Shown here: positions 1 to 64,000 of the stretch, one piece after another | Layout: each line of letters starts with the position of its first letter | Position numbering within the stretch: the stretch's first letter is position 1 | Source: Aequorivita vitellina | GTDB lineage: Bacteria; Bacteroidota; Bacteroidia; Flavobacteriales; Flavobacteriaceae | DNA length: 64,000 nt | Assembly: GCF_022008365.1 (NCBI RefSeq) | Contig: NZ_JAIRBA010000023.1 | Span: 1-64,000 of the forward strand | Reading direction: 5' to 3' | Made by a program: the position numbers and the translations under genes | Notes under the pieces: generated by a model | The model's database searches: none | Told to the model about the DNA's origin: nothing | Seen by the model: only the letters and a program-made list of their open reading frames with translations

Positions 1-3000
1 TATTCCTGCGATTGTTACCGTACCCGTTGCATCAAGTACTACTGTGATGTCTTGGCAAGCCACTACTGGCGCCGTAACATCTTCAACAGTTACTATTGCA
101 GTACAGGTATTAGAGTTTCCATTGATATCGGTAACCGTTAAAGTAACAGGGTTATCACCCACATCACTACAATCGAAACTACTCGGGCTAACAGTGGAAG
201 TTGCAATACCACAATTATCGGTACTTCCTCCGTCCACATCGGCTGCAGTGATTGTGGCGTTTCCAGAAGCATCTAATTGAATTGAAATGTTCTGGCAAAC
301 CATTGTAGGTAATTCATTGTCGGTAACTGTAATTGTAAAGCTACAGACGGTTGTATTTCCACCACTATCTGTTGCTGTAAATTCAACAGTGTTTACTCCT
401 ATTGGGAAATCACTACCACTTGGCAGACCTCCTGTTTGGGTTGCGGTTGCAGTACAATTATCTAAAACTATTGGCATCGCGAAAGTTACATTTGCGGTGC
501 ACATTCCTGCATCGGTATTTGCTGTAATGTCTGCAGGACAGGCTATTGTTGGTGGAATGCTATCTTCAACAGTTACAACTGCTACACAAGTACTGGTATT
601 TCCATTAACATCGGTAACAGTAAGTGTTACATTGTTTGGACCAATATCTGCACAAGTGAAATCTGTAATATCAATTGAAGTGCTTGTAATTCCGCAGGCG
701 TCGGTGCTTCCACCGTCAACATCGGCCGCAACTATGGAAACATTTCCTGTGGCATCTAATTGCACTGTAATATCTTGACATACTGCCGTTGGGGCAACAT
801 TATCTTCAACAGTTACAGTCGCGGTACAAGTGCTTGTATTTCCATTGACATCGGTTACGGTTAAAGTAACTGTGTTAGGACCTACATCTGCACAAGTAAA
901 GCTACTTGGAGTAACACTCATAGAAGCAATTCCGCAGGCATCAGTACTACCGCCATCAACATCGGCCGCTACTATGGAAACATTTCCTGTTGCATCTAAT
1001 TGCGCTGTGATATTCTGACAAACTGCCATTGGTGCAATATTATCTTCCACTGTAACTACAGTGGTACAAGTGCTTGTATTTCCGTTTACATCGGTTACCG
1101 TTAAGATTACATTATTTGCACCTACATCTGCACAGGTAAAGCTACTTGGGGAAATGCTAAGTGAAGCAATTCCGCAGTTATCAGTACTACCGTTATCAAT
1201 ATCTGCAGCTACAATACTCGCCGCACCGCTAGCATCTAACTGAATAGTAAATGCTCCCACACAACTTGCAACTGGAGGTTCGGTATCATTCACTGTTACA
1301 TCAAAACTACAAGTACTTGTATTGCCTGCTCCATCGGTTGCTACAAATGTATTTGTTGTAGTTCCTACGGTAAATGTACTACCGCTTGGTAAACCAGCTG
1401 TTTGAACCAGGGTTGCACCCAGAGAATAATTCACGGCGCCAACCCAGGTTCGATTTGGAAAAATTGTTGAAAACGGATAACTGACTCCAGCTCCGGCATT
1501 AATTGTAACGTATGCATCAGAGTAAGTGTTGTTTCCATTTACATAGCCTAATCTAACACCATTATTTGTGGCAAGATAGACCCCTAATGTTTGACCTGCG
1601 GGAATTGCAATATTCACAGAACTAAAGTTTACAGAAGCTGCAGCCACCTGCGTAGGATAAACTTGTGTTTGATGTAAGGTCCAATCTCCAGGGGTAGTTT
1701 CAGATCCCGTATAAGATCCTACTTTCGTCCACAATTCAACATTTGCAGGAGTTGTGCCGTCACTTCTAAAGGCAAAATCCAAACTATTAATTAAAATATC
1801 GTTAGCTCCAGCAACAATATCGAACATTTCTCCAGACGCGCTATTATTTGGCGGGCTTGCTGAAGGTAATGTCATACTACAATTATCTGCTACAACAGGC
1901 ATGGGATAATTTACTATAGCGCCACAAGTACTGGGGTCATTATTAACGGTAATGTCTCCAGGACAGGTTACTACGGGGGCTTCGATGTCATTAATAGTAA
2001 CATCGAAAGAGCAAGTTTGAACTGGGTTCACTCCATCGTCGTATTCAAAAGTATTTGTAGTTGTACCCACTGGGAAGGTGCTTCCGCTAGGTAAACCTGC
2101 AGTTTGGGTGATTGTACCCACTGAACTGCAAAATACGTGATCGTTAATTATTGGGGAAAATGAATTTGTTCCAACAATCACAATAGTTTTTATTCCAGTT
2201 ATAGCAAATGATACCGGAACTGGAGTCGGGTCTGGTACAGATATAGGCCCTATCACACCCAGCGAGCCACCTCCTGTATCAAAGGCTTCTACAGTAACTG
2301 TATCTGGCCATCCACTAAAAGCACTTAAATTGAAGTCAACAGAACTAACTGGCGAATCGTAATTTAAATTTAAAGTGGCGTCGGTAGCTATGGATAAGAT
2401 ATTCCGATTCACTTGACCGAAATAGCCTGCATCATTCCATTGAAAAATGTCTGTAGCCGAATAGACACAACCATCTGCTACAAGACCTGGACCTTGACCA
2501 TTGGCTACAGTAGTCTCATCCAATGCCGTAACACCAATAAGTTGGTCTGCACCACCAGCTGGAGGCGCATAAGTTTCAAAGTCATCAGTAATACAGGCGC
2601 TAGCACCACAGGCTGCGGGATTATCCACAACGTAAGTTACAACTGCACCGCAAAGACCTGGATCGGAATCTTGCGTAATATCTCCCGGACATACAAACGG
2701 TCCACCAGGGCCGGCAATAACATTTACAATTGCAGAGCAGGTTGAAGTTGCTCCATTATCGTTTGTTACCTCAACGGGTACATTATTAATTCCTACATCT
2801 GAACAAGTAAAGCTCACAGTTGCGCCTAAAGGAGTTCCGGCGAGCACTGTAAAGCCTCCGCAATCAACGGTCACACTTTCAAGAAAGTCTGCCGCGTTTA
2901 CAGTTGCGTTTCCTGAAGCATCTAGCGTAACGTCCAAAATTGGCGATACTGTATTATAATCGTAATCGATGCCCCAGCTATTTAAGGTGCCTGTATCTGC

Positions 3001-5625
3001 GCCGGCATTGTCGGAAACTATTAATTCCCAAATACCCATCGTGTTTTCACCATCGAAAATGGAGAGTGGATTGTTTGGTATAAATGTTCCATTTATCGTT
3101 GGCGTTGTAGTTTGACATTCGGTTTCAACAGGAGTAGCAGCTTCATCGTCTAGCGTAGCATCAATATCATCTCTACTGCAACCGGCGCCGGAGGTTGTTC
3201 TTCCTGGTCTGTCAATAATTGTAGCTGTTGTTCCTGCAGGTGATTTTAATGTAACTATTATATCACCTACCCAAGTGTGGCTGATATTTATATCTACATC
3301 TAAATCGGTAATAGTTACATTTTCTGTAACATTCATTGTCGCGGTTACGCCCGTTGGGTTATTATCTGGAATCGCCAAGCCAGGACTATCTGAGCTCGAT
3401 CCAGTCATTGGAATCGCGCCAGAGCCTCTACATATTATTACAGGTGGATCGTTAGTTACATTTATATCATCGGTAAGTGTTGTTGGATTGCCAGTACAAG
3501 GGTCGTTTACGGTATAAGTAACCGTTACCAATCCTGGACCTCCAACGGTTGGGTCGAAGGTAAAAGTAGTACCGTTACCATCATCTGTTACACCCGAACC
3601 AGTATATTGACCTCCCGTGGGGCTTCCACCGGTTAATCCTGTTTGAATTCCTGCGGACATACATACTTCGTCAATAACATCTAAGTTTGAAAAACCTGGT
3701 GGTAAATCGAATGCTTCTGTACCGTCGGTTGTACTGCTAGATGAACCTTGACTCGCACTAAAGCCTAAGCCTCGTCTTGCAAAGGCTTCCCAGATAGCAC
3801 AAAAATGAGCTCCGCCATACAAAGCTTGATCTGCAGCTAGAATAGCATCGCGACCATCAACGAACCCAGGGCTACAAGGTTGCAGTTTTAAACCTTCGGT
3901 TACAATCGCCAATGCCACATTATTACCTCCTGTTCCACTGTAGACGTCTGGGTCAAACCCATCCGTTGCGATAATTCCCCAAGTCATATCCCAAAGCATC
4001 GTTGCCCAAACTTCACCAACACCATGAGGTATTGCCATGGTCTTTATATCATCGTAAGTATGATTGTTAACAGCAAAATCGGTACTATAGCGTTGGGTTC
4101 TTACACCCGGTCCAGTTGTTGGTTGACCTAATAAATAGGTTCCTACACCACGGGCGTCTGTACCTGTATCTCCTAGTTCGATAGTTAATAACAAACCGTA
4201 AAAGTCGCTCCAACCTTCACCCATTTGCTCTGCGTTATTTAAACAACTAACATTGCCACCACCACCGGTTAGTCTGTTAGAAACACCATGGCCATATTCG
4301 TGAGTTACCACGCCTGCATCTAACGAGCCATCGTGGGCTGGAGTTGAATTGCTACATAAAAACATATTCATTGTAGGGTTAGAACCATCTACCGGCGTAC
4401 CAAAATTAGCGTTACAGTTACCCGGCGCTTGAGCGTTGGCATTTACACTGTCTGATCCTAGCCCTCCGCGTAAGTAGTTGTTTTCCTGAAAGTTTCCACT
4501 AGCCTCATCAAACCCATATTGATACAGTACATCGTGCATAATGTTGTTCCAATAAAACAAGTTAGTTATATATGGCGCTGTATTTAAAGCTGGGTTTTGT
4601 GTTAAATCTATAGGAAAGTCGAAGTTTAATGCTGCTGTTCCGTCGGGGCGATCTATACCTTTATGAGCATCTACATTATTACCTGTGGTAACTGTAAATT
4701 CTGGTCCCGCTACCCCATCTGTATCGTGCCATCCATAAGGAGAAGCTAAGGCGTCATCAGGATCAACTTGCATGGTACGTGCACCGTGATTAGGAGACTC
4801 AACTGGCATTGCGTAAACTCGGTATCCGCTTGCGAGTGCTTCGGGTACTTCCGAGATTAAGTTTTTAGGTGTTTCATCGTAAATATAACTGGCTTCAATT
4901 TCGTTGACTGGACCAATTAGTGTAGAAAAACCTACTGAGTTTTCACTGTGAAAATGTTCATTATGTTCATCCATAATGTTACAGGAAACCGTCAAATTAT
5001 TTTTATCTATTATCTTTCCTGTGGAAGCATCTACGCGAAAATTCCACCAATCGGTTGAAGTTGTTTCGGCAATTGAAAGTTCCCAAATTAATTGAGTGCC
5101 AATTCCTTCCCTATAATAGTACATTAATTTAACAGGAATATCTACCAATGAAATTCCCGCTTTATTAAATACTGCGGCTTTATTTTTACCTCCTATATTT
5201 TTAATTTCGTGAAGGTTGGTAACCTGATACCCCATTTGGCCAGCAACCGAAGTAATGGCTTGGCGTGCCGTAATACCTTGTGAGTTGTTTTTAACGGTTG
5301 CTTGTACATCATTTAAAAACATATTGTGTTCTACTAAAACCTTACCGGTATTGTCAAGATGTACGTCAGATTCTGTACCGGCGACTTCCAATCCGTTAAT
5401 TGCTTGCCGTAAATAATAATGTTTAATACCGCTAAGACGGCTCACGTGTTGTTGTGTTATTACATACGTATTGCTTTTTTGCCGAATAAGTGTATTTAGC
5501 GAAATGGTTGAACGTTCAACTGCATCTTGTGCAGCTTGCTTTTCCTTTTCAGGATTTTTGTGTTGCGAAGATAGTTGCAATGGCAACATGCATAACACAA
5601 ACAAAAGAAGTGTTAATTTTTTCAT
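1..5625 (-). CDS. Secreted M36 (fungalysin-type) metalloprotease with repeat array, C-terminus off the window
   Basis: The reverse frame is open from the ATG at 5625 to base 1 (1875 residues) and continues beyond the window. Seen in order: signal peptide (MKKLTLLLFVLCMLPLQ), a propeptide-like FTP region (about residues 45-200), an M36 catalytic domain with the zinc motif HEYGH at residues 442-446 followed by GVSNRL, a convertase P-like domain around residues 760-880, then many HYR/immunoglobulin-like repeats. M36 enzymes are secreted zinc endopeptidases activated by removal of the propeptide. In Bacteroidota such proteins usually end in a type IX secretion tail, which would lie outside the window, so that part is inferred. 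The gene stands alone; the next gene upstream is cspA. The function as an extracellular, surface-attached or released protease is well supported; the substrate is unknown. Confidence 0.9.
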   Translation of the reverse strand, partial: MKKLTLLLFVLCMLPLQLSSQHKNPEKEKQAAQDAVERSTISLNTLIRQKSNTYVITQQHVSRLSGIKHYYLRQAINGLEVAGTESDVHLDNTGKVLVEHNMFLNDVQATVKNNSQGITARQAITSVAGQMGYQVTNLHEIKNIGGKNKAAVFNKAGISLVDIPVKLMYYYREGIGTQLIWELSIAETTSTDWWNFRVDASTGKIIDKNNLTVSCNIMDEHNEHFHSENSVGFSTLIGPVNEIEASYIYDETPKNLISEVPEALASGYRVYAMPVESPNHGARTMQVDPDDALASPYGWHDTDGVAGPEFTVTTGNNVDAHKGIDRPDGTAALNFDFPIDLTQNPALNTAPYITNLFYWNNIMHDVLYQYGFDEASGNFQENNYLRGGLGSDSVNANAQAPGNCNANFGTPVDGSNPTMNMFLCSNSTPAHDGSLDAGVVTHEYGHGVSNRLTGGGGNVSCLNNAEQMGEGWSDFYGLLLTIELGDTGTDARGVGTYLLGQPTTGPGVRTQRYSTDFAVNNHTYDDIKTMAIPHGVGEVWATMLWDMTWGIIATDGFDPDVYSGTGGNNVALAIVTEGLKLQPCSPGFVDGRDAILAADQALYGGAHFCAIWEAFARRGLGFSASQGSSSSTTDGTEAFDLPPGFSNLDVIDEVCMSAGIQTGLTGGSPTGGQYTGSGVTDDGNGTTFTFDPTVGGPGLVTVTYTVNDPCTGNPTTLTDDINVTNDPPVIICRGSGAIPMTGSSSDSPGLAIPDNNPTGVTATMNVTENVTITDLDVDINISHTWVGDIIVTLKSPAGTTATIIDRPGRTTSGAGCSRDDIDATLDDEAATPVETECQTTTPTINGTFIPNNPLSIFDGENTMGIWELIVSDNAGADTGTLNSWGIDYDYNTVSPILDVTLDASGNATVNAADFLESVTVDCGGFTVLAGTPLGATVSFTCSDVGINNVPVEVTNDNGATSTCSAIVNVIAGPGGPFVCPGDITQDSDPGLCGAVVTYVVDNPAACGASACITDDFETYAPPAGGADQLIGVTALDETTVANGQGPGLVADGCVYSATDIFQWNDAGYFGQVNRNILSIATDATLNLNYDSPVSSVDFNLSAFSGWPDTVTVEAFDTGGGSLGVIGPISVPDPTPVPVSFAITGIKTIVIVGTNSFSPIINDHVFCSSVGTITQTAGLPSGSTFPVGTTTNTFEYDDGVNPVQTCSFDVTINDIEAPVVTCPGDITVNNDPSTCGAIVNYPMPVVADNCSMTLPSASPPNNSASGEMFDIVAGANDILINSLDFAFRSDGTTPANVELWTKVGSYTGSETTPGDWTLHQTQVYPTQVAAASVNFSSVNIAIPAGQTLGVYLATNNGVRLGYVNGNNTYSDAYVTINAGAGVSYPFSTIFPNRTWVGAVNYSLGATLVQTAGLPSGSTFTVGTTTNTFVATDGAGNTSTCSFDVTVNDTEPPVASCVGAFTIQLDASGAASIVAADIDNGSTDNCGIASLSISPSSFTCADVGANNVILTVTDVNGNTSTCTTVVTVEDNIAPMAVCQNITAQLDATGNVSIVAADVDGGSTDACGIASMSVTPSSFTCADVGPNTVTLTVTDVNGNTSTCTATVTVEDNVAPTAVCQDITVQLDATGNVSIVAADVDGGSTDACGITSTSIDITDFTCADIGPNNVTLTVTDVNGNTSTCVAVVTVEDSIPPTIACPADITANTDAGMCTANVTFAMPIVLDNCTATATQTGGLPSGSDFPIGVNTVEFTATDSGGNTTVCSFTITVTDNELPTMVCQNISIQLDASGNATITAADVDGGSTDNCGIATSTVSPSSFDCSDVGDNPVTLTVTDINGNSNTCTAIVTVEDVTAPVVACQDITVVLDATGTVTIAGI
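60..1260 (-). repeat. Tandem HYR-like repeats inside the protease gene, period 240 bp
   Basis: The anchor ATCTTC(A/C)AC begins at 79, 562, 802 and 1042. The last three are exactly 240 bases (80 residues) apart; between 79 and 562 a differently built HYR unit is inserted. Each unit encodes a sequence of the type VTVEDN..P.AVCQ..Q.LDATGN..I.AADVDGGS. The units are similar at DNA level, suggesting recent duplication and a tendency to gain or lose copies. More divergent units continue towards 2950. Confidence 0.8.
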
Positions 5626-5736
5626 AATTAAGAAATTATTTAGTTAGTTCTATAAATTTATAACAAAATATTGGCAATCAACACCTTAAAAGTCATAAAT
5701 TTTTTAACAACTAAATTTTCTGAAAAATTAACGCAT

Positions 5737-5764
5737 AAAAAAAGCCTCCCAATTGGGAGACTTT
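5737..5764 (-). terminator. Rho-independent terminator of cspA
   Basis: The perfect palindrome CTCCCAATTGGGAG, read on the minus strand, is followed by a run of seven T. It lies about 20 bases past the cspA stop codon. Confidence 0.85.
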
Positions 5765-5785
5765 GTCAGAAAAAAATTGTGTGTA

Positions 5786-5977
5786 TTAAAGTACTTTTAC
5801 GTTAACCGCGTTCAATCCTTTTTTACCTTCTTGAAGATCAAATTCTACTTCGTCACCTTCGCGAACTTCGTCGATTAGGCCTGAAATGTGTACAAAATGT
5901 TCTTTGTTGGTTCCTTCTTCAGTGATAAAACCAAAACCTTTGGTGTCGTTGAAGAATTTTACTGTTCCTTTGTTCAT
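5786..5977 (-). CDS. Cold-shock domain protein (CspA family)
   Basis: A 63-residue single cold-shock domain with the RNA-binding motifs KGFGFI (residues 13-18) and HFVHIS (27-32). Such proteins bind single-stranded RNA and DNA and melt mRNA structure. The frame is open further upstream to 6010, but that start lies on top of the promoter element at 6008-6015, and family members begin at MNKGTVKFF, so 5977 is chosen. It is monocistronic, with its own promoter and terminator. Identification of the family is secure; whether it is cold-induced cannot be told. Confidence 0.95.
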   Translation of the reverse strand: MNKGTVKFFNDTKGFGFITEEGTNKEHFVHISGLIDEVREGDEVEFDLQEGKKGLNAVNVKVL

Positions 5978-6007
5978 TGTATTTAAATAAATAATTAATA
6001 TAAGCGG

Positions 6008-6015
6008 CAAAGATA
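6008..6015 (-). promoter_or_regulatory. -7 promoter element of the cold-shock gene
   Basis: The minus strand reads TATCTTTG, a perfect TAnnTTTG. No clear TTTG lies at -33. Just upstream, an 11-base inverted repeat TTTTTTGGAAT / ATTCCAAAAAA (6038-6048 and 6061-6071) sits where an operator could be; it lacks a T tail in the right place for a terminator of lysA. Confidence 0.55.
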
Positions 6016-6136
6016 GGGTTTTTATTTACATATATGGTTTTTTGGAATATTTATTTTAAAATTCCAAAAAAACAGAGAAACCTCTATTTTTTAACGTTTA
6101 TAATGCAAATTATGCAACACCACACCTTAAAGCAGT

Positions 6137-7342
6137 TTACAATTGGACTGCTATCTGATTTTTTATAATATCTTCAAAAGTTTCTCTTTTTCTAATAAGA
6201 TGTGCTTTTCCATTGTACCAAAGCACTTCTGCCGGACGATATCGAGAATTGTAATTACTAGCCATTGTAAAACAATAAGCTCCCGCGTTGTGAAACGAAA
6301 GTATATCGCCTTCATGAATTTCTGGTATCCTGCGATTGTTTGCAAAGGTGTCTGTTTCACAAATATATCCTGTAACTGTATAAAAACGATCTCTACCACG
6401 AGGCCTTGAAACGTTTGCAATTTCGTGCTGCGAGCCATAAAGCATTGGGCGAATTAAGTGATTAAAACCACTGTCAACCTGTGCAAATACTGTTGAAGTA
6501 GTTTGCTTGATAACATTTACCTTTACCAAAAACTGTCCTGCTTCGCTTACCAAAAACTTGCCAGGCTCAAACGCAAGGGTTAATTTTTTACCGTAATTTT
6601 TACTAAACTCATTAAAACGCTTACTCAATTTAACGCCTAATTCTTCAACGTTTGTTTCAATATCACCTTCTTTATAAGGCACTTTAAAACCACTTCCGAA
6701 ATCGATAAACTCAAGGTTATCGAAATTTTTGGCAGCGTTAAAAAGTATTTCCGAAGCGTACAAGAAAACGTCAATGTCGAGGATATCGCTTCCTGTGTGC
6801 ATATGGATCCCGTTGATGTTCATTCGGGTATTTTCAACAATTCGCTTTAGCAATGGTAATTGATGGATTGAAATGCCAAACTTACTATCAATATGTCCCA
6901 CCGATATATTGGCATTGCCACCTGCCATTACGTGCGGGTTTATTCTAATACACACAGGTGTTGTGGGGTGCTTGGTTCCAAATTGTTCTAAAATTGAAAG
7001 ATTATCAATATTAATTTGTACACCAAGTTTTGCCGCTTTTTCTATTTCTTCCAAAGAAATTCCGTTGGGTGTGTAGATAATATCTTCAGGTTTTGCCCCA
7101 GCTTCTAGGCCCAACATTATTTCTTGAATAGAAACCGTATCTAAACCACTCCCTAAATTTATGAGTAATTTTAGCACCGATATATTTGAAAGCGCCTTAA
7201 CCGCATAATTTATCTTTAAACGCTCCACCTTATCAAAAGCGCTTGTTAAACGTTTATACTGCTTTTCAATTTTAGCGGCGTCATAAACATAAACAGGGCT
7301 TCCGAATTCTTGGGCTATTGCCAAAAGGTCTTGGTTTTTCAT
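6137..7342 (-). CDS. lysA: Diaminopimelate decarboxylase
   Basis: A fold-type III PLP enzyme (alanine racemase-like barrel plus C-terminal sheet domain), 401 residues, typical length. It decarboxylates meso-diaminopimelate to lysine, the last step of lysine synthesis, in the cytoplasm. The PLP lysine is K49 in NYAVKALSN, HTGSD binds phosphate, EPGKFLV is the conserved arginine/phosphate loop region, and CETDTFA (C328) holds the cysteine contributed to the partner active site. The frame is open to 7432, but the promoter-like element at 7373-7380 and homologue length favour MKNQDLL at 7342. It is divergent from sucC with a 192-base gap. Confidence 0.95.
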   Translation of the reverse strand: MKNQDLLAIAQEFGSPVYVYDAAKIEKQYKRLTSAFDKVERLKINYAVKALSNISVLKLLINLGSGLDTVSIQEIMLGLEAGAKPEDIIYTPNGISLEEIEKAAKLGVQINIDNLSILEQFGTKHPTTPVCIRINPHVMAGGNANISVGHIDSKFGISIHQLPLLKRIVENTRMNINGIHMHTGSDILDIDVFLYASEILFNAAKNFDNLEFIDFGSGFKVPYKEGDIETNVEELGVKLSKRFNEFSKNYGKKLTLAFEPGKFLVSEAGQFLVKVNVIKQTTSTVFAQVDSGFNHLIRPMLYGSQHEIANVSRPRGRDRFYTVTGYICETDTFANNRRIPEIHEGDILSFHNAGAYCFTMASNYNSRYRPAEVLWYNGKAHLIRKRETFEDIIKNQIAVQL

Positions 7343-7372
7343 GGGTAGTATAAATTTTTTAAAATTAGGGCG

Positions 7373-7380
7373 TAAAAGTA
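7373..7380 (-). promoter_or_regulatory. Possible -7 element of lysA
   Basis: The minus strand reads TACTTTTA, one base off TAnnTTTG, 31 bases before the chosen lysA start. A TTTG lies 23 bases further upstream. Weak by itself. Confidence 0.35.
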
Positions 7381-7496
7381 GTGATGTAGGTATAAATACT
7401 TCACAAATAATTACATAATTTATCAGTTTCAACCTAACAATATAAAAGTTGCAATTAATGCCTTAAAAAACATTAGCGCAATCCTATCACATTTGT

Positions 7497-7504
7497 TATT
7501 TTTG
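7497..7504 (+). promoter_or_regulatory. -7 promoter element of sucC
   Basis: TATTTTTG matches TAnnTTTG exactly, 30 bases before the sucC ATG. There is no clear TTTG at the expected -33 position. Confidence 0.4.
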
Positions 7505-7534
7505 CAATCCATAAACAAGTACAAATCCGATACT

Positions 7535-8725
7535 ATGAATTTACACGAATATCAGGGAAAAGAAATTTTAAACAGTTTTGGCGTTGAAATACAGCGCGGT
7601 ATTGTAGCTACTACTCCGAAAGAAGCTGTAGAAGCCGCAAAGAAACTAACTAAAGATACCGGGACAGGCTGGCACGTTATTAAAGCACAGGTCCACGCTG
7701 GAGGTCGCGGAAAAGGTGGCGGCGTAAAACTTGCAAAGAATCTTCAAGAAGTTGAAACTATTGCCGGAAATATTATTGGAATGAACCTTGTTACGCCCCA
7801 AACATCTGCTGAAGGTAAAAAGGTGCACCAAGTATTAATTGCTGAAGATGTTTATTACCCTGGCGATAATGAGCCGGAAGAGTACTATATAAGTGTTCTT
7901 TTAAACCGTTCTACCGGAAAAAATATGATAATGTATTCTACCGAAGGCGGAATGGATATTGAAACGGTTGCTGAAGAAACACCACATTTAATTTTTACTG
8001 AAGAAGTAGATCCTGCTGTTGGTCTTTTGGGCTTTCAAGCAAGAAGAATAGCTTTCAATCTCGGGTTGAGCGGGAAAGCGTTTAAGGAAATGACAAAATT
8101 TGTTACCGCACTTTACAAAGCTTACAACGAGTCTGATTCTTCTCTATTCGAAATTAACCCAGTTTTAAAGACTAGTGACGACAAAATTATAGCTGTAGAT
8201 GCCAAGGTGAGTCTTGATGACAATGCACTTTTCCGTCACAAAGATTATATGGCAATGCGTGACATTCGCGAAGAAAATGCCGTAGAAGTTGAAGCACAAG
8301 AAAAAGGTTTAAACTATGTAGATTTAGACGGAAACGTTGGGTGTATGGTAAACGGTGCCGGACTTGCAATGGCAACGATGGACTTAATTAAACAAGCTGG
8401 TGGCGAGCCCGCAAACTTTCTTGACGTAGGTGGAACTGCAAACGCCGAACGCGTTGAAGCAGCTTTTAAACTAATTTTAAAAGACCCGAACGTAAAAGCA
8501 ATTTTGGTGAATATTTTTGGTGGAATTGTGCGTTGCGACCGTGTTGCACAAGGAATTATTGACGCCTATAAAAACATGGGAACCATCAATGTGCCTATTA
8601 TTGTACGTTTACAAGGAACAAATGCCGATGTTGCAAAGAAAATGATTGATGAAAGTGGCTTAGACGTTCAAAGCGCAATTGAATTTCAAGAAGCGGCTGA
8701 TAAAGTGAAGGCAGTACTTTCTTAA
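7535..8725 (+). CDS. sucC: Succinyl-CoA synthetase (ADP-forming), beta subunit
   Basis: A 396-residue protein with an N-terminal ATP-grasp domain (MNLHEYQGKEIL to about residue 230) and a C-terminal CoA-ligase domain containing NIFGGIVRCDRVAQGI. With the alpha subunit it converts succinyl-CoA and ADP to succinate, CoA and ATP in the TCA cycle. The alpha-subunit gene sucD is not in this window, which is common in Bacteroidota. The start is the ATG at 7535; the open frame before it (7493) adds 14 unconserved residues and overlaps the promoter. Followed by a strong terminator. Confidence 0.97.
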   Translation: MNLHEYQGKEILNSFGVEIQRGIVATTPKEAVEAAKKLTKDTGTGWHVIKAQVHAGGRGKGGGVKLAKNLQEVETIAGNIIGMNLVTPQTSAEGKKVHQVLIAEDVYYPGDNEPEEYYISVLLNRSTGKNMIMYSTEGGMDIETVAEETPHLIFTEEVDPAVGLLGFQARRIAFNLGLSGKAFKEMTKFVTALYKAYNESDSSLFEINPVLKTSDDKIIAVDAKVSLDDNALFRHKDYMAMRDIREENAVEVEAQEKGLNYVDLDGNVGCMVNGAGLAMATMDLIKQAGGEPANFLDVGGTANAERVEAAFKLILKDPNVKAILVNIFGGIVRCDRVAQGIIDAYKNMGTINVPIIVRLQGTNADVAKKMIDESGLDVQSAIEFQEAADKVKAVLS

Positions 8726-8749
8726 AAGAAAAACTATTTTACATTCTAA

Positions 8750-8779
8750 AAGCCCTTCGCATTTGCAAGGGCTTTTTTT
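8750..8779 (+). terminator. Rho-independent terminator of sucC
   Basis: Stem AGCCCTT / AAGGGCT with loop CGCATTTGC and a run of seven T, 24 bases past the sucC stop. Confidence 0.9.
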
Positions 8780-8791
8780 GATTTAAAGATT

Positions 8792-9187
8792 ATGAATACT
8801 AAAGATCAAGCCCTTTTAAGCGATTTAATACAAATGGTTATGGTTGATGGAAAGATCAAACTTTCTGAAATGGAATTTATTCAGAAGATGGCTTCGCGAA
8901 TGAATATTTCAGATAAAGAATTAGTAAATCTTTTTGAAAACCCACACCCATCGCAGACAGTTTACAGCGAAGTGGAACGCATTACCCATTTTTATAAATT
9001 AATTTTGGTGATGAAGATTGACAACGAAACCCACGAAACCGAATTGGTAGCTTTAAAAAATTTCGGACTTAGAATGGGTATTCGGCCCATGGTGGCAGAT
9101 CAAATATTAAAAAAAATGGAACAATTTAAAGGTGAAAAACTCCCAGCCGATGAGCTACTGAAAATTTTTAAAATATATTATAATTAA
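8792..9187 (+). CDS. TerB-like protein (tellurite-resistance TerB family)
   Basis: 131 residues, all-helical in appearance, with the acidic motif MVMVDGKI near the N-terminus that is typical of TerB/DjlA-like helical domains. TerB domains are thought to bind divalent metal through such acidic residues and act in envelope-associated stress complexes; no ter operon surrounds this copy, so a tellurite role should not be assumed. It starts 13 bases after the sucC terminator and its stop codon overlaps that of the convergent DUF2254 gene by four bases. Confidence 0.65.
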   Translation: MNTKDQALLSDLIQMVMVDGKIKLSEMEFIQKMASRMNISDKELVNLFENPHPSQTVYSEVERITHFYKLILVMKIDNETHETELVALKNFGLRMGIRPMVADQILKKMEQFKGEKLPADELLKIFKIYYN

Positions 9188-10458
9188 GCTTCGTACATTT
9201 TTTCAATGGCGCTCACATCAGTTTCGGTATCAAACGAATTTTTAGCCTGCTCCAACAGTGTTTTTATTTCTTCATTAATAATTAGTTGATAGCTATCTTC
9301 AGCAGCTAGTTGGCTTTGCAAATACTTCATCATCCATAATAACTTCGCAACCATAATGGGGTCGTGTTTACAGTAGGTTCTTAGCGACGCCATAACATTA
9401 AATAGTAGTTCCTTAAAAGTTACAACGGCCACTCTAAGATTTGCTTTTTCGTCGTGAACAATTATTCCGTTGTCTTGCTTTTGCATGCGCAAGGCAAACA
9501 AATCGGTTAAATAATCAACGGCATTAATGGCAGTACCGGGATCGTTAATTCCGGGAGACATTGCTTTTACGGCAATTTCAGTAATTTGCTTAAACGCCAA
9601 AGTGTAATTATCTTCAATCAATTCACCGCGTGCAAAACTAATATTCGAAATAATAGACTGCACTACTTTATCATCCAATGGCTTTTCAGATTTTAAAAAA
9701 GTAGCATTTTTTAATACAAAAAGTCCTTTTGGAATGGTTAGGTAAATTTTAGTTTTTTCCGCTTCGCAAATCTGTAGAATATTATTTATTGAAAGATTCT
9801 GAAAATAGCCACTACGCCCTGCAGGGTATGCATGCCAATTTGAAGTATCGGGAAACGTTTTCGTTTGTCCTTCTTCAGATTTAATTAACCTTTCCAACCT
9901 TTTCTTTGCACTTACAAAAATACCATCCAGTATATTATTTATCTGTATGCTCTGCGAAATGTTATGAATAAAATAGATAAAAGCCACCAAACAAATAATG
10001 GTTAATACAATTCCCAAAAGCACAGAAAATCCGGGCAACGTATATTTATCTTCGCTGGGTTCAATAGAAAAAAGCGTAAAAATATTATAGAGAATAGTCG
10101 CCAAATAAATGCCTAAAATAAATTGGTGACGTTTATCGCTAATTAAGCCCGGCAGCAGGCGTGGCGAATAATTGCTAGAAGCTTGGCTCAGCAGAAGCAT
10201 TACCATTGAAAAGCTAAATACCATCAATGAAATTAGCCCGCCAAGACAGGCGCTGAGCACCGATAGTGCCGTATCGCCATCCTCTACCATTAGCAGCGGA
10301 AATACATCCATTATTTCTCTAGAAATTCCGTGCTGCTCCGCAAACATCATAATTACGGCAATTAGAAAACCAGTAATTGCAAGCAGCGTAGGGTAAAAAG
10401 CAATTTTACTTTCTACAGTATTGAAGAAATCAAAAATACGGATAAAGAGTTTTTTCAT
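9184..10458 (-). CDS. DUF2254 family inner-membrane protein
   Basis: 424 residues. The N-terminal third has four hydrophobic segments (roughly residues 20-42, 65-95, 110-130 and 143-168); the rest is soluble and contains the family signature MSPGINDPGTAINA near residue 305. The family is widespread and uncharacterised; the layout of membrane helices followed by a cytoplasmic domain resembles a channel or sensor, but this is only an inference. The gene is divergent from hsp20 across a 207-base gap in which I see no clear promoter element. Confidence 0.8.
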   Translation of the reverse strand: MKKLFIRIFDFFNTVESKIAFYPTLLAITGFLIAVIMMFAEQHGISREIMDVFPLLMVEDGDTALSVLSACLGGLISLMVFSFSMVMLLLSQASSNYSPRLLPGLISDKRHQFILGIYLATILYNIFTLFSIEPSEDKYTLPGFSVLLGIVLTIICLVAFIYFIHNISQSIQINNILDGIFVSAKKRLERLIKSEEGQTKTFPDTSNWHAYPAGRSGYFQNLSINNILQICEAEKTKIYLTIPKGLFVLKNATFLKSEKPLDDKVVQSIISNISFARGELIEDNYTLAFKQITEIAVKAMSPGINDPGTAINAVDYLTDLFALRMQKQDNGIIVHDEKANLRVAVVTFKELLFNVMASLRTYCKHDPIMVAKLLWMMKYLQSQLAAEDSYQLIINEEIKTLLEQAKNSFDTETDVSAIEKMYEA

Positions 10459-10665
10459 ATTTAAATGGTTAGCTTTAAATAAAAGTAATTAAAACCAAGC
10501 ACGTTAATTCTTAAAAATGAATTAATGTTGCACTTTCTTTTTAGATAAGCGACATATCGTCAGTGTTTATGTATAAAAACACGCCAAATTGTCTTTAATA
10601 TAAAACTGGAATTGTTATTGAAATAAAGTTTAAAAAAATAACGAATTATAAACAATATTATAGAT

Positions 10666-11100
10666 ATGAAAACAGTTAATAAAGATAGCGTTTGGTTGCC
10701 TGGGCTAATAGACAATTTTCTTTTTGACAATAAGCTCGATACGTTTACTAATAATTATGAAACATTTAGCATTCCAGCGGTAAATATCAGCGAAAATTTG
10801 ACGAATTTTGCAATAGAAATTGCAGTTCCAGGATTTAAAAAAGAAAACTTTACTATTGAAGCTGAGGAAGATACACTAAAAGTCTCTTCAAAAACAATAG
10901 AAACCGCAGAGGAAAGCAATAAGGAAACTCGGTACACGAGAAGAGAATTTAATTACAATAAATTTGAACGTTCTTTTACGCTTCCTGAAAATGTAAAAAC
11001 AGAAGACATTGAAGCCAAATATGAAAATGGCGTTTTAAAAATTACGCTTCCCAAGTTGGAAGAAAAAAAAGTATTGAAGAAAATGGTTGAGATTTCATAA
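10666..11100 (+). CDS. Small heat-shock protein (Hsp20/alpha-crystallin family)
   Basis: 144 residues with an alpha-crystallin domain (about residues 36-130) ending in the family hallmark GVLKITLPK and a short C-terminal extension with KKMVEIS. It is an ATP-independent holdase that binds unfolding proteins in the cytoplasm and forms oligomers. The region AVPGFKKENFTIE is the conserved strand pair of the domain. The gene is alone in its unit, with a hairpin terminator just after. Family assignment is firm. Confidence 0.95.
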   Translation: MKTVNKDSVWLPGLIDNFLFDNKLDTFTNNYETFSIPAVNISENLTNFAIEIAVPGFKKENFTIEAEEDTLKVSSKTIETAEESNKETRYTRREFNYNKFERSFTLPENVKTEDIEAKYENGVLKITLPKLEEKKVLKKMVEIS

Positions 11101-11132
11101 TTGAAATTTAATTTGGTTAGTTAGTTGAATTG

Positions 11133-11165
11133 ACCGCGTGCTACTCAATCGGTGCGCGGTTTTTT
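11133..11165 (+). terminator. Terminator of the hsp20 gene
   Basis: Stem ACCGCG / CGCGGT around a 16-base loop, followed by six T. It lies between convergent hsp20 and rluF. Confidence 0.7.
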
Positions 11166-11172
11166 CATGGCG

Positions 11173-12027
11173 TTAATTCGGGCCGCGTCTTCTTCTTCCG
11201 CCCGTGCTTTTTTGCTCCCGTTTTAACCTGCGTTCTTCACGTCTTTTTATTTCGGGTTTTACTTTTTCTTCAGCTTTTTTCCGATCTTCTTTTGTAAAAA
11301 CTTTTGGCTGGCCATCGCTATCTTTTACAGCTTCTTTTAATGTTTTAAGTTCGGCTGGTGTAAGGTCGCGCCATTCCCCTACTGGTAAATCACCCAACAC
11401 TAAATTCATAATCCGTATTCGTTGCAACGCTACAACTTCGTATCCCAAATATTCGCACATTCGCCTAATTTGTCTATTTAAACCCTGTACAAGAATAATT
11501 CGAAATTCAAAACGGCTAACTCTTTCAACTTTACATCGTTTTGTCACCGTATCTAAAATAGGAATCCCCGAGCCCATTCGTTTTACAAACTCATCGGTTA
11601 CATGTCTGTCTACTTTTACAATGTACTCTTTTTCGTGGGCGTTTCCTGCCCGCAAAATTCTATTTACAATATCGCCAACATTGGTTAATAATAGCAAGCC
11701 TTCACTGGGTTTATCCAATCTTCCTACGGGAAAAATACGCTCCGGGTGATTTACAAAATCTACTACATTATCGTCAAAGCGGGTATCGGTGGTACAGGTA
11801 ATTCCCACGGGTTTATTCAGCATTATAAAAACTTCGGTGTCGTTTTTGGTAATGAGTTTTCCGTCCACACGCACCTCATCTCCTGGCATAACGCGATCTC
11901 CAAGCCCTGTTTTTTCGCCGTTTATAGTCACTCGGCCTTTTTCAATTAAGGTATCGGCTTCCCGGCGCGAGCAGTAGCCGCTATCGCTAATTGCTTTGTT
12001 CAATCGTACAGAATCTGGGTGGTGCAT
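11173..12027 (-). CDS. rluF: 23S rRNA pseudouridine synthase, RluF-like
   Basis: 284 residues: an N-terminal S4 RNA-binding domain ([20 protein letters not shown]), then the RsuA/RluB/E/F catalytic domain with the aspartate motif [15 protein letters not shown], in which D is the nucleophile for uridine isomerisation. The run [16 protein letters not shown] and [16 protein letters not shown] resemble RluF, which modifies U2604 (and the tRNA-Tyr anticodon U35 in E. coli) near the peptidyl-transferase centre. The C-terminal tail is strongly basic ([19 protein letters not shown]), longer than in E. coli, and probably adds RNA binding. It has its own -7 element upstream. Confidence 0.88.
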
Positions 12028-12040
12028 GGCTTCTTTTTTA

Positions 12041-12048
12041 CAAAGATA
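12041..12048 (-). promoter_or_regulatory. -7 promoter element of rluF
   Basis: Minus strand TATCTTTG (perfect TAnnTTTG), 14 bases before the start codon. A TTG lies 14 bases upstream, a little closer than usual. Confidence 0.5.
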
Positions 12049-12140
12049 CCATTAATGAAGCGCAATAGGAAAAGGTTAAATTTGATTTAATTGCTTTAGT
12101 AAATTTTTTAAAAAATTGTAGTTTCCACAAAAATTAAAAT

Positions 12141-13667
12141 ATGGCAATACTCGGTTCAATTATTAAAACGGCAATAGACCTTCGCGGGGCAATTGTTTCG
12201 AAAAAATCTCCAGTAGCATCGCAACAAGAAGTTTTAAGAAACCTACTTGAAAAAGCGAAGGACACGGCATTCGGTAAATATTATGGTTTTTCGAAAATTC
12301 TTGAATCGGAAGATATTTCAAAGACGTTTGCAGCAAACGTTCCGTATTTTGATTACAATGAAATGGAGTCTAATTGGTGGTGCAAAACCCAAGAAGGTTT
12401 GAAAGACATTAGCTGGCCGGGATCTCCAAAATATTTTGCCCGAAGTAGCGGTACTACGGGAAAATCTTCAAAAAAGATTCCCGTCACCGACGAGATGATT
12501 GAAGCCATTCGCACCACTGGAATTAAGCAAGTTGGCGCATTGACCAATTTTGAACTTCCATCAGATTTTTACGAAAAGGAAATTATGATGTTGGGCAGTA
12601 GTACAGATTTGGAGGAACAGGATCAATTTTTAGAGGGGGAAATTAGCGGAATTAGTGCAAGCAATATTCCTTTTTGGTTTCGCGGATATTACAAACCGGG
12701 CGACGAGATTGCACAAATGGAAGACTGGGATCAAAAAGTAGAAACGATAGCCAAAAACGCTCGTAATTGGGATATTGGCGCACTGAGCGGTATTCCTTCG
12801 TGGATGGAATTGATGATGAAACAAGTAATTGAATATCACGATGCAAAAAACATACACGAAATATGGCCCAATTTACAAGTTTATACTTCGGGAGGAGTTG
12901 CTTTTCAGCCGTACGAAAAGAGTTTTAATCAATTGTTGGCGCATCCAATTACGGTAATTGACACCTATTTGGCTTCGGAAGGATTTTTAGCATTTCAGAA
13001 CAGACCCGATACTACTTCGATGAAATTGGTAACCGATAATGGAATTTATTTTGAGTTTGTGCCCTTTGAACCTGAATACATAAACGAAGACGGGTCGCTT
13101 GCGCAGGATGCTCCTGCCCTTAGCCTTGCAGAAGTTGAAACAGATGTAGATTACGTTTTAATTATCAGCACCGTTTCGGGCGCATGGCGGTATTTAATTG
13201 GCGACACGATTGCTTTTACCAATGTTGAAAAGGCTGAAATTAAAATAACGGGACGCACAAAATTCTTTTTAAACGTAGTGGGCTCGCAGCTTTCTGTAAA
13301 TAAAATGGAAGTCGCTTTGCGTGAAATGGAGGAACAATTTGATATTAAAATTCCAGAATTCACTTTGGCGGCAGTCAAGATTGATGGCGAATTTTACCAT
13401 CATTGGTATTTGGGCACGGAAACTAAAATTAATACTGAAGAAATAGCCGATGCTTTGGATAAAGCATTAAAAGAAGCCAATAAAAATTACGCCGTGGCTC
13501 GTTCAAAGGCGTTGGAAGGGGTAAAAGTAACCACAATAAATCCTAAACTTTTTCACGAATGGAACGCCAAAAATAAAAAGATGGGCGGGCAAGTAAAGAT
13601 GGAAAAGGTTATGAATGAAGAAAAATTTGCGGAGTGGGAGGAATTTGTGAAGACGCAGAAAGCTTGA
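12141..13667 (+). CDS. GH3-family acyl-adenylating enzyme
   Basis: 508 residues, full family length. GH3 proteins belong to the adenylate-forming superfamily; in plants they join amino acids to hormones such as indole-acetate and jasmonate. Seen here: the phosphate loop RSSGTTGKSSKKIPV (about residues 101-115), the region YTSGGVAFQPYE, YLASEGFLAFQ (acyl-site motif), and the hinge GRTKFFLNVVGSQLS. Bacteroidota members have no known substrate, so neither hormone conjugation nor any specific acid can be claimed. The gene is monocistronic and convergent with the M48-like gene six bases away. Confidence 0.85.
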   Translation: MAILGSIIKTAIDLRGAIVSKKSPVASQQEVLRNLLEKAKDTAFGKYYGFSKILESEDISKTFAANVPYFDYNEMESNWWCKTQEGLKDISWPGSPKYFARSSGTTGKSSKKIPVTDEMIEAIRTTGIKQVGALTNFELPSDFYEKEIMMLGSSTDLEEQDQFLEGEISGISASNIPFWFRGYYKPGDEIAQMEDWDQKVETIAKNARNWDIGALSGIPSWMELMMKQVIEYHDAKNIHEIWPNLQVYTSGGVAFQPYEKSFNQLLAHPITVIDTYLASEGFLAFQNRPDTTSMKLVTDNGIYFEFVPFEPEYINEDGSLAQDAPALSLAEVETDVDYVLIISTVSGAWRYLIGDTIAFTNVEKAEIKITGRTKFFLNVVGSQLSVNKMEVALREMEEQFDIKIPEFTLAAVKIDGEFYHHWYLGTETKINTEEIADALDKALKEANKNYAVARSKALEGVKVTTINPKLFHEWNAKNKKMGGQVKMEKVMNEEKFAEWEEFVKTQKA

Positions 13668-13673
13668 GAATAA

Positions 13674-14324
13674 TCAACTATCCTCTTCAATATTTTCAAG
13701 TTCTTCAGCCACTTTGTTTTTATTAATAAGCTCCATTACCTCTTCGGGGGAAATGTAAAGGCGGCGGATTCGTTCCTTGTATTTTTCGGAAAGGTTGGCG
13801 TTATCTAAGATGAAATTTTTCGTTTTTATGATATAATCGCCCATTCCGTGAATAATTGCATACGTATCTGCTGCGCGTTCAACTTCTTTTATGTGCTTAA
13901 AAGAAAACAAATATTTTATTCCAAAAATTAACATCCCCAGATTTGTACGGTCGCGATAATCCATTAAATGCCCCAATTCGTGGCCAATCCAACCAACTTT
14001 TACATCAGAGGGAATATCGTCCATTGTAAATTTTTCACCTTCAATTTGAATGCTTCGGCTAATTAAAATAACATATTCTCTGTTTTCCTTACTTTTAAAA
14101 AAACTAGTGAATCTGGGTTGGGCTTGCATCGTAGATTTCCGAATGTTGTTTTTAAACTTAAATTCAATTGCGGTATCGTAAAGTTCGGGAAAAAACGTCA
14201 AAGCTTCAATTGCTTCCTTTTTGATGCTCTCCGGAATTATTTTGTTCTCCAAATTGATACTTTGTGCTGTAGCCATAGAAATGGAAAAATACAAAATAGG
14301 TTTTATCAAGGACGTTAAGAGCAT
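13674..14324 (-). CDS. M48-like zinc peptidase, small membrane-attached form
   Basis: 216 residues with an N-terminal hydrophobic segment that may be a signal peptide or anchor (MLLTSLIKPILYFSISMATAQ) and the zinc motif HELGH in VGWIGHELGHLMDYRD, with a downstream glutamate in the AADTYAI-like segment EVERAADTYAI as third ligand. This arrangement (HExxH then ExxxD) is the M48/gluzincin pattern. Its substrate is unknown. The ten C-terminal residues are very acidic. It lies downstream of uvrB on the same strand, with a 108-base gap, so co-transcription is possible but not shown. Confidence 0.7.
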   Translation of the reverse strand: MLLTSLIKPILYFSISMATAQSINLENKIIPESIKKEAIEALTFFPELYDTAIEFKFKNNIRKSTMQAQPRFTSFFKSKENREYVILISRSIQIEGEKFTMDDIPSDVKVGWIGHELGHLMDYRDRTNLGMLIFGIKYLFSFKHIKEVERAADTYAIIHGMGDYIIKTKNFILDNANLSEKYKERIRRLYISPEEVMELINKNKVAEELENIEEDS

Positions 14325-14432
14325 TGTAAAGTTTGGGATTTGGAGTTTGTTGCTTTGTTGCTTTGGGCGTTGTTTTTTAATTATTTCATAAAATAAAACT
14401 TAAAGATTGAAGGCGTGCGATGAACTGTACAT

Positions 14433-16430
14433 CTACGTAGTTTCTAATTGTTTTTGAAAGGATTTTATTTTGTCGCGAAGTTTGGCTGCCATCATAAAAT
14501 CGAGATCTTTTGCGGCATTTTCCATCGCTTTGCGCGTATCGCGAATTTTCTTTTCTATCTGCGCTTTTGTTAAATATTCCACTTCCGATTCGGCTGCGAG
14601 ACTGTCAGCAGTGTCAAAAGTATAAGCAGCCTGTCTAGATTTTGTCAATGAATTTTCAAACGATTTTTTAATCGCGGTTGGGGTGATGCCGTGTTTTAAA
14701 TTATATGCAATTTGTTTTTCTCTTTTATAATTGGTGCTATCAATTGTCTGTTGCATGCTCTTGGTTATTTTGTCGGCATACATAATTGCCATCCCGTTTA
14801 GGTTTCGCGCTGCACGCCCCACGGTTTGGGTTAACGAACGTCCACTTCTTAAAAAGCCTTCTTTATCGGCATCTAAAATTGCAACTAATGAAACTTCGGG
14901 CAAATCTAATCCTTCACGCAAGAGGTTCACTCCTACTAAAACATCAAAAAGTCCGAGACGCAAATCCTGCATAATTTCCACGCGTTCCAAAGTGTCCACA
15001 TCGCTGTGAATATAACGGGTACGCACTTGTACCCTTTCTAAGTATTTGGTTAATTCTTCTGCCATTCTTTTGGTTAAAGTGGTAACCAAAATACGTTCGT
15101 CCTTTTCAATGCGAAGATGAATTTCTTCTAATAAATCGTCAATTTGATTTAAACTCGGGCGCACTTCAATTGGTGGATCCAGCAAACCTGTTGGGCGAAT
15201 TATTTGCTCCACATACACTCCACCGCTCTTCTCCAATTCGTAATCTGCAGGGGTGGCACTCACATAAATTACTTGGTTTTGCAAAGCTTCAAATTCTTCA
15301 AATTTCAATGGGCGATTGTCCATTGCCGCTGGCAGTCGGAAGCCATAATCTACTAAGTTTTCCTTACGGGAACGATCCCCGCCGTACATAGCGCCAACTT
15401 GTGGAATGGATACGTGGCTTTCGTCAACTACCATTAAATAATCCTTGGGAAAATAATCTAACAAACAGAATGGCCGCGTGCCCGGAAGTCGCTGGTCTAA
15501 ATAGCGCGAATAGTTTTCAATGCCGCTGCAATAGCCCAATTCGCGAATCATTTCAAGATCGAAATTGGTGCGTTCCTCCAAGCGTTTTGCCTCCAAATGT
15601 TTCCCGATTTCCTTGAAATATTCAATCTGTAAAACCAAATCGTCTTGAATATTTCGGATAGCGCCCTGTAAAACATCGGGCGAAGTAACGAACATATTTG
15701 CCGGATAGATATTCAGTCTGTCGTATTTATCTTTTATAGTATTGTTTTGTGGATCGAATACTTCAATTTCTTCAATTTCATCTCCAAAAAAATGAATTCT
15801 GAAAGCGTCATCTGCGTACCCCGGATACACATCTACGGTATCTCCCTTGATGCGAAACCGACCGTGATTAAACTCTGCTTCCGTCCGCGAATAAAGACTT
15901 TGCACCAATCGATGCAATAGTTTTGTTCTCGAGATGGTCTGTCCTTTTTCTAAACTAATTACGTTTTTCTGAAATTCCACGGGGTTTCCGATACCGTACA
16001 AACACGAAACCGAAGACACAACAATTACATCCCTTCTACCCGAAAGCAAAGACGATGTCGTGCTAAGTCGCATTTTTTCAATTTCTTCATTTATGGAAAG
16101 ATCTTTTTCAATATAAGTTCCGCTGCTAGGTATAAATGCTTCGGGCTGGTAATAATCGTAATACGAAACAAAATACTCCACCGCATTTTCGGGAAATAGG
16201 TTTTTAAATTCCGTGTAAAGTTGGGCCGCAAGCGTTTTATTGTGCGCCAAAACCAATGTTGGTTTTTGTACTTTTTGTACAACATTTGCCACCGTAAAAG
16301 TCTTTCCGGAGCCGGTAACACCCAAAAGAGTTTGATATTTTTCGCCCGAAGTTAAACCTTCCGCCAAGGATTTTATAGCTGTGGGCTGGTCACCCGTAGG
16401 CTGAAATTCTGAGGAAATTTTAAAGTTCAT
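14433..16430 (-). CDS. uvrB: Excinuclease ABC subunit B
   Basis: 665 residues, usual length. UvrB is the DNA-binding helicase-like subunit that verifies damage and loads UvrC in nucleotide excision repair. The Walker A motif GVTGSGKT is at residues 37-44, the damage-probing beta-hairpin contains YYDYYQPEA (residues 90-98), the helicase motifs DESHVS and QTVGRAARN are present, and the C-terminal UVR domain (last about 40 residues, AAKDLDFMMAAKLRDKI) binds UvrC. A perfect TAnnTTTG promoter and a 14-base palindrome lie immediately upstream. Confidence 0.98.
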   Translation of the reverse strand: MNFKISSEFQPTGDQPTAIKSLAEGLTSGEKYQTLLGVTGSGKTFTVANVVQKVQKPTLVLAHNKTLAAQLYTEFKNLFPENAVEYFVSYYDYYQPEAFIPSSGTYIEKDLSINEEIEKMRLSTTSSLLSGRRDVIVVSSVSCLYGIGNPVEFQKNVISLEKGQTISRTKLLHRLVQSLYSRTEAEFNHGRFRIKGDTVDVYPGYADDAFRIHFFGDEIEEIEVFDPQNNTIKDKYDRLNIYPANMFVTSPDVLQGAIRNIQDDLVLQIEYFKEIGKHLEAKRLEERTNFDLEMIRELGYCSGIENYSRYLDQRLPGTRPFCLLDYFPKDYLMVVDESHVSIPQVGAMYGGDRSRKENLVDYGFRLPAAMDNRPLKFEEFEALQNQVIYVSATPADYELEKSGGVYVEQIIRPTGLLDPPIEVRPSLNQIDDLLEEIHLRIEKDERILVTTLTKRMAEELTKYLERVQVRTRYIHSDVDTLERVEIMQDLRLGLFDVLVGVNLLREGLDLPEVSLVAILDADKEGFLRSGRSLTQTVGRAARNLNGMAIMYADKITKSMQQTIDSTNYKREKQIAYNLKHGITPTAIKKSFENSLTKSRQAAYTFDTADSLAAESEVEYLTKAQIEKKIRDTRKAMENAAKDLDFMMAAKLRDKIKSFQKQLETT

Positions 16431-16451
16431 ATTTTCTTTTTCAATAGGTTA

Positions 16452-16483
16452 CAAAAGTAGTGAAAATTGACGTGAGTATTGAA
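16452..16483 (-). promoter_or_regulatory. Promoter of uvrB
   Basis: On the minus strand: TTTC, 21 bases, then TACTTTTG (16459-16452), a perfect -7 element with a 3/4 match to TTTG at -33. Predicted transcript start about 16 bases before the uvrB ATG. Confidence 0.5.
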
Positions 16484-16485
16484 AC

Positions 16486-16499
16486 ATGTCAATTGACAT
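16486..16499. promoter_or_regulatory. Palindrome next to the uvrB promoter, possible operator
   Basis: ATGTCAATTGACAT is a perfect 14-base palindrome lying directly upstream of the -33 element of uvrB. A damage-response repressor is an obvious candidate to bind here, but no Bacteroidota consensus known to me matches it, so the function is open. Confidence 0.35.
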
Positions 16500-16709
16500 A
16501 GATTGCAGTTATTTCTTTTTTGATAAAAATTATACTATAAAATGAGTTTGTTTTTAGGAAATTCAAAATGCATGCCAATTCACCTATTTATATATTTATT
16601 TTTTAAAACGTTAACATTTATTGTCGAAAAATAATTTGTTTTTATTAAGTTTATTCGTTTTTAAAAAAAAACCAGTCGCTTATAAATAACAAACTACCCA
16701 AATCAGATT

Positions 16710-18098
16710 ATGAAATCCATCGCTTTCCGAATACTAATTCCCCTACTAATTATTCTTGCATTCAATGCGTGTAAAAGCGATGATGACTCTGGTTATGTTG
16801 CTTTAAATATTGACGCCAACGCAGATATTGGAGAGGTTTTTCAAAATTCTTCATTGGAAATTCCTATTTTAGAAAACGACCTCAATGTGCCGGCAGATGG
16901 TGAAATTTTAATAACCGCACCGCAAAGTGGCACGGCGATAATAAATACCAACGGCACCCCTACAAACATTCTTGACGATACGTTGCAATACACGCCAAAT
17001 GAAACCTTTGAAGGCGAAGTCACATTTCAATATACCGTTTGCGACCTAACGGGACAAAGTTGCGCCACTGCAACTGTTACTATTAATGTTTTGCCATTTT
17101 CTCCAGTGAATTTTGATATAGAAACGGTGCCATTCGACAAGCTATCCGATTATAATTTCTTTGAAGGAAACTTAGCCGAATTAGCCCCTGTTTACGGGGT
17201 TTTACCCTACGAACCCATCAACGCGTTGTTTTCAGATTACGCACACAAAAAGCGTTTTGTTTGGATGCCCTATAATGTAGAAGCAACCTACGTGAGTGAT
17301 GGAGATGTTTTAAATTTTCCGACGGGGAGTGCTTTAATTAAAACTTTTTATTACGAAAATGTTTTACCAAATAACACCACACAAAATATTGAAACGCGTT
17401 TGCTAATTAAAAAAGATGAAGGCTGGATTTTTGCAAATTACATTTGGGATGAAACCCAACAAGAAGCTTTTTTGAATACCACAGGCTACGGCTTTAACGT
17501 TCCAGTTGAATGGATTGAAAACGGGGAAACAAAATCGGTTAACTACAGGATTCCTTCAGATTTAGAATGTTTTATTTGTCATAAATTCAACGATGTAATA
17601 TTTCCTATTGGTCCAAAACCACAAAACTTAAATGCAATTTATGAATATGCGGACGGGATTGAAAATCAGCTTGAAAAGTGGGAAGAAATAGGATATCTTT
17701 CAAACACCAATTTACCCACTACAATTGAAACCGTGCCAAGTTGGAAAGACATTTCACAGAGTTTAGAAACGAGAGTACGCTCTTATTTTGATATGAATTG
17801 CGCTCACTGCCACATCGTTGGCGGGCACTGTGGAGCGCGGTCGTTGCGATTGGCATTTAGAGAGAGCCACGAGCACGATAACTTGGGCGTTTGCATAGAT
17901 CCGGATCTTCAAGTTCCGGGATATGATGGTGCTAAACTCATAAGCCCGGGCGATGCCGAAAATTCAATTTTATATTTTAGAGTAGCAACCACCTTAGAAG
18001 AATATGCAATGCCTATGATTGGGCGTTCTTTAGCAGATGAAGCGTTTCTTCCTGTTTTAGAAGAATGGATAAACTCATTAACCGAACCTTGCAACTAA
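16710..18098 (+). CDS. SO2930-family di-heme cytochrome c lipoprotein
   Basis: 462 residues with a lipoprotein signal peptide ending in the lipobox FNAC (Cys about residue 20), an aspartate/serine-rich linker, an immunoglobulin/cadherin-like module (about residues 30-130, ending YTVCDLTGQSCATATVTINV), then the SO2930 domain with two heme-binding motifs: CFICH (about residue 289) and CAHCH (about residue 366). The family is predicted to be an envelope electron-transfer or oxidase protein; its chemistry is unknown. The extra N-terminal beta module suggests surface display. It is followed 18 bases later by the FG-GAP protein, so the two are probably one operon. Confidence 0.85.
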   Translation: MKSIAFRILIPLLIILAFNACKSDDDSGYVALNIDANADIGEVFQNSSLEIPILENDLNVPADGEILITAPQSGTAIINTNGTPTNILDDTLQYTPNETFEGEVTFQYTVCDLTGQSCATATVTINVLPFSPVNFDIETVPFDKLSDYNFFEGNLAELAPVYGVLPYEPINALFSDYAHKKRFVWMPYNVEATYVSDGDVLNFPTGSALIKTFYYENVLPNNTTQNIETRLLIKKDEGWIFANYIWDETQQEAFLNTTGYGFNVPVEWIENGETKSVNYRIPSDLECFICHKFNDVIFPIGPKPQNLNAIYEYADGIENQLEKWEEIGYLSNTNLPTTIETVPSWKDISQSLETRVRSYFDMNCAHCHIVGGHCGARSLRLAFRESHEHDNLGVCIDPDLQVPGYDGAKLISPGDAENSILYFRVATTLEEYAMPMIGRSLADEAFLPVLEEWINSLTEPCN

Positions 18099-18116
18099 CC
18101 AATTAATATTTTACTC

Positions 18117-19727
18117 ATGAAAAAAACACTAACTATAATTTTAATTCTCGCATGTATTGGTTTCGTAAAAGCACAAGTCTCGTTTACCTCATCCCCTATT
18201 TCAACCACAGGTGCAGAGCGTGCCGCAGTTGATATGAATGGTGATTTTTTAGACGATTTAGTTTCAGTCACTGCTACCAATATTCAAATACACTATCAAC
18301 AGGCAGACGGGAGTTTTGTTGAAACGAATATCACTACTTCACCAACGGCCAACACTCCTTCTTGGAGCCTCGCCGCAGCAGATTTTGATAAAAATGGTTT
18401 TGTAGATTTACTTTATGGAGGAACCTCAGGGGTTACTTTTATGAGAGCAAAAAACAATGGCACTGCCTATGAAGAAGTTTCTTTTCCGGAATATGTTTTT
18501 TCGCAGCGTTCCAATTTTGTAGATATTAACAACGATGGTCATTTAGACGCTTTTGTTTGTCACGATGTGGCACCAAGTGTTTATTACATTAACAACGGCG
18601 ACGGAACGTTCACATTTCATCAAGGAGATATTGGCGATTTCCCTACAGGAGGAAACTACGGCTCTGTTTGGATAGATTATGACAATGATGGCGATATGGA
18701 TGTGTTTATTGCCAAGTGTAATGTAAATGGAGATGTGAATGAAAGAAGTGAAAATCAAATTTATCAAAATGACGGTGCTGGTAATTTCGTGGAAGTTGGG
18801 GATGCTACCGGATTAAAAGACGAGATGCAAACTTGGTCTGCAACCTGGGCAGATTTTGACAACGATGGCTTTTTAGATGTATTTATAGGAAGTAGCGACA
18901 GCAATTTTACCCATAAATTAAATAGAAATAATGGCGACGGTACGTTCACCGATATTTCTGCTTCTACAGGAATACACGCCTTAACAATTACGGGCATTGA
19001 AAATTGCAGCTACGATTTTAATAATGATGGTTTTGTAGATATTGCTTCTAATGGAAATATACTTTTAAACAATGGCGATTTAACCTTTACTTTGGTTTCC
19101 CACGCGCTTCCAAATAACAATGGATCTTTGGGCGATTTAAATAACGATGGATTTATCGATTCATTTACTGGCGGAAATATTTATTACAACGACGCCAACG
19201 CAAACCATTGGATAACTATTAACACCATTGGCGTGGAAAGCAATATTAATGGTATTGGTGCTCGCGTTTCTATCACTTCAAATTTAGGAACACAAATTCG
19301 TGAAGTGCGTAGTGGCGAAGGTTTTAAATACATGAGCACGCTTAACACCCATTTCGGATTGGGGGCAGATACCGAGATTACGACGCTCACAATTTCTTGG
19401 CCGTCTGGCATTGTAGATACTTTAGAAAATGTAACTGTTGATCAAGTAATTTCTGTGGTGGAAGGCTCTACAATTCTCGGACTCGAGGAAAATTTGGTGA
19501 ACAATTTAATTCTTTACCCAAATCCAACGGAAGGCATTTTAAACCTTGGTAATTTAAGCGGTTTTACAAACCCCGCCTTTTCAATTTTTGATGTTCAAGG
19601 AAAAAAAGTAAAGGACGCCAAAGTAAGTTTAAATGCTATTGACGTTTCAAGGCTAGCTGCAGGAAACTACATTCTAAAAATCTACGATAATAATGTTATA
19701 AAAACGCAGCGATTTATTAAGAAGTAA
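18117..19727 (+). CDS. FG-GAP/VCBS repeat protein with ASPIC/UnbV domain and T9SS tail
   Basis: 536 residues: signal peptide (cleavage after VKAQ), at least six calcium-binding FG-GAP-like repeats with the pattern D.(N/D).DG..D (for example DYDNDGDMDVF and DFDNDGFLDVF) forming a beta-propeller, an ASPIC/UnbV domain (about residues 375-445, GIGARVSI..LGTQIREV.SGEG), and a type IX secretion sorting domain at the C-terminus (LYPNPTEGILNL to the final KK). It is therefore an outer-surface or secreted calcium-dependent propeller. The upstream di-heme lipoprotein is probably its partner. Confidence 0.9.
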   Translation: MKKTLTIILILACIGFVKAQVSFTSSPISTTGAERAAVDMNGDFLDDLVSVTATNIQIHYQQADGSFVETNITTSPTANTPSWSLAAADFDKNGFVDLLYGGTSGVTFMRAKNNGTAYEEVSFPEYVFSQRSNFVDINNDGHLDAFVCHDVAPSVYYINNGDGTFTFHQGDIGDFPTGGNYGSVWIDYDNDGDMDVFIAKCNVNGDVNERSENQIYQNDGAGNFVEVGDATGLKDEMQTWSATWADFDNDGFLDVFIGSSDSNFTHKLNRNNGDGTFTDISASTGIHALTITGIENCSYDFNNDGFVDIASNGNILLNNGDLTFTLVSHALPNNNGSLGDLNNDGFIDSFTGGNIYYNDANANHWITINTIGVESNINGIGARVSITSNLGTQIREVRSGEGFKYMSTLNTHFGLGADTEITTLTISWPSGIVDTLENVTVDQVISVVEGSTILGLEENLVNNLILYPNPTEGILNLGNLSGFTNPAFSIFDVQGKKVKDAKVSLNAIDVSRLAAGNYILKIYDNNVIKTQRFIKK

Positions 19728-19749
19728 TTTGTAAAAGAAATATTACGAA

Positions 19750-19786
19750 GCACCGTTACAAGTTTGTGACGGTGTTTTGTGTTTTT
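19750..19786 (+). terminator. Terminator of the di-heme/FG-GAP operon
   Basis: Stem CACCGTTAC / GTGACGGTG with one mismatch, a six-base loop and a T-rich tail (TTTTGTGTTTTT). Confidence 0.75.
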
Positions 19787-19982
19787 AAGTATTTATAAAT
19801 AAGCCTCTTGACTAAGTACAGTGTGCAATAAGTACAATCATTTTCGGGCCGGCACCAAACCAAAAGTATTCTTCTTTCTTCGTATTCCGTTCACCAAAAA
19901 GTTGTGGCAATTTCAAAAATATAAAATTACATTTCCTTATAGAGAAACCGAGCTTTACAGTAGCCTCTTGGGGTAAATATAA

Positions 19983-20558
19983 TCACCGCTCAATCTTAAC
20001 CTGATATTTATCCAAAAGTCCCACGACCTCAGCCAAAGAAAACTTTGCGCCCTTTACTCGGTTCTGTTCGGGGTTTATGGAATAATTGGTGGCATTTCTT
20101 AAATCTGCCATTTCCAAATTTGTATTTTGAAAAGTAGCATCTTGCAAGTTACAGCCTATGAGTTTCGATTTTTTTAAATCTGCTTCACTGAAATCGACCC
20201 CTTTTAATTGCGAATTTATAAAGGCACTTCTGTTCAATTTCACTTTATAGAAAATTGAATGATCTAATTGGCAGTCTTCAAAAATTGCGGCAAATCCAAA
20301 TTGATTACAAGCATCAAAATGCAAGCCGAGCATTTTACAGTTTTTAAATTTTACATTTTGAAAAGAAACGTTTGCCAAAGTAACATTGCTGAAATTACAT
20401 TCAAAAAACTGGCATTCTGAAAATTTGATTTCGGAAAGCAAGCTGTTTGAAAAACTACAATTGCTGAAAGTGCAGTATTCGTATTCAGCAATTGGTAGTG
20501 GCTTTTTTAAAAAATCGCGATTTGTAAACGATTGTTCGTCTATATAGTTAATGTTCAT
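19983..20558 (-). CDS. Pentapeptide-repeat protein
   Basis: 191 residues built largely of A(D/N)LXX-type five-residue repeats (FSNCSFSNSLLSEIKF, ADLKKSKLIGCNLQDATF), which fold into a right-handed quadrilateral beta-helix. Cysteines occur repeatedly in the stacked positions. Members include gyrase-protecting Qnr proteins, but the length and sequence do not show that role here. The start at 20558 (MNINYIDE) is the first ATG; a TTG seven codons earlier is unlikely. It overlaps the end of the upstream SanA-like gene by 11 bases, so it is probably translated by coupling. Confidence 0.85.
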   Translation of the reverse strand: MNINYIDEQSFTNRDFLKKPLPIAEYEYCTFSNCSFSNSLLSEIKFSECQFFECNFSNVTLANVSFQNVKFKNCKMLGLHFDACNQFGFAAIFEDCQLDHSIFYKVKLNRSAFINSQLKGVDFSEADLKKSKLIGCNLQDATFQNTNLEMADLRNATNYSINPEQNRVKGAKFSLAEVVGLLDKYQVKIER

Positions 20559-21255
20559 TGTTTGGTTGGATAATTTCAAGACTATCAGCTTTTATAATTG
20601 AATCTACTTTTTCAGCTTTTTTAATTTCAATTGCTTCGCCGTAAAATTTGGGTTCAACGTGAAAAATTATATCTAAAAATGCTTTTGTTCGGGCAAAGTA
20701 CTCTCTTAATTTCACTTTTAAGCCGTATGTTCCTTCAACATCCTTCGCATTAAAACCAATGGCGGCAATATCGTTTTTTTGGGCAATATAAATAGCTCTT
20801 TCATTATGAAATTGCTGCGAAATAATTGTAATATTAGTTTGCCCAAAAACTGCTTTCGCCCGTACCACCGAGTCTAATGTTCGGAATCCTGCATAGTCTA
20901 AAAAGATTACTTCCTCAGGAATTCCACGCTTTATCAATTCGTTTTTAAAAGTTATGGGTTCGTTATAATTAAGCGCTCGATTGTCGCCACTTACTAAAAT
21001 AAAATCGATTTTATTGTTGTTATAAAGTGCAACGGCAGCATCTATTCTATATTGAAAATACAGGTTAATTCCGCCGTCTTTATAATATTTTGCGGTACCC
21101 AAAAGCAAGCCTACCCTATTTTTTTGAATCGTGGAAACATTTGAGAATGTTTTATTTTTAGTCGCTTTTGTAATTGTATAATTAGAAAAGAAAATTAAAA
21201 GCATCATGGCAAATACTGCCAACCCTGCAAATTGTAATATTCTTTTTTTGGTCAT
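20548..21255 (-). CDS. SanA/YdcF-like DUF218 membrane protein
   Basis: 235 residues with one N-terminal transmembrane helix (about residues 8-26) and a DUF218 domain: GLLLGTAKYY, FILVSGDNRALNYNEP, and TIISQQFHNERAIYIA are the three conserved blocks of SanA, named in enteric bacteria for vancomycin exclusion and envelope barrier function. The biochemical activity is unknown. The gene overlaps the pentapeptide-repeat gene, forming a two-gene unit. Confidence 0.85.
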   Translation of the reverse strand: MTKKRILQFAGLAVFAMMLLIFFSNYTITKATKNKTFSNVSTIQKNRVGLLLGTAKYYKDGGINLYFQYRIDAAVALYNNNKIDFILVSGDNRALNYNEPITFKNELIKRGIPEEVIFLDYAGFRTLDSVVRAKAVFGQTNITIISQQFHNERAIYIAQKNDIAAIGFNAKDVEGTYGLKVKLREYFARTKAFLDIIFHVEPKFYGEAIEIKKAEKVDSIIKADSLEIIQPNNEH

Positions 21256-21473
21256 TTTTTTAGTTTATAAAAATCAGTTGAAATTGTAATAAGACGGAGA
21301 CTTTTTGAAAGTGAAAATTTGGTTTTTTGTGCAAGTATAATTTCAGTTCAATTTTATACTTTAACGCTATATCTACTATCTTATTTCAGTTAGTATTTCA
21401 GTGAAAACGTTTGTGTTTAAATGTAGGTCGGAAATTGCGCAGTAAAGTTTCAACTATAAAAACAACTCAGTAA

Positions 21474-22202
21474 TTATACCTTCGGGTCTCTTCTAAATAC
21501 CTCGGCCAGATTAAAGAGTAAAATACAGAAAAACACCCAGATTAAACCAGCAATAAACCCACCTGCAACATCGGAAGGATAGTGTACTCCGAGATAAATT
21601 CGGCTAATACCGATACTCAGGATAACAGTAATTAAGAAAATAGTAATTACATATTTTATCCATCGGTTTATTTTAAATCTGTAAAAAAGATAAATTAAAA
21701 AGCCGTAAAAGGCCATGGCACTCATGGCGTGCCCGCTGGGATAACTTAATGTTTCTACAACTACCAAATGTTCGGCTCCCGGTCGTGCGCGATCTACCAA
21801 TCGTTTTAATAAAACGTTTGAAATAGAGGCTAACAATAAAACAAAAATCGTTTGTAAAATGTATTTCCAATTTTTAAAATAAAGAATTGATGCCAGAATA
21901 GCAATGGCAAACATGACTAAATAGCCGTAAACATCGCCTATATTTGTTACAAATATAAAAAACTCGGTTAGTGCCGGGGAACGGAATGAAATAACAAAAT
22001 CTGAAATAAGCTGATCGTACTGAGACAATTCGTCTTCCCTCAATGTTTCGGTCAATTCAATAAAAATATTGGTTCCCGCGATTACAAGAATTAACGCAGC
22101 CAACGCGATAAGTATATAAGGAAGTTTGGGATTGTCTTTTCTAAAAGTATGTCTTAGAAAAGACACTAGTTTTTTAATTAAATTGAATAGCGTCTGTCTC
22201 AT
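21474..22202 (-). CDS. PAP2-family membrane phosphatase
   Basis: 242 residues, six predicted membrane segments. All three phosphatase motifs are visible: KRLVDRARP (133-141), PSGH (155-158) and SRIYLGVHYPSD (about 200-211), with the catalytic histidines in the last two. Such enzymes remove phosphate from lipid phosphates, for example undecaprenyl pyrophosphate, phosphatidylglycerol phosphate or lipid A. Which of these applies cannot be read from sequence. Confidence 0.9.
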   Translation of the reverse strand: MRQTLFNLIKKLVSFLRHTFRKDNPKLPYILIALAALILVIAGTNIFIELTETLREDELSQYDQLISDFVISFRSPALTEFFIFVTNIGDVYGYLVMFAIAILASILYFKNWKYILQTIFVLLLASISNVLLKRLVDRARPGAEHLVVVETLSYPSGHAMSAMAFYGFLIYLFYRFKINRWIKYVITIFLITVILSIGISRIYLGVHYPSDVAGGFIAGLIWVFFCILLFNLAEVFRRDPKV

Positions 22203-22339
22203 ATGAAAATGAAAAGCTTTAAAGATAAGGGCAATCTACCTTGTAGCGTTGGTTTTTAAGTGAAATATTCCAGAAAATATAATTTGAAACAAATTAAATA
22301 AACGTTTTTTATTTTAGTAATTTCTGAAATTGACTATCT

Positions 22340-22564
22340 CTATTTATGATAATGTTTGATCTTTTGATTTCTGCCTATAAGAAAATACAAAATAGCTCCA
22401 AAAAAACTACCGAGAAGAACTACGTGAATCCAAACGATTTTATTGTTTCTGGGAAACTCATTTTTCAATATATCTATTAAAGCAAGCAAGGTGGATAAAA
22501 TGAAAACACCTACAAGTGACAGAATGATTATCTGCCAAACTCCAATCATTCCTAAATAGATCAT
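22340..22564 (-). CDS. Small PLDc_N-domain membrane protein
   Basis: 74 residues from the ATG at 22564 (an upstream TTG at 22612 is less likely). Two transmembrane segments flank a short loop, and the second half (ALIDILKNEF..NNKIVWIHVVLL..LGAxxYF-like, ending FLIGRNQK) is the PLDc_N domain that usually precedes phospholipase D/cardiolipin synthase domains but also occurs alone, as here. The function of the stand-alone form is unknown. Confidence 0.75.
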   Translation of the reverse strand: MIYLGMIGVWQIIILSLVGVFILSTLLALIDILKNEFPRNNKIVWIHVVLLGSFFGAILYFLIGRNQKIKHYHK

Positions 22565-22700
22565 CGGCAAAAATTTTATACGGTACTTATTAAACCTTAT
22601 GCTTTGAAGCAACTGAGTCGTTAACTATTTTCCATGCCTTTTACCTAAGAATGTGATAATTGAAAGTATCTAAAAAAAATAAACATATGATAAAAATAGA

Positions 22701-23951
22701 TCAGATAGTTTTTAAAAGTGATTTAGACATTGACAATCTACTGACTAAGACAATAAGCAATATATTCAATCCAAATAAAGGTAGAATAAGTCCAAGGATT
22801 GCGATTACTAAGAAAATAATTTTTCCTGGGAAAAAATTGGAGGGTACAATAGGAATCTCCAGCTTTCCCTTTCGTTTTCGCAATAGATATGAAATAATAG
22901 CCGAAAGGCTCATAATAAACAATAAGAAAGCAGTGCATGCGATAATTAGAAAGTTCCAAGTGCCAAGTTGACCTTGGTGAAAAGCCATAAACCACATTCT
23001 ACCGCGCATTAAAACTCCCACATCAGACCAACTATGCTGTAATAATAACTTGCCAGAATATTGATCAAAATGAATAATTTTTTGGGCATTCAGATCCTTG
23101 TAATAGGTGTTTGATAGGCTATAAATTCCCTCCTTCCCTTTAGGAAAAGCTAAACTCACTGTTCCTGGTAATGGGTGCTCTTTTGCAATCAGGATCATCT
23201 CATCAAGTGACAATGAATTTTCAGTAGGCAGCGATTTCAATCCTTGCCCGTCCCAAGTAGCAGGATAACCCGTGTTAGTAACTTTTTGGAGGCGTTTAAA
23301 ATTATTTCCGAAAACTTCCGTCCAAGGTAATCCTCCAGCCAAAATCATTAAGAGTAAGATAGAAATCCAAAAACCGGTAATTGCATGAATATCTCTGAAA
23401 AATGTACGTCTCCCCTGCTTTATCCTCGGAATAAAAAAACCAAATACACTCCACTTCCTAACTGGCCACCAAATGTAAATTCCCGTTAGTAGCATTACGA
23501 ATAACCAGCTGCCAACAAACTCGATAATTCTGCCTCCCCAAACACCCAGAAACAATGATCCGTGCATTTTACGAATTTGCCCCATTGGGCTATCATTCTC
23601 GAAAAATTTCCCAGTGATGGCTCCATTGTAAGGATTAACAAATAGATGAGAAACATTTGCGAATTTTCCTGAAATAAATTCAGTTGCTTCATCTGTTTTA
23701 CCAGAAATAATTATGGAATGTGGTTTGGCATCACTATTCCTTCCAGCAATTTCCCATTGCTCCTGAAAGGTGAGTCGCTCATTTTTTACATCTACATACC
23801 GAAAATCACTTATCTGTGGGCTTTCATACGTATTCTTGAAAAGATATATAAATCCGGTAACTGATAGCATCAAGACAAAAGGGAGAATAATAATTCCAGA
23901 AATAAAATGCCATTTCATCAACCATTGGTGCAACTTAAGGTTCCTTTTCAT
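22701..23951 (-). CDS. PepSY-associated transmembrane protein
   Basis: 416 residues, start at the ATG for MKRNLKLHQWLMKWHF (23951); the codon at 23966 is TTG. Four transmembrane segments are seen: one near the N-terminus, two in the middle and one near the C-terminus, with periplasmic PepSY-like parts between them. Members are usually next to siderophore or heme TonB receptors and some act as ferric-siderophore reductases in the inner membrane. Here it directly follows the TonB receptor (52 bases), supporting a joint role in metal or siderophore use. Confidence 0.88.
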   Translation of the reverse strand: MKRNLKLHQWLMKWHFISGIIILPFVLMLSVTGFIYLFKNTYESPQISDFRYVDVKNERLTFQEQWEIAGRNSDAKPHSIIISGKTDEATEFISGKFANVSHLFVNPYNGAITGKFFENDSPMGQIRKMHGSLFLGVWGGRIIEFVGSWLFVMLLTGIYIWWPVRKWSVFGFFIPRIKQGRRTFFRDIHAITGFWISILLLMILAGGLPWTEVFGNNFKRLQKVTNTGYPATWDGQGLKSLPTENSLSLDEMILIAKEHPLPGTVSLAFPKGKEGIYSLSNTYYKDLNAQKIIHFDQYSGKLLLQHSWSDVGVLMRGRMWFMAFHQGQLGTWNFLIIACTAFLLFIMSLSAIISYLLRKRKGKLEIPIVPSNFFPGKIIFLVIAILGLILPLFGLNILLIVLVSRLSMSKSLLKTI

Positions 23952-24003
23952 AAAAAATAATTTCAAAGTAAGTGGTTAAACCTCGCTTTCAATAACCCCA
24001 GCT

Positions 24004-26364
24004 TTATAAATGATACTTAATACCAAAGTGAAAGGCACGCGGACTACCTACGGTAAATGTGTTCTCCTTTCGAAACACATTGTAACTTGAACGGACTGCA
24101 TAAAGAGTATCAAAAACATTCAATAAATGCCCCCATAATTCAATTTTTTTGGTTCTGTATAGCGCACTCAAATTAAAAACATGATGACCGGGATAGGTTG
24201 CTGTAGTTGGCAAATTTTCATTCGTAACAGCCTGACCTTCAAAACTGGTCTTGTAGCCGCCAACAAGTTCGTATTCTAGTCCAATTGTTAATTCATTTAA
24301 ATATGTTGGGGTGTAATTCAGGCGAGATTGGCCTAAAATTTTTGGTGCGGCAGCCATTTCAGTGTGGGAATAGTCTACGCCACGATCAAAAAAATCAATG
24401 TATCGATGGGATGCGAAACTACCGTTATGCGCTATTGAAAACTGCGGGAGAAACTGATATTTAAAACCATATTCAATTCCCATCGATTGTGTTGACCCTA
24501 TATTGGCATTAAAAAAATTGTCGCTTTCATCACGTAAACTAACCAACGTATTCTCTCCATTTAGTAGATATAACGACAAATCAAATTTAAACTTAAAACT
24601 TGGCTGATAGTAGCCTCCAACTTCAAAGTTGTGGTACGTACTCGGTTTAAGTTCAAAAATATTGCCTCCCGTTTCCACAAAATTATTGCGGTATAGATCT
24701 GATGCTTGAGGCGGCGTAAACCCGTTTGAGTAACTGGTATAAGTACCGAGAGTACTAGAAAAATTATAGTTTACACCAAGTTTTGGAGAAAAGTGATTGT
24801 AAGTTGAATAAGTGTCTTTTGCGCCAGCGCTTGTTTCAATTAGATTGTTATAATTGTATTCAAACTTATCGTAACGCAAGGCAGTTGTTATTTTTAAAGC
24901 AGGTATTGGAGAAATTTCGTATTGAAGATAACCCGCGTAATTGCTAATATCAGCGGTATAATTCAATATAAATTTACCTGGGTTTAGTTGATAGTCTAAA
25001 TTCTGTCCAGTCTCTGTGTCCACAATTATATCTATTGGGTTGGCAATGTATTCTTGTGGCGTATAATCCAAGGACGCTCCAAGAATTAGCGAGGATTTTT
25101 TAAAATCGAAATTTAATTTATGTTGTATCAAGCCTACTATACTCCTAAACTTATCGGAATTTATTTCGCCTATTGCCTTTCCGGTTAACTGGCCATCTTT
25201 TTTAAACTGGGTTATTCTATAGAAAGGTATTTGGCCAAGTTCATTATTTCTAAAAATAAAATTCAAGTTCGTCTTATTTTTTGAAGACCATGTTTTAGAG
25301 AGCGTACTTCTGAAGCGAAAACTTTTAGCTACTCTTTCAGTAAAAGTCTGATCGCTTTCGTAGTTTCCATTTTTATAATCTTCAGTACTCAAGTCGCCAT
25401 TAGAATCTGAGCGATAATCGATTAAATCAATGACATTGGTCCAAGTTGTCGTGTTGCTTAGGTGATGGACAGTTTTAAACGTGAGCGCAAATTTTTCATA
25501 ATCGCTGTGCGCCATTGGCCCGTTCTTTCTTTCTACATAATGTCCCCCAAAATAAAACCCAAAATCTTCATTGGTAAATTGTGACATTTCGAGTTCGTAA
25601 CGTTTAAGACCCATATCATTTATTTCAAATCCCACGCTTGAACGGAAATCTCTACTTGGAGATTTGGTTATAAAATTAAAACTTCCTCCAATGGCATCGC
25701 TGCCATATATACTGGATGAAGGTCCTTTTAAAACTTCTATTCTTTGAAAAGATGTTCCGTTCATTTCCAAAAGAGCATTGTGGTTAAATACTGCCGTTGG
25801 CCTAATGGGAAGACCATCCTCCAAATAGAGAAAAAGTGCCTTTGTGGTAATTGGAGAACGGACGGCCATCATATGTTCTTCATTGCTCGCCACGGTAGAA
25901 GCAGACATAAAGACACCGGGCACCTGATTAACAAGCTGCTCTAGCTCTACAGTTTTAGTGTTTTCAATAGTAGTTGCACTCAGCACACTAATAGCCCCTG
26001 GAATATCGCGCCTACTTTGTTGCTCGCGGCTTGCCGAAATAACAACTTCGTTCAAAAGTTCCGAGTCCAATTCAAGTATAATAGTGGTAAATTTTTCGGA
26101 AAGTGTTAAGATTAACGTCTTATATCCCAAATGCGTTATTTTTACCTGTGTTTCAGATTCTAAATCAATTTTAAAACGCCCTTGAAAATCGCTCGTCGTA
26201 CCTATTGAAGGATATTTCTCCAACCTAATTTCCACTCCTGATAGTGGCTGTTTATCCTGATCTACTACAATTCCGGTATAAGTAATCTGTCCATAGCTAA
26301 CCATGCCAACAAATAGGAAACCCAAATTAAAAATCCGTTTTATTTTACTGAAAAACAAACTCAT
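24004..26364 (-). CDS. TonB-dependent outer-membrane receptor with CarboxypepD-like N-terminal domain
   Basis: 786 residues: signal peptide, a CarboxypepD_reg-like domain (ITYTGIVVDQDKQPLSGVEI, about residues 27-105), plug domain (about 115-230, with KGPSSSIYGSDAIGGSFNF) and a 22-strand barrel ending in the aromatic C-terminus FHFGIKYHL. The plug region EQQSRRDIPGAISVLSA is typical of siderophore-type receptors. With the PepSY protein downstream and the ECF sigma gene upstream it forms a probable uptake locus. The substrate is not identifiable. Confidence 0.93.
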   Translation of the reverse strand: MSLFFSKIKRIFNLGFLFVGMVSYGQITYTGIVVDQDKQPLSGVEIRLEKYPSIGTTSDFQGRFKIDLESETQVKITHLGYKTLILTLSEKFTTIILELDSELLNEVVISASREQQSRRDIPGAISVLSATTIENTKTVELEQLVNQVPGVFMSASTVASNEEHMMAVRSPITTKALFLYLEDGLPIRPTAVFNHNALLEMNGTSFQRIEVLKGPSSSIYGSDAIGGSFNFITKSPSRDFRSSVGFEINDMGLKRYELEMSQFTNEDFGFYFGGHYVERKNGPMAHSDYEKFALTFKTVHHLSNTTTWTNVIDLIDYRSDSNGDLSTEDYKNGNYESDQTFTERVAKSFRFRSTLSKTWSSKNKTNLNFIFRNNELGQIPFYRITQFKKDGQLTGKAIGEINSDKFRSIVGLIQHKLNFDFKKSSLILGASLDYTPQEYIANPIDIIVDTETGQNLDYQLNPGKFILNYTADISNYAGYLQYEISPIPALKITTALRYDKFEYNYNNLIETSAGAKDTYSTYNHFSPKLGVNYNFSSTLGTYTSYSNGFTPPQASDLYRNNFVETGGNIFELKPSTYHNFEVGGYYQPSFKFKFDLSLYLLNGENTLVSLRDESDNFFNANIGSTQSMGIEYGFKYQFLPQFSIAHNGSFASHRYIDFFDRGVDYSHTEMAAAPKILGQSRLNYTPTYLNELTIGLEYELVGGYKTSFEGQAVTNENLPTTATYPGHHVFNLSALYRTKKIELWGHLLNVFDTLYAVRSSYNVFRKENTFTVGSPRAFHFGIKYHL

Positions 26365-26494
26365 AGTTTTATATAATAATTTGGCAATCTCTATATATTT
26401 TTTTTTATTTTATTTTTAAAATATGCAATACAAAAACCTCTGGTTCCAGACAGATTCCTTTCATTGAAAATATATAGCATTTAATGGTATCCTT

Positions 26495-27166
26495 TTAATG
26501 ATACGGATGCATTTTAAAAATATAATCCATTACATTAGCAACAATTGTATCGCATTTTGAATTGCCAAAGTCAAAAATAGTTGAATGGTCTGTAAGGTTT
26601 AATATTGAGTCTCGCAACATAATTCTAGCTCTGTGCAAGCGCACTTTAACATTGCTATTTGAAAGGTCTAAGCTGCTAGAAATTTCAGAAATTCCAATGC
26701 CTTCCACCTCTTTTAGCATATAGACAATTTTATATTTTTCGGGTAGCGTGTCTATTGCCTTTTCTATAAAATATGACGATTCTTTATACATAGTTTTGCG
26801 TTCGGGATCCATTATATTGCGATCTTCAATTTGTAATACTTTATCTTCCTGTTGTATGGCAACAGTTTGATATCTGTTTGCTTTTCGCTTTCGCTGTAAG
26901 GCTTCATTTATTCCTATTCGAATGAGCCAAGTTGAAAACCTTGCTTCGTTTTTAAATTGATACAGTTTTTGAAAAGCCTTTATATAGGTGTCTTGCATGG
27001 TATCTTCTGCATCGGTTTCAATAGTAATATAGCTTCTTATTGTTCTGTATAATAATTCGTTGTAACGGCGCATTAGTATCTCGAACAATTCCACTTGTCC
27101 ATCGAGGATTTTCTCTATAATTATCGCTTCGGTTGGTTCTTTTTGTTCAATTGTATTCGTATTCAT
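26495..27166 (-). CDS. ECF-type RNA polymerase sigma factor
   Basis: 223 residues. Region 2 (about 25-100, DTMQDTYIKAFQKLYQF and FSTWLIRIGINEALQRKRK) and region 4 (about 135-185, LPEKYKIVYMLKEVEGIGISEIS..NVKVRLHRARIML) are intact and separated by a short linker, the ECF layout. A 35-residue C-terminal tail (FDFGNSKCDTIVANVMDYIF) follows; no anti-sigma gene is adjacent, so the tail or another signal may control it. Its promoter is a mirror copy of the folE promoter and matches two others nearby, so the factor probably activates itself and those genes. Confidence 0.92.
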   Translation of the reverse strand: MNTNTIEQKEPTEAIIIEKILDGQVELFEILMRRYNELLYRTIRSYITIETDAEDTMQDTYIKAFQKLYQFKNEARFSTWLIRIGINEALQRKRKANRYQTVAIQQEDKVLQIEDRNIMDPERKTMYKESSYFIEKAIDTLPEKYKIVYMLKEVEGIGISEISSSLDLSNSNVKVRLHRARIMLRDSILNLTDHSTIFDFGNSKCDTIVANVMDYIFKMHPYH

Positions 27167-27182
27167 AAAAGGTCTGTTTTAG

Positions 27183-27245
27183 TTTAGATGCCTAAAGTCT
27201 TTTTCGGTTACATTTTGTAACCACCGTCGTTTCTGGGCATCTAAA
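27183..27245. promoter_or_regulatory. Divergent mirror-image ECF promoters for the sigma gene and folE
   Basis: Two nested inverted repeats explain each other as promoters. Minus strand: TGTAACC (27212-27206), 15 bases, CATCTAAA (27190-27183), towards the sigma gene. Plus strand: TGTAACC (27216-27222), 15 bases, CATCTAAA (27238-27245), towards folE. The -35 boxes form the palindrome GGTTACATTTTGTAACC. A -35 box containing AAC and a C-rich -10 box at 15-17 bases fit the general ECF pattern. Confidence 0.7.
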
Positions 27246-27310
27246 TAGGAGCGCAAAAGCAAATGCTAAGTCGATAAATAAAAATCAATTCAAAATAATT
27301 TATATAAGAA

Positions 27311-27955
27311 ATGAAAATTAACGGTGAAGAAAATCTGGATGCCATGGTATTACCACACAGTTCGGTACACATTAGCAATAAAGCAAAATGTGATACTGAA
27401 AAAATGGATGCCATAAAATATCACTTTTCAAAGATTATGGAAACATTGGGTCTAGACCTCGATGATCCAAGTTTGCAAAAAACTCCAGAAAGAGTAGCAA
27501 AAATGTATGTGAACGATGTTTTTAAAGGACTGGACCAAAACAATTTTCCAAAGGTTTCTTTTTTTGAAAATACGAGTAATTATAAAGAAATGATTCTTGT
27601 AGATAACATCACGGTTTACTCCTATTGCGAACATCATTTTGTGCCTTTCTTCGGAAAAGCTGCCGTGGCATATATTCCTAAAGACAGGGTAATAGGATTG
27701 TCAAAAATTAATAGGATTGCGCAATTTGTTGCCAGTAAACCGCAGATACAAGAACGACTTACTATGGAGGTTGGCGAAAAATTTAAAGAGCTTTTACAAA
27801 CTGACGATATTGCAATTTATATTGAAGCCAATCATTTATGTGTAGCTTCGCGTGGGGTTAAAGACAACAACAGTACAACCTCAACTACTTTTTTCGGCGG
27901 AAAATTTGCGAAGAATAAAATGAAGAACAGATTTCTAAATTCAATACATAAATAA
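27311..27955 (+). CDS. folE: GTP cyclohydrolase I
   Basis: 214 residues. FolE converts GTP to 7,8-dihydroneopterin triphosphate, the first step of tetrahydrofolate (and biopterin) synthesis. The zinc ligands C106 and H109 in SYCEHHF and C177 in NHLCVASRG are present, as are KTPERVAKMY and the active-site run VIGLSKINRIAQF. The leading 30 residues are not conserved in the family. The gene is divergent from the ECF sigma gene and carries the same ECF promoter, so this copy looks stress- or signal-induced rather than purely housekeeping. Confidence 0.95.
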   Translation: MKINGEENLDAMVLPHSSVHISNKAKCDTEKMDAIKYHFSKIMETLGLDLDDPSLQKTPERVAKMYVNDVFKGLDQNNFPKVSFFENTSNYKEMILVDNITVYSYCEHHFVPFFGKAAVAYIPKDRVIGLSKINRIAQFVASKPQIQERLTMEVGEKFKELLQTDDIAIYIEANHLCVASRGVKDNNSTTSTTFFGGKFAKNKMKNRFLNSIHK

Positions 27956-27962
27956 TTTTTAT

Positions 27963-27995
27963 CCGAAAAGTGCAATCTGCACGTGAATATTTCGG
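27963..27995. other. Nested hairpin between convergent folE and ccsBA
   Basis: Outer arms CCGAAA / TTTCGG enclose the short hairpin GTGCA-ATC-TGCAC. It lies between two convergent stop codons and may stop transcription from both sides, but neither strand has a good T tail. Confidence 0.3.
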
Positions 27996-28005
27996 CACCT
28001 TTTCA

Positions 28006-31000
28006 CTAAACTAATTTATGTTTCTTATTCGCTTTATTTCTAAAATAAGCTATAAAAGATAAAACGAGCATTCCCGCGACTGTAATATATATCCACGCGG
28101 GAATTGGCATAGGGTCGCCAGCGGCATAGGAATGTAATCCGGACAGATAGTAATTCACCCCGAAATAAGTAAATATAATAGACCATATAGCCCAAAGGCT
28201 GACGATATTAAAAATCAGTTTCCCTCTAAGTTTCGGTACTAATCGCAGGTGTAAAACCACCGCGTAAAATATAACCGAAATAAATGCCCAGGTTTCTTTG
28301 GGGTCCCAGCTCCAATATCTTCCCCAGCTTTCATTGGCCCACATTCCTCCCAAAAAAGTGCCCACGGCAAGCGCAAAAATGCCAACGGTTAAAGCCATTT
28401 CGTTGACTATCGTTAATTCCTTGATGGCATTTTTAATTTTTTTAGTGGGTTTAGCACTGAACAGTATTAACGAAATAGCACTCAACACAGCAGACAAACC
28501 AAAGAAGCCATAACTAGAGGTAATGATGCCCACGTGAACCATAAGCCAGTACGATTTTAGAACGGGTTCCAAAGGTGTAATCTGCGGGTCCAGCATAGAC
28601 CCACCGTGTGCAAACCCCATCATAATCATGGCTACTAAAGCTCCGGCTGCTGGAATAAACGCATTTCTATTTTTGTAAAGCAGCAATCCGGAAAGCACCC
28701 CAATTCCCGAAATAAATACAATCGCCTCATAACCGTTACTCCAAGGAGCGTGTCCCGAAAGGTACCAGCGAACTCCTAAAGCAGTGACTTGAATGGTCAA
28801 GGCTAAAACCATCAATCTCAAGAGTGTTTTGGTTAAGAGGCGAATTATATTATTATATTTTGATCCCGACGAAAATACTTCGGCAAAACCAAGTATGACC
28901 ATAAACATACCCAACATGCTGTACGCTATCATCAGCCAAAAGAAAACGTTGAGACGATTATAGAGAATTTCCAAATTAACTTTTGAAGCCGACGGCACAA
29001 TGGCTTTTCCCCAAGTCTGCTGAAATTCACTTATGGCTTTAATACTCTTATCGGCTTTGTTCCAGTTTTCGGTTTTCAAGCCTTCTTTTACGCCATCAAA
29101 ATAAGGGGTTAACAGTGCATAAGCCGTCTCGTCTATCGCTACCGGGTTTTCTTCAGCGCTATAAATCCAGCTTCTCCAAGTTTGTGCTGGATCATTTTTT
29201 ACAGGAATGATGTTGGTATAATACCCAAAAGCAATACTGCTAAAAATATTGAAACGTTCGGTTACCTCAATAACGGCTTTGTCATATTTAGACTGGTCTG
29301 CTTTTCGTTTGCTGAAAGATTTGTTATCCTGTTCTTCCAATTTAAAAATTCCAGTATTCGGGTCTACTAGATTGGAATATGAAGTATAACCTTCTGCATT
29401 GGCACCGGTTTCCTTTAAAAGTTTGTCGCCTCCTTTAAGGCCTACTTTAATTAAAGGTTCATTGGCCCAATACCCAGGATCTACTTGCATAGAAATAAAC
29501 CATTGTTCGGGTGAAATGGTAACATTTCCTTTTTGATAGTTATCTTTTTTGTGAATTTTTCTGAGCAATTCCAGCGCATGCGTATTTATAGGTTTAATGC
29601 GACCTTGAAAATCCTGTGCTAAAAGCCGTCCGAATTTTTCAGCATGATTTAAGTCTATTATCCGGTTCGATCCTAGTTCGTTGAGTTTTGCGAACTGAGC
29701 GTTTGGGCCAACCTTTTGTTCCAATACGGTTGTAGTGTCACTTGTTTCCCCAATACTATTCTGGGCAAAACTGGAATTTGTACCAATTCCAAAGAGAAAT
29801 AGCAAAGGCAGAACCACAAACTTTTTTTTATGCATTTTCTTTAATGAATTATTCAAATTCCAGAAATGAGTTCCTTTCCAAAATAGGGTGAAAAACATTC
29901 CTGCAAACAGCAGGAAATACCCAAAATAGGTTACGGTTGTTCCCCACCAGTCAGCATTTACAGAAAGAATAGTTCCACTTTCATCTGGGAAGTAGCTCGC
30001 TTGAAAGAACCGATAACCGCGGTAATCCATAACGTTATTCATATAAATATGATGTCGTTTTTCTGAACCTTTATCAATGACCGTTATCTTACTTTCATAA
30101 GATGATGGATTATTTGATCCCGGATAGCGTTCCAACAGAAAATCGTCGCAACGCAATTCAAATTCCGTTTTAAGAATCTTCGATCCAAATCCCAAAGAGA
30201 CATCTAGCCCATTAATTTTTAAAGTTTTGTTTAGTTCGGTAACGCCTTTTCCACCTTTTATCAATAATGTATCAATTTCGTTGCCCGATCTTAATTCTAC
30301 TTGAATAACCTCCAAAAGATTTTTGTCCATCGGGTTGTTTTTATCGCCTTTGTAATAAACCATTTTTCCGTTGAAAGCACTTTCGGGAATAATAAAATTA
30401 GTGTTGCTTACCGTGTAAAGTGTTCTGTGATTCAGCGTATCCGTTTCATTCGCTTTAATATTTCCCGATTGTTGCGCCAACAATGTAGTATCAGTTATTA
30501 CGCCCTTTTGCTGCCCTTCCATAGACATGTATCGCCCATCTGTTGGGAGGGTAAGCATTAAAACGCTATCCTTTTCCCTTAGTTGAACCGCATCTTGAAC
30601 TGGGCTGTTATAACTGAAAATGGTACCGTCAATGTTTTTGATTTCACCTTCGGAAATATAATTATTTACCCTACTGCCTTTCCCTATGGTTACGATGTTG
30701 AGCATCTTCTTTCCCGATTCGGTTATTTGAAGGGAATCTTTAGCCAGTGGAATATAGTCTAGGGTTTTTAAAGAAATAACCTTGTCGTCAAACCGATAAT
30801 TTTGTTCGAAAGTTCTTTTGAATGGCCATTTGGTGTCTTTGGCATTAAAGTAAGACATCATATATGGGTTCTTGTCATAGACGCGCGTTTTATTTCCATC
30901 GCTGACGTTGAGTTTGAAATAAGTGAGGTCGCTAATAATTTCGTTGGTGGTCTGCCCTTCCTTTATTGGCATTTGCCCTTCAAAACTAACGTAGCGTGTA

Positions 31001-31296
31001 ATTGCGCCTCCAATAAACATAAAAATAAACGCCAAGTGAAATACCAGTATTGGCCACTTTTCTCGTCTTGTAAGGTTGTAAGTTTTAATATTTGCAACAA
31101 ATAAGAGTATCAGCCAAAGCATCAGAATTTCGAACCAAGTTGCATTGTAAACTAGTGTTTTTGCGGTGGGCGTATCGAAATCATTTTCCACAAAAGTTGC
31201 CACAGCCATGGAAATACCATATAGCAGCAAAAGCACTGTCATAGTTCGGGTGGAGAACAATATTTTTTGTAAGCGTGGCAATGCGTTTGAAATCAT
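28006..31296 (-). CDS. Cytochrome c biogenesis protein, fused ResB-CcsA (system II)
   Basis: 1096 residues. The N-terminal part (about 1-480) is ResB-like, with transmembrane helices near residues 15-35, 53-68 and 80-97, a large periplasmic domain and another helix around 460. The C-terminal part (about 785-1090) is CcsA-like with eight helices and the heme-handling tryptophan-rich motif WGRYWSWDPKETW (about residue 990). Together they export heme and attach it to apocytochrome c CxxCH motifs at the periplasmic side. A linker of about 270 residues joins the halves. The neighbouring di-heme lipoprotein and the SO2930 protein are likely clients. Confidence 0.93.
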   Translation of the reverse strand: MISNALPRLQKILFSTRTMTVLLLLYGISMAVATFVENDFDTPTAKTLVYNATWFEILMLWLILLFVANIKTYNLTRREKWPILVFHLAFIFMFIGGAITRYVSFEGQMPIKEGQTTNEIISDLTYFKLNVSDGNKTRVYDKNPYMMSYFNAKDTKWPFKRTFEQNYRFDDKVISLKTLDYIPLAKDSLQITESGKKMLNIVTIGKGSRVNNYISEGEIKNIDGTIFSYNSPVQDAVQLREKDSVLMLTLPTDGRYMSMEGQQKGVITDTTLLAQQSGNIKANETDTLNHRTLYTVSNTNFIIPESAFNGKMVYYKGDKNNPMDKNLLEVIQVELRSGNEIDTLLIKGGKGVTELNKTLKINGLDVSLGFGSKILKTEFELRCDDFLLERYPGSNNPSSYESKITVIDKGSEKRHHIYMNNVMDYRGYRFFQASYFPDESGTILSVNADWWGTTVTYFGYFLLFAGMFFTLFWKGTHFWNLNNSLKKMHKKKFVVLPLLFLFGIGTNSSFAQNSIGETSDTTTVLEQKVGPNAQFAKLNELGSNRIIDLNHAEKFGRLLAQDFQGRIKPINTHALELLRKIHKKDNYQKGNVTISPEQWFISMQVDPGYWANEPLIKVGLKGGDKLLKETGANAEGYTSYSNLVDPNTGIFKLEEQDNKSFSKRKADQSKYDKAVIEVTERFNIFSSIAFGYYTNIIPVKNDPAQTWRSWIYSAEENPVAIDETAYALLTPYFDGVKEGLKTENWNKADKSIKAISEFQQTWGKAIVPSASKVNLEILYNRLNVFFWLMIAYSMLGMFMVILGFAEVFSSGSKYNNIIRLLTKTLLRLMVLALTIQVTALGVRWYLSGHAPWSNGYEAIVFISGIGVLSGLLLYKNRNAFIPAAGALVAMIMMGFAHGGSMLDPQITPLEPVLKSYWLMVHVGIITSSYGFFGLSAVLSAISLILFSAKPTKKIKNAIKELTIVNEMALTVGIFALAVGTFLGGMWANESWGRYWSWDPKETWAFISVIFYAVVLHLRLVPKLRGKLIFNIVSLWAIWSIIFTYFGVNYYLSGLHSYAAGDPMPIPAWIYITVAGMLVLSFIAYFRNKANKKHKLV

Positions 31297-31458
31297 TTCT
31301 AATGTTCAAATTTTTTAATCCTTTAAAAAATAGCTTGCATTTTTAAACAATGCACCTCCTTAGAAGTTAGTTTAACTGGGGATAGATTCTTCTAAAAGAG
31401 ATGCATGTGAAAAAAATAATTCTAAAAAGGCTAAGTTTATAGTGTACTTAGCATATTT

Positions 31459-32727
31459 TTATAGTGATTTCAGATATTCAGTAAGATCATCCTTTTCTGA
31501 CCCCGTTAAGGCGAGATTATTTACTTCATTATATCTATTCACTACATCAGCCAAAGTTGCTGCGGAACCATCGTGGAAATACGGTGGGTGTTGCCAAATA
31601 CCTTTTAATGGGGTAACTCTCCATTGTTTGGTAGCAGATCGTTTCACATAATCTTTATCTGGTGCTACAGACGCACTTTGAGGGTGTAATTTTCCACCAT
31701 CAACAACATCGGTAAACAATGGTCCGGAGTGGCAAGTTGCACATTGTGCTTTTCCTGAGAAAAGTTCTTTTCCTCGAGTAGCCGCGGCCACATCAAAAGA
31801 ACCAACTGGTGGCGTTGGAGCCGAAATTGAGAATTGATACTCCTGTAAAGCCGGAAGTTTATCGGTTACTAAATCATCACCTTCTCTGTGATCTACTTCC
31901 AAATTTAGACGCGGATCTGCAAAATATCCATGACCACGCATTTGGGTAACGGCCACATATCTATTCCAATACGCAACTGGTCCTGCAGGTTCGTGTTCAA
32001 CATCGCCATCACCAGTAAAAATTGCTTTCGGCAAGCCATATAATCCATACGCGGGCGGAATAACCACTGGGTTATTAAGACCATCATTACTGTATCTAGG
32101 ATCGTATATTCCAGGGCCCCACGAAGCGTAAACGTCTTTCTGAGCTTGGGTTAAAGCTGGAGACAGAGAGATAATTAAACCGGGGTCTAAATCTCTATTC
32201 GGCCACCCGTCTAAACGGCTTCCTATTCCAGGAGCAAAAGAGTCATCAACAGTTGAGTGACAAAGCGCGCAAGTAATACCCATTCTATCCAACTTTAAAG
32301 TACCATCGGTATTTTGGCTCACTTCGCCCTGTACCCCAACAACGGCATTTAATTGTAATAAAACAAGCGTGGTTTGGGGGTCGTCTAAATCAACTTGTCC
32401 ATTTTGTATTGCTTCAACAACAGCGGGTGGCAAAGCCTCTGCGTCTACTTTTAAGCCCACAGCCAAGGCGGTATTTGGGCTTACTGCAGCTTCCACAACT
32501 TCATTCATTTGTAGCACATCTGTCCAAAATGATTCATCGCCAAAAGTGTCGTATCTAAATATTTCTTTTCCTTCTGCTACCAACTGCGCGTCCAACGGAG
32601 GCAAGTTTAAACTGCCTTCACCCGGAGCCAAGCGACCAGTATCGTCGTCATCATTACTACAACTATAAAGGCCAAGCGAAGCAATTACAGCTATTAACAA
32701 CGTAGAAATCATAAATTGTTTTTTCAT
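31459..32727 (-). CDS. Di-heme cytochrome c peroxidase-like lipoprotein (MauG/CCP family)
   Basis: 422 residues; lipobox LYSC, then an Asp-rich linker. Two heme motifs are seen: CALCH (about residue 155) and CATCH (about residue 330), the second followed by SGPLFTD and later FHDGSAATLADVVNRYN, the C-terminal signature of this family. Family members reduce hydrogen peroxide or carry out other two-electron oxidations in the periplasm. It has a good match to the ECF promoter pattern 75-105 bases upstream and a separate palindrome beyond it. Function as a classical peroxidase is inferred, not shown. Confidence 0.88.
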   Translation of the reverse strand: MKKQFMISTLLIAVIASLGLYSCSNDDDDTGRLAPGEGSLNLPPLDAQLVAEGKEIFRYDTFGDESFWTDVLQMNEVVEAAVSPNTALAVGLKVDAEALPPAVVEAIQNGQVDLDDPQTTLVLLQLNAVVGVQGEVSQNTDGTLKLDRMGITCALCHSTVDDSFAPGIGSRLDGWPNRDLDPGLIISLSPALTQAQKDVYASWGPGIYDPRYSNDGLNNPVVIPPAYGLYGLPKAIFTGDGDVEHEPAGPVAYWNRYVAVTQMRGHGYFADPRLNLEVDHREGDDLVTDKLPALQEYQFSISAPTPPVGSFDVAAATRGKELFSGKAQCATCHSGPLFTDVVDGGKLHPQSASVAPDKDYVKRSATKQWRVTPLKGIWQHPPYFHDGSAATLADVVNRYNEVNNLALTGSEKDDLTEYLKSL

Positions 32728-32802
32728 AATCTTTAGTTTTTATTTGTGAATTGATAAACTTCCCCTGATGCGGAAATCAATTCGGGGTTGAGATTCTTTA
32801 AC

Positions 32803-32832
32803 TTTAGATTAATAAACTACTGTTGGGTTACA
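32803..32832 (-). promoter_or_regulatory. ECF promoter of the di-heme lipoprotein gene
   Basis: Minus strand TGTAACC (32832-32826), 15 bases, AATCTAAA (32810-32803): the same boxes and the same spacer as the sigma/folE promoters with one mismatch in the -10 box. Transcript start would be about 70 bases before the ATG. Confidence 0.6.
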
Positions 32833-32835
32833 AAA

Positions 32836-32857
32836 AATCACAGATCATTTTGTGATT
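32836..32857. promoter_or_regulatory. Inverted repeat upstream of the di-heme lipoprotein promoter
   Basis: AATCACA-N8-TGTGATT, perfect 7-base arms, ends four bases before the -35 box. It could be an activator site. The half-sites point the opposite way to a CRP site (TGTGA-N6-TCACA). Confidence 0.3.
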
Positions 32858-32966
32858 ATGAAAAAATTTCACACGTTGAAGTCATTATAGGAAGCATAAA
32901 ATGAACTGAACAAAGACTTTACGAAGTAGCGTAATTTCTGATACGAACTACAGTCGTGACAAAAAA

Positions 32967-33653
32967 TTAGATATTGTAGCCTGTTTGAATATTTCGTCGT
33001 TTAACGCCAATTGTTACCAGATGCGATTTAACATCTTTTTCAAAGTTTCTTGGTCCACAGATGTAGAAGTATTGCTCTGTATTGCAGATTCTACTGGAAA
33101 GGTAATCCTCATCAATTTTCCCGAAAGTAATATTTCTAGATTTTACCCTACTTAAAATTAGCGATAGCTTGTTATTGAACATAGCCTTCAATCTTTTGTA
33201 GAACAGCACATCGCTCTTACTTTTGTCTGCATAAATTAAACTGTGCTCCCGTTTCACGTCAACACCGTTATCTGCAATAGTTTCGAAGATGGGAAAAAAA
33301 GCTGTAATTCCAGCGCCTGCGGCAATAAAGGTACCACTGCCTTTATATGCATAAGAATTCCACGGAGAAGATATTTGCACTATTTCATTTGGTTGAAGTT
33401 TTGAGATTGCCTCCGTAAGTCCTTTTCGAGGATACACTTTTATTATAAACTCCAAATGATCCTCCGCCGGAGTATTGGCAATTGTAAATGAAGCCACGGA
33501 AAGTTCAAAACCCGGTTTAAAAATACTTAGATCAACCACTTGTCCAAGTTCAAATTCAAACCTAAAAGGCTTTTCAATTTTTAAAAGAATAACGTTCTCG
33601 TTGATAGTTTCAACATTCAAGACTTTAACTCTGTACGGAAATATAAAACCCAT
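32967..33653 (-). CDS. Ferredoxin-NADP reductase-like flavoprotein
   Basis: 228 residues from the ATG at 33653 (a TTG two codons earlier is possible). An N-terminal FAD-binding beta-barrel (about 1-95) is followed by an NAD(P)-binding domain with GTFIAAGAGITAFFPI (about 107-122) and YFYICGPRNFEKDV near the C-terminus (CGP motif). The usual FAD motif RxYS is replaced by ASFTIANT, so flavin binding may differ. It is probably an electron-transfer partner of an unknown acceptor. It has an ECF-type promoter like the neighbouring di-heme gene. Confidence 0.8.
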   Translation of the reverse strand: MGFIFPYRVKVLNVETINENVILLKIEKPFRFEFELGQVVDLSIFKPGFELSVASFTIANTPAEDHLEFIIKVYPRKGLTEAISKLQPNEIVQISSPWNSYAYKGSGTFIAAGAGITAFFPIFETIADNGVDVKREHSLIYADKSKSDVLFYKRLKAMFNNKLSLILSRVKSRNITFGKIDEDYLSSRICNTEQYFYICGPRNFEKDVKSHLVTIGVKRRNIQTGYNI

Positions 33654-33677
33654 ATCCAATCGTTTTTTTGTTCACAC

Positions 33678-33707
33678 TTTGGATGTGTTTTTAGCCATTT
33701 GGTTACA
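33678..33707 (-). promoter_or_regulatory. ECF promoter of the ferredoxin-reductase-like gene
   Basis: Minus strand TGTAACC (33707-33701), 15 bases, CATCCAAA (33685-33678), one mismatch from the sigma/folE pattern, 25 bases before the ATG. Confidence 0.6.
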
Positions 33708-33991
33708 AATGAGGTTGTACAAGAACGATAGCTCCAATTCTCTGAAATCTGAAAAGCCAGCCATACAAGCACAACATTCAGTATTTGTCAACTCAAAAAA
33801 TAACCATTCAAAAACCGAAAAAATTATTTCTTGCCAGCACTTCAAAATATAATAATTGTTTTTACGCTCACTTATTGAGATTACCGGAAATCTTATTTAT
33901 TTTAGCAGGTTGAAGTATACCACTTAAAGTAATTCAAAAAATAAACCGTATAAAAAAGATTCTAAAAAAATAAAATTTTAATCTAGTTTAG
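33708..33991. other. Gap between the reductase gene and the defence cassette, no convincing gene
   Basis: The minus strand is open without an ATG from about 33,900 to 33,765, then reads a 30-residue frame (ATG 33764, stop 33672) that runs over the ECF promoter; I do not accept it as a gene. The bases near 33,940-33,990 are very A/T-rich and form the left flank of the cassette. No tRNA or direct repeat was seen. Confidence 0.5.
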
Positions 33992-34138
33992 TTTGCAGAA
34001 CACTCGGGAAGGAGTTACAATATAGTCAACTCGTATGCCCAAAACAGAAGACAACCGAGCATAGAAGATTTATACAAGATAGCCGAATTACTCAAAGTTG
34101 ATGTGAGAGATTTATTAACGGAGAGCCAAAATAAATAA
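33992..34138 (+). pseudogene. 5'-truncated XRE-type HTH regulator at the cassette's left edge
   Basis: The frame reads FAEHSGRSYNIVNSYAQNRR followed by QPSIEDLYKIAELLKVDVRD and a short tail: helices 2-5 of an XRE-type helix-turn-helix protein (48 codons kept). A TAG at 33989-33991 precedes it in frame and there is no ATG, GTG or TTG in the kept part, so the first 20-25 residues are gone. Its stop overlaps the methyltransferase start (TAATG at 34136-34140), as in an intact coupled operon. Such a protein would normally regulate the restriction genes; here that control is probably lost. Confidence 0.7.
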
Positions 34139-35523
34139 TGGAGAAATTGAAATTAAAATTTATTGACCTTTTTGCAGGACTTGGTGGCTTTCATAAAGCC
34201 TTACACGAACTTGGACACGAATGTGTGTTTGCAAGTGAACTCGACCCAACTCTGCGAAATGTTTATCAAACAAATTGGGGAATTGAAGCCCAAGGTGACA
34301 TTAAAAAAATAGTTGATAAAGAAATAGAAACTATTCCTCCACACGATATTTTATGTGCAGGATTTCCGTGTCAACCATTCTCAAAAGCAGGTAAACAATT
34401 AGGTCGTGACGATGATAGAGGAACCTTGTTTGACGAAATAGCAAAAATCCTTGAATTTAGAAAACCAAAATTTTTCATACTTGAAAATGTTCCGTTCATC
34501 AGACAACACGACAATGAGGAAACTTGGAATTATATGCACGAAAAACTTGCAAGTTTAGGATATGAAGTTAATAACCAAATTTATTCTCCTCAAGATTTTG
34601 GAGTTCCCCAACACAGAAAAAGAATTTTTATTGTTGGGTCATTAATTGGACTTGACCATTTTTCATTTGACGAAATAGACAATCAAAAATCAAATTTCAT
34701 TAACATTCATCAATTTATTGAAGAAAAGCCAAAATTGTTCAAGGAATTGCCGAAGGCAAACCAAGAGTGTCTCAAACTTTGGCAAACATTCATTGACCAA
34801 ATTCCAAATGAAACCAAACTACCCGGCTTTCCAATTTGGGGAATGGAGTTTGGAGCTACCTACCCTTATGATTCAACTCCGCCAAGTAAGATGCCAAAAT
34901 ATGAATTAGCCAATTACAAAGGGAACTTTGGCAAACAATTGACGCTTGAAATGACCAAAAAAGAGCAACTACACAATTTGCCAAGTTATGCAAGGGTTAC
35001 GCGAAAATTCCCTGATTGGAAACAACGATACATAAAGCAAAGCAGAGATTTTTACGATGACCATAAAAAGCACATTAGCGATGTTGTCGCTGAAATTGCT
35101 AAATATCCTTCTCAAAGTTGGCAAAAATTGGAATGGAACGTTGGCGACGGAGAAAGAAACATAAATAATTATATTATCCAATTTAGAGCTTCGGGAATTA
35201 GAGTAAAAAAAGCTGATTTTTTTCCTTCGCTTGTTTGTACTAATACGCAGATTCCAATCATCGGTTGGCAAAAACGATACATAACTAAAGAAGAAGGCTT
35301 AAAACTGCAATCTTTGGAAGGAATTTCATTACCTCAAAACGACAATGCTGCTTTTAAGGCTTTGGGAAATGCGGTCAATTCTAAAATAGTCAAATTAATT
35401 GCAGAAAAACTCATAAAGACACAACCCAAAGTTTTAAAACTAAATGGTGCTAAAAAAGTAATTAACGGAATACAAATAGATTCCAATGAAACAAGTGAAT
35501 TAAGCTATGAAAGAATTAAATAA
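34138..35523 (+). CDS. DNA (cytosine-5-)-methyltransferase
   Basis: 461 residues with the ordered m5C methyltransferase motifs: I FIDLFAGLGGF (8-18, SAM binding), IV GFPCQPFS with the nucleophile C78, VI FILENV (113-118), VIII QHRKRIFIVG (158-167), a target-recognition region of about 200 residues, and motif IX/X near the end (LQSLEGI..FKALGNAVN). It should methylate cytosine in the cassette's recognition site and protect host DNA. The recognition sequence cannot be predicted. It starts inside the stop codon of the broken HTH gene and overlaps the ATPase gene by 17 bases. Confidence 0.95.
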   Translation: MEKLKLKFIDLFAGLGGFHKALHELGHECVFASELDPTLRNVYQTNWGIEAQGDIKKIVDKEIETIPPHDILCAGFPCQPFSKAGKQLGRDDDRGTLFDEIAKILEFRKPKFFILENVPFIRQHDNEETWNYMHEKLASLGYEVNNQIYSPQDFGVPQHRKRIFIVGSLIGLDHFSFDEIDNQKSNFINIHQFIEEKPKLFKELPKANQECLKLWQTFIDQIPNETKLPGFPIWGMEFGATYPYDSTPPSKMPKYELANYKGNFGKQLTLEMTKKEQLHNLPSYARVTRKFPDWKQRYIKQSRDFYDDHKKHISDVVAEIAKYPSQSWQKLEWNVGDGERNINNYIIQFRASGIRVKKADFFPSLVCTNTQIPIIGWQKRYITKEEGLKLQSLEGISLPQNDNAAFKALGNAVNSKIVKLIAEKLIKTQPKVLKLNGAKKVINGIQIDSNETSELSYERIK

Positions 35524-37069
35524 TGTAAACATCCGCCCAGGTGTAACAATTCTTTCTGTTTTAAAGCACCTCAATTACAAATCTTATTATGCATTAGCTG
35601 AATTTGTTGATAATGCCATTGACAGCTATTTGAAAAATGAAGAAGAATTAAAGAAGATTGAAGGCGATAACTTTAAGCTAAGAGTCGATATTGAATTTGA
35701 TACCAATAACGGCAGAATCAATATAAAAGACAATGCCGCAGGAATTCATTCAAGTGATTACCAAAGAGCATTCAGAACCGCTGAACTACCACCTGACAAT
35801 ACTCGACTTTCAGAATTTGGTATGGGAATGAAATCTGCAGCTTGTTGGTTTTCCAACAAATGGCAGGTTAAAACAAAAGCAATTAATGAAAATGTTGAAC
35901 GGACAGTAGTTTTTGATATTTCAAAAATTGTAGAAGATAAAATTCAAGAACTACAAATTGACACAAAGTCCGCCAATCCTGATTCTCACTATACCTTAAT
36001 CACGCTATATGGGATTGAGGAGAAAATGCCTGTAAGAAGAGGTCTTGGGAAGGTAAAAAGGCATTTGGCAAGTATTTACAGAGATTTTTTCAGGAAGGAT
36101 ATTTTAGACTTATACATTAATGGAGAAAAATTAACTTATAAGTCTCCAAAAATCTTAAATACTGCTTATTATGAAACTCCTGAAGAAGAAAATATTAATT
36201 GGAAGCAAGAAGTTGATTTTGACTTTGGTGATGACCATAAAGGAGGGAAATTAAAAGCCAAAGGATTTGTTGCCATTATGGAAACAATGTCCGTGAGCGA
36301 TAGCGGATTTGCTTTATTTAGAAGAGGGAGAGTAATAGAAGGAAGTGCAGATAATGATGAAGGGTTTAGGCCACCCGCTTTATCAGGCTCTTTGGGTAGT
36401 CATAGGTATAAACGGCTTTTTGGAGAATTGCATCTTGAAGGTTTTAAGGTAAGTCATACAAAAGATGGTTTTCAATGGGATGATAATATGGAAGCCTTTT
36501 TGGAAATTTTGAAGGAAGAATTAGAAAGTGAAAAATCTCTTCCCATTTTAAAGCAGGCCGATAAATACAGGGTTCGAGAGAGTGCAAAGAATTACCAGAA
36601 AGTCTCTAAGAAAGTAGTAGACAATACTACTGAAAAAATTCAAAACAACATCTCTCGGGATGTTCAAAATATTATTACTAAGCCAATTCCAGACAGGTTT
36701 GAAGAGCCTTCGCTAAAAGAAGTTTATAAATCATACCACAAAAAATTTCCTTTGAATATTTCCAACATTGATTATATGGTTCATATAGAGTTATCCTATG
36801 ATGAAACTATTGACGAATTAGTTCAAGTTGGAGACCATTTAATACCTGAAAGAACTCCAAACTTTAAGAATATTGGTGTTAGATTATCTCTCATTCATCC
36901 ATTTATGGTTGAGTTTGCAGGTGATGACCACAAAGTGATTGAACCACTTTTACGGATGGTTGTAGCATTAGGTTTATCCGAAATAATTGTAAAAAAATCA
37001 GGTGCTCCGATAACGGAATTAAGAAATAATATGAACGAACTTTTACTTGGTTCTTTATCAAAATTGTAA
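35507..37069 (+). CDS. GHKL ATPase of the MORC/MutL-like (paraMORC) class
   Basis: 520 residues. The Bergerat ATP-binding fold is clear: motif N with E32 and N36 in AEFVDNAIDS, the magnesium/adenine loop DNAAGI (75-80) where MutL and Hsp90 usually have D.G.G, and the lid GMGMKSA (105-111). An S5-like domain follows (about 200-330), then a coiled-coil-prone stretch (about 345-400). Prokaryotic MORC-like ATPases are known from comparative genomics to sit in restriction operons, where they are thought to remodel DNA-protein complexes using ATP-driven dimer closure. The neighbours here fit that context. Confidence 0.88.
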   Translation: MKELNNVNIRPGVTILSVLKHLNYKSYYALAEFVDNAIDSYLKNEEELKKIEGDNFKLRVDIEFDTNNGRINIKDNAAGIHSSDYQRAFRTAELPPDNTRLSEFGMGMKSAACWFSNKWQVKTKAINENVERTVVFDISKIVEDKIQELQIDTKSANPDSHYTLITLYGIEEKMPVRRGLGKVKRHLASIYRDFFRKDILDLYINGEKLTYKSPKILNTAYYETPEEENINWKQEVDFDFGDDHKGGKLKAKGFVAIMETMSVSDSGFALFRRGRVIEGSADNDEGFRPPALSGSLGSHRYKRLFGELHLEGFKVSHTKDGFQWDDNMEAFLEILKEELESEKSLPILKQADKYRVRESAKNYQKVSKKVVDNTTEKIQNNISRDVQNIITKPIPDRFEEPSLKEVYKSYHKKFPLNISNIDYMVHIELSYDETIDELVQVGDHLIPERTPNFKNIGVRLSLIHPFMVEFAGDDHKVIEPLLRMVVALGLSEIIVKKSGAPITELRNNMNELLLGSLSKL

Positions 37070-37072
37070 CGT

Positions 37073-39313
37073 ATGTCCAAAACTGAAAACATAAACATTA
37101 TGTCTGAATCACCAAATAACAACAATTGGACACCACAATACGGTGAAGAAACAGAAAAATTACTGAACAACGTTTTTGGTAATGATACAGATGCAAAAGA
37201 AAAAGTAAAAGAAGAAACATACCACATAATGAAATTGTGTGGAAATCCAAATGAAGCAACCAACAACGATACAGGATTGGTTTTTGGTTATGTTCAAAGT
37301 GGTAAAACTCTTTCCTTTACTGCACTTACAGCTTTAGCAAGAGACAACGATTATCAAATTGTAATTGTGCTTGCAGGAATTTCAACAAATTTGGTCAATC
37401 AATCATACAACAGACTACGCAAGGATTTAGGAGTAAATCAAGGGTTTCACAAAAAATGGCTAATGCTTAACAATCCAAAAGACCCAAACCGAAATCCGCA
37501 AGATAAAAACAACATTCAAAGAGAACTTCAAAATTGGAAAGAGCCCAATACTCCTGATGACTTTAAAAAAACATTACTAATTACGGTAATGAAAAACACA
37601 AGCCATTTGAAAAATTTGCTTGCAGTCCTTAAAAAGCTTGATTTATCACACGTTCCGACCTTGATAATTGATGACGAAGGAGACCAAGCGAGTATGAATA
37701 CAAAAGCCAGTTCCAATGCCAAAAGAGCTAAAGAAACAGGTATTCACACAGAGCAAGAGATGAGTACAATTTATGGTAGAATAAGAGATTTAAAACGCAC
37801 CTTGCCGCATCATACTTTCATTCAATATACCGCCACGCCTCAAGCTCCATTGTTCATTAATATCTTAGACAATCTATCGCCTAATTTTATTCAATTATTA
37901 ACACCCGGGGATAAATACACAGGAGGTAGTGCATTTTGTTTAGAAAACCATTTTATTATAAGACAAATCCCTTATTCCGAAATTTATAGTGACGACAATA
38001 TTTTTGATGAGGCACCAGAATCGTTGAAGGAAGCAATGCGAATTTTCTTTTTAAGTGTAACGTCAGGTCGCTTATTGGGTGCTACAAAAGGAAATCCGAA
38101 AAATCGCTCAATGATGGTGCATCCATCCCGTTTAGTAGATGACCACGGAATTTATTATGAATGGGTTACGCACATAAAAAACCTTTGGGGAAAAGTTTTA
38201 TTGGAAAGACCGGATGATGACGAAACTAAACAACAAATTATTTCAGAGTTCAAAGAGGCTTATAAAGATTTGAAAGCAAATGCTTCTGAAATACAACCGT
38301 TTGAAGACCTTTTGAAAACTTTGGGTTATAATATTAGTAGTACCGCAGTTGAACAACTCAATTCAAAGGCAGGAAGTTCAGTTGATTGGAGCAGTAACTA
38401 TTCCTTTATTCTTGTAGGTGGACAAGCTATGGACAGAGGGTTTACTGTGGAGGGCTTGACCATAACATATATGCCAAGGAATAAAGGAGTTGGAAATGCC
38501 GACACCTTACAACAAAGAGCTCGTTTTTTTGGCTACAAAAAAGATTATTTAGGTCATTGCCGTGTTTATCTTGATGCAGAAAACATACACCTGTTTAGCG
38601 AATATGTCAATCACGAAGAGGATATACGAAAGAAATTATTAGAGCATAAACTTTCAGGACAACATCTAAACGAGTTGGAAAGAAGGTTTGTACTTGACGA
38701 AATGTTTAGATTAACAAGAAAAAATGTTCTATCAGAAGATTTAACAAGAACCACTTTTGGCAACAAATGGGTTAGAATAAGAGCTCCTCACGACAGCGAA
38801 ATAATCATTGAAAACAATAGAACTGTAGCTGAAAGGTTTACTGAAAAATACAGGGAATTATTCGTAGAAGACGAAGGACATAAAGACAGAACCGAAGAAC
38901 AAAAACATCTTGTAGCAAAACTTCCTTTAAAAGAATTATTTACAGACTTACTAAAAGAATTAAAGTTTACAAGGCAAACAGACTCAACTACCTATACAAA
39001 TTTAAAATCAGTTATTGATTTATATACTGACGAGTTTCCTCCAGAAGATAGTTTTGTATATCTAATAGCAAAAGGTAATCCAAGAAAAAGACGTTTAAAA
39101 AAGGATGAAATTCAGCAATTATTTCAAGGTAAAAACCCAAGAACAGGAGAGGTAATATATCCAGGAGACGAAAAAATTAAATCCAATGATTCCGTAACTG
39201 TTCAAATTCATAATCTTGATTTTCGAGATACAGAGTATGAGAACATCATCACAATTGCAGTATGGATTCCTGCTCGTCTATCACAGTCACTAATTTCCAA
39301 AGAGAATGATTGA
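37073..39313 (+). CDS. Z1-domain superfamily II helicase-like ATPase
   Basis: 746 residues. Walker A GYVQSGKT (72-79), Walker B IIDDEGD (198-204), motif III-like QYTATPQ (251-257), and the Z1 domain with GGQAMDRGFTVEGLT (about 449-463) and QQRARFFGYK that stands in for helicase motifs V and VI. Z1 proteins are associated with endonucleases in restriction systems and probably move on or distort DNA. The start at 37073 is three bases after the ATPase stop; an ATG nine codons later is an alternative. It overlaps the nuclease gene by eight bases. Confidence 0.9.
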   Translation: MSKTENINIMSESPNNNNWTPQYGEETEKLLNNVFGNDTDAKEKVKEETYHIMKLCGNPNEATNNDTGLVFGYVQSGKTLSFTALTALARDNDYQIVIVLAGISTNLVNQSYNRLRKDLGVNQGFHKKWLMLNNPKDPNRNPQDKNNIQRELQNWKEPNTPDDFKKTLLITVMKNTSHLKNLLAVLKKLDLSHVPTLIIDDEGDQASMNTKASSNAKRAKETGIHTEQEMSTIYGRIRDLKRTLPHHTFIQYTATPQAPLFINILDNLSPNFIQLLTPGDKYTGGSAFCLENHFIIRQIPYSEIYSDDNIFDEAPESLKEAMRIFFLSVTSGRLLGATKGNPKNRSMMVHPSRLVDDHGIYYEWVTHIKNLWGKVLLERPDDDETKQQIISEFKEAYKDLKANASEIQPFEDLLKTLGYNISSTAVEQLNSKAGSSVDWSSNYSFILVGGQAMDRGFTVEGLTITYMPRNKGVGNADTLQQRARFFGYKKDYLGHCRVYLDAENIHLFSEYVNHEEDIRKKLLEHKLSGQHLNELERRFVLDEMFRLTRKNVLSEDLTRTTFGNKWVRIRAPHDSEIIIENNRTVAERFTEKYRELFVEDEGHKDRTEEQKHLVAKLPLKELFTDLLKELKFTRQTDSTTYTNLKSVIDLYTDEFPPEDSFVYLIAKGNPRKRRLKKDEIQQLFQGKNPRTGEVIYPGDEKIKSNDSVTVQIHNLDFRDTEYENIITIAVWIPARLSQSLISKEND

Positions 39314-40298
39314 CTTAAAGAAAATATATGACAATCTGCCCTTGCCTCAAAAGCCAAGCCCAAATAGCTATTCAGCAAAAGCTATTGATGGGTTTGAAAA
39401 TCATAGAATTGCCAAAAACTTTAATGATAATCCAAGTCTTTTAATTTTAATTTCAGAAAACAATCAGGACTTTTTCATTGCAAATCAGAGTCTGTTTAAT
39501 ATTCAAGTATCGCACAATGTAAAATGCAAAATTGAAACAAATAATAAGATAAGTCATAATAATTTTTCCGTTGTTTCATACATCGGTCAGAATGATGAAG
39601 TAAAAGATATTTTCTTGAAAACTTGTCAAGTCTTGATAAAGTCACTTGGACAAAATCCAGCAAACAAGAAAATAAAACAGACCGTTGACAAATTTATCGA
39701 ACTATTCAAAGCAATTAAAGAACCTCCAAGAAAATCCATTCAGGGGCTTTGGAGTGAATTATTTTTAATAGAGCAGTCCAAATTCCCTGAAAAACTCATT
39801 TTGGGTTGGCACAGCATTCCCGAAGAAAAATTTGATTTTAGCTTTGGTAAATTACGGATAGAAGTGAAAAGTTCGGCAACAGAATCAAGAGCACATCAAT
39901 TTAGTTCAGCTCAATTAAATCCTGTAGGCGATATAGAAATATTCATTGGTTCTATCCTTGTAAACACAAATGTTGCAGGAGTAAACATTCTTGATTTAAT
40001 AAAAAAAATCAGCGATAAGCTTTATGATTTTCCAAAACAAAAAGAGAAACTGCACCTTTTGGTTTATTCAACATTAGGTATTGATGTTGAGCGTATTAAT
40101 GAAGTTAAATTCAATTACGAATTAGCAAAAGAATCTTTACGATTTTATAAATCAGAAGATATTCCAAAGATTCAAACTGTTAACATTCCTAAGGAAGTTT
40201 CCAACGTCAGGTTTACAAGCAATTTGATAAACTCCAATCCTACTCTTTTAAAAATTGACAAACTCTTAAAGCCATACTTAAAAGACAATTCACAGTAA
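39306..40298 (+). CDS. DUF4420 (PD-(D/E)XK) putative restriction endonuclease
   Basis: 330 residues. The core GLWSELFLIEQ, then D177 in KFDFSFG and E186-V-K188 in RIEVKSS give the D...ExK pattern of PD-(D/E)XK nucleases; the preceding helix has the conserved glutamate of SELFLIE. PF14390 proteins are found as the nuclease of MORC/Z1 restriction loci. It is likely the cutting subunit of the cassette, directed by the two ATPases. It overlaps the Z1 gene by eight bases, so expression is coupled. Confidence 0.85.
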   Translation: MIDLKKIYDNLPLPQKPSPNSYSAKAIDGFENHRIAKNFNDNPSLLILISENNQDFFIANQSLFNIQVSHNVKCKIETNNKISHNNFSVVSYIGQNDEVKDIFLKTCQVLIKSLGQNPANKKIKQTVDKFIELFKAIKEPPRKSIQGLWSELFLIEQSKFPEKLILGWHSIPEEKFDFSFGKLRIEVKSSATESRAHQFSSAQLNPVGDIEIFIGSILVNTNVAGVNILDLIKKISDKLYDFPKQKEKLHLLVYSTLGIDVERINEVKFNYELAKESLRFYKSEDIPKIQTVNIPKEVSNVRFTSNLINSNPTLLKIDKLLKPYLKDNSQ

Positions 40299-40303
40299 AA
40301 TCA

Positions 40304-40870
40304 TTGGAGGAAAACAAATCTCAAATAATCATATATCAAACGGAAAACGGGGAAACAAAATTAGATGTTCGTTTTCAGAATGAAACCGTTTGGCTTACCC
40401 AAAAATTGATGGCGGAGTTGTTTCAAACCTCGGTTCCGAATATCAATATGCACCTCAAAAACATATTTGAAGAAGGTGAATTGGAAGAAAATCGAACTAT
40501 TAAGGAATTCTTAATAGTTCAAAAAGAAGGAAATAGAGAGGTAAAACGAAAGCAGGTTTTTTACAATCTTGATGCTACTATATCGATTGGTTACCGTATA
40601 AAGTCACATATAGCAACCAAATTCAGGCAGTGGGCGACTATTCACTTGCGTGAGTATATTGTAAAAGGATTCGTTTTGGACGATGAACGTTTGAAAAATC
40701 CTGATTTGCCTTTTGACTATTTTGAAGAATTAGAAAAGCGAATACAGGACATCCGAACTTCCGAGAAGCGGTTTTATCGGAAAATTACAGACATCCGCAG
40801 ATACTCACCAATTATTTCCAAAAAGCTAAAATCGCTAAACCTCCAACGAGAGTTTTGCTTCTTTCAGTAA
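40304..40870 (+). pseudogene. 3'-truncated RhuM-like gene at the cassette's right edge
   Basis: About 164 codons match the N-terminal half of RhuM-type proteins (WLTQKLMAELFQTS, RKQVFYNLDATISIGYRI, FRQWATIHLREYIVKGF, KRFYRKITDI), after which the frame runs into the antisense 3' end of the PLP decarboxylase gene and stops at 40870. Intact homologues are roughly 330 residues and continue past KITDI with a tyrosine-rich segment not present here. The frame begins with TTG (40304), six bases after the nuclease stop; no ATG is available. RhuM proteins occur in genomic islands but their function is unknown. Confidence 0.75.
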
Positions 40871-42271
40871 TTCTAAAAATAAATCGATGTCTTTTTTATG
40901 AGTTCTGAAAGACAATATCGCAGCGCGTAATGTGAGTTTATTGTTTAAAACGGTGGAAGAGATAAAAATTCTGCCGTCTTTCTGAATAAAGTCCAGCACC
41001 TTTTTGTTCTGCTCGTCGTTGCTGTATTGCTTTAACTCTAGTCTAAAAGCGACAACGCTTAATTCTGGTTCACAGATTACTTTATAACCAATTTCAACAA
41101 GTTTTTGTGCTAAATAAGTAGTCAGTTGTAATTTTTCATTTAGGTAATCTGTAAATACCTGCTGTCCGTATAACTTCAACGGCAGCCACATTCTCAGTCC
41201 ACGGAAATGCTTACTCAATTCTGGCGACAAATTTGATGGAGAATATTGACCTTCAATATAGGCATCGCGCATGTAATTAGCGGTATAACTATGGGCGGCG
41301 GCTAAATGTTTTACGTTTTTCACCAGTACAATTCCAGAGCCGTACGGTAAAAACATGCCTTTGTGAGGATCTAAAATTATAGAATCTGCCAGTTCAATTC
41401 CTTTTAGTTTCTCTCTTCCTTTTTCAGTGAGCATAAAAAATGCGCCATAAGCACCGTCAACGTGAAACCACATTTTATGCGTTTTGGCAATATTTGCTAA
41501 AGACACCAAAGGATCTACGGCACCCACATCGGTAGAACCGGCGTTTGCAATTAGTAAAAAGGGAGTAAAACCGTCCTGCTCGTCAACACGCACTTGGTCT
41601 TCTAAAGCTTTAACCGAAATTCTAAATTGTGCATCCAAAGCAATGACACGAATAATACAATCTTCAAGCCCTATAATTTTCAAGGCTTTATTAATACTGT
41701 GATGTGATTGCGCCGTACAATAAACCACACTTTTGGTTATTGTTGACCCTGTAATGTTTTTGTGATGCTTGGCCGTGTGAAGCGCAATTAAATTGGCAAT
41801 ACTTCCCCCTGAAGTTAAGTTTCCTCCAAAGCCTTCAGTATAACCCATAAGCTTGCCAGCCCAATTAACTAGCGCATCTCCCATCCTAACGGCGCCGGGC
41901 GAGGCGTAAAACTCGCCAGCGTATCTATTGGTAATAGCTGCGAGATAATCTGCAATGGCCGAGCTGAAGATTCCTCCGCCGGGAATGTAGCCCAGATGCC
42001 CACCGGAAGTAGGATTTAAACCAGTATCAAGTACCCGTTCCTTAAAAAAATCCAAAACGTTTTCAATCGAATTTTTTTCATTATTTATACTGAAGAATGA
42101 ATCGGAATCCGTGGTTTGATGGGTGTTGTAATGGAAAGCTTTTCGCTCGGGAAGACTTTCTAAAAATTCTTCGGAAAAGCTATTTACTTTATCAAAAAGC
42201 GCCTTTCGTTCTAAGGCTGTTTCTTCAAGTTCGAATATAGAATTGTGGAAATTTAAATCATTGTCTTTCAT
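40835..42271 (-). CDS. PLP-dependent decarboxylase (aromatic amino acid/glutamate group II family)
   Basis: 478 residues. The PLP lysine lies in DSIILDPHKGMFLPYGSG; HVDGAYGAFF binds the cofactor ring, and GGHLGYIPGGGIFSSAIADYL is the N-terminal active-site segment of group II decarboxylases. Such enzymes decarboxylate amino acids such as tyrosine, tryptophan, DOPA, glutamate or 2,4-diaminobutyrate. The substrate is not readable. Its last codons overlap, on the other strand, the end of the truncated RhuM frame, showing the cassette was inserted right behind it without damaging it. Confidence 0.88.
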   Translation of the reverse strand: MKDNDLNFHNSIFELEETALERKALFDKVNSFSEEFLESLPERKAFHYNTHQTTDSDSFFSINNEKNSIENVLDFFKERVLDTGLNPTSGGHLGYIPGGGIFSSAIADYLAAITNRYAGEFYASPGAVRMGDALVNWAGKLMGYTEGFGGNLTSGGSIANLIALHTAKHHKNITGSTITKSVVYCTAQSHHSINKALKIIGLEDCIIRVIALDAQFRISVKALEDQVRVDEQDGFTPFLLIANAGSTDVGAVDPLVSLANIAKTHKMWFHVDGAYGAFFMLTEKGREKLKGIELADSIILDPHKGMFLPYGSGIVLVKNVKHLAAAHSYTANYMRDAYIEGQYSPSNLSPELSKHFRGLRMWLPLKLYGQQVFTDYLNEKLQLTTYLAQKLVEIGYKVICEPELSVVAFRLELKQYSNDEQNKKVLDFIQKDGRIFISSTVLNNKLTLRAAILSFRTHKKDIDLFLELLKEAKLSLEV

Positions 42272-42316
42272 ATGAAGGGGGATAATTAAGACAAAATTAA
42301 ATAAAAATATAGAAAA

Positions 42317-43603
42317 CTACTGTTTGTATTCGTCCCGTACTTCATTGCTATTTGCAAAACAAACCGGCGAAGTATTTTGTTGAATTGTGTTTTTAGACTC
42401 AATCCACTTGCTCATATACTTTGTGGCTTGCAGCGTATGATGTTGCAATAACTGCCCAATAAAATTATGCTGCCGATGGGTTTCAACATCTGCTAAAAGC
42501 TTACGAACAAGCCTTTTAAATTCTTTAGAAAAAAGTTCTTTTTGAAATCGCTTTTGGATAATTTTGAAACCATCTGCCTGTGCTTGTTGCCAAGAATTTT
42601 CATCGGAATAATATTGCAGTGCATTTTTGATAAAATCTTCTTTTGAAAAAGTAATTGCGCCACCAAAAGTAAATTTTCCGCACATGCCCTCTGCGCCAAT
42701 CGCGGTAGTTATCGTTGGCAACCCAAAGCGCATGGCATCGAACAGTTTGCCTTTAAGTCCCGCGCCAAAGCGAATTGGAGCCAGTTGTACGCGGTAGTTT
42801 TTCATTACAGTTTCCAAATTTTCAGCCCAGCCTTTTATTATAAAACCTTCCTTTTTATTGTTTAGCTGAAGAATTTGCTGTGGTGCGTACGCTCCGTAAA
42901 TATGTAGTTCTACTTCGGGAATTTGCTTTTTAATTTCAGGCCAAAGTTGCTTTAATTGTAAAACCGAATCTACATTCGGCGCGTGCAATAAATTGCCAAT
43001 TGCAATAAAGTTTTGGCGTTTTTTAAATGAAGGAGTCTGTATTTCTTCGGAAGCCGATTCAATTAAAAAAGGTAAATAGTGAAGAATTCCACCGGAAATT
43101 TTAAATGTATTTTGAAGCAGTTCCATTTCATATTCCGAAATGATAAGCGACAAATCGCAACGTAAAATACTCGCCAATTCCCGCTTTGTTATTTCGGAAA
43201 ATAGGTTTGCTTCAGAAATTGGTTTGTTCTTTTTAATTGCTTCTTCCCTAGCCTTCCGTAGAAAATGCAAATCTTCGGTATCGAGGATTTTTAAAGCGTT
43301 CGGACATTGTTCCGAAACACGCCAACCAAATTGCTCTTCGGTAACGTAACGGTCAAAAAGAACGATTTCAGGATTTAGTTCTTTTATAAATTCATCAAAA
43401 GACGCATCGTTCAACAGAATGTTTTTCACTGAAATTTTGTTGTTTGCCAAATCTTCTGTCCGTTCAGAAATCGTCGCGGTACTGGCGAATGTAATTTGGT
43501 AATTTTCTTCAGTAAATAATTCAATCAATTGCATCATTCTACTTCCCGCTGCGGTAGTGCTGGGCTCGGGAAAAGTATGACCGATGATGAGAAGTTTTTT
43601 CAA
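42317..43603 (-). CDS. Glycosyltransferase, GT4-like (GT-B fold)
   Basis: 428 residues beginning MKKLLIIGHTFPEPSTTAAGSR, with C-terminal GT4 features: FIAIGNLLHAPNVDSVLQ, ELHIYGAYAP and the donor-binding region RFGAGLKGKLFDAMRFGLPTITT. It should transfer a sugar from a nucleotide donor onto a surface glycan or protein. The start codon is TTG: there is no in-frame ATG after the promoter element at 43617-43624. The decarboxylase gene follows 45 bases later, but a shared role is not obvious. Confidence 0.82.
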   Translation of the reverse strand: MKKLLIIGHTFPEPSTTAAGSRMMQLIELFTEENYQITFASTATISERTEDLANNKISVKNILLNDASFDEFIKELNPEIVLFDRYVTEEQFGWRVSEQCPNALKILDTEDLHFLRKAREEAIKKNKPISEANLFSEITKRELASILRCDLSLIISEYEMELLQNTFKISGGILHYLPFLIESASEEIQTPSFKKRQNFIAIGNLLHAPNVDSVLQLKQLWPEIKKQIPEVELHIYGAYAPQQILQLNNKKEGFIIKGWAENLETVMKNYRVQLAPIRFGAGLKGKLFDAMRFGLPTITTAIGAEGMCGKFTFGGAITFSKEDFIKNALQYYSDENSWQQAQADGFKIIQKRFQKELFSKEFKRLVRKLLADVETHRQHNFIGQLLQHHTLQATKYMSKWIESKNTIQQNTSPVCFANSNEVRDEYKQ

Positions 43604-43616
43604 TTGTAGTTTTTTT

Positions 43617-43624
43617 CAAAGATA
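43617..43624 (-). promoter_or_regulatory. -7 promoter element of the glycosyltransferase gene
   Basis: Minus strand TATCTTTG, perfect TAnnTTTG, 14 bases before the TTG start; supports that unusual start. No TTG at -33 in range. Confidence 0.45.
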
Positions 43625-43648
43625 CAGATTTGCAAAGTGTAATATTTC

Positions 43649-44908
43649 TTATAAATTTGCAATAGTAATAGCCGCTGTTTTAATAGATTTTTTCTTGCCA
43701 TCAACCATGGTCCAAGCGGCATAAAGTGTATTGTCGGCAATTTCCAACTGCGGAAAACCGCTGGCGCGTTCAAAACTTGTCTTCGAAATTGTAACGGGAA
43801 AGCCTTTGGTTCCATCTGCGGAAACACGCATAAGCTGTATTAAAGTTTCTTCGCCTACATTTTCCATCCAACTTACAATAGCAGTGTTTTCAGAGGTCAT
43901 TACAACATCAACCCTTCCCAGCGTTTCGTAAGTATTTATTTGAATTGGAGCCGCAAAAGTTTTGCCTTTATCATTTGAAAAAGCAAGCTGAACTTTTGGA
44001 TTATCATTTACAGCGGTAAACCAAGCAACCGCCGCGTTATTTTTGAAAGAAGCAATTGAAGGACCATTAACAGGGCAGCCCGGAATTTCCCAGTTATCAT
44101 TAAAAACCGGCTGCGATGCAGAAAATGAATCATCAAAAAGCCCGATGCGGGAAATGTCGCGAACTTCAGTATCTGTCCGGTCTCTGTAAACAAGCAAGGG
44201 TGCATTTTCTATGGAAGTCATTGCCGTTTGGCAGCAATCGCAAACGCGGTTGTCCAACGCTACATCGGGCTGCATTGTGCCATCTGCGTGCACCAGTCGT
44301 CCGCGAAGCGACATTGCGCCATCACCGTGATTATCGTGGCCACCAGCTTTAGCCGTGGTGTTTCTTCCATCTAACCAAACTGCATAAAACGACGATTTTC
44401 CTTGTGGCACAATTGAAACAAAACCGTGTTCACTGGCAGTGCCATCGTTGTGTAAAAGGATGCCTTTTTGCCAAGTTTGTGTTTCAGCCGAAAAAAGATT
44501 GATTTTGGCATCATACGTATATTTTCCGTTGGCGGATTTTTGAAGATAGCTAATTATAATGTTTCCATTATTTTCTGCAATGGCGGGAAAATCTGCCCAA
44601 TTAATAAACCAATCACTGCCAGAATTTACTGCGAAAGGGTTTGCCCATTTGCCGTCTTCAAAAGTTGAAAAATACAACACTGAAATGGAATCTTTTTGTT
44701 CAACCCACGACATAAAAAGTTGCTTTTCTGTTCCAAAAAGTCGCGGTAAAGCGCTATTGCCAGCTGTTGGGTTTTCCAATAAGGTAACGGTTTTAGCAAT
44801 GGCTTCAACTTTGAAAGCGGGGGTCGTTTTCTTTGTCGTGTCGGTTCTACACGAAATGAGTATTGTTGTACAAAATAAAATGGGGATGATTAATTTGAAA
44901 AAAGTCAT
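43649..44908 (-). CDS. BNR/sialidase-fold lipoprotein with a CDCC motif
   Basis: 419 residues with lipobox ISC (Cys about 20) and a series of beta-propeller blades of the exo-alpha-sialidase type (for example LAFSNDKGKTFAAPIQIN and WMENVGEETLIQLMRV). Sialidase Asp boxes are degenerate and the catalytic arginine triad is not evident, so enzyme activity is doubtful. The segment DNRVCDCCQTAMT holds three close cysteines that could bind a metal or form a disulphide. It is probably anchored in the outer membrane. The glycosyltransferase gene follows after 45 bases. Confidence 0.7.
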   Translation of the reverse strand: MTFFKLIIPILFCTTILISCRTDTTKKTTPAFKVEAIAKTVTLLENPTAGNSALPRLFGTEKQLFMSWVEQKDSISVLYFSTFEDGKWANPFAVNSGSDWFINWADFPAIAENNGNIIISYLQKSANGKYTYDAKINLFSAETQTWQKGILLHNDGTASEHGFVSIVPQGKSSFYAVWLDGRNTTAKAGGHDNHGDGAMSLRGRLVHADGTMQPDVALDNRVCDCCQTAMTSIENAPLLVYRDRTDTEVRDISRIGLFDDSFSASQPVFNDNWEIPGCPVNGPSIASFKNNAAVAWFTAVNDNPKVQLAFSNDKGKTFAAPIQINTYETLGRVDVVMTSENTAIVSWMENVGEETLIQLMRVSADGTKGFPVTISKTSFERASGFPQLEIADNTLYAAWTMVDGKKKSIKTAAITIANL

Positions 44909-44972
44909 AGTGGTCGCTATTTAAACCAAACTCGGAAAGGTAGGGTTTTTACACACATATTATACATTTAAA

Positions 44973-45278
44973 TCAAAACCCGTAAAATTCACACATAAGT
45001 CCCAAGTTAAAAAAAGCGGAAAGCGCCCCCATAAAAAGCATGGCACTAAAGAATAAAGTAGCCAGAATGACTATTTTTTTAGTGGAATGATAATTAATAT
45101 AATTTAATACAACCTGAAAAACCAGGGCGACGGACTGGGCCACCAACATACGCTGGGCACAAACGATCACCGGTTCTTTATAGTATAAAAAATACGTGGC
45201 AAGCATAAGCACAATATACAAGCCCGTAATCCCGAATAATACTGTTTTGGGAAATTTAAATCTTTGGGAATTTTTCAT
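44973..45278 (-). CDS. Small membrane protein of unknown function
   Basis: 101 residues with three hydrophobic segments (about 13-31, 45-60 and 68-90) and cysteines at about residues 40 and 96. I do not recognise a family. A promoter with both boxes lies immediately upstream, which supports that it is expressed. Confidence 0.6.
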   Translation of the reverse strand: MKNSQRFKFPKTVLFGITGLYIVLMLATYFLYYKEPVIVCAQRMLVAQSVALVFQVVLNYINYHSTKKIVILATLFFSAMLFMGALSAFFNLGLMCEFYGF

Positions 45279-45294
45279 GACGTTGGTCTTATTC

Positions 45295-45326
45295 CAAAGA
45301 TAATAAATCGGCTAAGAATGTCCCAA
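45295..45326 (-). promoter_or_regulatory. Promoter of the small membrane protein gene
   Basis: Minus strand TTG (45326-45324), 21 bases, TATCTTTG (45302-45295), 17 bases before the ATG. Confidence 0.55.
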
Positions 45327-45414
45327 TTGCCTTCTCAGGTATTTGAGCACATAAAAAAAAACTTCCAGAGAAGATTTCACGCAGATAGTTTTTGGCTTTT
45401 GGTTAAAGAATAAG

Positions 45415-45568
45415 CTCGTAAAGCGTATTATCAGCACCCGCTGCTAAATCAGGTTCCCCATCAAAATAAATAATAAAGACCGAGATTATGGTTTTTCTAT
45501 TTAAGAAGCTGAAATAAATCTTTGATAAGATAAAAATTGGATGTCCTTTATTTAAGGTTTCAAATAAA
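45415..45568 (-). pseudogene. Possible gene remnant downstream of rimO
   Basis: The minus strand stays open for about 50 codons after the rimO stop and ends in a coding-like stretch (FDGEPDLAAGADNTLYELIL) before TAA, but has no start codon. It may be the end of a decayed gene or chance; I do not recognise a family. The rest of this gap (45,327-45,414) shows nothing. Confidence 0.2.
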
Positions 45569-46873
45569 TTATTTTACAACCTCCGCATAAAGATCGAAGT
45601 CCTCTGCAGCAGTGATTTTTACAGTGAAGAATTCACCAGTTCGCAAATAATCGTCTTCAGCATTTATCAACACTTCGTTGTCTACATCTGGGCTATCAAA
45701 TTCTGTTCTTCCCACAAAATAACCACCTTCTTTGCGGTCAATCACAACTTTAAATTCCCTTCCAATTTTCTGTTGGTTCAATTCCCAAGAAATCTGAGAT
45801 TGAATTTCCATAATTTGGTTGGCGCGGTCCATTTTTACATCTTCCGGCACATCGTCTTCAAGATTGTAAGCGTGCGTATTTTCTTCGTGACTGTATGTGA
45901 AACAGCCCAAACGCTCAAAGCGCATATCTTTAACCCATTGTTTTAAAGTTTGGAAATCTTCTTCAGTTTCACCCGGATATCCAACAATTAATGTAGTTCT
46001 AATTGCCATTTCGGGCACGGCAGCTCTAAAATCTTCCAGTAATTTTGTTGTCTTGGCCTTTGTGGTGCCGCGACGCATAGATTTCAAAATTGAATCTGAA
46101 ATATGTTGCAACGGAATATCGATATAGTTACAGATTTTAGGTTCGTTGCGCATTACTTCTAAAACATCCATCGGGAAGCCCGTTGGGAAAGCGTAGTGCA
46201 AACGAATCCATTCTATACCTTCAACCTTTGCAAGTTTTTGAAGCAATTCTGCTAGGTTTCGTTTTTTGTATAAATCTAAGCCATAATACGTTAAATCCTG
46301 AGCAATTAAAATCAATTCTTTTACACCTTTGGCAGCAAGCTTTTCAGCTTCCGTTACCAAATCTTCCATTGGCGTACTTTTGTGTTTTCCGCGCATAATC
46401 GGGATTGCACAAAACGAACACGGACGATCGCAACCTTCCGCAATTTTAAAGTAAGCGTAATTTTTTGGAGTGGTTGTAATTCGTTCGCCAATCAATTCGT
46501 GTTTGTAATCGGCGCCCAAAGCTTTTAGCAAGCCGGGAAGTTCTGTTGTACCAAAATACTCATCAACATTCGGAATCTCCTTTTGAAGATCTGGCTTATA
46601 TCTTTCAGAAAGACAACCAGTAACAAAGACTTTATCTACAGCTCCCTCTTCCTTTTTCTGAACGTATTGAAGAATGGTGTTTATACTTTCTTCCTTCGCA
46701 TTCGCAATAAAACCGCACGTATTTATAACCACGATGTTACCTTCTTCCTCGTGTACAACTTCTTTATCGCTGGCGCGCAATTGGCCCATTAGCACTTCGC
46801 TGTCGTATACATTCTTGGAGCAACCAAGGGTTACAACGTTTATCTTGTTCTTTTTTAAGGTTTTGGTACGCAT
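45569..46873 (-). CDS. rimO: Ribosomal protein S12 methylthiotransferase
   Basis: 434 residues: an N-terminal UPF0004 domain (VVTLGCSKNVYDSEVLMG), a radical-SAM domain with the cluster motif CDRPCSFC (C-x3-C-x2-C), and a C-terminal TRAM domain. RimO adds a methylthio group to an aspartate of S12. The frame is open to 46945, but that start lies upstream of the promoter at 46904-46932 and adds unconserved hydrophobic residues, so the ATG at 46873 (MRTKTLKKNK) is chosen. GCSKNVYDSE distinguishes it from MiaB. Confidence 0.95.
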   Translation of the reverse strand: MRTKTLKKNKINVVTLGCSKNVYDSEVLMGQLRASDKEVVHEEEGNIVVINTCGFIANAKEESINTILQYVQKKEEGAVDKVFVTGCLSERYKPDLQKEIPNVDEYFGTTELPGLLKALGADYKHELIGERITTTPKNYAYFKIAEGCDRPCSFCAIPIMRGKHKSTPMEDLVTEAEKLAAKGVKELILIAQDLTYYGLDLYKKRNLAELLQKLAKVEGIEWIRLHYAFPTGFPMDVLEVMRNEPKICNYIDIPLQHISDSILKSMRRGTTKAKTTKLLEDFRAAVPEMAIRTTLIVGYPGETEEDFQTLKQWVKDMRFERLGCFTYSHEENTHAYNLEDDVPEDVKMDRANQIMEIQSQISWELNQQKIGREFKVVIDRKEGGYFVGRTEFDSPDVDNEVLINAEDDYLRTGEFFTVKITAAEDFDLYAEVVK

Positions 46874-46903
46874 TGTTATGAATTCTGAATTTTTAAGAGC
46901 GTG

Positions 46904-46932
46904 CAAAGATACAACTAAAAAAAGTAAACAAA
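46904..46932 (-). promoter_or_regulatory. Promoter of rimO
   Basis: Minus strand TTTG (46932-46929), 17 bases, TATCTTTG (46911-46904): both boxes perfect. Predicted transcript start about 25 bases before the ATG at 46873, which rules out the longer start. Confidence 0.65.
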
Positions 46933-47021
46933 TGCTAAATTTCAATTACTGCAGCTACGACTGAACACTGCAACTTTTTAAGTAACTTTACAACTCCTAT
47001 AAATTCAATAATTATTTACAC

Positions 47022-48920
47022 ATGAAAAAAATACCATTCCTGCTGGCCTTTCTTTGCGCTGGCTTTTTGTTCGCTCAAAACACAATGACACCCGAGCTTT
47101 TATGGCAGGTGAAAAAAGTAAGTCCGATTGGAGTTTCTGACAACGGCGAAGTGCTTTTTTACAAGGTTACAACACCAAACATGGAAGAAAACAGTTTCGA
47201 CTCCAAGTATTACGCAATGCGCGTTGCGGGAGGTAATTTTGCCGAAGTAACAAAAGAAGAAGCCAAAGTTGCCGATAAAAATCTATCGCCAGATGGAAAG
47301 TATCTTTTGATGGATAAAGAAGTACACGTGAAAGATGTAATGGCCAAAGACATTTATAGCGATCTTCCAAAAAGCGATGCCTATGTTTACACTTCCTTAG
47401 ATTATCGCCATTGGGATAAATACAACGATGGCAGCTACAGTCACGTATTTTATAAAGATGTGAAAACTGGCGCCGAAACAGATATTACGCCACAGCAACC
47501 GTATTATACGCCACAAGCTCCTTTTGGTGGCGATGAGGATTATATTTGGGGCCCAAAAGGCGAAAACATCTATTACGTAAGTAAAAAAGTAGCTGGAACA
47601 GATTATGCCATCAGCACCAATACTGATATTTACAAGTATAACCTGACCAGCAAAAAAACCGAAAATATAACCGAAGAAAACAAGGGGTACGACACCCAGC
47701 CAGCATTTTCAAAAGACGGTGCGCTGGCGTGGCTTCAAATGAAAACTGACGGATATGAAGCCGATAAAAACGACATTATTGTACTGCAAAACGGAATTAA
47801 GCAAAACTTAACCTCACAGTGGGATGGAACCGTAAATGGTTTTACTTGGGCTAAGAATAGCAAAGACATTTATTTTACCGCGCCAGTTGACGGCACTAAA
47901 CAAATCTTTAAAGTTGATTATCCTGGAAAAACGAGAAAGATGGCAGTTGTGGAGCAACTTTCCAAAGGACAATTTGATGTAACTGGTATTGTTGCCGAAA
48001 TAGATGATCAGTTAATTGTTACCCGCACCGATATGAATCATGCCACTGAAATTTTTTCTTTCGATTTAAAAAGCAAAACTTTCAAACAACTAACACAGGT
48101 AAATACGGAGTTCTACGGAAAGTTAGATTTACCAACAGTTGAAAAGAGAATGGTTACCACAAAGGACGGGAAGCAAATGTTGGTTTGGGTAATTCTTCCT
48201 CCAAACTTCGATAAAAACAAAAAATATCCAACATTGCTTTATGCGCAGGGCGGGCCACAATCTGCTTTATCGCAGTTTTATTCAACGCGATGGAATTTTC
48301 AATTAATGGCTTCGGAAGGTTACATAATTGTAGCGCCAAACCGTCGCGGTATGCCAGGTCACGGTGTGGATTGGAACGAAGCTATTAGTGGCGATTGGGG
48401 CGGCGGCGCAATGCAAGATTATCTCGACGCTATTGACGATGTTGCAAAAGAACCGTATGTAGATAACGATCGTTTGGGTGCTATTGGGGCGAGTTTCGGT
48501 GGTTATTCAGTTTTCTGGTTAGCAGGAAATCACGATGGGCGTTTTAAAACATTTATCGCCCACGACGGAGTTTTTGATACCCGTGCAATGTACGGAACAA
48601 CGGAAGAATTATTCTTCGTAAATTACGATATGGGCGGCGCGTATTGGGAGAAAGACAATGCAATAGCCCAGAAAGCTTTTAATGAATTCAACCCCATAAC
48701 TTATGTAGATAAGTGGGACACGCCTATTATGATTATTCAAGGTGGAAAAGACTACCGCGTACCAATTGAACAAGGTTTAGGTGCTTTTCAAGCCGCGCAA
48801 TTACAGGGTATAAAAAGTAAACTGCTTTACCTTCCGGAAGAAAATCACTGGGTGCTACAGCCGCAGAATGCGCTGGTTTGGCAACGCGAGTTTTTTAGTT
48901 GGTTGAAGGAAACATTGTAA
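47022..48920 (+). CDS. S9 prolyl-oligopeptidase-family serine peptidase (secreted)
   Basis: 632 residues: signal peptide (MKKIPFLLAFLCAGFLFAQ), N-terminal propeller (about 30-380), and an alpha/beta-hydrolase domain with GASFGGY (nucleophile serine about residue 490), acid in QGGKDYRVP (about 575) and histidine in EENHWV (about 607). Such enzymes release dipeptides or short peptides in the periplasm and help peptide nutrition. A weak -7-like element TAACTTTA sits 31 bases upstream. A long bidirectional terminator follows. Confidence 0.92.
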   Translation: MKKIPFLLAFLCAGFLFAQNTMTPELLWQVKKVSPIGVSDNGEVLFYKVTTPNMEENSFDSKYYAMRVAGGNFAEVTKEEAKVADKNLSPDGKYLLMDKEVHVKDVMAKDIYSDLPKSDAYVYTSLDYRHWDKYNDGSYSHVFYKDVKTGAETDITPQQPYYTPQAPFGGDEDYIWGPKGENIYYVSKKVAGTDYAISTNTDIYKYNLTSKKTENITEENKGYDTQPAFSKDGALAWLQMKTDGYEADKNDIIVLQNGIKQNLTSQWDGTVNGFTWAKNSKDIYFTAPVDGTKQIFKVDYPGKTRKMAVVEQLSKGQFDVTGIVAEIDDQLIVTRTDMNHATEIFSFDLKSKTFKQLTQVNTEFYGKLDLPTVEKRMVTTKDGKQMLVWVILPPNFDKNKKYPTLLYAQGGPQSALSQFYSTRWNFQLMASEGYIIVAPNRRGMPGHGVDWNEAISGDWGGGAMQDYLDAIDDVAKEPYVDNDRLGAIGASFGGYSVFWLAGNHDGRFKTFIAHDGVFDTRAMYGTTEELFFVNYDMGGAYWEKDNAIAQKAFNEFNPITYVDKWDTPIMIIQGGKDYRVPIEQGLGAFQAAQLQGIKSKLLYLPEENHWVLQPQNALVWQREFFSWLKETL

Positions 48921-48926
48921 AAAGAC

Positions 48927-48993
48927 TTAAGACCACTGCGTAAAAGATGTAAGATCGCTGCGCTATAAGACGTAAGACGTAAGACGTAAGACT
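48927..48993. repeat. Short tandem repeats, TAAGACG heptamer
   Basis: TAAGACG three times plus a fourth unit ending in T (48966-48993, exact 7-base period), preceded by degenerate versions (TTAAGACCACTGCG, GTAAGATCGCTGCG). Non-coding, between the S9 peptidase stop and its terminator. Confidence 0.8.
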
Positions 48994-49048
48994 AAAAAAG
49001 GCCACGAATTCACGAATGATATTAATTCGTGAATTCGTGGCCTTTTTT
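48994..49048. terminator. Long perfect bidirectional terminator hairpin
   Basis: AAAAAA, then an 18-base perfect stem (GGCCACGAATTCACGAAT / ATTCGTGAATTCGTGGCC) around GATATTA, then TTTTTT. It serves the S9 peptidase on plus and the convergent membrane-protein gene on minus; the T run overlaps that gene's stop codon. Confidence 0.9.
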
Positions 49049-49400
49049 ATCCTCCGTAAGGATTGAAGCTATCAAAAAAAGTTAGCAGACTACTTTGCGA
49101 AAGGTGAAAAAGTAGAATTAATATCACATAAAAAATTACGTGTCCTTTTTTGAAATATTTCTTTTTAGCGAAATAGAGTCCTAAGATTAGCAACCCTAAA
49201 AGGAAAGGAATAAAGGACAAATAAGGGAAAGCCAAGTATTTGTAAAAATCTAAAGGCATCAACGGGTTTGGTACCGATTTTAAAAAATACTGAATAATTT
49301 TAAACGTGTGATACCCTGTAAGAATTCCAATATAACCAACCAAAAAAAGCAGGATATACTCATAAATCTTGCTGGATTTTTTAATTGTCCTTTCTTCCAT
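49047..49400 (-). CDS. Small multi-pass membrane protein, unknown function
   Basis: 117 residues with three hydrophobic segments (about 14-36, 52-72 and 86-108), ending in FDSFNPYGG. No family recognised. Its ATG directly abuts the ftsY stop codon, so it is co-transcribed with and probably translationally coupled to ftsY. Confidence 0.65.
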   Translation of the reverse strand: MEERTIKKSSKIYEYILLFLVGYIGILTGYHTFKIIQYFLKSVPNPLMPLDFYKYLAFPYLSFIPFLLGLLILGLYFAKKKYFKKGHVIFYVILILLFHLSQSSLLTFFDSFNPYGG

Positions 49401-50354
49401 TTATTTAAAAAATGAATCTACAAACTCAAATTTATTGAAAACTTGAAGATCTTCCACACCTTCACCTACACCAATGTATTTTACAGGAATTTGAAACTGG
49501 TCACTAATTCCTATAACTACACCACCTTTTGCGGTGCCGTCAAGTTTTGTTACTGCGAGGGAAGTTACTTCGGTTGCTGCTGTAAATTGTTTGGCCTGCT
49601 CAAAAGCATTTTGACCGGTTGAACCATCCAAAACTAAAAGGACATCATGGGGCGCATCTGGAATAACTTTTTGCATTACGCGCTTCACCTTTGTAAGCTC
49701 GTTCATTAAGTTTACTTTGTTGTGAAGACGTCCAGCTGTATCAATGATAACAACGTCGGCATTTTGAGTTACCGCGCTTTGCAGGGTATCAAAAGCAACA
49801 CTGGCAGGGTCGCTACCCATACTTTGCTTAACGATGGTTACATCTGTGCGGTCTGCCCAAATTTGAAGTTGATCAATGGCTGCTGCGCGAAAAGTATCTG
49901 CCGCCCCCAACACAACATTCTTCCCAGCTTTTTTAAACTGATGGGCAAGTTTACCAATGGTCGTGGTTTTTCCAACGCCGTTTACACCCACTACCATAAT
50001 TACGTATGGTTTTTTGTTTTCGGGAATTTCAAACTCGGTGGCGTTTCCGGAATCTATTTCGCTTAAAAGACCTGCAATTTCTTCACGTAGAATTTTATTT
50101 AATTCGTCTGTTCCTAAGTATTTATCTTGGGCTACACGTGCTTCAATTCTATCAATAATTTTTAGGGTTGTATTTACGCCAACGTCACTAGATACGAGAA
50201 CTTCTTCCAGATTATCTAAAACATCATCATCAACCTTACTTTTTCCAGCAACGGCTTTGCTCAGTTTGTCAAAAAAAGAAGTCTTTGTTTTTTCGAGCCC
50301 TTTATCGAGGGTTTCTTTTTTCTCTTTGGAAAATATTTTTTTAAATAGACTCAT
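49401..50354 (-). CDS. ftsY: Signal recognition particle receptor
   Basis: 317 residues from MSLFKKIFSKEKKETLDKG (50354); the open frame to 50399 adds an unconserved segment. The NG GTPase domains show GVNGVGKTTTIGKLA (G1), DTFRAAA (G2), DTAGR (G3) and TKLDGTAKGG (G4/G5). FtsY docks ribosome-SRP complexes to the inner membrane. The short lysine-rich N-terminus replaces the long acidic A-domain of E. coli, as is usual in this phylum. It follows the ribosomal protein genes after a terminator-like hairpin. Confidence 0.97.
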   Translation of the reverse strand: MSLFKKIFSKEKKETLDKGLEKTKTSFFDKLSKAVAGKSKVDDDVLDNLEEVLVSSDVGVNTTLKIIDRIEARVAQDKYLGTDELNKILREEIAGLLSEIDSGNATEFEIPENKKPYVIMVVGVNGVGKTTTIGKLAHQFKKAGKNVVLGAADTFRAAAIDQLQIWADRTDVTIVKQSMGSDPASVAFDTLQSAVTQNADVVIIDTAGRLHNKVNLMNELTKVKRVMQKVIPDAPHDVLLVLDGSTGQNAFEQAKQFTAATEVTSLAVTKLDGTAKGGVVIGISDQFQIPVKYIGVGEGVEDLQVFNKFEFVDSFFK

Positions 50355-50446
50355 GGTTCGGTTGTCTGTTAACTGTTGTCGGTACTTCAACTTTGCCAAA
50401 AGTTTTAAGCTTTGACAAGGTTATTTTTTTGAGATGGTAAAAATAC

Positions 50447-50479
50447 GAAAAGCCACCTTCGCAAAAAAGTGGCCTTTTC
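50447..50479 (-). terminator. Hairpin between the DUF4295 gene and ftsY
   Basis: GAAAAG-CCAC / GTGGCCTTTTC with one bulged base; on the minus strand it is followed by a T-rich stretch (TATTTTTACC). It may partly separate the ribosomal genes from ftsY. Confidence 0.5.
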
Positions 50480-50496
50480 AATATATTTTAAGCTGG

Positions 50497-50649
50497 TTAT
50501 TTTTTGTTTAACCAGTCGTTTACCATTTCTGGAGCCATTATAGCTTCAGTAAAAGTATATGCTCCTGATTTTGGCGATTTAACCATTTTAATTGCTTTGG
50601 TTAAACGCTTTGAACCTGTTTGTAACGATGCTACTGATTTCTTTGCCAT
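50497..50649 (-). CDS. DUF4295 small basic protein (Bacteroidota ribosomal protein, likely bL38)
   Basis: A 50-residue frame starting MAKKSVASLQTGSKRLTKAI and ending NDWLNKK. It is lysine-rich and matches the DUF4295 family, found only in Bacteroidota and always beside rpmG and ftsY. I recall it being seen in the Flavobacterium johnsoniae ribosome structure as a phylum-specific large-subunit protein (bL38); that link is from memory. It lies nine bases after rpmG. It is easy to miss because it is so short. Confidence 0.85.
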   Translation of the reverse strand: MAKKSVASLQTGSKRLTKAIKMVKSPKSGAYTFTEAIMAPEMVNDWLNKK

Positions 50650-50657
50650 GACTTATA

Positions 50658-50840
50658 TTATTTAATCTCTTTATGAACCGTCATTTTTTTAAGAATTGGG
50701 TTGAATTTCTTCAGCTCCATTCTGTCCGGTGTATTCTTTTTGTTTTTGGTAGTGATGTAACGAGAAGTTCCTGGTTGTCCAGACTCTTTGTGCTCTGTGC
50801 ACTCCAAAATTACTTGTACTCTATTTCCTTTTTTAGCCAT
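50658..50840 (-). CDS. rpmG: Ribosomal protein bL33
   Basis: 60 residues, with [14 protein letters not shown] and [21 protein letters not shown] as the conserved core. Only one cysteine is present, so this is a zinc-free (C-minus) form. It is a large-subunit protein near the E site. It lies 27 bases after rpmB and nine before the DUF4295 gene. Confidence 0.96.
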
Positions 50841-50867
50841 TGTAACAGACTTTATTAATTAGTGCAA

Positions 50868-51107
50868 TTATTTAGTTAAAAAGCCTTTTTCGCGAGCTTC
50901 TTTCATAACCGCTGAAATACCTTTTTTATTGATGTCTTTTATAGCAGAAGCTGAAACACGTAGGGTAACCCACTTGTCTTCTTCTGGAATATAAAAACGC
51001 TTTTTTAGCAAGTTTACATCAAACTTACGTTTGGTTTTATTCATTGCGTGCGATACGTTATTTCCAACCATCGCTTTCTTTCCGGTAAGTTCACAAACTC
51101 TAGACAT
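50868..51107 (-). CDS. rpmB: Ribosomal protein bL28
   Basis: 79 residues beginning MSRVCELTGKKAMVGNNVSHA, the bL28 signature, with the second block KWVTLRVSASAIKDINKKG. First gene of the small ribosomal operon rpmB-rpmG-DUF4295. A promoter with a perfect -7 box lies 36 bases upstream. Confidence 0.97.
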   Translation of the reverse strand: MSRVCELTGKKAMVGNNVSHAMNKTKRKFDVNLLKKRFYIPEEDKWVTLRVSASAIKDINKKGISAVMKEAREKGFLTK

Positions 51108-51143
51108 TCCTTAACCTTTTTAAGTTATTTTTAAAACAGGGTG

Positions 51144-51178
51144 CAAATTTAAGTAATTCTTTTGTGATGTACAACAAA
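51144..51178 (-). promoter_or_regulatory. Promoter of the rpmB-rpmG-DUF4295 operon
   Basis: Minus strand: TTTG (51178-51175) or TTG (51174-51172), 20-23 bases, TAAATTTG (51151-51144). Confidence 0.55.
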
Positions 51179-51184
51179 AGAAAA

Positions 51185-52432
51185 TTAGTTTTTTGAAATT
51201 TCTTTTAAAAGCATTTCCAAGGCCTTGTTTGTCGTCTTTTCAATCACGCGAAAACGGTCGTTTCCAAAACTAAATTTTTCTGACACAACTCCACTGGGAG
51301 CAGCAATAGCAATGCATACAGTACCTACTTCATCTACTGCATCACCTTTGGTTGGACCTGCAATTCCGGTTGTTGCAATGGAGTAATCTGTGTTAAAAAG
51401 TTTACAGCAATTAGCGGCCATGCTTTCTGCAACTTCAATACTTACTACTGTATGTTCTTTTATTAACGTCGTTGGGACCCCAAGAAGTTTGGTTTTAAGT
51501 TCTGTTTTGTACGGAACGATGCTTCCTAAGAAAAAGGAAGATATACCTGCTTCCGAAGTAATTTGTTTCACAATTGCACCGCCCGAACAACTTTCTGCCA
51601 AACTCAATGTTTGATTTTTTTGATTTAAAATATGCGCAATTCTATCTACAATACTAGTTTCATCTTCAAAACCAACTGCAATATCTGAAAGCATGTTGCT
51701 CAAAACCTCCATCTGAGAATCTATACGCTCTTTTAAAAGCGTTTCATTGTTACCAGTTGAAGAAAGGCGCAATCTAACTTTGCCCAGCGAAGGCAAGTAT
51801 GCGAGCTTAATGGTATTAGGCAAATTGTCTTCCCAATTGGCAATTCGTTCGGCAATGGCACTTTCACCCAAACCATAGGTTAAAAGTGTTTTATGATAAA
51901 TATGTGGACGATTAAAGCGCTTTATAACGCGTGGCAATACCTCTTCCTGCATTAAGTGTTTCATTTCGTAGGGCACGCCGGGCAATGAAACAAAAACTAC
52001 TTTATCTTTTTCCAGCCACATACCGGGGGCTGTGCCGTACTGATTCATTAAAACTGTAGCTTTGGAAGGAACCATTGCTTGTTGAAAATTGGCCGGCAAT
52101 GGTTTATTGAGCTGATATTTTTTGAAGAGTTGCGCAACGTTTTCAATTACGCTTTTGTCTTCAACTAAAACATCTTCAAAAAAATCGCAGAAGGTTTGTT
52201 TGGTTATGTCGTCTTTGGTAGGTCCCAATCCGCCCGTAACTATTACAAGATCGGCATGTTTTTTAGCGTCCTCAAATGCTTGTAGAATATGGTCTCTATC
52301 GTCCTGAACAGAAGTTATTTGGTAAACCTTTACTCCTATTTTATTGAGCTCTTTGGAAATATATGCTGAATTAGTGTCAACAATTTGGCCTATGAGAATC
52401 TCATCGCCTATGGTAATAATTTCTGCAAGCAT
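51185..52432 (-). CDS. cinA: CinA family protein
   Basis: 415 residues: an N-terminal MoCF/COG1058 domain (about 1-170, TIGDEILIGQIVDTNSAYIS and VTGGLGPTKDD) and a C-terminal PncC-like nicotinamide-nucleotide amidase domain (about 255-410, LAESCSGGAI and ATTGIAGPTKGD). The full-length protein can hydrolyse ADP-ribose and deamidate NMN, recycling pyridine nucleotides. It is the last gene of a tight operon with the Hpt gene one base upstream. Confidence 0.95.
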   Translation of the reverse strand: MLAEIITIGDEILIGQIVDTNSAYISKELNKIGVKVYQITSVQDDRDHILQAFEDAKKHADLVIVTGGLGPTKDDITKQTFCDFFEDVLVEDKSVIENVAQLFKKYQLNKPLPANFQQAMVPSKATVLMNQYGTAPGMWLEKDKVVFVSLPGVPYEMKHLMQEEVLPRVIKRFNRPHIYHKTLLTYGLGESAIAERIANWEDNLPNTIKLAYLPSLGKVRLRLSSTGNNETLLKERIDSQMEVLSNMLSDIAVGFEDETSIVDRIAHILNQKNQTLSLAESCSGGAIVKQITSEAGISSFFLGSIVPYKTELKTKLLGVPTTLIKEHTVVSIEVAESMAANCCKLFNTDYSIATTGIAGPTKGDAVDEVGTVCIAIAAPSGVVSEKFSFGNDRFRVIEKTTNKALEMLLKEISKN

Positions 52433-52433
52433 A

Positions 52434-52775
52434 TTATAATTGAAAATCTTTCTTCAACTCTTCAAACACATTTTTTAAGGTGGTTAACACATTTTCTAAA
52501 TGTGGAATTACCGTAGCTTTGTTTTTAGAAGTTTTAGACCAGGCCTCAATACTTGTAATATCTTTTAGTGCATCTATGCCAAACATTTCTATGTTCGGTT
52601 TCATTTTATGAGCAAATTGATACGCCAATTCTCTATTATCGTTTTCTATCGCCTCTTTCATTGAGTATAAATCTGGCGGGATTTCATCTAAAAATGTCTG
52701 TGCCAGTACTTGTAAAAAATCCTGATCTCCGTCAGCGATTTCATTTAGATTTTCTTTGTTATAATATTTAGTCAT
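52434..52775 (-). CDS. Stand-alone Hpt (histidine phosphotransfer) domain protein
   Basis: 113 residues with the Hpt helix AYQFAHKMKPNIEMFG, in which H is the phosphorylated residue and K the conserved partner three positions on. Hpt proteins carry phosphate between receiver domains in phosphorelays. No kinase or receiver gene is nearby. One base separates it from both the FAH gene and cinA. Confidence 0.85.
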   Translation of the reverse strand: MTKYYNKENLNEIADGDQDFLQVLAQTFLDEIPPDLYSMKEAIENDNRELAYQFAHKMKPNIEMFGIDALKDITSIEAWSKTSKNKATVIPHLENVLTTLKNVFEELKKDFQL

Positions 52776-52776
52776 A

Positions 52777-53388
52777 TTATTTTACTTTAATGGAAAACAT
52801 TTCTGTTTCACCTATATACCCTGTTAAAACATCGTTAGTTTCTACTCTTCCAACTCCAGCAGGCGTTCCCGTAAAGATAACGTCTCCAATTTTCAGGGTG
52901 AAATATTTTGAAATATATTCGATTAACGCATCAATTTTCCACATCATCAACATAGAATTGCCCTTTTGAACCGTTGATTCATTGCGTTTTAGGCTAAAAT
53001 GAATGTTATTTATATCTTCAAAATTATCTTTTTTTATAAAATTCCCGATCACTGCTGCCCCGTCAAACGACTTTGCTTTTTCCCACGGCAGGCCTTTTTC
53101 TTTCAATTGAAGCTGTAAATCTCTGGCAGTGAAATCTATTCCCAAACCAATTTCATCGTAATATTTATGCGCAAATTTTTTATCAATATGCTTGCCAATT
53201 TTATTGATGCGCACCAATAGCTCTACTTCGTGATGTACATCGTTTGAAAATTCTGGAATAAAGAACGGCTGCTTCTTTAATAATATTGCGGTGTCTGGTT
53301 TTAAAAAGATAATTGGCTCTATTGGTTTGGCGTTATCCAGTTCTTTAATATGGTCGGCATAGTTGCGACCAATGCAGATTATTTTCAT
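52777..53388 (-). CDS. Fumarylacetoacetate hydrolase-family protein
   Basis: 203 residues, the short (YcgM/FAHD1-like) form. KIICIGRNYADHIKEL at the start, HHEVELLVRI with metal-binding glutamates, GIDFTARDLQLQLKEKGLPW and the terminal FTGTPAGVG region are conserved. Close homologues act as acylpyruvate hydrolases or oxaloacetate decarboxylases. Second gene of the operon exonuclease-FAH-Hpt-cinA. Confidence 0.92.
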   Translation of the reverse strand: MKIICIGRNYADHIKELDNAKPIEPIIFLKPDTAILLKKQPFFIPEFSNDVHHEVELLVRINKIGKHIDKKFAHKYYDEIGLGIDFTARDLQLQLKEKGLPWEKAKSFDGAAVIGNFIKKDNFEDINNIHFSLKRNESTVQKGNSMLMMWKIDALIEYISKYFTLKIGDVIFTGTPAGVGRVETNDVLTGYIGETEMFSIKVK

Positions 53389-53395
53389 ATTGCCG

Positions 53396-54169
53396 CTAAA
53401 ATTTTGTGTTTAACTTTTGAAGTCGGATGCGTGTTAGCACCTGTTTGGTGTAAAGTGGGAAGTCTGCATTTAATAACCATCCAAAATAGCCAGAGTCCTT
53501 TTCTAAAACATCCATCACCAAACTTCCCTTGTATTTTCCGAAGGAGAAGATTTCAACGCCATCTTCGTTATAACTAATAAAACCAGCAAAATCTGCGTGA
53601 TCGCGGTGCGAACTAAAATCTGCTAAAAAGTTTACATCGTTTTCCAAATCGCTGTATTTGTCTAATTGCGCCTTTAAAACTTCGTAAGTAGCATGGGTAT
53701 CTGCTGCTGCGCTGTGGGCGTCTTTTAAATCTTTGTTGCAATAAAATTTATAAGCTGCTTCCAAGGTGCGCTTTTCCATTTTATGAAAAATAGTTTGTAC
53801 ATCTACAGATAGCGCCTTTTTCATATCAAAATCAATTTCGGAGCGCAGTAATTCTTCTGCCAGCAATGGAATATCAAAACGATTGGAATTGAATCCACCC
53901 AAATCACTATCCTTAATTAATGCATAAACTTTAGGCGCCAGTTCTTTAAAAGTTGGTTCATCAGCAACCATTTCATCGGTAATTCCGTGGATGGCAGACG
54001 CCCCTTCCGGAATTGGCATTTCAGGATTTACGCGCCAGGTATGGCTTTCCTTGTTGCCATTTGGGTAAACTTTTAAGATGGCTATTTCTACAATTCTATC
54101 TTTTGCCACGTTAATTCCTGTGGTTTCCAGATCGAAGAAGCAGATTGGTTTTTTTAAGTTCAGTTCCAT
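53396..54169 (-). CDS. DEDDh 3'-5' exonuclease (DnaQ-like)
   Basis: 257 residues. Exo I FDLETTG (D13, E15), Exo II GGFNSNRFDIPLL, Exo III HSAAADTHATYEVL give the DEDDh set. The C-terminal region (about 185-257, ISYNEDGVEIFSFGKYKG) is a short extra domain typical of Bacteroidota stand-alone exonucleases. It may proofread for a polymerase or degrade RNA. First gene of the operon, 111 bases after the E2 gene. Confidence 0.9.
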   Translation of the reverse strand: MELNLKKPICFFDLETTGINVAKDRIVEIAILKVYPNGNKESHTWRVNPEMPIPEGASAIHGITDEMVADEPTFKELAPKVYALIKDSDLGGFNSNRFDIPLLAEELLRSEIDFDMKKALSVDVQTIFHKMEKRTLEAAYKFYCNKDLKDAHSAAADTHATYEVLKAQLDKYSDLENDVNFLADFSSHRDHADFAGFISYNEDGVEIFSFGKYKGSLVMDVLEKDSGYFGWLLNADFPLYTKQVLTRIRLQKLNTKF

Positions 54170-54280
54170 TGTATAGTTTTAAAAAGGTAAAGATACCTCT
54201 TATTCCAGCTTCCAAAAAAGATAAAAACTGCAAAGGGGATTCTGAACCCAAAACCCCCTTCTTTTTAGAATTGTTGTAAT

Positions 54281-55606
54281 TTAAATTTCTCTATTTAGGT
54301 CCCAGTCTTCTAAATAATCGGCCACACGTTTTACAAATTGACCTCCCAATGCACCATTTACAACTCGGTGGTCGTAACTGTGCGATAGAAACATTTTGTA
54401 ACGAATGCCAATAAAATCGCCTTCCGGTGTTTCAATAACCGCAGGCACTTTTCTAATGGCGCCCAAAGCTAAAATACCAACCTGCGGCTGGTTGATAATA
54501 GGTGTGCCCATTATACTTCCGAAGGTTCCCACATTTGTAACTGTGTAGGTTCCGCCTTGAATATCGTCTGGTTTCAATTTATTTTCACGCGCGCGGTTTG
54601 CGAGATCGTTTACTGCTTTGCTCATTCCAAGTAAATTTAATTGGTCTGCATTTTTAATTACAGGAACAATTAAATTACCATCGGGAAGGGCTGCTGCCAT
54701 TCCTAAGTTTATATTTTTCCGTTTTATAATATTATTGCCATCAACTGCAATATTCATCATTGGGAAGTCTTTTAGGGCTTTTGCCACGGCTTCCATAAAT
54801 ATTGGAGTGAAGGTTAGGTTTTCACCTTCGCGTTTTGCGAATGGGCCTTTTACTTTGTTTCTCCAGTTCCAAACATTGGTAACATCGCACTCAACAAAAG
54901 ACTGAACGTGGGCTGAAGTTTGCGTACTTTCAACCATATGATGGGCTATTAATTTACCCATTCTGGTCATTTCTATAACCTCATCGCCCCCATTTACAGA
55001 AACTGGAGCCTTAGGTTTTGCCGATTCGGGTTTTTTAGCGGCATCGGCTTTCTGAGTTTGTTGGTCTTGACTAGGTTCAGACGCCTGATCTTGTTTTGCT
55101 GAAGAACGATTTTCTACATATTTTAAAATATCGTCTTTGGTAACCCGTCCGTCTTTTCCTGAGCCAGTGATTGCATCGAGCTCAGCTTGCGAAATACCTT
55201 CGGCAGCTGCAATATTTTTTACCAATGGAGAATAAAAACGATCGCCCGTATTTTCAATTGGTGCGTTTACGGTTTCTTTAGCAGTTTCAACTTGTTGTTC
55301 AACTTGCTTTACTACTTCGGGTGAAGGAGCGGTTTCGGCAGTTTTTTCGGATTCATTACTTTCGCCGTCTGTTTCAATTATTGCTATAGTTTGCCCTACT
55401 TGAACCACATCATCTACATTGAATAGTTTTTCAACCAAAACGCCATCTACCTCACTTGGCACTTCGCTATCTACTTTATCGGTAGCTATTTCAAGCACTG
55501 CCTCATCAGCTTCTATGGTGTCTCCCACTTCTTTTAGCCAGTTGGTTAAGGTTGCTTCTGCAACACTTTCGCCCATCTTGGGCAATTTCAATTCAAATTT
55601 TGCCAT
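54281..55606 (-). CDS. 2-oxoacid dehydrogenase E2 (dihydrolipoyl acyltransferase)
   Basis: 441 residues: lipoyl domain with the modified lysine in EIATDKVDSE (about residue 44), an Ala/Pro/Glu linker, the E1/E3-binding domain (FYSPLVKNIAAAEGISQAEL, about 122-160), and the catalytic domain ending SHSYDHRVVNGALGG (active-site His and Asp). It belongs to a branched-chain or related 2-oxoacid complex; the partners E1 and E3 are not here, so pyruvate, 2-oxoglutarate or branched-chain use cannot be decided with certainty, though the sequence leans to branched-chain. Confidence 0.9.
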   Translation of the reverse strand: MAKFELKLPKMGESVAEATLTNWLKEVGDTIEADEAVLEIATDKVDSEVPSEVDGVLVEKLFNVDDVVQVGQTIAIIETDGESNESEKTAETAPSPEVVKQVEQQVETAKETVNAPIENTGDRFYSPLVKNIAAAEGISQAELDAITGSGKDGRVTKDDILKYVENRSSAKQDQASEPSQDQQTQKADAAKKPESAKPKAPVSVNGGDEVIEMTRMGKLIAHHMVESTQTSAHVQSFVECDVTNVWNWRNKVKGPFAKREGENLTFTPIFMEAVAKALKDFPMMNIAVDGNNIIKRKNINLGMAAALPDGNLIVPVIKNADQLNLLGMSKAVNDLANRARENKLKPDDIQGGTYTVTNVGTFGSIMGTPIINQPQVGILALGAIRKVPAVIETPEGDFIGIRYKMFLSHSYDHRVVNGALGGQFVKRVADYLEDWDLNREI

Positions 55607-55663
55607 AATATTATTTCAATGTCGAATTTTGTAAGCACTTGCGCGCCCGTTTTAAAAACGTTG

Positions 55664-55671
55664 CAAAATTA
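55664..55671 (-). promoter_or_regulatory. -7 promoter element of the E2 gene
   Basis: Minus strand TAATTTTG, perfect TAnnTTTG, 58 bases before the start codon; no -33 box at normal spacing. Confidence 0.4.
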
Positions 55672-55704
55672 GTTAAAATTTGTTCGTTTCGGGTTTCAAA
55701 TTTC

Positions 55705-56826
55705 TTAAAAAACAACTACCCCGCCCTTTTCGTCGCTTTGGTCGCTCCCTATAATATAATTACAGCCGAAAGGTCTAATACGAAAAATATTGCCTTTTCC
55801 TTTAAGTTGTTTCATAATTCTGAAAATTTCGGTGTACGAAATATATTCAACATCAAAAACTAACAGACTGTTTTCGAGGGTGATCTGTGTGTGCATGTTT
55901 TTTGAAACCATTTGAAATACAGTTGCTGTACTCGCCGAAAGTTTTTCGAGGAGCTCAATACTGTCTGTAAAAAAATAATTTCTTTCTAATTTTACAATTG
56001 GTTTCGATTTAATTTCGGGTGAAAACTTCCGAAGTGTTTTTGCTAAAGTTACACCTGCGGTAACCGAATTTTCCAATAGGAAGTTTTTATTGAAATGTTT
56101 CCGATAAAAAATTCGCATGGCGCCGTAAAAGCGTTCAAAATAGGCATCGTCAATTTTGGTGCTCTCACCCTTGTAATGAAGCACCGTTACATTTCCCAAA
56201 TAGTGATTTTTATAGCCGGCTTTCGATATTTTATAGCTAAAATCTATGTCTTCGCCGTACATAAAATAATCTTCATCGAAGCCGCCAACTTGGGTATAAA
56301 TGCTTTTTTTAAGAAGCATAAAAGCGCCCACAAGTACTTCCACTTCGCCGGCTTCGTTTTTGCCAAGTTGATTGGCATAATATTTTTGGGTAAAACCCGT
56401 CAGTTTTAGCAGTGATACTTTTGGTGTGGGTAGATTACGCTTGCTTTCGGGTAGATAATTTCCGGTACCGTCCATTAAATAAACCCCCAAAGCTCCTATA
56501 TTTTCAACACTTTCGGCGTAGTTTAATGCATTTATAAACGTGTTTTCGGCAACTGCCGTATCTGGATTTAGAATACAAACATAGTGTCCGTTGGCCACTG
56601 CAACGGCCTGATTGTTAGCTTTGCTGAAACCAACATTTTCTTTATTTTCAATTAAAACCACATTCGGAAAGAGGGTTTTCACCATTAAGCAACTGTCGTC
56701 TTTAGAGTCATTATCTATCACAATAATTTCGGCGTCTAAGGTTTCAATTGCTGTTTGAACAGAACGTATGCACTGTTCTAAAAAATAGCGCACATTATAA
56801 TTGAGAATAACGACGGAAAGTTTCAA
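55705..56826 (-). CDS. Glycosyltransferase family 2
   Basis: 373 residues. GT-A fold with LSVVILNYNVRYFLEQCIRS, the DXD-type IVIDNDSKDDS and ILNPDTAVAEN, and GEDIDFSYKISKAGY. It resembles rhamnosyltransferase-like GT2 enzymes with a long C-terminal extension. The start codon is TTG (56826), two bases after the recR stop; no ATG is closer, and coupling to recR is probable. Its acceptor is unknown. Confidence 0.85.
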   Translation of the reverse strand: MKLSVVILNYNVRYFLEQCIRSVQTAIETLDAEIIVIDNDSKDDSCLMVKTLFPNVVLIENKENVGFSKANNQAVAVANGHYVCILNPDTAVAENTFINALNYAESVENIGALGVYLMDGTGNYLPESKRNLPTPKVSLLKLTGFTQKYYANQLGKNEAGEVEVLVGAFMLLKKSIYTQVGGFDEDYFMYGEDIDFSYKISKAGYKNHYLGNVTVLHYKGESTKIDDAYFERFYGAMRIFYRKHFNKNFLLENSVTAGVTLAKTLRKFSPEIKSKPIVKLERNYFFTDSIELLEKLSASTATVFQMVSKNMHTQITLENSLLVFDVEYISYTEIFRIMKQLKGKGNIFRIRPFGCNYIIGSDQSDEKGGVVVF

Positions 56827-56828
56827 TC

Positions 56829-57449
56829 TTAATTATTTTTTAGTGAGGATTCAAAAGGAACTCGATGCAAGATACTTCTTCCCAAGGTAATTTCATCTGC
56901 ATATTCAAGCTCATCGCCCACTGCAATACCGCGTGCTATAGTTGTAGTAGCAACATTGTAGGGCTCAATCTGTTTATAAATATAGAAATTGGTGGTATCG
57001 CCTTCCATTGTTGAGCTGAGCGCAAAAATAAGTTCGCGAATAGTTCTATTTTTCACTCTATTAACAAGTGAGGGAATGGTTAAATCGCCCGGGCCAATAC
57101 CGTCCATAGGCGAAATCTTTCCACCCAAAACATGGTAGTGCCCGCGATATTGACTGGTATTTTCAATTGCCATAACATCGCGAATGTCTTCAACCACGCA
57201 TACTAATTGTTCGTCGCGACGCGGGTTGGCGCAAATTTCGCAAAGTTTTGAGTCGCTAATATTGTGGCAGTTTTCACAAAAATTTATTTCCTCCCGAACT
57301 GCAACCAAACTACTGGCCAATTTTTGCGATTGTTCTTTGGGTTGTTTCAGTAAATGCAGCACCAAACGCAGCGCAGTTCGCTTACCAATTCCGGGGAGTT
57401 GGGACATTTCGTTTACTGCATTTTCAAGAAGTTTTGAAGAAAATTCCAT
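56829..57449 (-). CDS. recR: Recombination protein RecR
   Basis: 206 residues: helix-hairpin-helix ([20 protein letters not shown]), a zinc finger CENC...CEIC (about 57-72), and the Toprim domain ([30 protein letters not shown]). RecR works with RecO and RecF to load RecA at gaps. Full length. First gene of a pair with the GT2 gene. Confidence 0.97.
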
Positions 57450-57474
57450 AGCCTAATTCCTGCTGCGAAGTTAT

Positions 57475-57519
57475 AAAAAAAATGCTTCAGAAAAAGATGT
57501 TTTTCCCGAAGCATTTTTT
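57475..57519 (-). terminator. Terminator of the BNR-repeat T9SS gene
   Basis: AAAAAATGCTTC and GAAGCATTTTTT are paired, with an inner GAAAAA / TTTTTC stem; on minus it follows the 829-residue gene by 15 bases and ends in T. Confidence 0.75.
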
Positions 57520-57533
57520 AGAAAAATTTCCTC

Positions 57534-60023
57534 TTAATTTATAAGAAGCTTTTTAGTTACGGTTCCTTCTTCACTGCTAATGCGAACAAAATACGTTCCT
57601 TTTGTTAAAGATGAAACATTCACCGAATGTTTGTTTGAAATTAAGGCTTCAGCTTCATAAACGAGTAATTTTCCAGAAATATCAAAAATGCGAATCTCCG
57701 CATTTAGTGCTTTTGGTAAGGCGATGGTAAATACAGAAGTAGTTGGATTTGGAAACAAGACAACGGAGTTTGCAGAAATTCTATCTTCAACTCCTGCGGT
57801 ACCTGCCACTAAAGGAGAAGCCCATAAGCCTCGACCGTAGGTTCCCGCGTATATTTTACCATCTGCTTTATTAATTTCTAATTCGTTTACATATACATTT
57901 GGCAAAAGATTGCTGTAAGGCTGCCAATCTGTAAATGTATTATCGATGTAATAAATTCCGTAATCCATTCCTAAATAAAGGCCGTCTTCGCCATTATTGT
58001 CCCACACTAGAGCGAACGCGCTAAAATTAGGAAGGTTCTTTTTGTAACTGGTCCACGTATTTCCGCCATCGTCAGAAACCATAACACGATTTGCTGAAGT
58101 TACTGCAACTGCAATTTTATCGGGATTAGTTGGGTGAATTGCGATGGCATTTATTGCCCCACCAGGACTGGTAATTTGACTCCAATCTGTTGCGCCTCCA
58201 TCGGTGGTTTTAAACATAAATGCTGCTCGTGAAGCATACATTACTTGGTTGTTTGATGCGGCTATTTTTAGGTTATTTAAATTGGCACCCAAATTTTGAG
58301 AAACTGAGGTCCAGCTATTGCCAAAATTACTAGACTTATACACCACATTATAACCTACATATATTGTGTTTTCTTCAATGGGGTCTTGTTCAAAAGGTGT
58401 AACCCAATTTCCTGAACCACTCCCCGGCTCATTTAGGCCGGTATATGTGTTCCCGCTGTTGCTAGTTCTATACAATTGACCACCTTGAGTAGTACCGTAA
58501 TAGAGGCTGCTATTTGTTTTGTCAATAAACGACTCCATTCCATCTGCACCTAACCAGTCTTTCCAACCCGTTGCAGCGGTATATGCAGAAGTACCATTAT
58601 CTTGAGAGCCTCCAGAAACAATTACATCTGCCGTTTGGGAAACCCCAATTTTGTAGAATTGGCGAATTCCGAGGCCTTCGGTTAAATCTTCGTAATAATT
58701 TGCAGTAACCGTTACTGTATTTGCTGCTTTAAAAACACCTCCATCGGTTACGGCAAAAAGTGAGGTGCCATAAAATTGAAGGTCATCCACATCGGCGTGG
58801 CAATACCCTATGTTTTGAGAGGCGGCATTTCCAGGAATCCAATCGGAAGTGCAGGAAAAAGCAACTCCACCATTCGTTGAACGCCAAGTAAGTATTCCTG
58901 CAATGTGAACTTCGTTTACATCGGTTGGGTTTACAGCAATTGCCATATCGCGCGGTGCCTGTCCGCTATTATCATTACCCGATGTGCTATATCCAAAGAA
59001 GTTTAGACCACCGTGATTTAATTTTGTAAATGCATCTCCACTGTTACTTGAAGTGTAAAAGCCTCCAAATTTACCATTTAAAGCCTCCAATACGTAAACA
59101 ACATTTGCATCGGCTGCGGAAACGCCAATCATTTTTGCGCCCGAACCAAAACCTCCTATGGTAGTAAAGGTAGCACCGCCATCGGTAGATTTATGAAATC
59201 CACTTCCCGAAGCATAAACTACAGAAAGGTCGCCAGGTTTAAACTCTACGTCATACCCTCTGTTATCTGTTACTGGTTTTATCCAAGTAACTCCACCGTT
59301 AACAGATCTATAAACACCTGCATTGTCTGCAGTTGCAAACATGATATTAGTATCATTGGGGTTAATTAATATTTTGTTTACAATACTATTGCCTATGGTT
59401 CCTAAGAGCGTCCAGGTTGCGCCGGCGTCTGTAGATTTAAAGATATTTCCGTTGGTTGAACCAAAGAAGTAGGTGTTAGAATCTGTTGGGTCAATAGCAA
59501 CCGAATACACCGAAAGACTTGAAAAATAGTCGCTTAACGGAGTCCACGTTTGGGCACCGTCTGTAGTTTTCCAAACCCCGCCAGTATTAGCACCTACAAT
59601 CATGTGGTTTGCATCACCCTCGTCAATTGCGAGCCCGGTAATTCTGCCTACCCCTGGATTCCAGCCCGAAGTTGCATTCATATAGTCCGGACCTAATTCT
59701 TCCCAGTTATCGCTAAGAACGCTTCTATTTGCAGATGTTTCATTTAAATATGCATTCCATTGTTGAAGTTCGTTTAATCGCTCCTCTGTAGTTGGAAGAA
59801 ATCCGTTTTCTTTAACCCTACGCAAGGCATTGTATTCCCAACGTTTAAATTGTTTGTAGCCCGAACCTCTTCCCTTGTCTTTCCCAGCAAAGTAGGCTTC
59901 AGCACTGTCAATAACGTCTTGCACTTTATAAGTGCCCGCATCTATCATTTTAAGATATTCTTGTGCTTGACTGGTAAAGGAACCAAAAAACAATGCACAT
60001 AGAAATAGTAATTTAAACCGCAT
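57534..60023 (-). CDS. Secreted BNR/VPS10-type beta-propeller protein with T9SS tail
   Basis: 829 residues: signal peptide (cleavage near SQAQ), a helical N-terminal part to about 110, then many sialidase-like BNR blades with Asp boxes such as STDAGATWT, SVNGGVTWI, TSNSGNTYT and SDDGGNTWT, forming one or two propellers (about 120-730), and a type IX sorting domain (LFPNPTTSVFTIALPK to the end). Similar proteins are extracellular binding or glycan-related propellers; no catalytic set is identifiable. Its promoter is a single -7 box at 60069-60076. Confidence 0.88.
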   Translation of the reverse strand: MRFKLLFLCALFFGSFTSQAQEYLKMIDAGTYKVQDVIDSAEAYFAGKDKGRGSGYKQFKRWEYNALRRVKENGFLPTTEERLNELQQWNAYLNETSANRSVLSDNWEELGPDYMNATSGWNPGVGRITGLAIDEGDANHMIVGANTGGVWKTTDGAQTWTPLSDYFSSLSVYSVAIDPTDSNTYFFGSTNGNIFKSTDAGATWTLLGTIGNSIVNKILINPNDTNIMFATADNAGVYRSVNGGVTWIKPVTDNRGYDVEFKPGDLSVVYASGSGFHKSTDGGATFTTIGGFGSGAKMIGVSAADANVVYVLEALNGKFGGFYTSSNSGDAFTKLNHGGLNFFGYSTSGNDNSGQAPRDMAIAVNPTDVNEVHIAGILTWRSTNGGVAFSCTSDWIPGNAASQNIGYCHADVDDLQFYGTSLFAVTDGGVFKAANTVTVTANYYEDLTEGLGIRQFYKIGVSQTADVIVSGGSQDNGTSAYTAATGWKDWLGADGMESFIDKTNSSLYYGTTQGGQLYRTSNSGNTYTGLNEPGSGSGNWVTPFEQDPIEENTIYVGYNVVYKSSNFGNSWTSVSQNLGANLNNLKIAASNNQVMYASRAAFMFKTTDGGATDWSQITSPGGAINAIAIHPTNPDKIAVAVTSANRVMVSDDGGNTWTSYKKNLPNFSAFALVWDNNGEDGLYLGMDYGIYYIDNTFTDWQPYSNLLPNVYVNELEINKADGKIYAGTYGRGLWASPLVAGTAGVEDRISANSVVLFPNPTTSVFTIALPKALNAEIRIFDISGKLLVYEAEALISNKHSVNVSSLTKGTYFVRISSEEGTVTKKLLIN

Positions 60024-60068
60024 ATAATTAATTTTTAAGGAGTTATAAGTCTTTTATGTCAAAGTCTT

Positions 60069-60076
60069 CAAAAGTA
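60069..60076 (-). promoter_or_regulatory. -7 promoter element of the BNR-repeat gene
   Basis: Minus strand TACTTTTG, perfect TAnnTTTG, 46 bases before the start. Back-to-back with the SSS symporter promoter. Confidence 0.4.
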
Positions 60077-60089
60077 TTAAAAATAAAAA

Positions 60090-60118
60090 TTGTGGAGAAG
60101 TCAATCTTTGTATTTTTA
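60090..60118 (+). promoter_or_regulatory. Promoter of the SSS symporter
   Basis: TTG (60090-60092), 18 bases, TATTTTTA (60111-60118; one base off TAnnTTTG). It supports the ATG at 60158, since the earlier in-frame start at 60056 lies upstream of it. Confidence 0.4.
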
Positions 60119-60157
60119 CCGCAAGAAGTAAGCCTTCAAAATTCAAACTTCAATTTT

Positions 60158-61606
60158 ATGCAACCTTTACATATTCTGCTACTTATACTTGGTTACTTTA
60201 TAGTTTTAATACTTATTTCTTATTTTACAAATAAAGGCGGCAGCAATGCCGATTTTTTTAAAGCCGGAAAACAATCTCCTTGGTATTTGGTTGCCTTCGG
60301 AATGATTGGTGCATCGCTCAGCGGCGTTACATTTATATCTGTTCCGGGGTGGGTGGAAGCTTCAAAATTTAGTTATTTTCAGGTGGTTTTGGGTTATGTT
60401 GTGGGTTATGCGGTAATTGGTACAATTTTGCTTCCGTTGTATTATCGTTTAAATCTTACTTCAATTTATACATACTTAGAAGGTAGGTTTGGAAATGCTT
60501 CGTATAAAACGGGCGCTAGTTTCTTTTTGCTTTCAAGGGTTGTGGGGGCGAGTTTTAGACTCTACTTGGTGGCGGTTGTGCTTCAAAGCTTAATTTTTGA
60601 TGATATGGACATTCCGTTTTGGGTAACGGTAACCATAACTATTTTACTTATTTGGCTTTATACTTTTAAAAGCGGAATAAAAACCATTGTTTGGACAGAT
60701 ACACTGCAAACCCTGTTTATGTTGGTAGCAGTAGGAGCCGCGGTATATTACGTTTCAACCGATTTAGGACTCTCCGGCAGCGGTCTTTTCACTTTTATTG
60801 CAGATAGCGATATGAGTCAGATTTTCTTTTTTGACGATTGGAAATCTGGCGATCATTTTGTGAAACAGTTTATAAGCGGTGCTTTTATAGCCATTGTAAT
60901 GACTGGTTTAGATCAAGATATGATGCAGAAAAACCTCACTTGCCGGAATTTAAAAGACGCGCAAAAAAACATGTTTTGGTTTACAATTGTACTTACCATT
61001 GTAAACTTTGTTTTTTTAACATTGGGGTTGCTATTAACTGTTTACGCACAGCAAAACGGAATAGATGCTCATAAAGATCAACTTTTCCCCACGCTTGCGG
61101 CTCAAGAAACCCGATTTGGATTTGGCGTTGCTATATTGTTTATTTTAGGATTGATAGCAGCTGCTTACAGTAGTGCGGACAGTGCGTTAACGGCTTTAAC
61201 AACTTCTTTCAGTATCGACATTATGGATATTGAAAAAAAATACGACCAAAAGAAACAAGTTATTATGCGAAAACGCATTCATATTTTGTTTTCACTTGTA
61301 TTAATTTTAGTAATCATCATTTTCAAATATGTAATTGCAAACGATTCTGTAATCTCAAAACTCTTTGTTTACGCGGGTTACACCTATGGGCCACTTTTAG
61401 GTTTGTACGCTTACGGACTTTTCACAAAATGGAATGTAAAAGACAAACTTGTACCCATAGTAGCTATTGCAACACCATTTATTGGGTATGCTATTAGTGC
61501 TTTAAGTGCTGCATATTTAAATTTTGAATTCGGGTTTTTTATACTAATCTTAAACGGAGCGCTAACCTTTTTCGGTTTAATATTGATCCGTACCCAAAAG
61601 AACTAA
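60158..61606 (+). CDS. Sodium:solute symporter (SSS family)
   Basis: 482 residues with about 13 transmembrane helices from MQPLHILLLILGYFIVLILI. GMIGASLSGVTFISVPGW (about 60-77) is the SSS signature region and helix 8 has SADSALTALTTSF, containing sodium-binding serines. It imports a small solute with sodium; the substrate is unknown. Its last 30 bases overlap the end of the convergent CoA-binding gene. Confidence 0.9.
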   Translation: MQPLHILLLILGYFIVLILISYFTNKGGSNADFFKAGKQSPWYLVAFGMIGASLSGVTFISVPGWVEASKFSYFQVVLGYVVGYAVIGTILLPLYYRLNLTSIYTYLEGRFGNASYKTGASFFLLSRVVGASFRLYLVAVVLQSLIFDDMDIPFWVTVTITILLIWLYTFKSGIKTIVWTDTLQTLFMLVAVGAAVYYVSTDLGLSGSGLFTFIADSDMSQIFFFDDWKSGDHFVKQFISGAFIAIVMTGLDQDMMQKNLTCRNLKDAQKNMFWFTIVLTIVNFVFLTLGLLLTVYAQQNGIDAHKDQLFPTLAAQETRFGFGVAILFILGLIAAAYSSADSALTALTTSFSIDIMDIEKKYDQKKQVIMRKRIHILFSLVLILVIIIFKYVIANDSVISKLFVYAGYTYGPLLGLYAYGLFTKWNVKDKLVPIVAIATPFIGYAISALSAAYLNFEFGFFILILNGALTFFGLILIRTQKN

Positions 61607-61936
61607 GGTACAAGCAACTTCGGTCTCAATATTATTTTTACGAAGAATTTCGTAAAACTCAGGATTTTCAGTTCCAGGATTGAAAACAACGCGCTTCGGT
61701 TTTAACGAAACAATGTAATCGTAATATTCTACTTGCCGCTTCGGATTTAAATAAAGTGTAACGGTATCAATACCGTCAAAATTTACTTTTTCAGTTGAAA
61801 TCGTAATACCAGCAACTTCGCCTTTTTTTAAACCGATGGCCGCAACAGGATGCCCGTGATTTACTAAACGATTAATTGCAAGGTTTGAATATCTACTAGG
61901 ATTAAGGCTCGCGCCAAGAACTAAAGTCTTTTTCAT
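61577..61936 (-). CDS. CoA-binding domain protein (YccU-like)
   Basis: 119 residues, a Rossmann-like CoA_binding_2 domain: KTLVLGASLNPSRYSNLAINRL, a glycine-rich start, GHPVAAIGLKKGEVAG and the end FNPGTENPEFYEILRKN. These stand-alone domains bind CoA or a related nucleotide; the role is unknown. It is short for the family's usual 130-140 residues but complete. Confidence 0.88.
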   Translation of the reverse strand: MKKTLVLGASLNPSRYSNLAINRLVNHGHPVAAIGLKKGEVAGITISTEKVNFDGIDTVTLYLNPKRQVEYYDYIVSLKPKRVVFNPGTENPEFYEILRKNNIETEVACTLVLLGTDQY

Positions 61937-62010
61937 CTTTGAATGTTTTTTATGAAAAATACAATTCTTCTTTCCAAGATTTCATAAATGTTAGTTAAAA
62001 TGAACATTTC

Positions 62011-62046
62011 GTGAAACAATTTGCCGTTTTCAACGTCTATATAATA
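62011..62046 (+). promoter_or_regulatory. ECF-type promoter of small RNA candidate 1
   Basis: GTGAAAC (62011-62017), 16 bases, CGTCTATATAATA (62034-62046). Upstream GTTAAAATGA (61994-62003) is also shared with the second copy. Confidence 0.6.
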
Positions 62047-62153
62047 ATAACAATTTATTCTTTACTGTGAAATTTTTACGTTGATGGTTAGTGTTAATAA
62101 TAGCAGTAAAGATTCAAACCCGGGGCAAAATGCTTCGGGTTTGTTTGTTTTTT
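62047..62153 (+). ncRNA. Small RNA candidate 1
   Basis: No open frame of note. From the predicted start about 62,047 a 9-base stem pairs TCTTTACTG (62059-62067) with CAGTAAAGA (62104-62112), followed at once by a terminator hairpin. Length about 105 bases. Paralogue of the next candidate by promoter, architecture and size, though the transcribed parts differ. Confidence 0.55.
62115..62153 (+). terminator. Terminator of small RNA candidate 1
   Basis: CAAACCCG / CGGGTTTG stem, then TTTGTTTTTT. No protein gene on this strand lies upstream within reach except the SSS gene 500 bases away, beyond an opposing gene. Confidence 0.8.
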
Positions 62154-62189
62154 AAGGTGTGTTATTGTTGTGTTAAATGACGGTTTGCA

Positions 62190-62226
62190 GTGAAACTATT
62201 CTGTGTTTTTAATCGTCTATATAATA
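62190..62226 (+). promoter_or_regulatory. ECF-type promoter of small RNA candidate 2
   Basis: GTGAAAC (62190-62196), 17 bases, CGTCTATATAATA (62214-62226), 180 bases after the first copy; the 13-base -10 region is identical. Upstream GTTAAATGA (62172-62180). Confidence 0.6.
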
Positions 62227-62330
62227 GATACCTAAAATTTCATTTTATAATTTATTTGAATTAGCCTTTAACGAATTATACCTTTTTTAGGTAAAATAAA
62301 AGCCTTTCGGTTTTGCTGAAAGGCTTTTTT
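62227..62330 (+). ncRNA. Small RNA candidate 2
   Basis: About 100 bases. TACCTAAAA (62229-62237) pairs with TTTTAGGTA (62285-62293), and TATAATT with AATTATA inside it, giving one long imperfect hairpin; a terminator hairpin follows. No plausible protein frame. Confidence 0.55.
62298..62330. terminator. Bidirectional terminator (small RNA 2 and fabH)
   Basis: AAAAGCCTTTC / GAAAGGCTTTT with T runs on both sides; 22 bases past the fabH stop on minus. Confidence 0.85.
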
Positions 62331-62351
62331 ACATTTGTTATTTTGAAGAAA

Positions 62352-63359
62352 TCACCATCTAATTATAGCGCTTCCCCAAGTAAATCCGCTTCCGAAGGCT
62401 GCCAACACCACCAAATTTCCTTCCTTTATTTTTCCTTCTTCCCAAGCTTCGGTTAAAGCAATTGGAATAGAAGCAGCGGTAGTGTTTCCATATTTTTGAA
62501 TGTTGTTAAAAACCTGATCGTCTGTCAATTTCATTTTATGTTGAATAAACTGCGAAATGCGCAAATTGGCTTGATGCGGAATAAGCATATCAATATCATT
62601 CACGGCAAGACTATTTGCTTCCAAACCTTCCTTGATAACTTCAGAAAAACGCACAATAGCGTGCTTAAATACAAACTGCCCATTCATTACGGGGTAATAG
62701 GGTATATTTTCTTGTGGGTTATCTTCAATTATTTCGGGCACCCAGTATTCGGTACTTGGACCCCGCAATGAAAGCTCGTTTTTATGTTGACCTTCACTGT
62801 GAAGGTGGGTTGATAAAATTCCACCTTTTCCAGTTTCATTTCTAGAAACCACTGCTGCACCAGCACCGTCGCCAAAAATTACCGAAACATTTCTTCCGCG
62901 CGTTGTAAAATCGAGTCCGCCACTGTGATTTTCGCTACCAATTACCAAAACGTTTTTATACATTCCCGTTTTCACAAACTGATCTGCAACCGAAAGTGCA
63001 TATACAAATCCGCTGCATTGGTTGCGAACGTCTAAAGCAGGAATGGTCCGCATCCCCATCATTTCCTGCACTTCTACCCCACCGCCCGGAAAATACATAT
63101 CTGGGCTAAGGGTTGCGAAAACAATCATATCTATATCGTTCGGCTTTAGATTAGCGCGTTCCAACGCAATTGTTGACGCTTTTACAGCCATAACAGATGT
63201 AGAATTGCCATCGCCCTTTTTAATATGCCTGCGCTCTTTAATACCCGTGCGTTCTTGAATCCACGCATCATTAGTATCCATTAATTTTGAAAGATCGTCA
63301 TTGGTAACCACATTTTCAGGCACATAATGACCCAAACCAGTTATTTTTGAAGTGTACAT
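62352..63359 (-). CDS. fabH: 3-oxoacyl-ACP synthase III (KAS III)
   Basis: 335 residues from MYTSKITGLGHYVPE (63359); the frame opens earlier to 63404 but that lies upstream of the promoter at 63383-63410. The catalytic triad is visible: C115 in RNQCSGFVYAL, H262 in IPHQANLRIS and N292 in KYGNTTAAS. It condenses acetyl- or branched acyl-CoA with malonyl-ACP to begin fatty acid synthesis. No rpmF or plsX neighbour, so it may be one of several copies. Confidence 0.94.
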   Translation of the reverse strand: MYTSKITGLGHYVPENVVTNDDLSKLMDTNDAWIQERTGIKERRHIKKGDGNSTSVMAVKASTIALERANLKPNDIDMIVFATLSPDMYFPGGGVEVQEMMGMRTIPALDVRNQCSGFVYALSVADQFVKTGMYKNVLVIGSENHSGGLDFTTRGRNVSVIFGDGAGAAVVSRNETGKGGILSTHLHSEGQHKNELSLRGPSTEYWVPEIIEDNPQENIPYYPVMNGQFVFKHAIVRFSEVIKEGLEANSLAVNDIDMLIPHQANLRISQFIQHKMKLTDDQVFNNIQKYGNTTAASIPIALTEAWEEGKIKEGNLVVLAAFGSGFTWGSAIIRW

Positions 63360-63382
63360 TGAGTTCAGTTTTAAATAGAGTG

Positions 63383-63410
63383 GAAAGATAAGTATATAGC
63401 CCAATTCAAA
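63383..63410 (-). promoter_or_regulatory. Promoter of fabH
   Basis: Minus strand TTTG (63410-63407), 16 bases, TATCTTTC (63390-63383), 24 bases before the ATG at 63359. Confidence 0.45.
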
Positions 63411-63433
63411 GAAACAAATTGATGTATTATATG

Positions 63434-63447
63434 CTATGCGCGCATAG
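63434..63447. promoter_or_regulatory. Perfect palindrome between fabH and the S9 peptidase gene
   Basis: CTATGCGCGCATAG, 14 bases, self-complementary, in the divergent intergenic region. Possible operator for either gene; no known consensus recognised. Confidence 0.3.
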
Positions 63448-63499
63448 TAATTGAATTCACTTTATTTTGAATATCTTTAGCCTTTTAAAACTTTTGAAT

Positions 63500-64000
63500 A
63501 TGAAAAACCTCATTGCTACTATTGCATTTCTTTTACTCGCTACGCCTTTTATTGCGCAGGAAAAACTCACCTATCAAAAACCACCCACAGAAATTTTAGA
63601 GCTTGTTGACGCGCCGTTGGCACCTGCCGTTTGGATTGACAGTAATGGTGAAAATGTTGTTTTGTTTTATCGCGATGCCTATAAATCTATCGCCGAACTT
63701 TCAGAGCCCGAATTGCGTTTGGGCGGACTTAGAATAAACCCCAAGACAAACATTGGTAGCCGGACCAGATTTTACAACAATATAAAGGTGAAAAAAGCCA
63801 CCGAAAAAGATGCGCGACAAGTAAATGGTATTCCGGCAAATGCTAGGCTTTCAAACTTTACTTTTTCACCCAACCAAAAAATGTTAGCGTTTTTAAATAC
63901 TACAGATTCCAGCGTTCAGCTTTGGCTTGCAGATATTGAAAAAGGTTCAGCCAAGCAATTTAGCACCCTTAAATTAAACGCCAATATGGGCAATCCTATA
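63500..64000 (+). CDS. Secreted S9-family peptidase, N-terminal part
   Basis: 167 codons are in the window and the frame is open at base 64000. A signal peptide (MKNLIATIAFLLLATPFIAQ) is followed by the start of a propeller with PPTEILELVDAPLAPAVWI and later FTFSPNQKMLAFLNTT, as in prolyl-oligopeptidase-family or glutamyl-endopeptidase-like enzymes of Bacteroidota. The catalytic domain is outside, so the class is inferred from the propeller start only. Confidence 0.8.
   Translation, partial: MKNLIATIAFLLLATPFIAQEKLTYQKPPTEILELVDAPLAPAVWIDSNGENVVLFYRDAYKSIAELSEPELRLGGLRINPKTNIGSRTRFYNNIKVKKATEKDARQVNGIPANARLSNFTFSPNQKMLAFLNTTDSSVQLWLADIEKGSAKQFSTLKLNANMGNPI

Follow-up and report, generated by a model that had tools for sequence, protein, structure and literature searches.

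The window, a 64,000-nucleotide stretch of the genome of Aequorivita vitellina (Flavobacteriaceae), carries two short units between positions 61994 and 62335, each made up of an ECF-type promoter, a stem-loop and an intrinsic terminator on the plus strand. Both are flanked by a gene for a CoA-binding protein and by fabH, each on the minus strand. In unit 1 the stem-loop (62059-62112) is followed by terminator 1 (62115-62143, then a T-run), while in unit 2 the stem-loop (62229-62293) is followed by terminator 2 (62298-62328). We call the corresponding RNAs sRNA A (62044-62150, about 105 nt with an approximate 5' end) and sRNA B (62227-62335, about 107 nt). The minus strand of the window also encodes, at 57534-60023, a large protein with Sortilin-Vps10-like stretches and a sorting tail of the Por secretion system.

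Structure and conservation of the two RNAs

Each RNA is delimited by a match to its model (62044-62147 for unit 1 and 62227-62333 for unit 2), by its fold and by covarying base pairs. The predicted fold of each transcript is better than that of all 200 shuffled sequences, with z values of -5.4 for unit 1 and -5.7 for unit 2; as these fall to only -2.3 and -2.8 when the terminators are removed, the terminators supply much of the signal. In sRNA A a closing stem with arms at 62059-62068 and 62103-62112 encloses the sequence UUUUUACGUUGAUGGUUAGUGUUAAUAAU (62073-62101), a candidate pairing region that is nearly invariant in the genus alignments. The closing stem of sRNA B has arms at 62229-62237 and 62285-62293, and next to its first arm lies the antisense region (62238-62266), the complement of GGCTAATTCAAATAAATTATAAAATGAAA. 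Both terminators were returned by a terminator scan, and terminator 1 shows compensatory changes. Terminator 2 faces the end of fabH at 62352 and has a T-run on the opposite strand as well; the scan reported it on the plus strand only, and it is possibly bidirectional, serving fabH too.

A DNA search recovered the region from every one of the 28 genomes of the genus, our own included; unit 1 could be extracted from 28 of them and unit 2 from 27. The unit-1 copies of two of these genomes (G002 and G009) are divergent and still match the unit-1 model. In a sample of 349 family genomes, 219 have a match to this model at E≤0.1. Nineteen matches of intermediate score were inspected, all of which contain the loop core GGUUAGUGUU and 18 of which lie near fabH, a symporter gene or the CoA-binding gene. 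The unit-2 model matches 230 of the 349 genomes at the same threshold, mostly through weak A+T-rich hits; for the conservation of unit 2 in the family we rely instead on the 29 rows that reach E≤0.001, of which 21 lie no more than about 3 kb from the unit-1 match. Direct inspection of 34 genomes recovered the core of sRNA B in 28, preceded by a -10 box of the GTCT type (CGTTA in G203). At three loci (L008, L045 and L046) sRNA B carries insertions of palindromic CCTGCC..GGCAGG repeats in its inner part, beside the pairing region.

The stems of both RNAs covary. Among 69 rows fitted to the unit-1 model 98.1% of cells are paired, compared with 79.0% in the shuffled control and at most 55.9% when the pairing is slid, and changes on both sides occur in 20 of 22 pairs. 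The corresponding values for unit 2, from 41 distinct rows fitted to its model, are 95.3%, 86.0% and at most 60.9%, and 20 of 31 pairs have changed on both sides. A MAFFT alignment of unit 1 within the genus leads to the same conclusion from less variable rows, with two-sided changes in 11 of 22 pairs. The genus alignments comprise 26 of 28 rows for unit 1 and 23 of 27 for unit 2, near-identical, truncated and insertion-bearing rows having been excluded, and one alignment (A5) includes an antisense row (L015, plus strand).

Intergenic, non-coding and equipped with its own promoter and intrinsic terminator, each unit has, as read from its sequence, the features of a trans-acting sRNA gene. The original prediction of two tandem small-RNA genes with ECF-type promoters is borne out by the sequence, the folds, the covariation and the promoter motif. 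The layout of promoter, stem and terminator that it described, with spacers of 16 and 17 nt, is seen in both units, and the stems, whose loss in relatives it had named as a refutation, are retained there with covariation in both. As to its statement that no protein frame accounts for the terminators, a 23-codon frame from 62084 does cross terminator 1, but it is unlikely to be a gene because its versions in the family stop at different codons and because the stem covaries, and we therefore rejected unit 1 as a protein gene. The Rfam search that it called for gave no match at the gathering score in the window, the region itself giving weak sub-threshold matches only, among them MicC, which scores far under the cut-off.

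Promoters and the sigma factor

Promoter 1 (62012-62039) consists of TGAAAC at 62012-62017, a 16-nt spacer and CGTCTA at 62034-62039, and is preceded by a GTTAAA element (61994-61999) that starts 18 nt before the start of the -35 element. In promoter 2 (62191-62219) the same hexamers lie at 62191-62196 and 62214-62219 with a 17-nt spacer, and GTTAAA lies at 62172-62177. All of these elements are on the plus strand, and both promoters align across the genus; the putative assignment of both promoters to the ECF type rests on the motif. A scan of the whole 3.63-Mb genome with TGAAAC-N15..17-CGTCTA gave two matches, which are these two units, compared with one match for the reversed pattern. The TGTAAC form was scanned in 856 kb of the same genome, where TGWAAC..CGTCT gave four matches, two of them units 1 and 2.

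In many relatives a gene for an outer-membrane beta-barrel protein (about 812 aa; the copy scanned has PF14905) lies between the two units. Promoters were compared among the 80 unit-1 loci listed for named genomes, of which there are at least that many. Among these the loose promoter motif is present at 77 of 80 unit-1, 41 of 43 unit-2 and 21 of 38 outer-membrane-gene sites. GTTAAA occurs within 30 nt upstream in 74 of the 77, 36 of the 41 and 11 of the 21, respectively. The distance from GTTAAA to the -35 element, start to start, is 18 or 19 nt in 117 of 121 cases across all three promoter types, including all 74 unit-1 promoters that have the element. Of the 77 unit-1 promoters, 58 have TGTAAC as the -35 element and 19 have TGAAAC. 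As either hexamer can stand before the same gene, their difference is variation within one promoter, and the second ECF factor that had been proposed from this difference is not supported.

The two promoters had been described as duplicated blocks 180 bases apart. The spacing of the repeat at the promoters is indeed 180, and the motif is shared, but a repeat search returned a single 20-nt repeat of 90% identity; as this common block is essentially the promoter motif, duplication by descent lacks support. Units 1 and 2 were likewise rejected as paralogues, their likeness being confined to the promoter. A search for further members of the promoter family in the 28 genus genomes (TGAAAC-N15..17-CGTCT) gave 154 matches compared with 124 for the reversed pattern, and since units 1 and 2 account for 50 of the former, the remainder is at the level of the control. 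A TGAAAC..CGTCTA site was also seen ahead of a frame for a secreted protein at locus L055 (G017), with similar matches in G003, G005, G018 and G022, and the L055 gene is perhaps another member of the regulon of the same sigma factor.

Complementarity of sRNA B to SusC-type leaders

The original prediction contained neither the antisense match described here, nor the inter-unit outer-membrane gene of relatives, nor the degree to which GTTAAA is conserved. Elsewhere in its own genome unit 2 has a 24-nt match of 96% identity (G000:C175), the opposite strand of which is the leader of a SusC-type gene. With one mismatch, positions 62243-62266 of sRNA B can be paired with 24 nt of this leader, up to the last base ahead of the ATG. 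Comparable matches to unit 2 elsewhere in the genome (89-100%) are listed for 26 of the 28 genus genomes, two of which were inspected. Both predicted sRNA B targets in our genome encode CarbopepD_reg_2 and Plug domains, and the designation SusC-type is our own reading. In a genome of another genus (G034) all 29 nt of 62238-62266 are perfectly complementary to a SusC-type start, across the ATG; sRNA B was not recognised in G034 itself.

Duplex energies were calculated for 24 Plug-domain frames, the starts of several of which are uncertain. The two SusC-type genes gave -33.5 and -24.0, with none of 200 shuffles as good in either case. Three other Plug-domain frames (-18.5 to -20.6) also passed the best control, which was -17.4 among 38 genes of the window, and for one of the three 69 of 200 shuffles were as good. 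In a sample of 690 genes from 856 kb, in which both SusC-type genes were included on purpose, they rank first (z -6.8) and third, with an unrelated gene between them (-24.1, z -4.4). A loose form of the motif gave 27 matches in the genome compared with 17 for the reversed control, a number that says little; the signal lies in the position of two matches, which fall 7-8 nt ahead of the start of SusC-type genes.

When 249 family genomes were searched for the motif with ATGA after it, at least 91 matches were obtained in 59 of them, compared with four for the reversed pattern. Inspection of 30 such loci identified 21 as SusC-type starts, which share near-identical signal peptides, three as sRNA B itself and six as other sequences. 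For sRNA B the predicted pairing thus involves conserved complementarity to the initiation region of a distant mRNA, as expected of a trans-acting sRNA.

The two partners also change together. In 30 genomes with both, matched pairs have a mean energy of -26.1 kcal/mol compared with -22.6 kcal/mol when permuted, and none of 10000 permutations was as low. The targets were chosen by the motif and ATGA pattern, so that their first 12 bases are fixed, and not every one of the 30 was identified as a SusC-type gene; G078 has two sRNA B copies, of which the first was taken. The variable bases agree in 22 of the 25 genomes that could be typed (G203, with its two target types, is included here), disagree in three and are untypable in five of the 30. 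The agreeing types are TAAA/TAAA in 14, TTAA/TTAA in six (one also with a TAAT target) and TAAT/TAAT in two. Among the three that disagree is the genus of the window, of which both genomes in the set are affected, sRNA B and leader differing at one base and being shifted against each other by one base at the ATG. The independence of these changes is overstated, because the types partly follow clades and the permutation ignores clade structure. An earlier set of 24 genomes had given -26.7 compared with -23.5 permuted (0 of 10000); the set of 30 supersedes it and brings in poor pairs (G190, G255) as well as a mismatched type (G254). Twelve further motif-bearing genomes were searched for sRNA B beside sRNA A, which was found in six (G146, G190, G255, G254, G282 and, doubtfully, G193, all counted within the 30) and not in the other six. 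As neither these six nor G034 gave sRNA B, some leaders keep the motif with no recognised sRNA B.

For sRNA A, conserved complementarity to an mRNA initiation region was not found in searches of its own genome and of the family. A 19-mer of the loop with three mismatches found only itself, and a 12-mer with one mismatch gave 20 matches compared with 37 for the reversed control. The pattern AACACTAACC..ATGAAA gave 48 matches in 38 of 249 family genomes compared with 22 reversed; one of these is sRNA A, the genes are mixed and the roughly twofold excess is not convincing. Duplexes with the leader of the beta-barrel gene at 11 loci range from -11.9 to -23.4 kcal/mol with no consistent site. The best predicted partner of the loop among the 690 genes is the start of a gene named from its sequence as MscL-like (z -4.0; L432 ~2088, G000:C109), a match that could be chance.

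A candidate envelope circuit and its alternatives

We consider it likely, with a probability of roughly 0.72, that units 1 and 2 are trans-acting sRNA genes of an outer-membrane ECF-sigma regulon in which sRNA B blocks the translation of SusC-type importers and sRNA A acts on other mRNAs. The computation establishes the RNA genes, their covarying stems, the promoter motifs, the synteny and the complementarity with its co-variation; from these we infer that the units are transcribed, and likewise the sigma factor, which way regulation runs and an inducing stress. An active ECF sigma would transcribe both sRNAs, together with the intervening beta-barrel gene in relatives that have retained it. 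The apical loop of sRNA B would expose UUAGCC and pair with GGCUAA in the 5' leader of SusC-type TonB-receptor mRNAs, after which the duplex could spread through the weak A-U hairpin of sRNA B up to the start codon. With the start codon region paired, ribosome entry would be blocked and less importer would be made. sRNA A, built like sRNA B, probably acts on another set of mRNAs through its invariant loop.

Most of what is known of post-transcriptional control in Bacteroidota comes from Bacteroides, and the phylum is not known to have the usual RNA chaperones. In enterobacteria the envelope ECF sigma factor (sigma-E) drives MicA and RybB, Hfq-dependent sRNAs that lower the amount of outer-membrane proteins. 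sRNA B would resemble them in its putative ECF-type promoter, assigned by motif, and in its predicted outer-membrane targets, whereas the phylum and the promoter are different and, with no Rfam match at the gathering score, units 1 and 2 were not placed in any known Rfam family. FopS and GibS are sRNAs of Bacteroides thetaiotaomicron, of which FopS represses the translation of SusC-like importer mRNAs; as described in PMC11697453, FopS has a single-stranded 5' seed followed by a terminator, canonical sigma-ABfr promoters and 14 members, and has been deposited in Rfam. By that description both FopS and GibS pair with the mRNAs of SusC-like importers close to the start, as is predicted for sRNA B, likewise a Bacteroidota sRNA (PMC11697453). 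sRNA B differs in that its pairing region lies inside a conserved stem-loop, not in a single-stranded 5' R1 seed ahead of the terminator, and in having no Rfam match, an ECF-type promoter and genes at one conserved locus; a further trait of the FopS family is binding by the RRM protein RbpB.

Rfp11 of Flavobacterium psychrophilum, a structured and conserved sRNA with an ECF-type promoter (SM6, CGT -10 box) as described in PMC9723704, belongs to the same family Flavobacteriaceae as units 1 and 2, and is likened to them by that description, not by sequence or place. OmrA and OmrB are twin sRNAs acting on outer-membrane proteins (see PMC12692685). They share sequence, whereas units 1 and 2 share only promoter motifs. 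By analogy, the envelope response proposed here would likely work in the manner of FopS and MicA/RybB. Neither sRNA A nor sRNA B was found in print in the open-licence literature, and they represent at least two RNA families that could join Rfam. SusC-type importers are a means of polymer uptake in marine flavobacteria. The circuit proposed for them can be tested directly, the sRNA cluster being conserved and its target site explicit and co-varying.

The strength of pairing does not give the direction of regulation, and sRNA B might instead activate or stabilise the SusC-type mRNAs, or their leader might act as a sponge for it, as the several motif sites per genome in some species (four matches in G223) would allow. 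We regard this as unlikely, given that the pairing in our genome stops immediately before the start codon, the classical site for blocking initiation, and that FopS represses the SusC-like mRNAs with which it pairs, as described in PMC11697453. It is slightly less likely that the motif ahead of SusC-type genes is kept for another reason, as a leader or translation element or as a DNA site, with sRNA B a non-regulating descendant of an inverted copy. Retention of the motif in some genomes with no recognised sRNA B would be accounted for in this way, as would the conserved N-terminal coding sequence of SusC-type genes, but not the change in step of sRNA B and leader in all but three of the 25 typable genomes.

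The least probable explanation that we considered concerns unit 1, which could be a cis-acting leader or attenuator of the downstream outer-membrane gene of relatives, left over after loss of the gene. The gene is absent from between the units in the window, which appears to reflect a loss in its lineage. Of the 80 listed loci, five are too short to score; a frame of more than 600 aa begins no further than 600 nt from unit 1 at 38, and no such frame is seen at the other 37. In the 38 the gene starts about 120-400 nt past the unit-1 core. A strong terminator nevertheless separates unit 1 from the gene, which has its own TGTAAC..CGTCT promoter at eight Aequorivita loci (a ninth, L040, has no such frame) and the loose motif at 21 of the 38 listed loci. 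Unit 1 is moreover kept where the gene is absent (37 of the 75 scorable loci), and in other genera the sRNA A element begins no more than about 50 nt from the stop codon of a frame that resembles the beta-barrel gene, or directly at that codon, like a 3'-UTR element (L140, L143, L145, L146, L148, L149, L150, L151, L153 and L154). sRNA B was recognised at no fewer than 25 of the 38 loci with the gene and at least 18 of the 37 without it, both lower bounds because the pattern misses variants (for example G011, G012 and G021).

Extending the reading of units 1 and 2 as trans-acting sRNA genes, it is possible, if somewhat short of even odds, that the circuit is family-wide. One ECF sigma, recognising a composite promoter (GTTAAA, TGWAAC 18-19 nt on, CGTCTA), would then chiefly fire two or three unrelated sRNAs beside fabH, each directed at a different class of outer-membrane mRNA, and sRNA B would have co-evolved over more than 20 nt with SusC-type starts, one sRNA controlling a whole paralogous importer family. 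In other genera a third type of RNA lies before fabH (L139, L140, L143, L145, L146, L148, L149 and L153), ending with TTGGTTAATAG and a terminator. A CGTCT box is found upstream of it at all eight loci, and GATAAGTT near its start at six of the eight.
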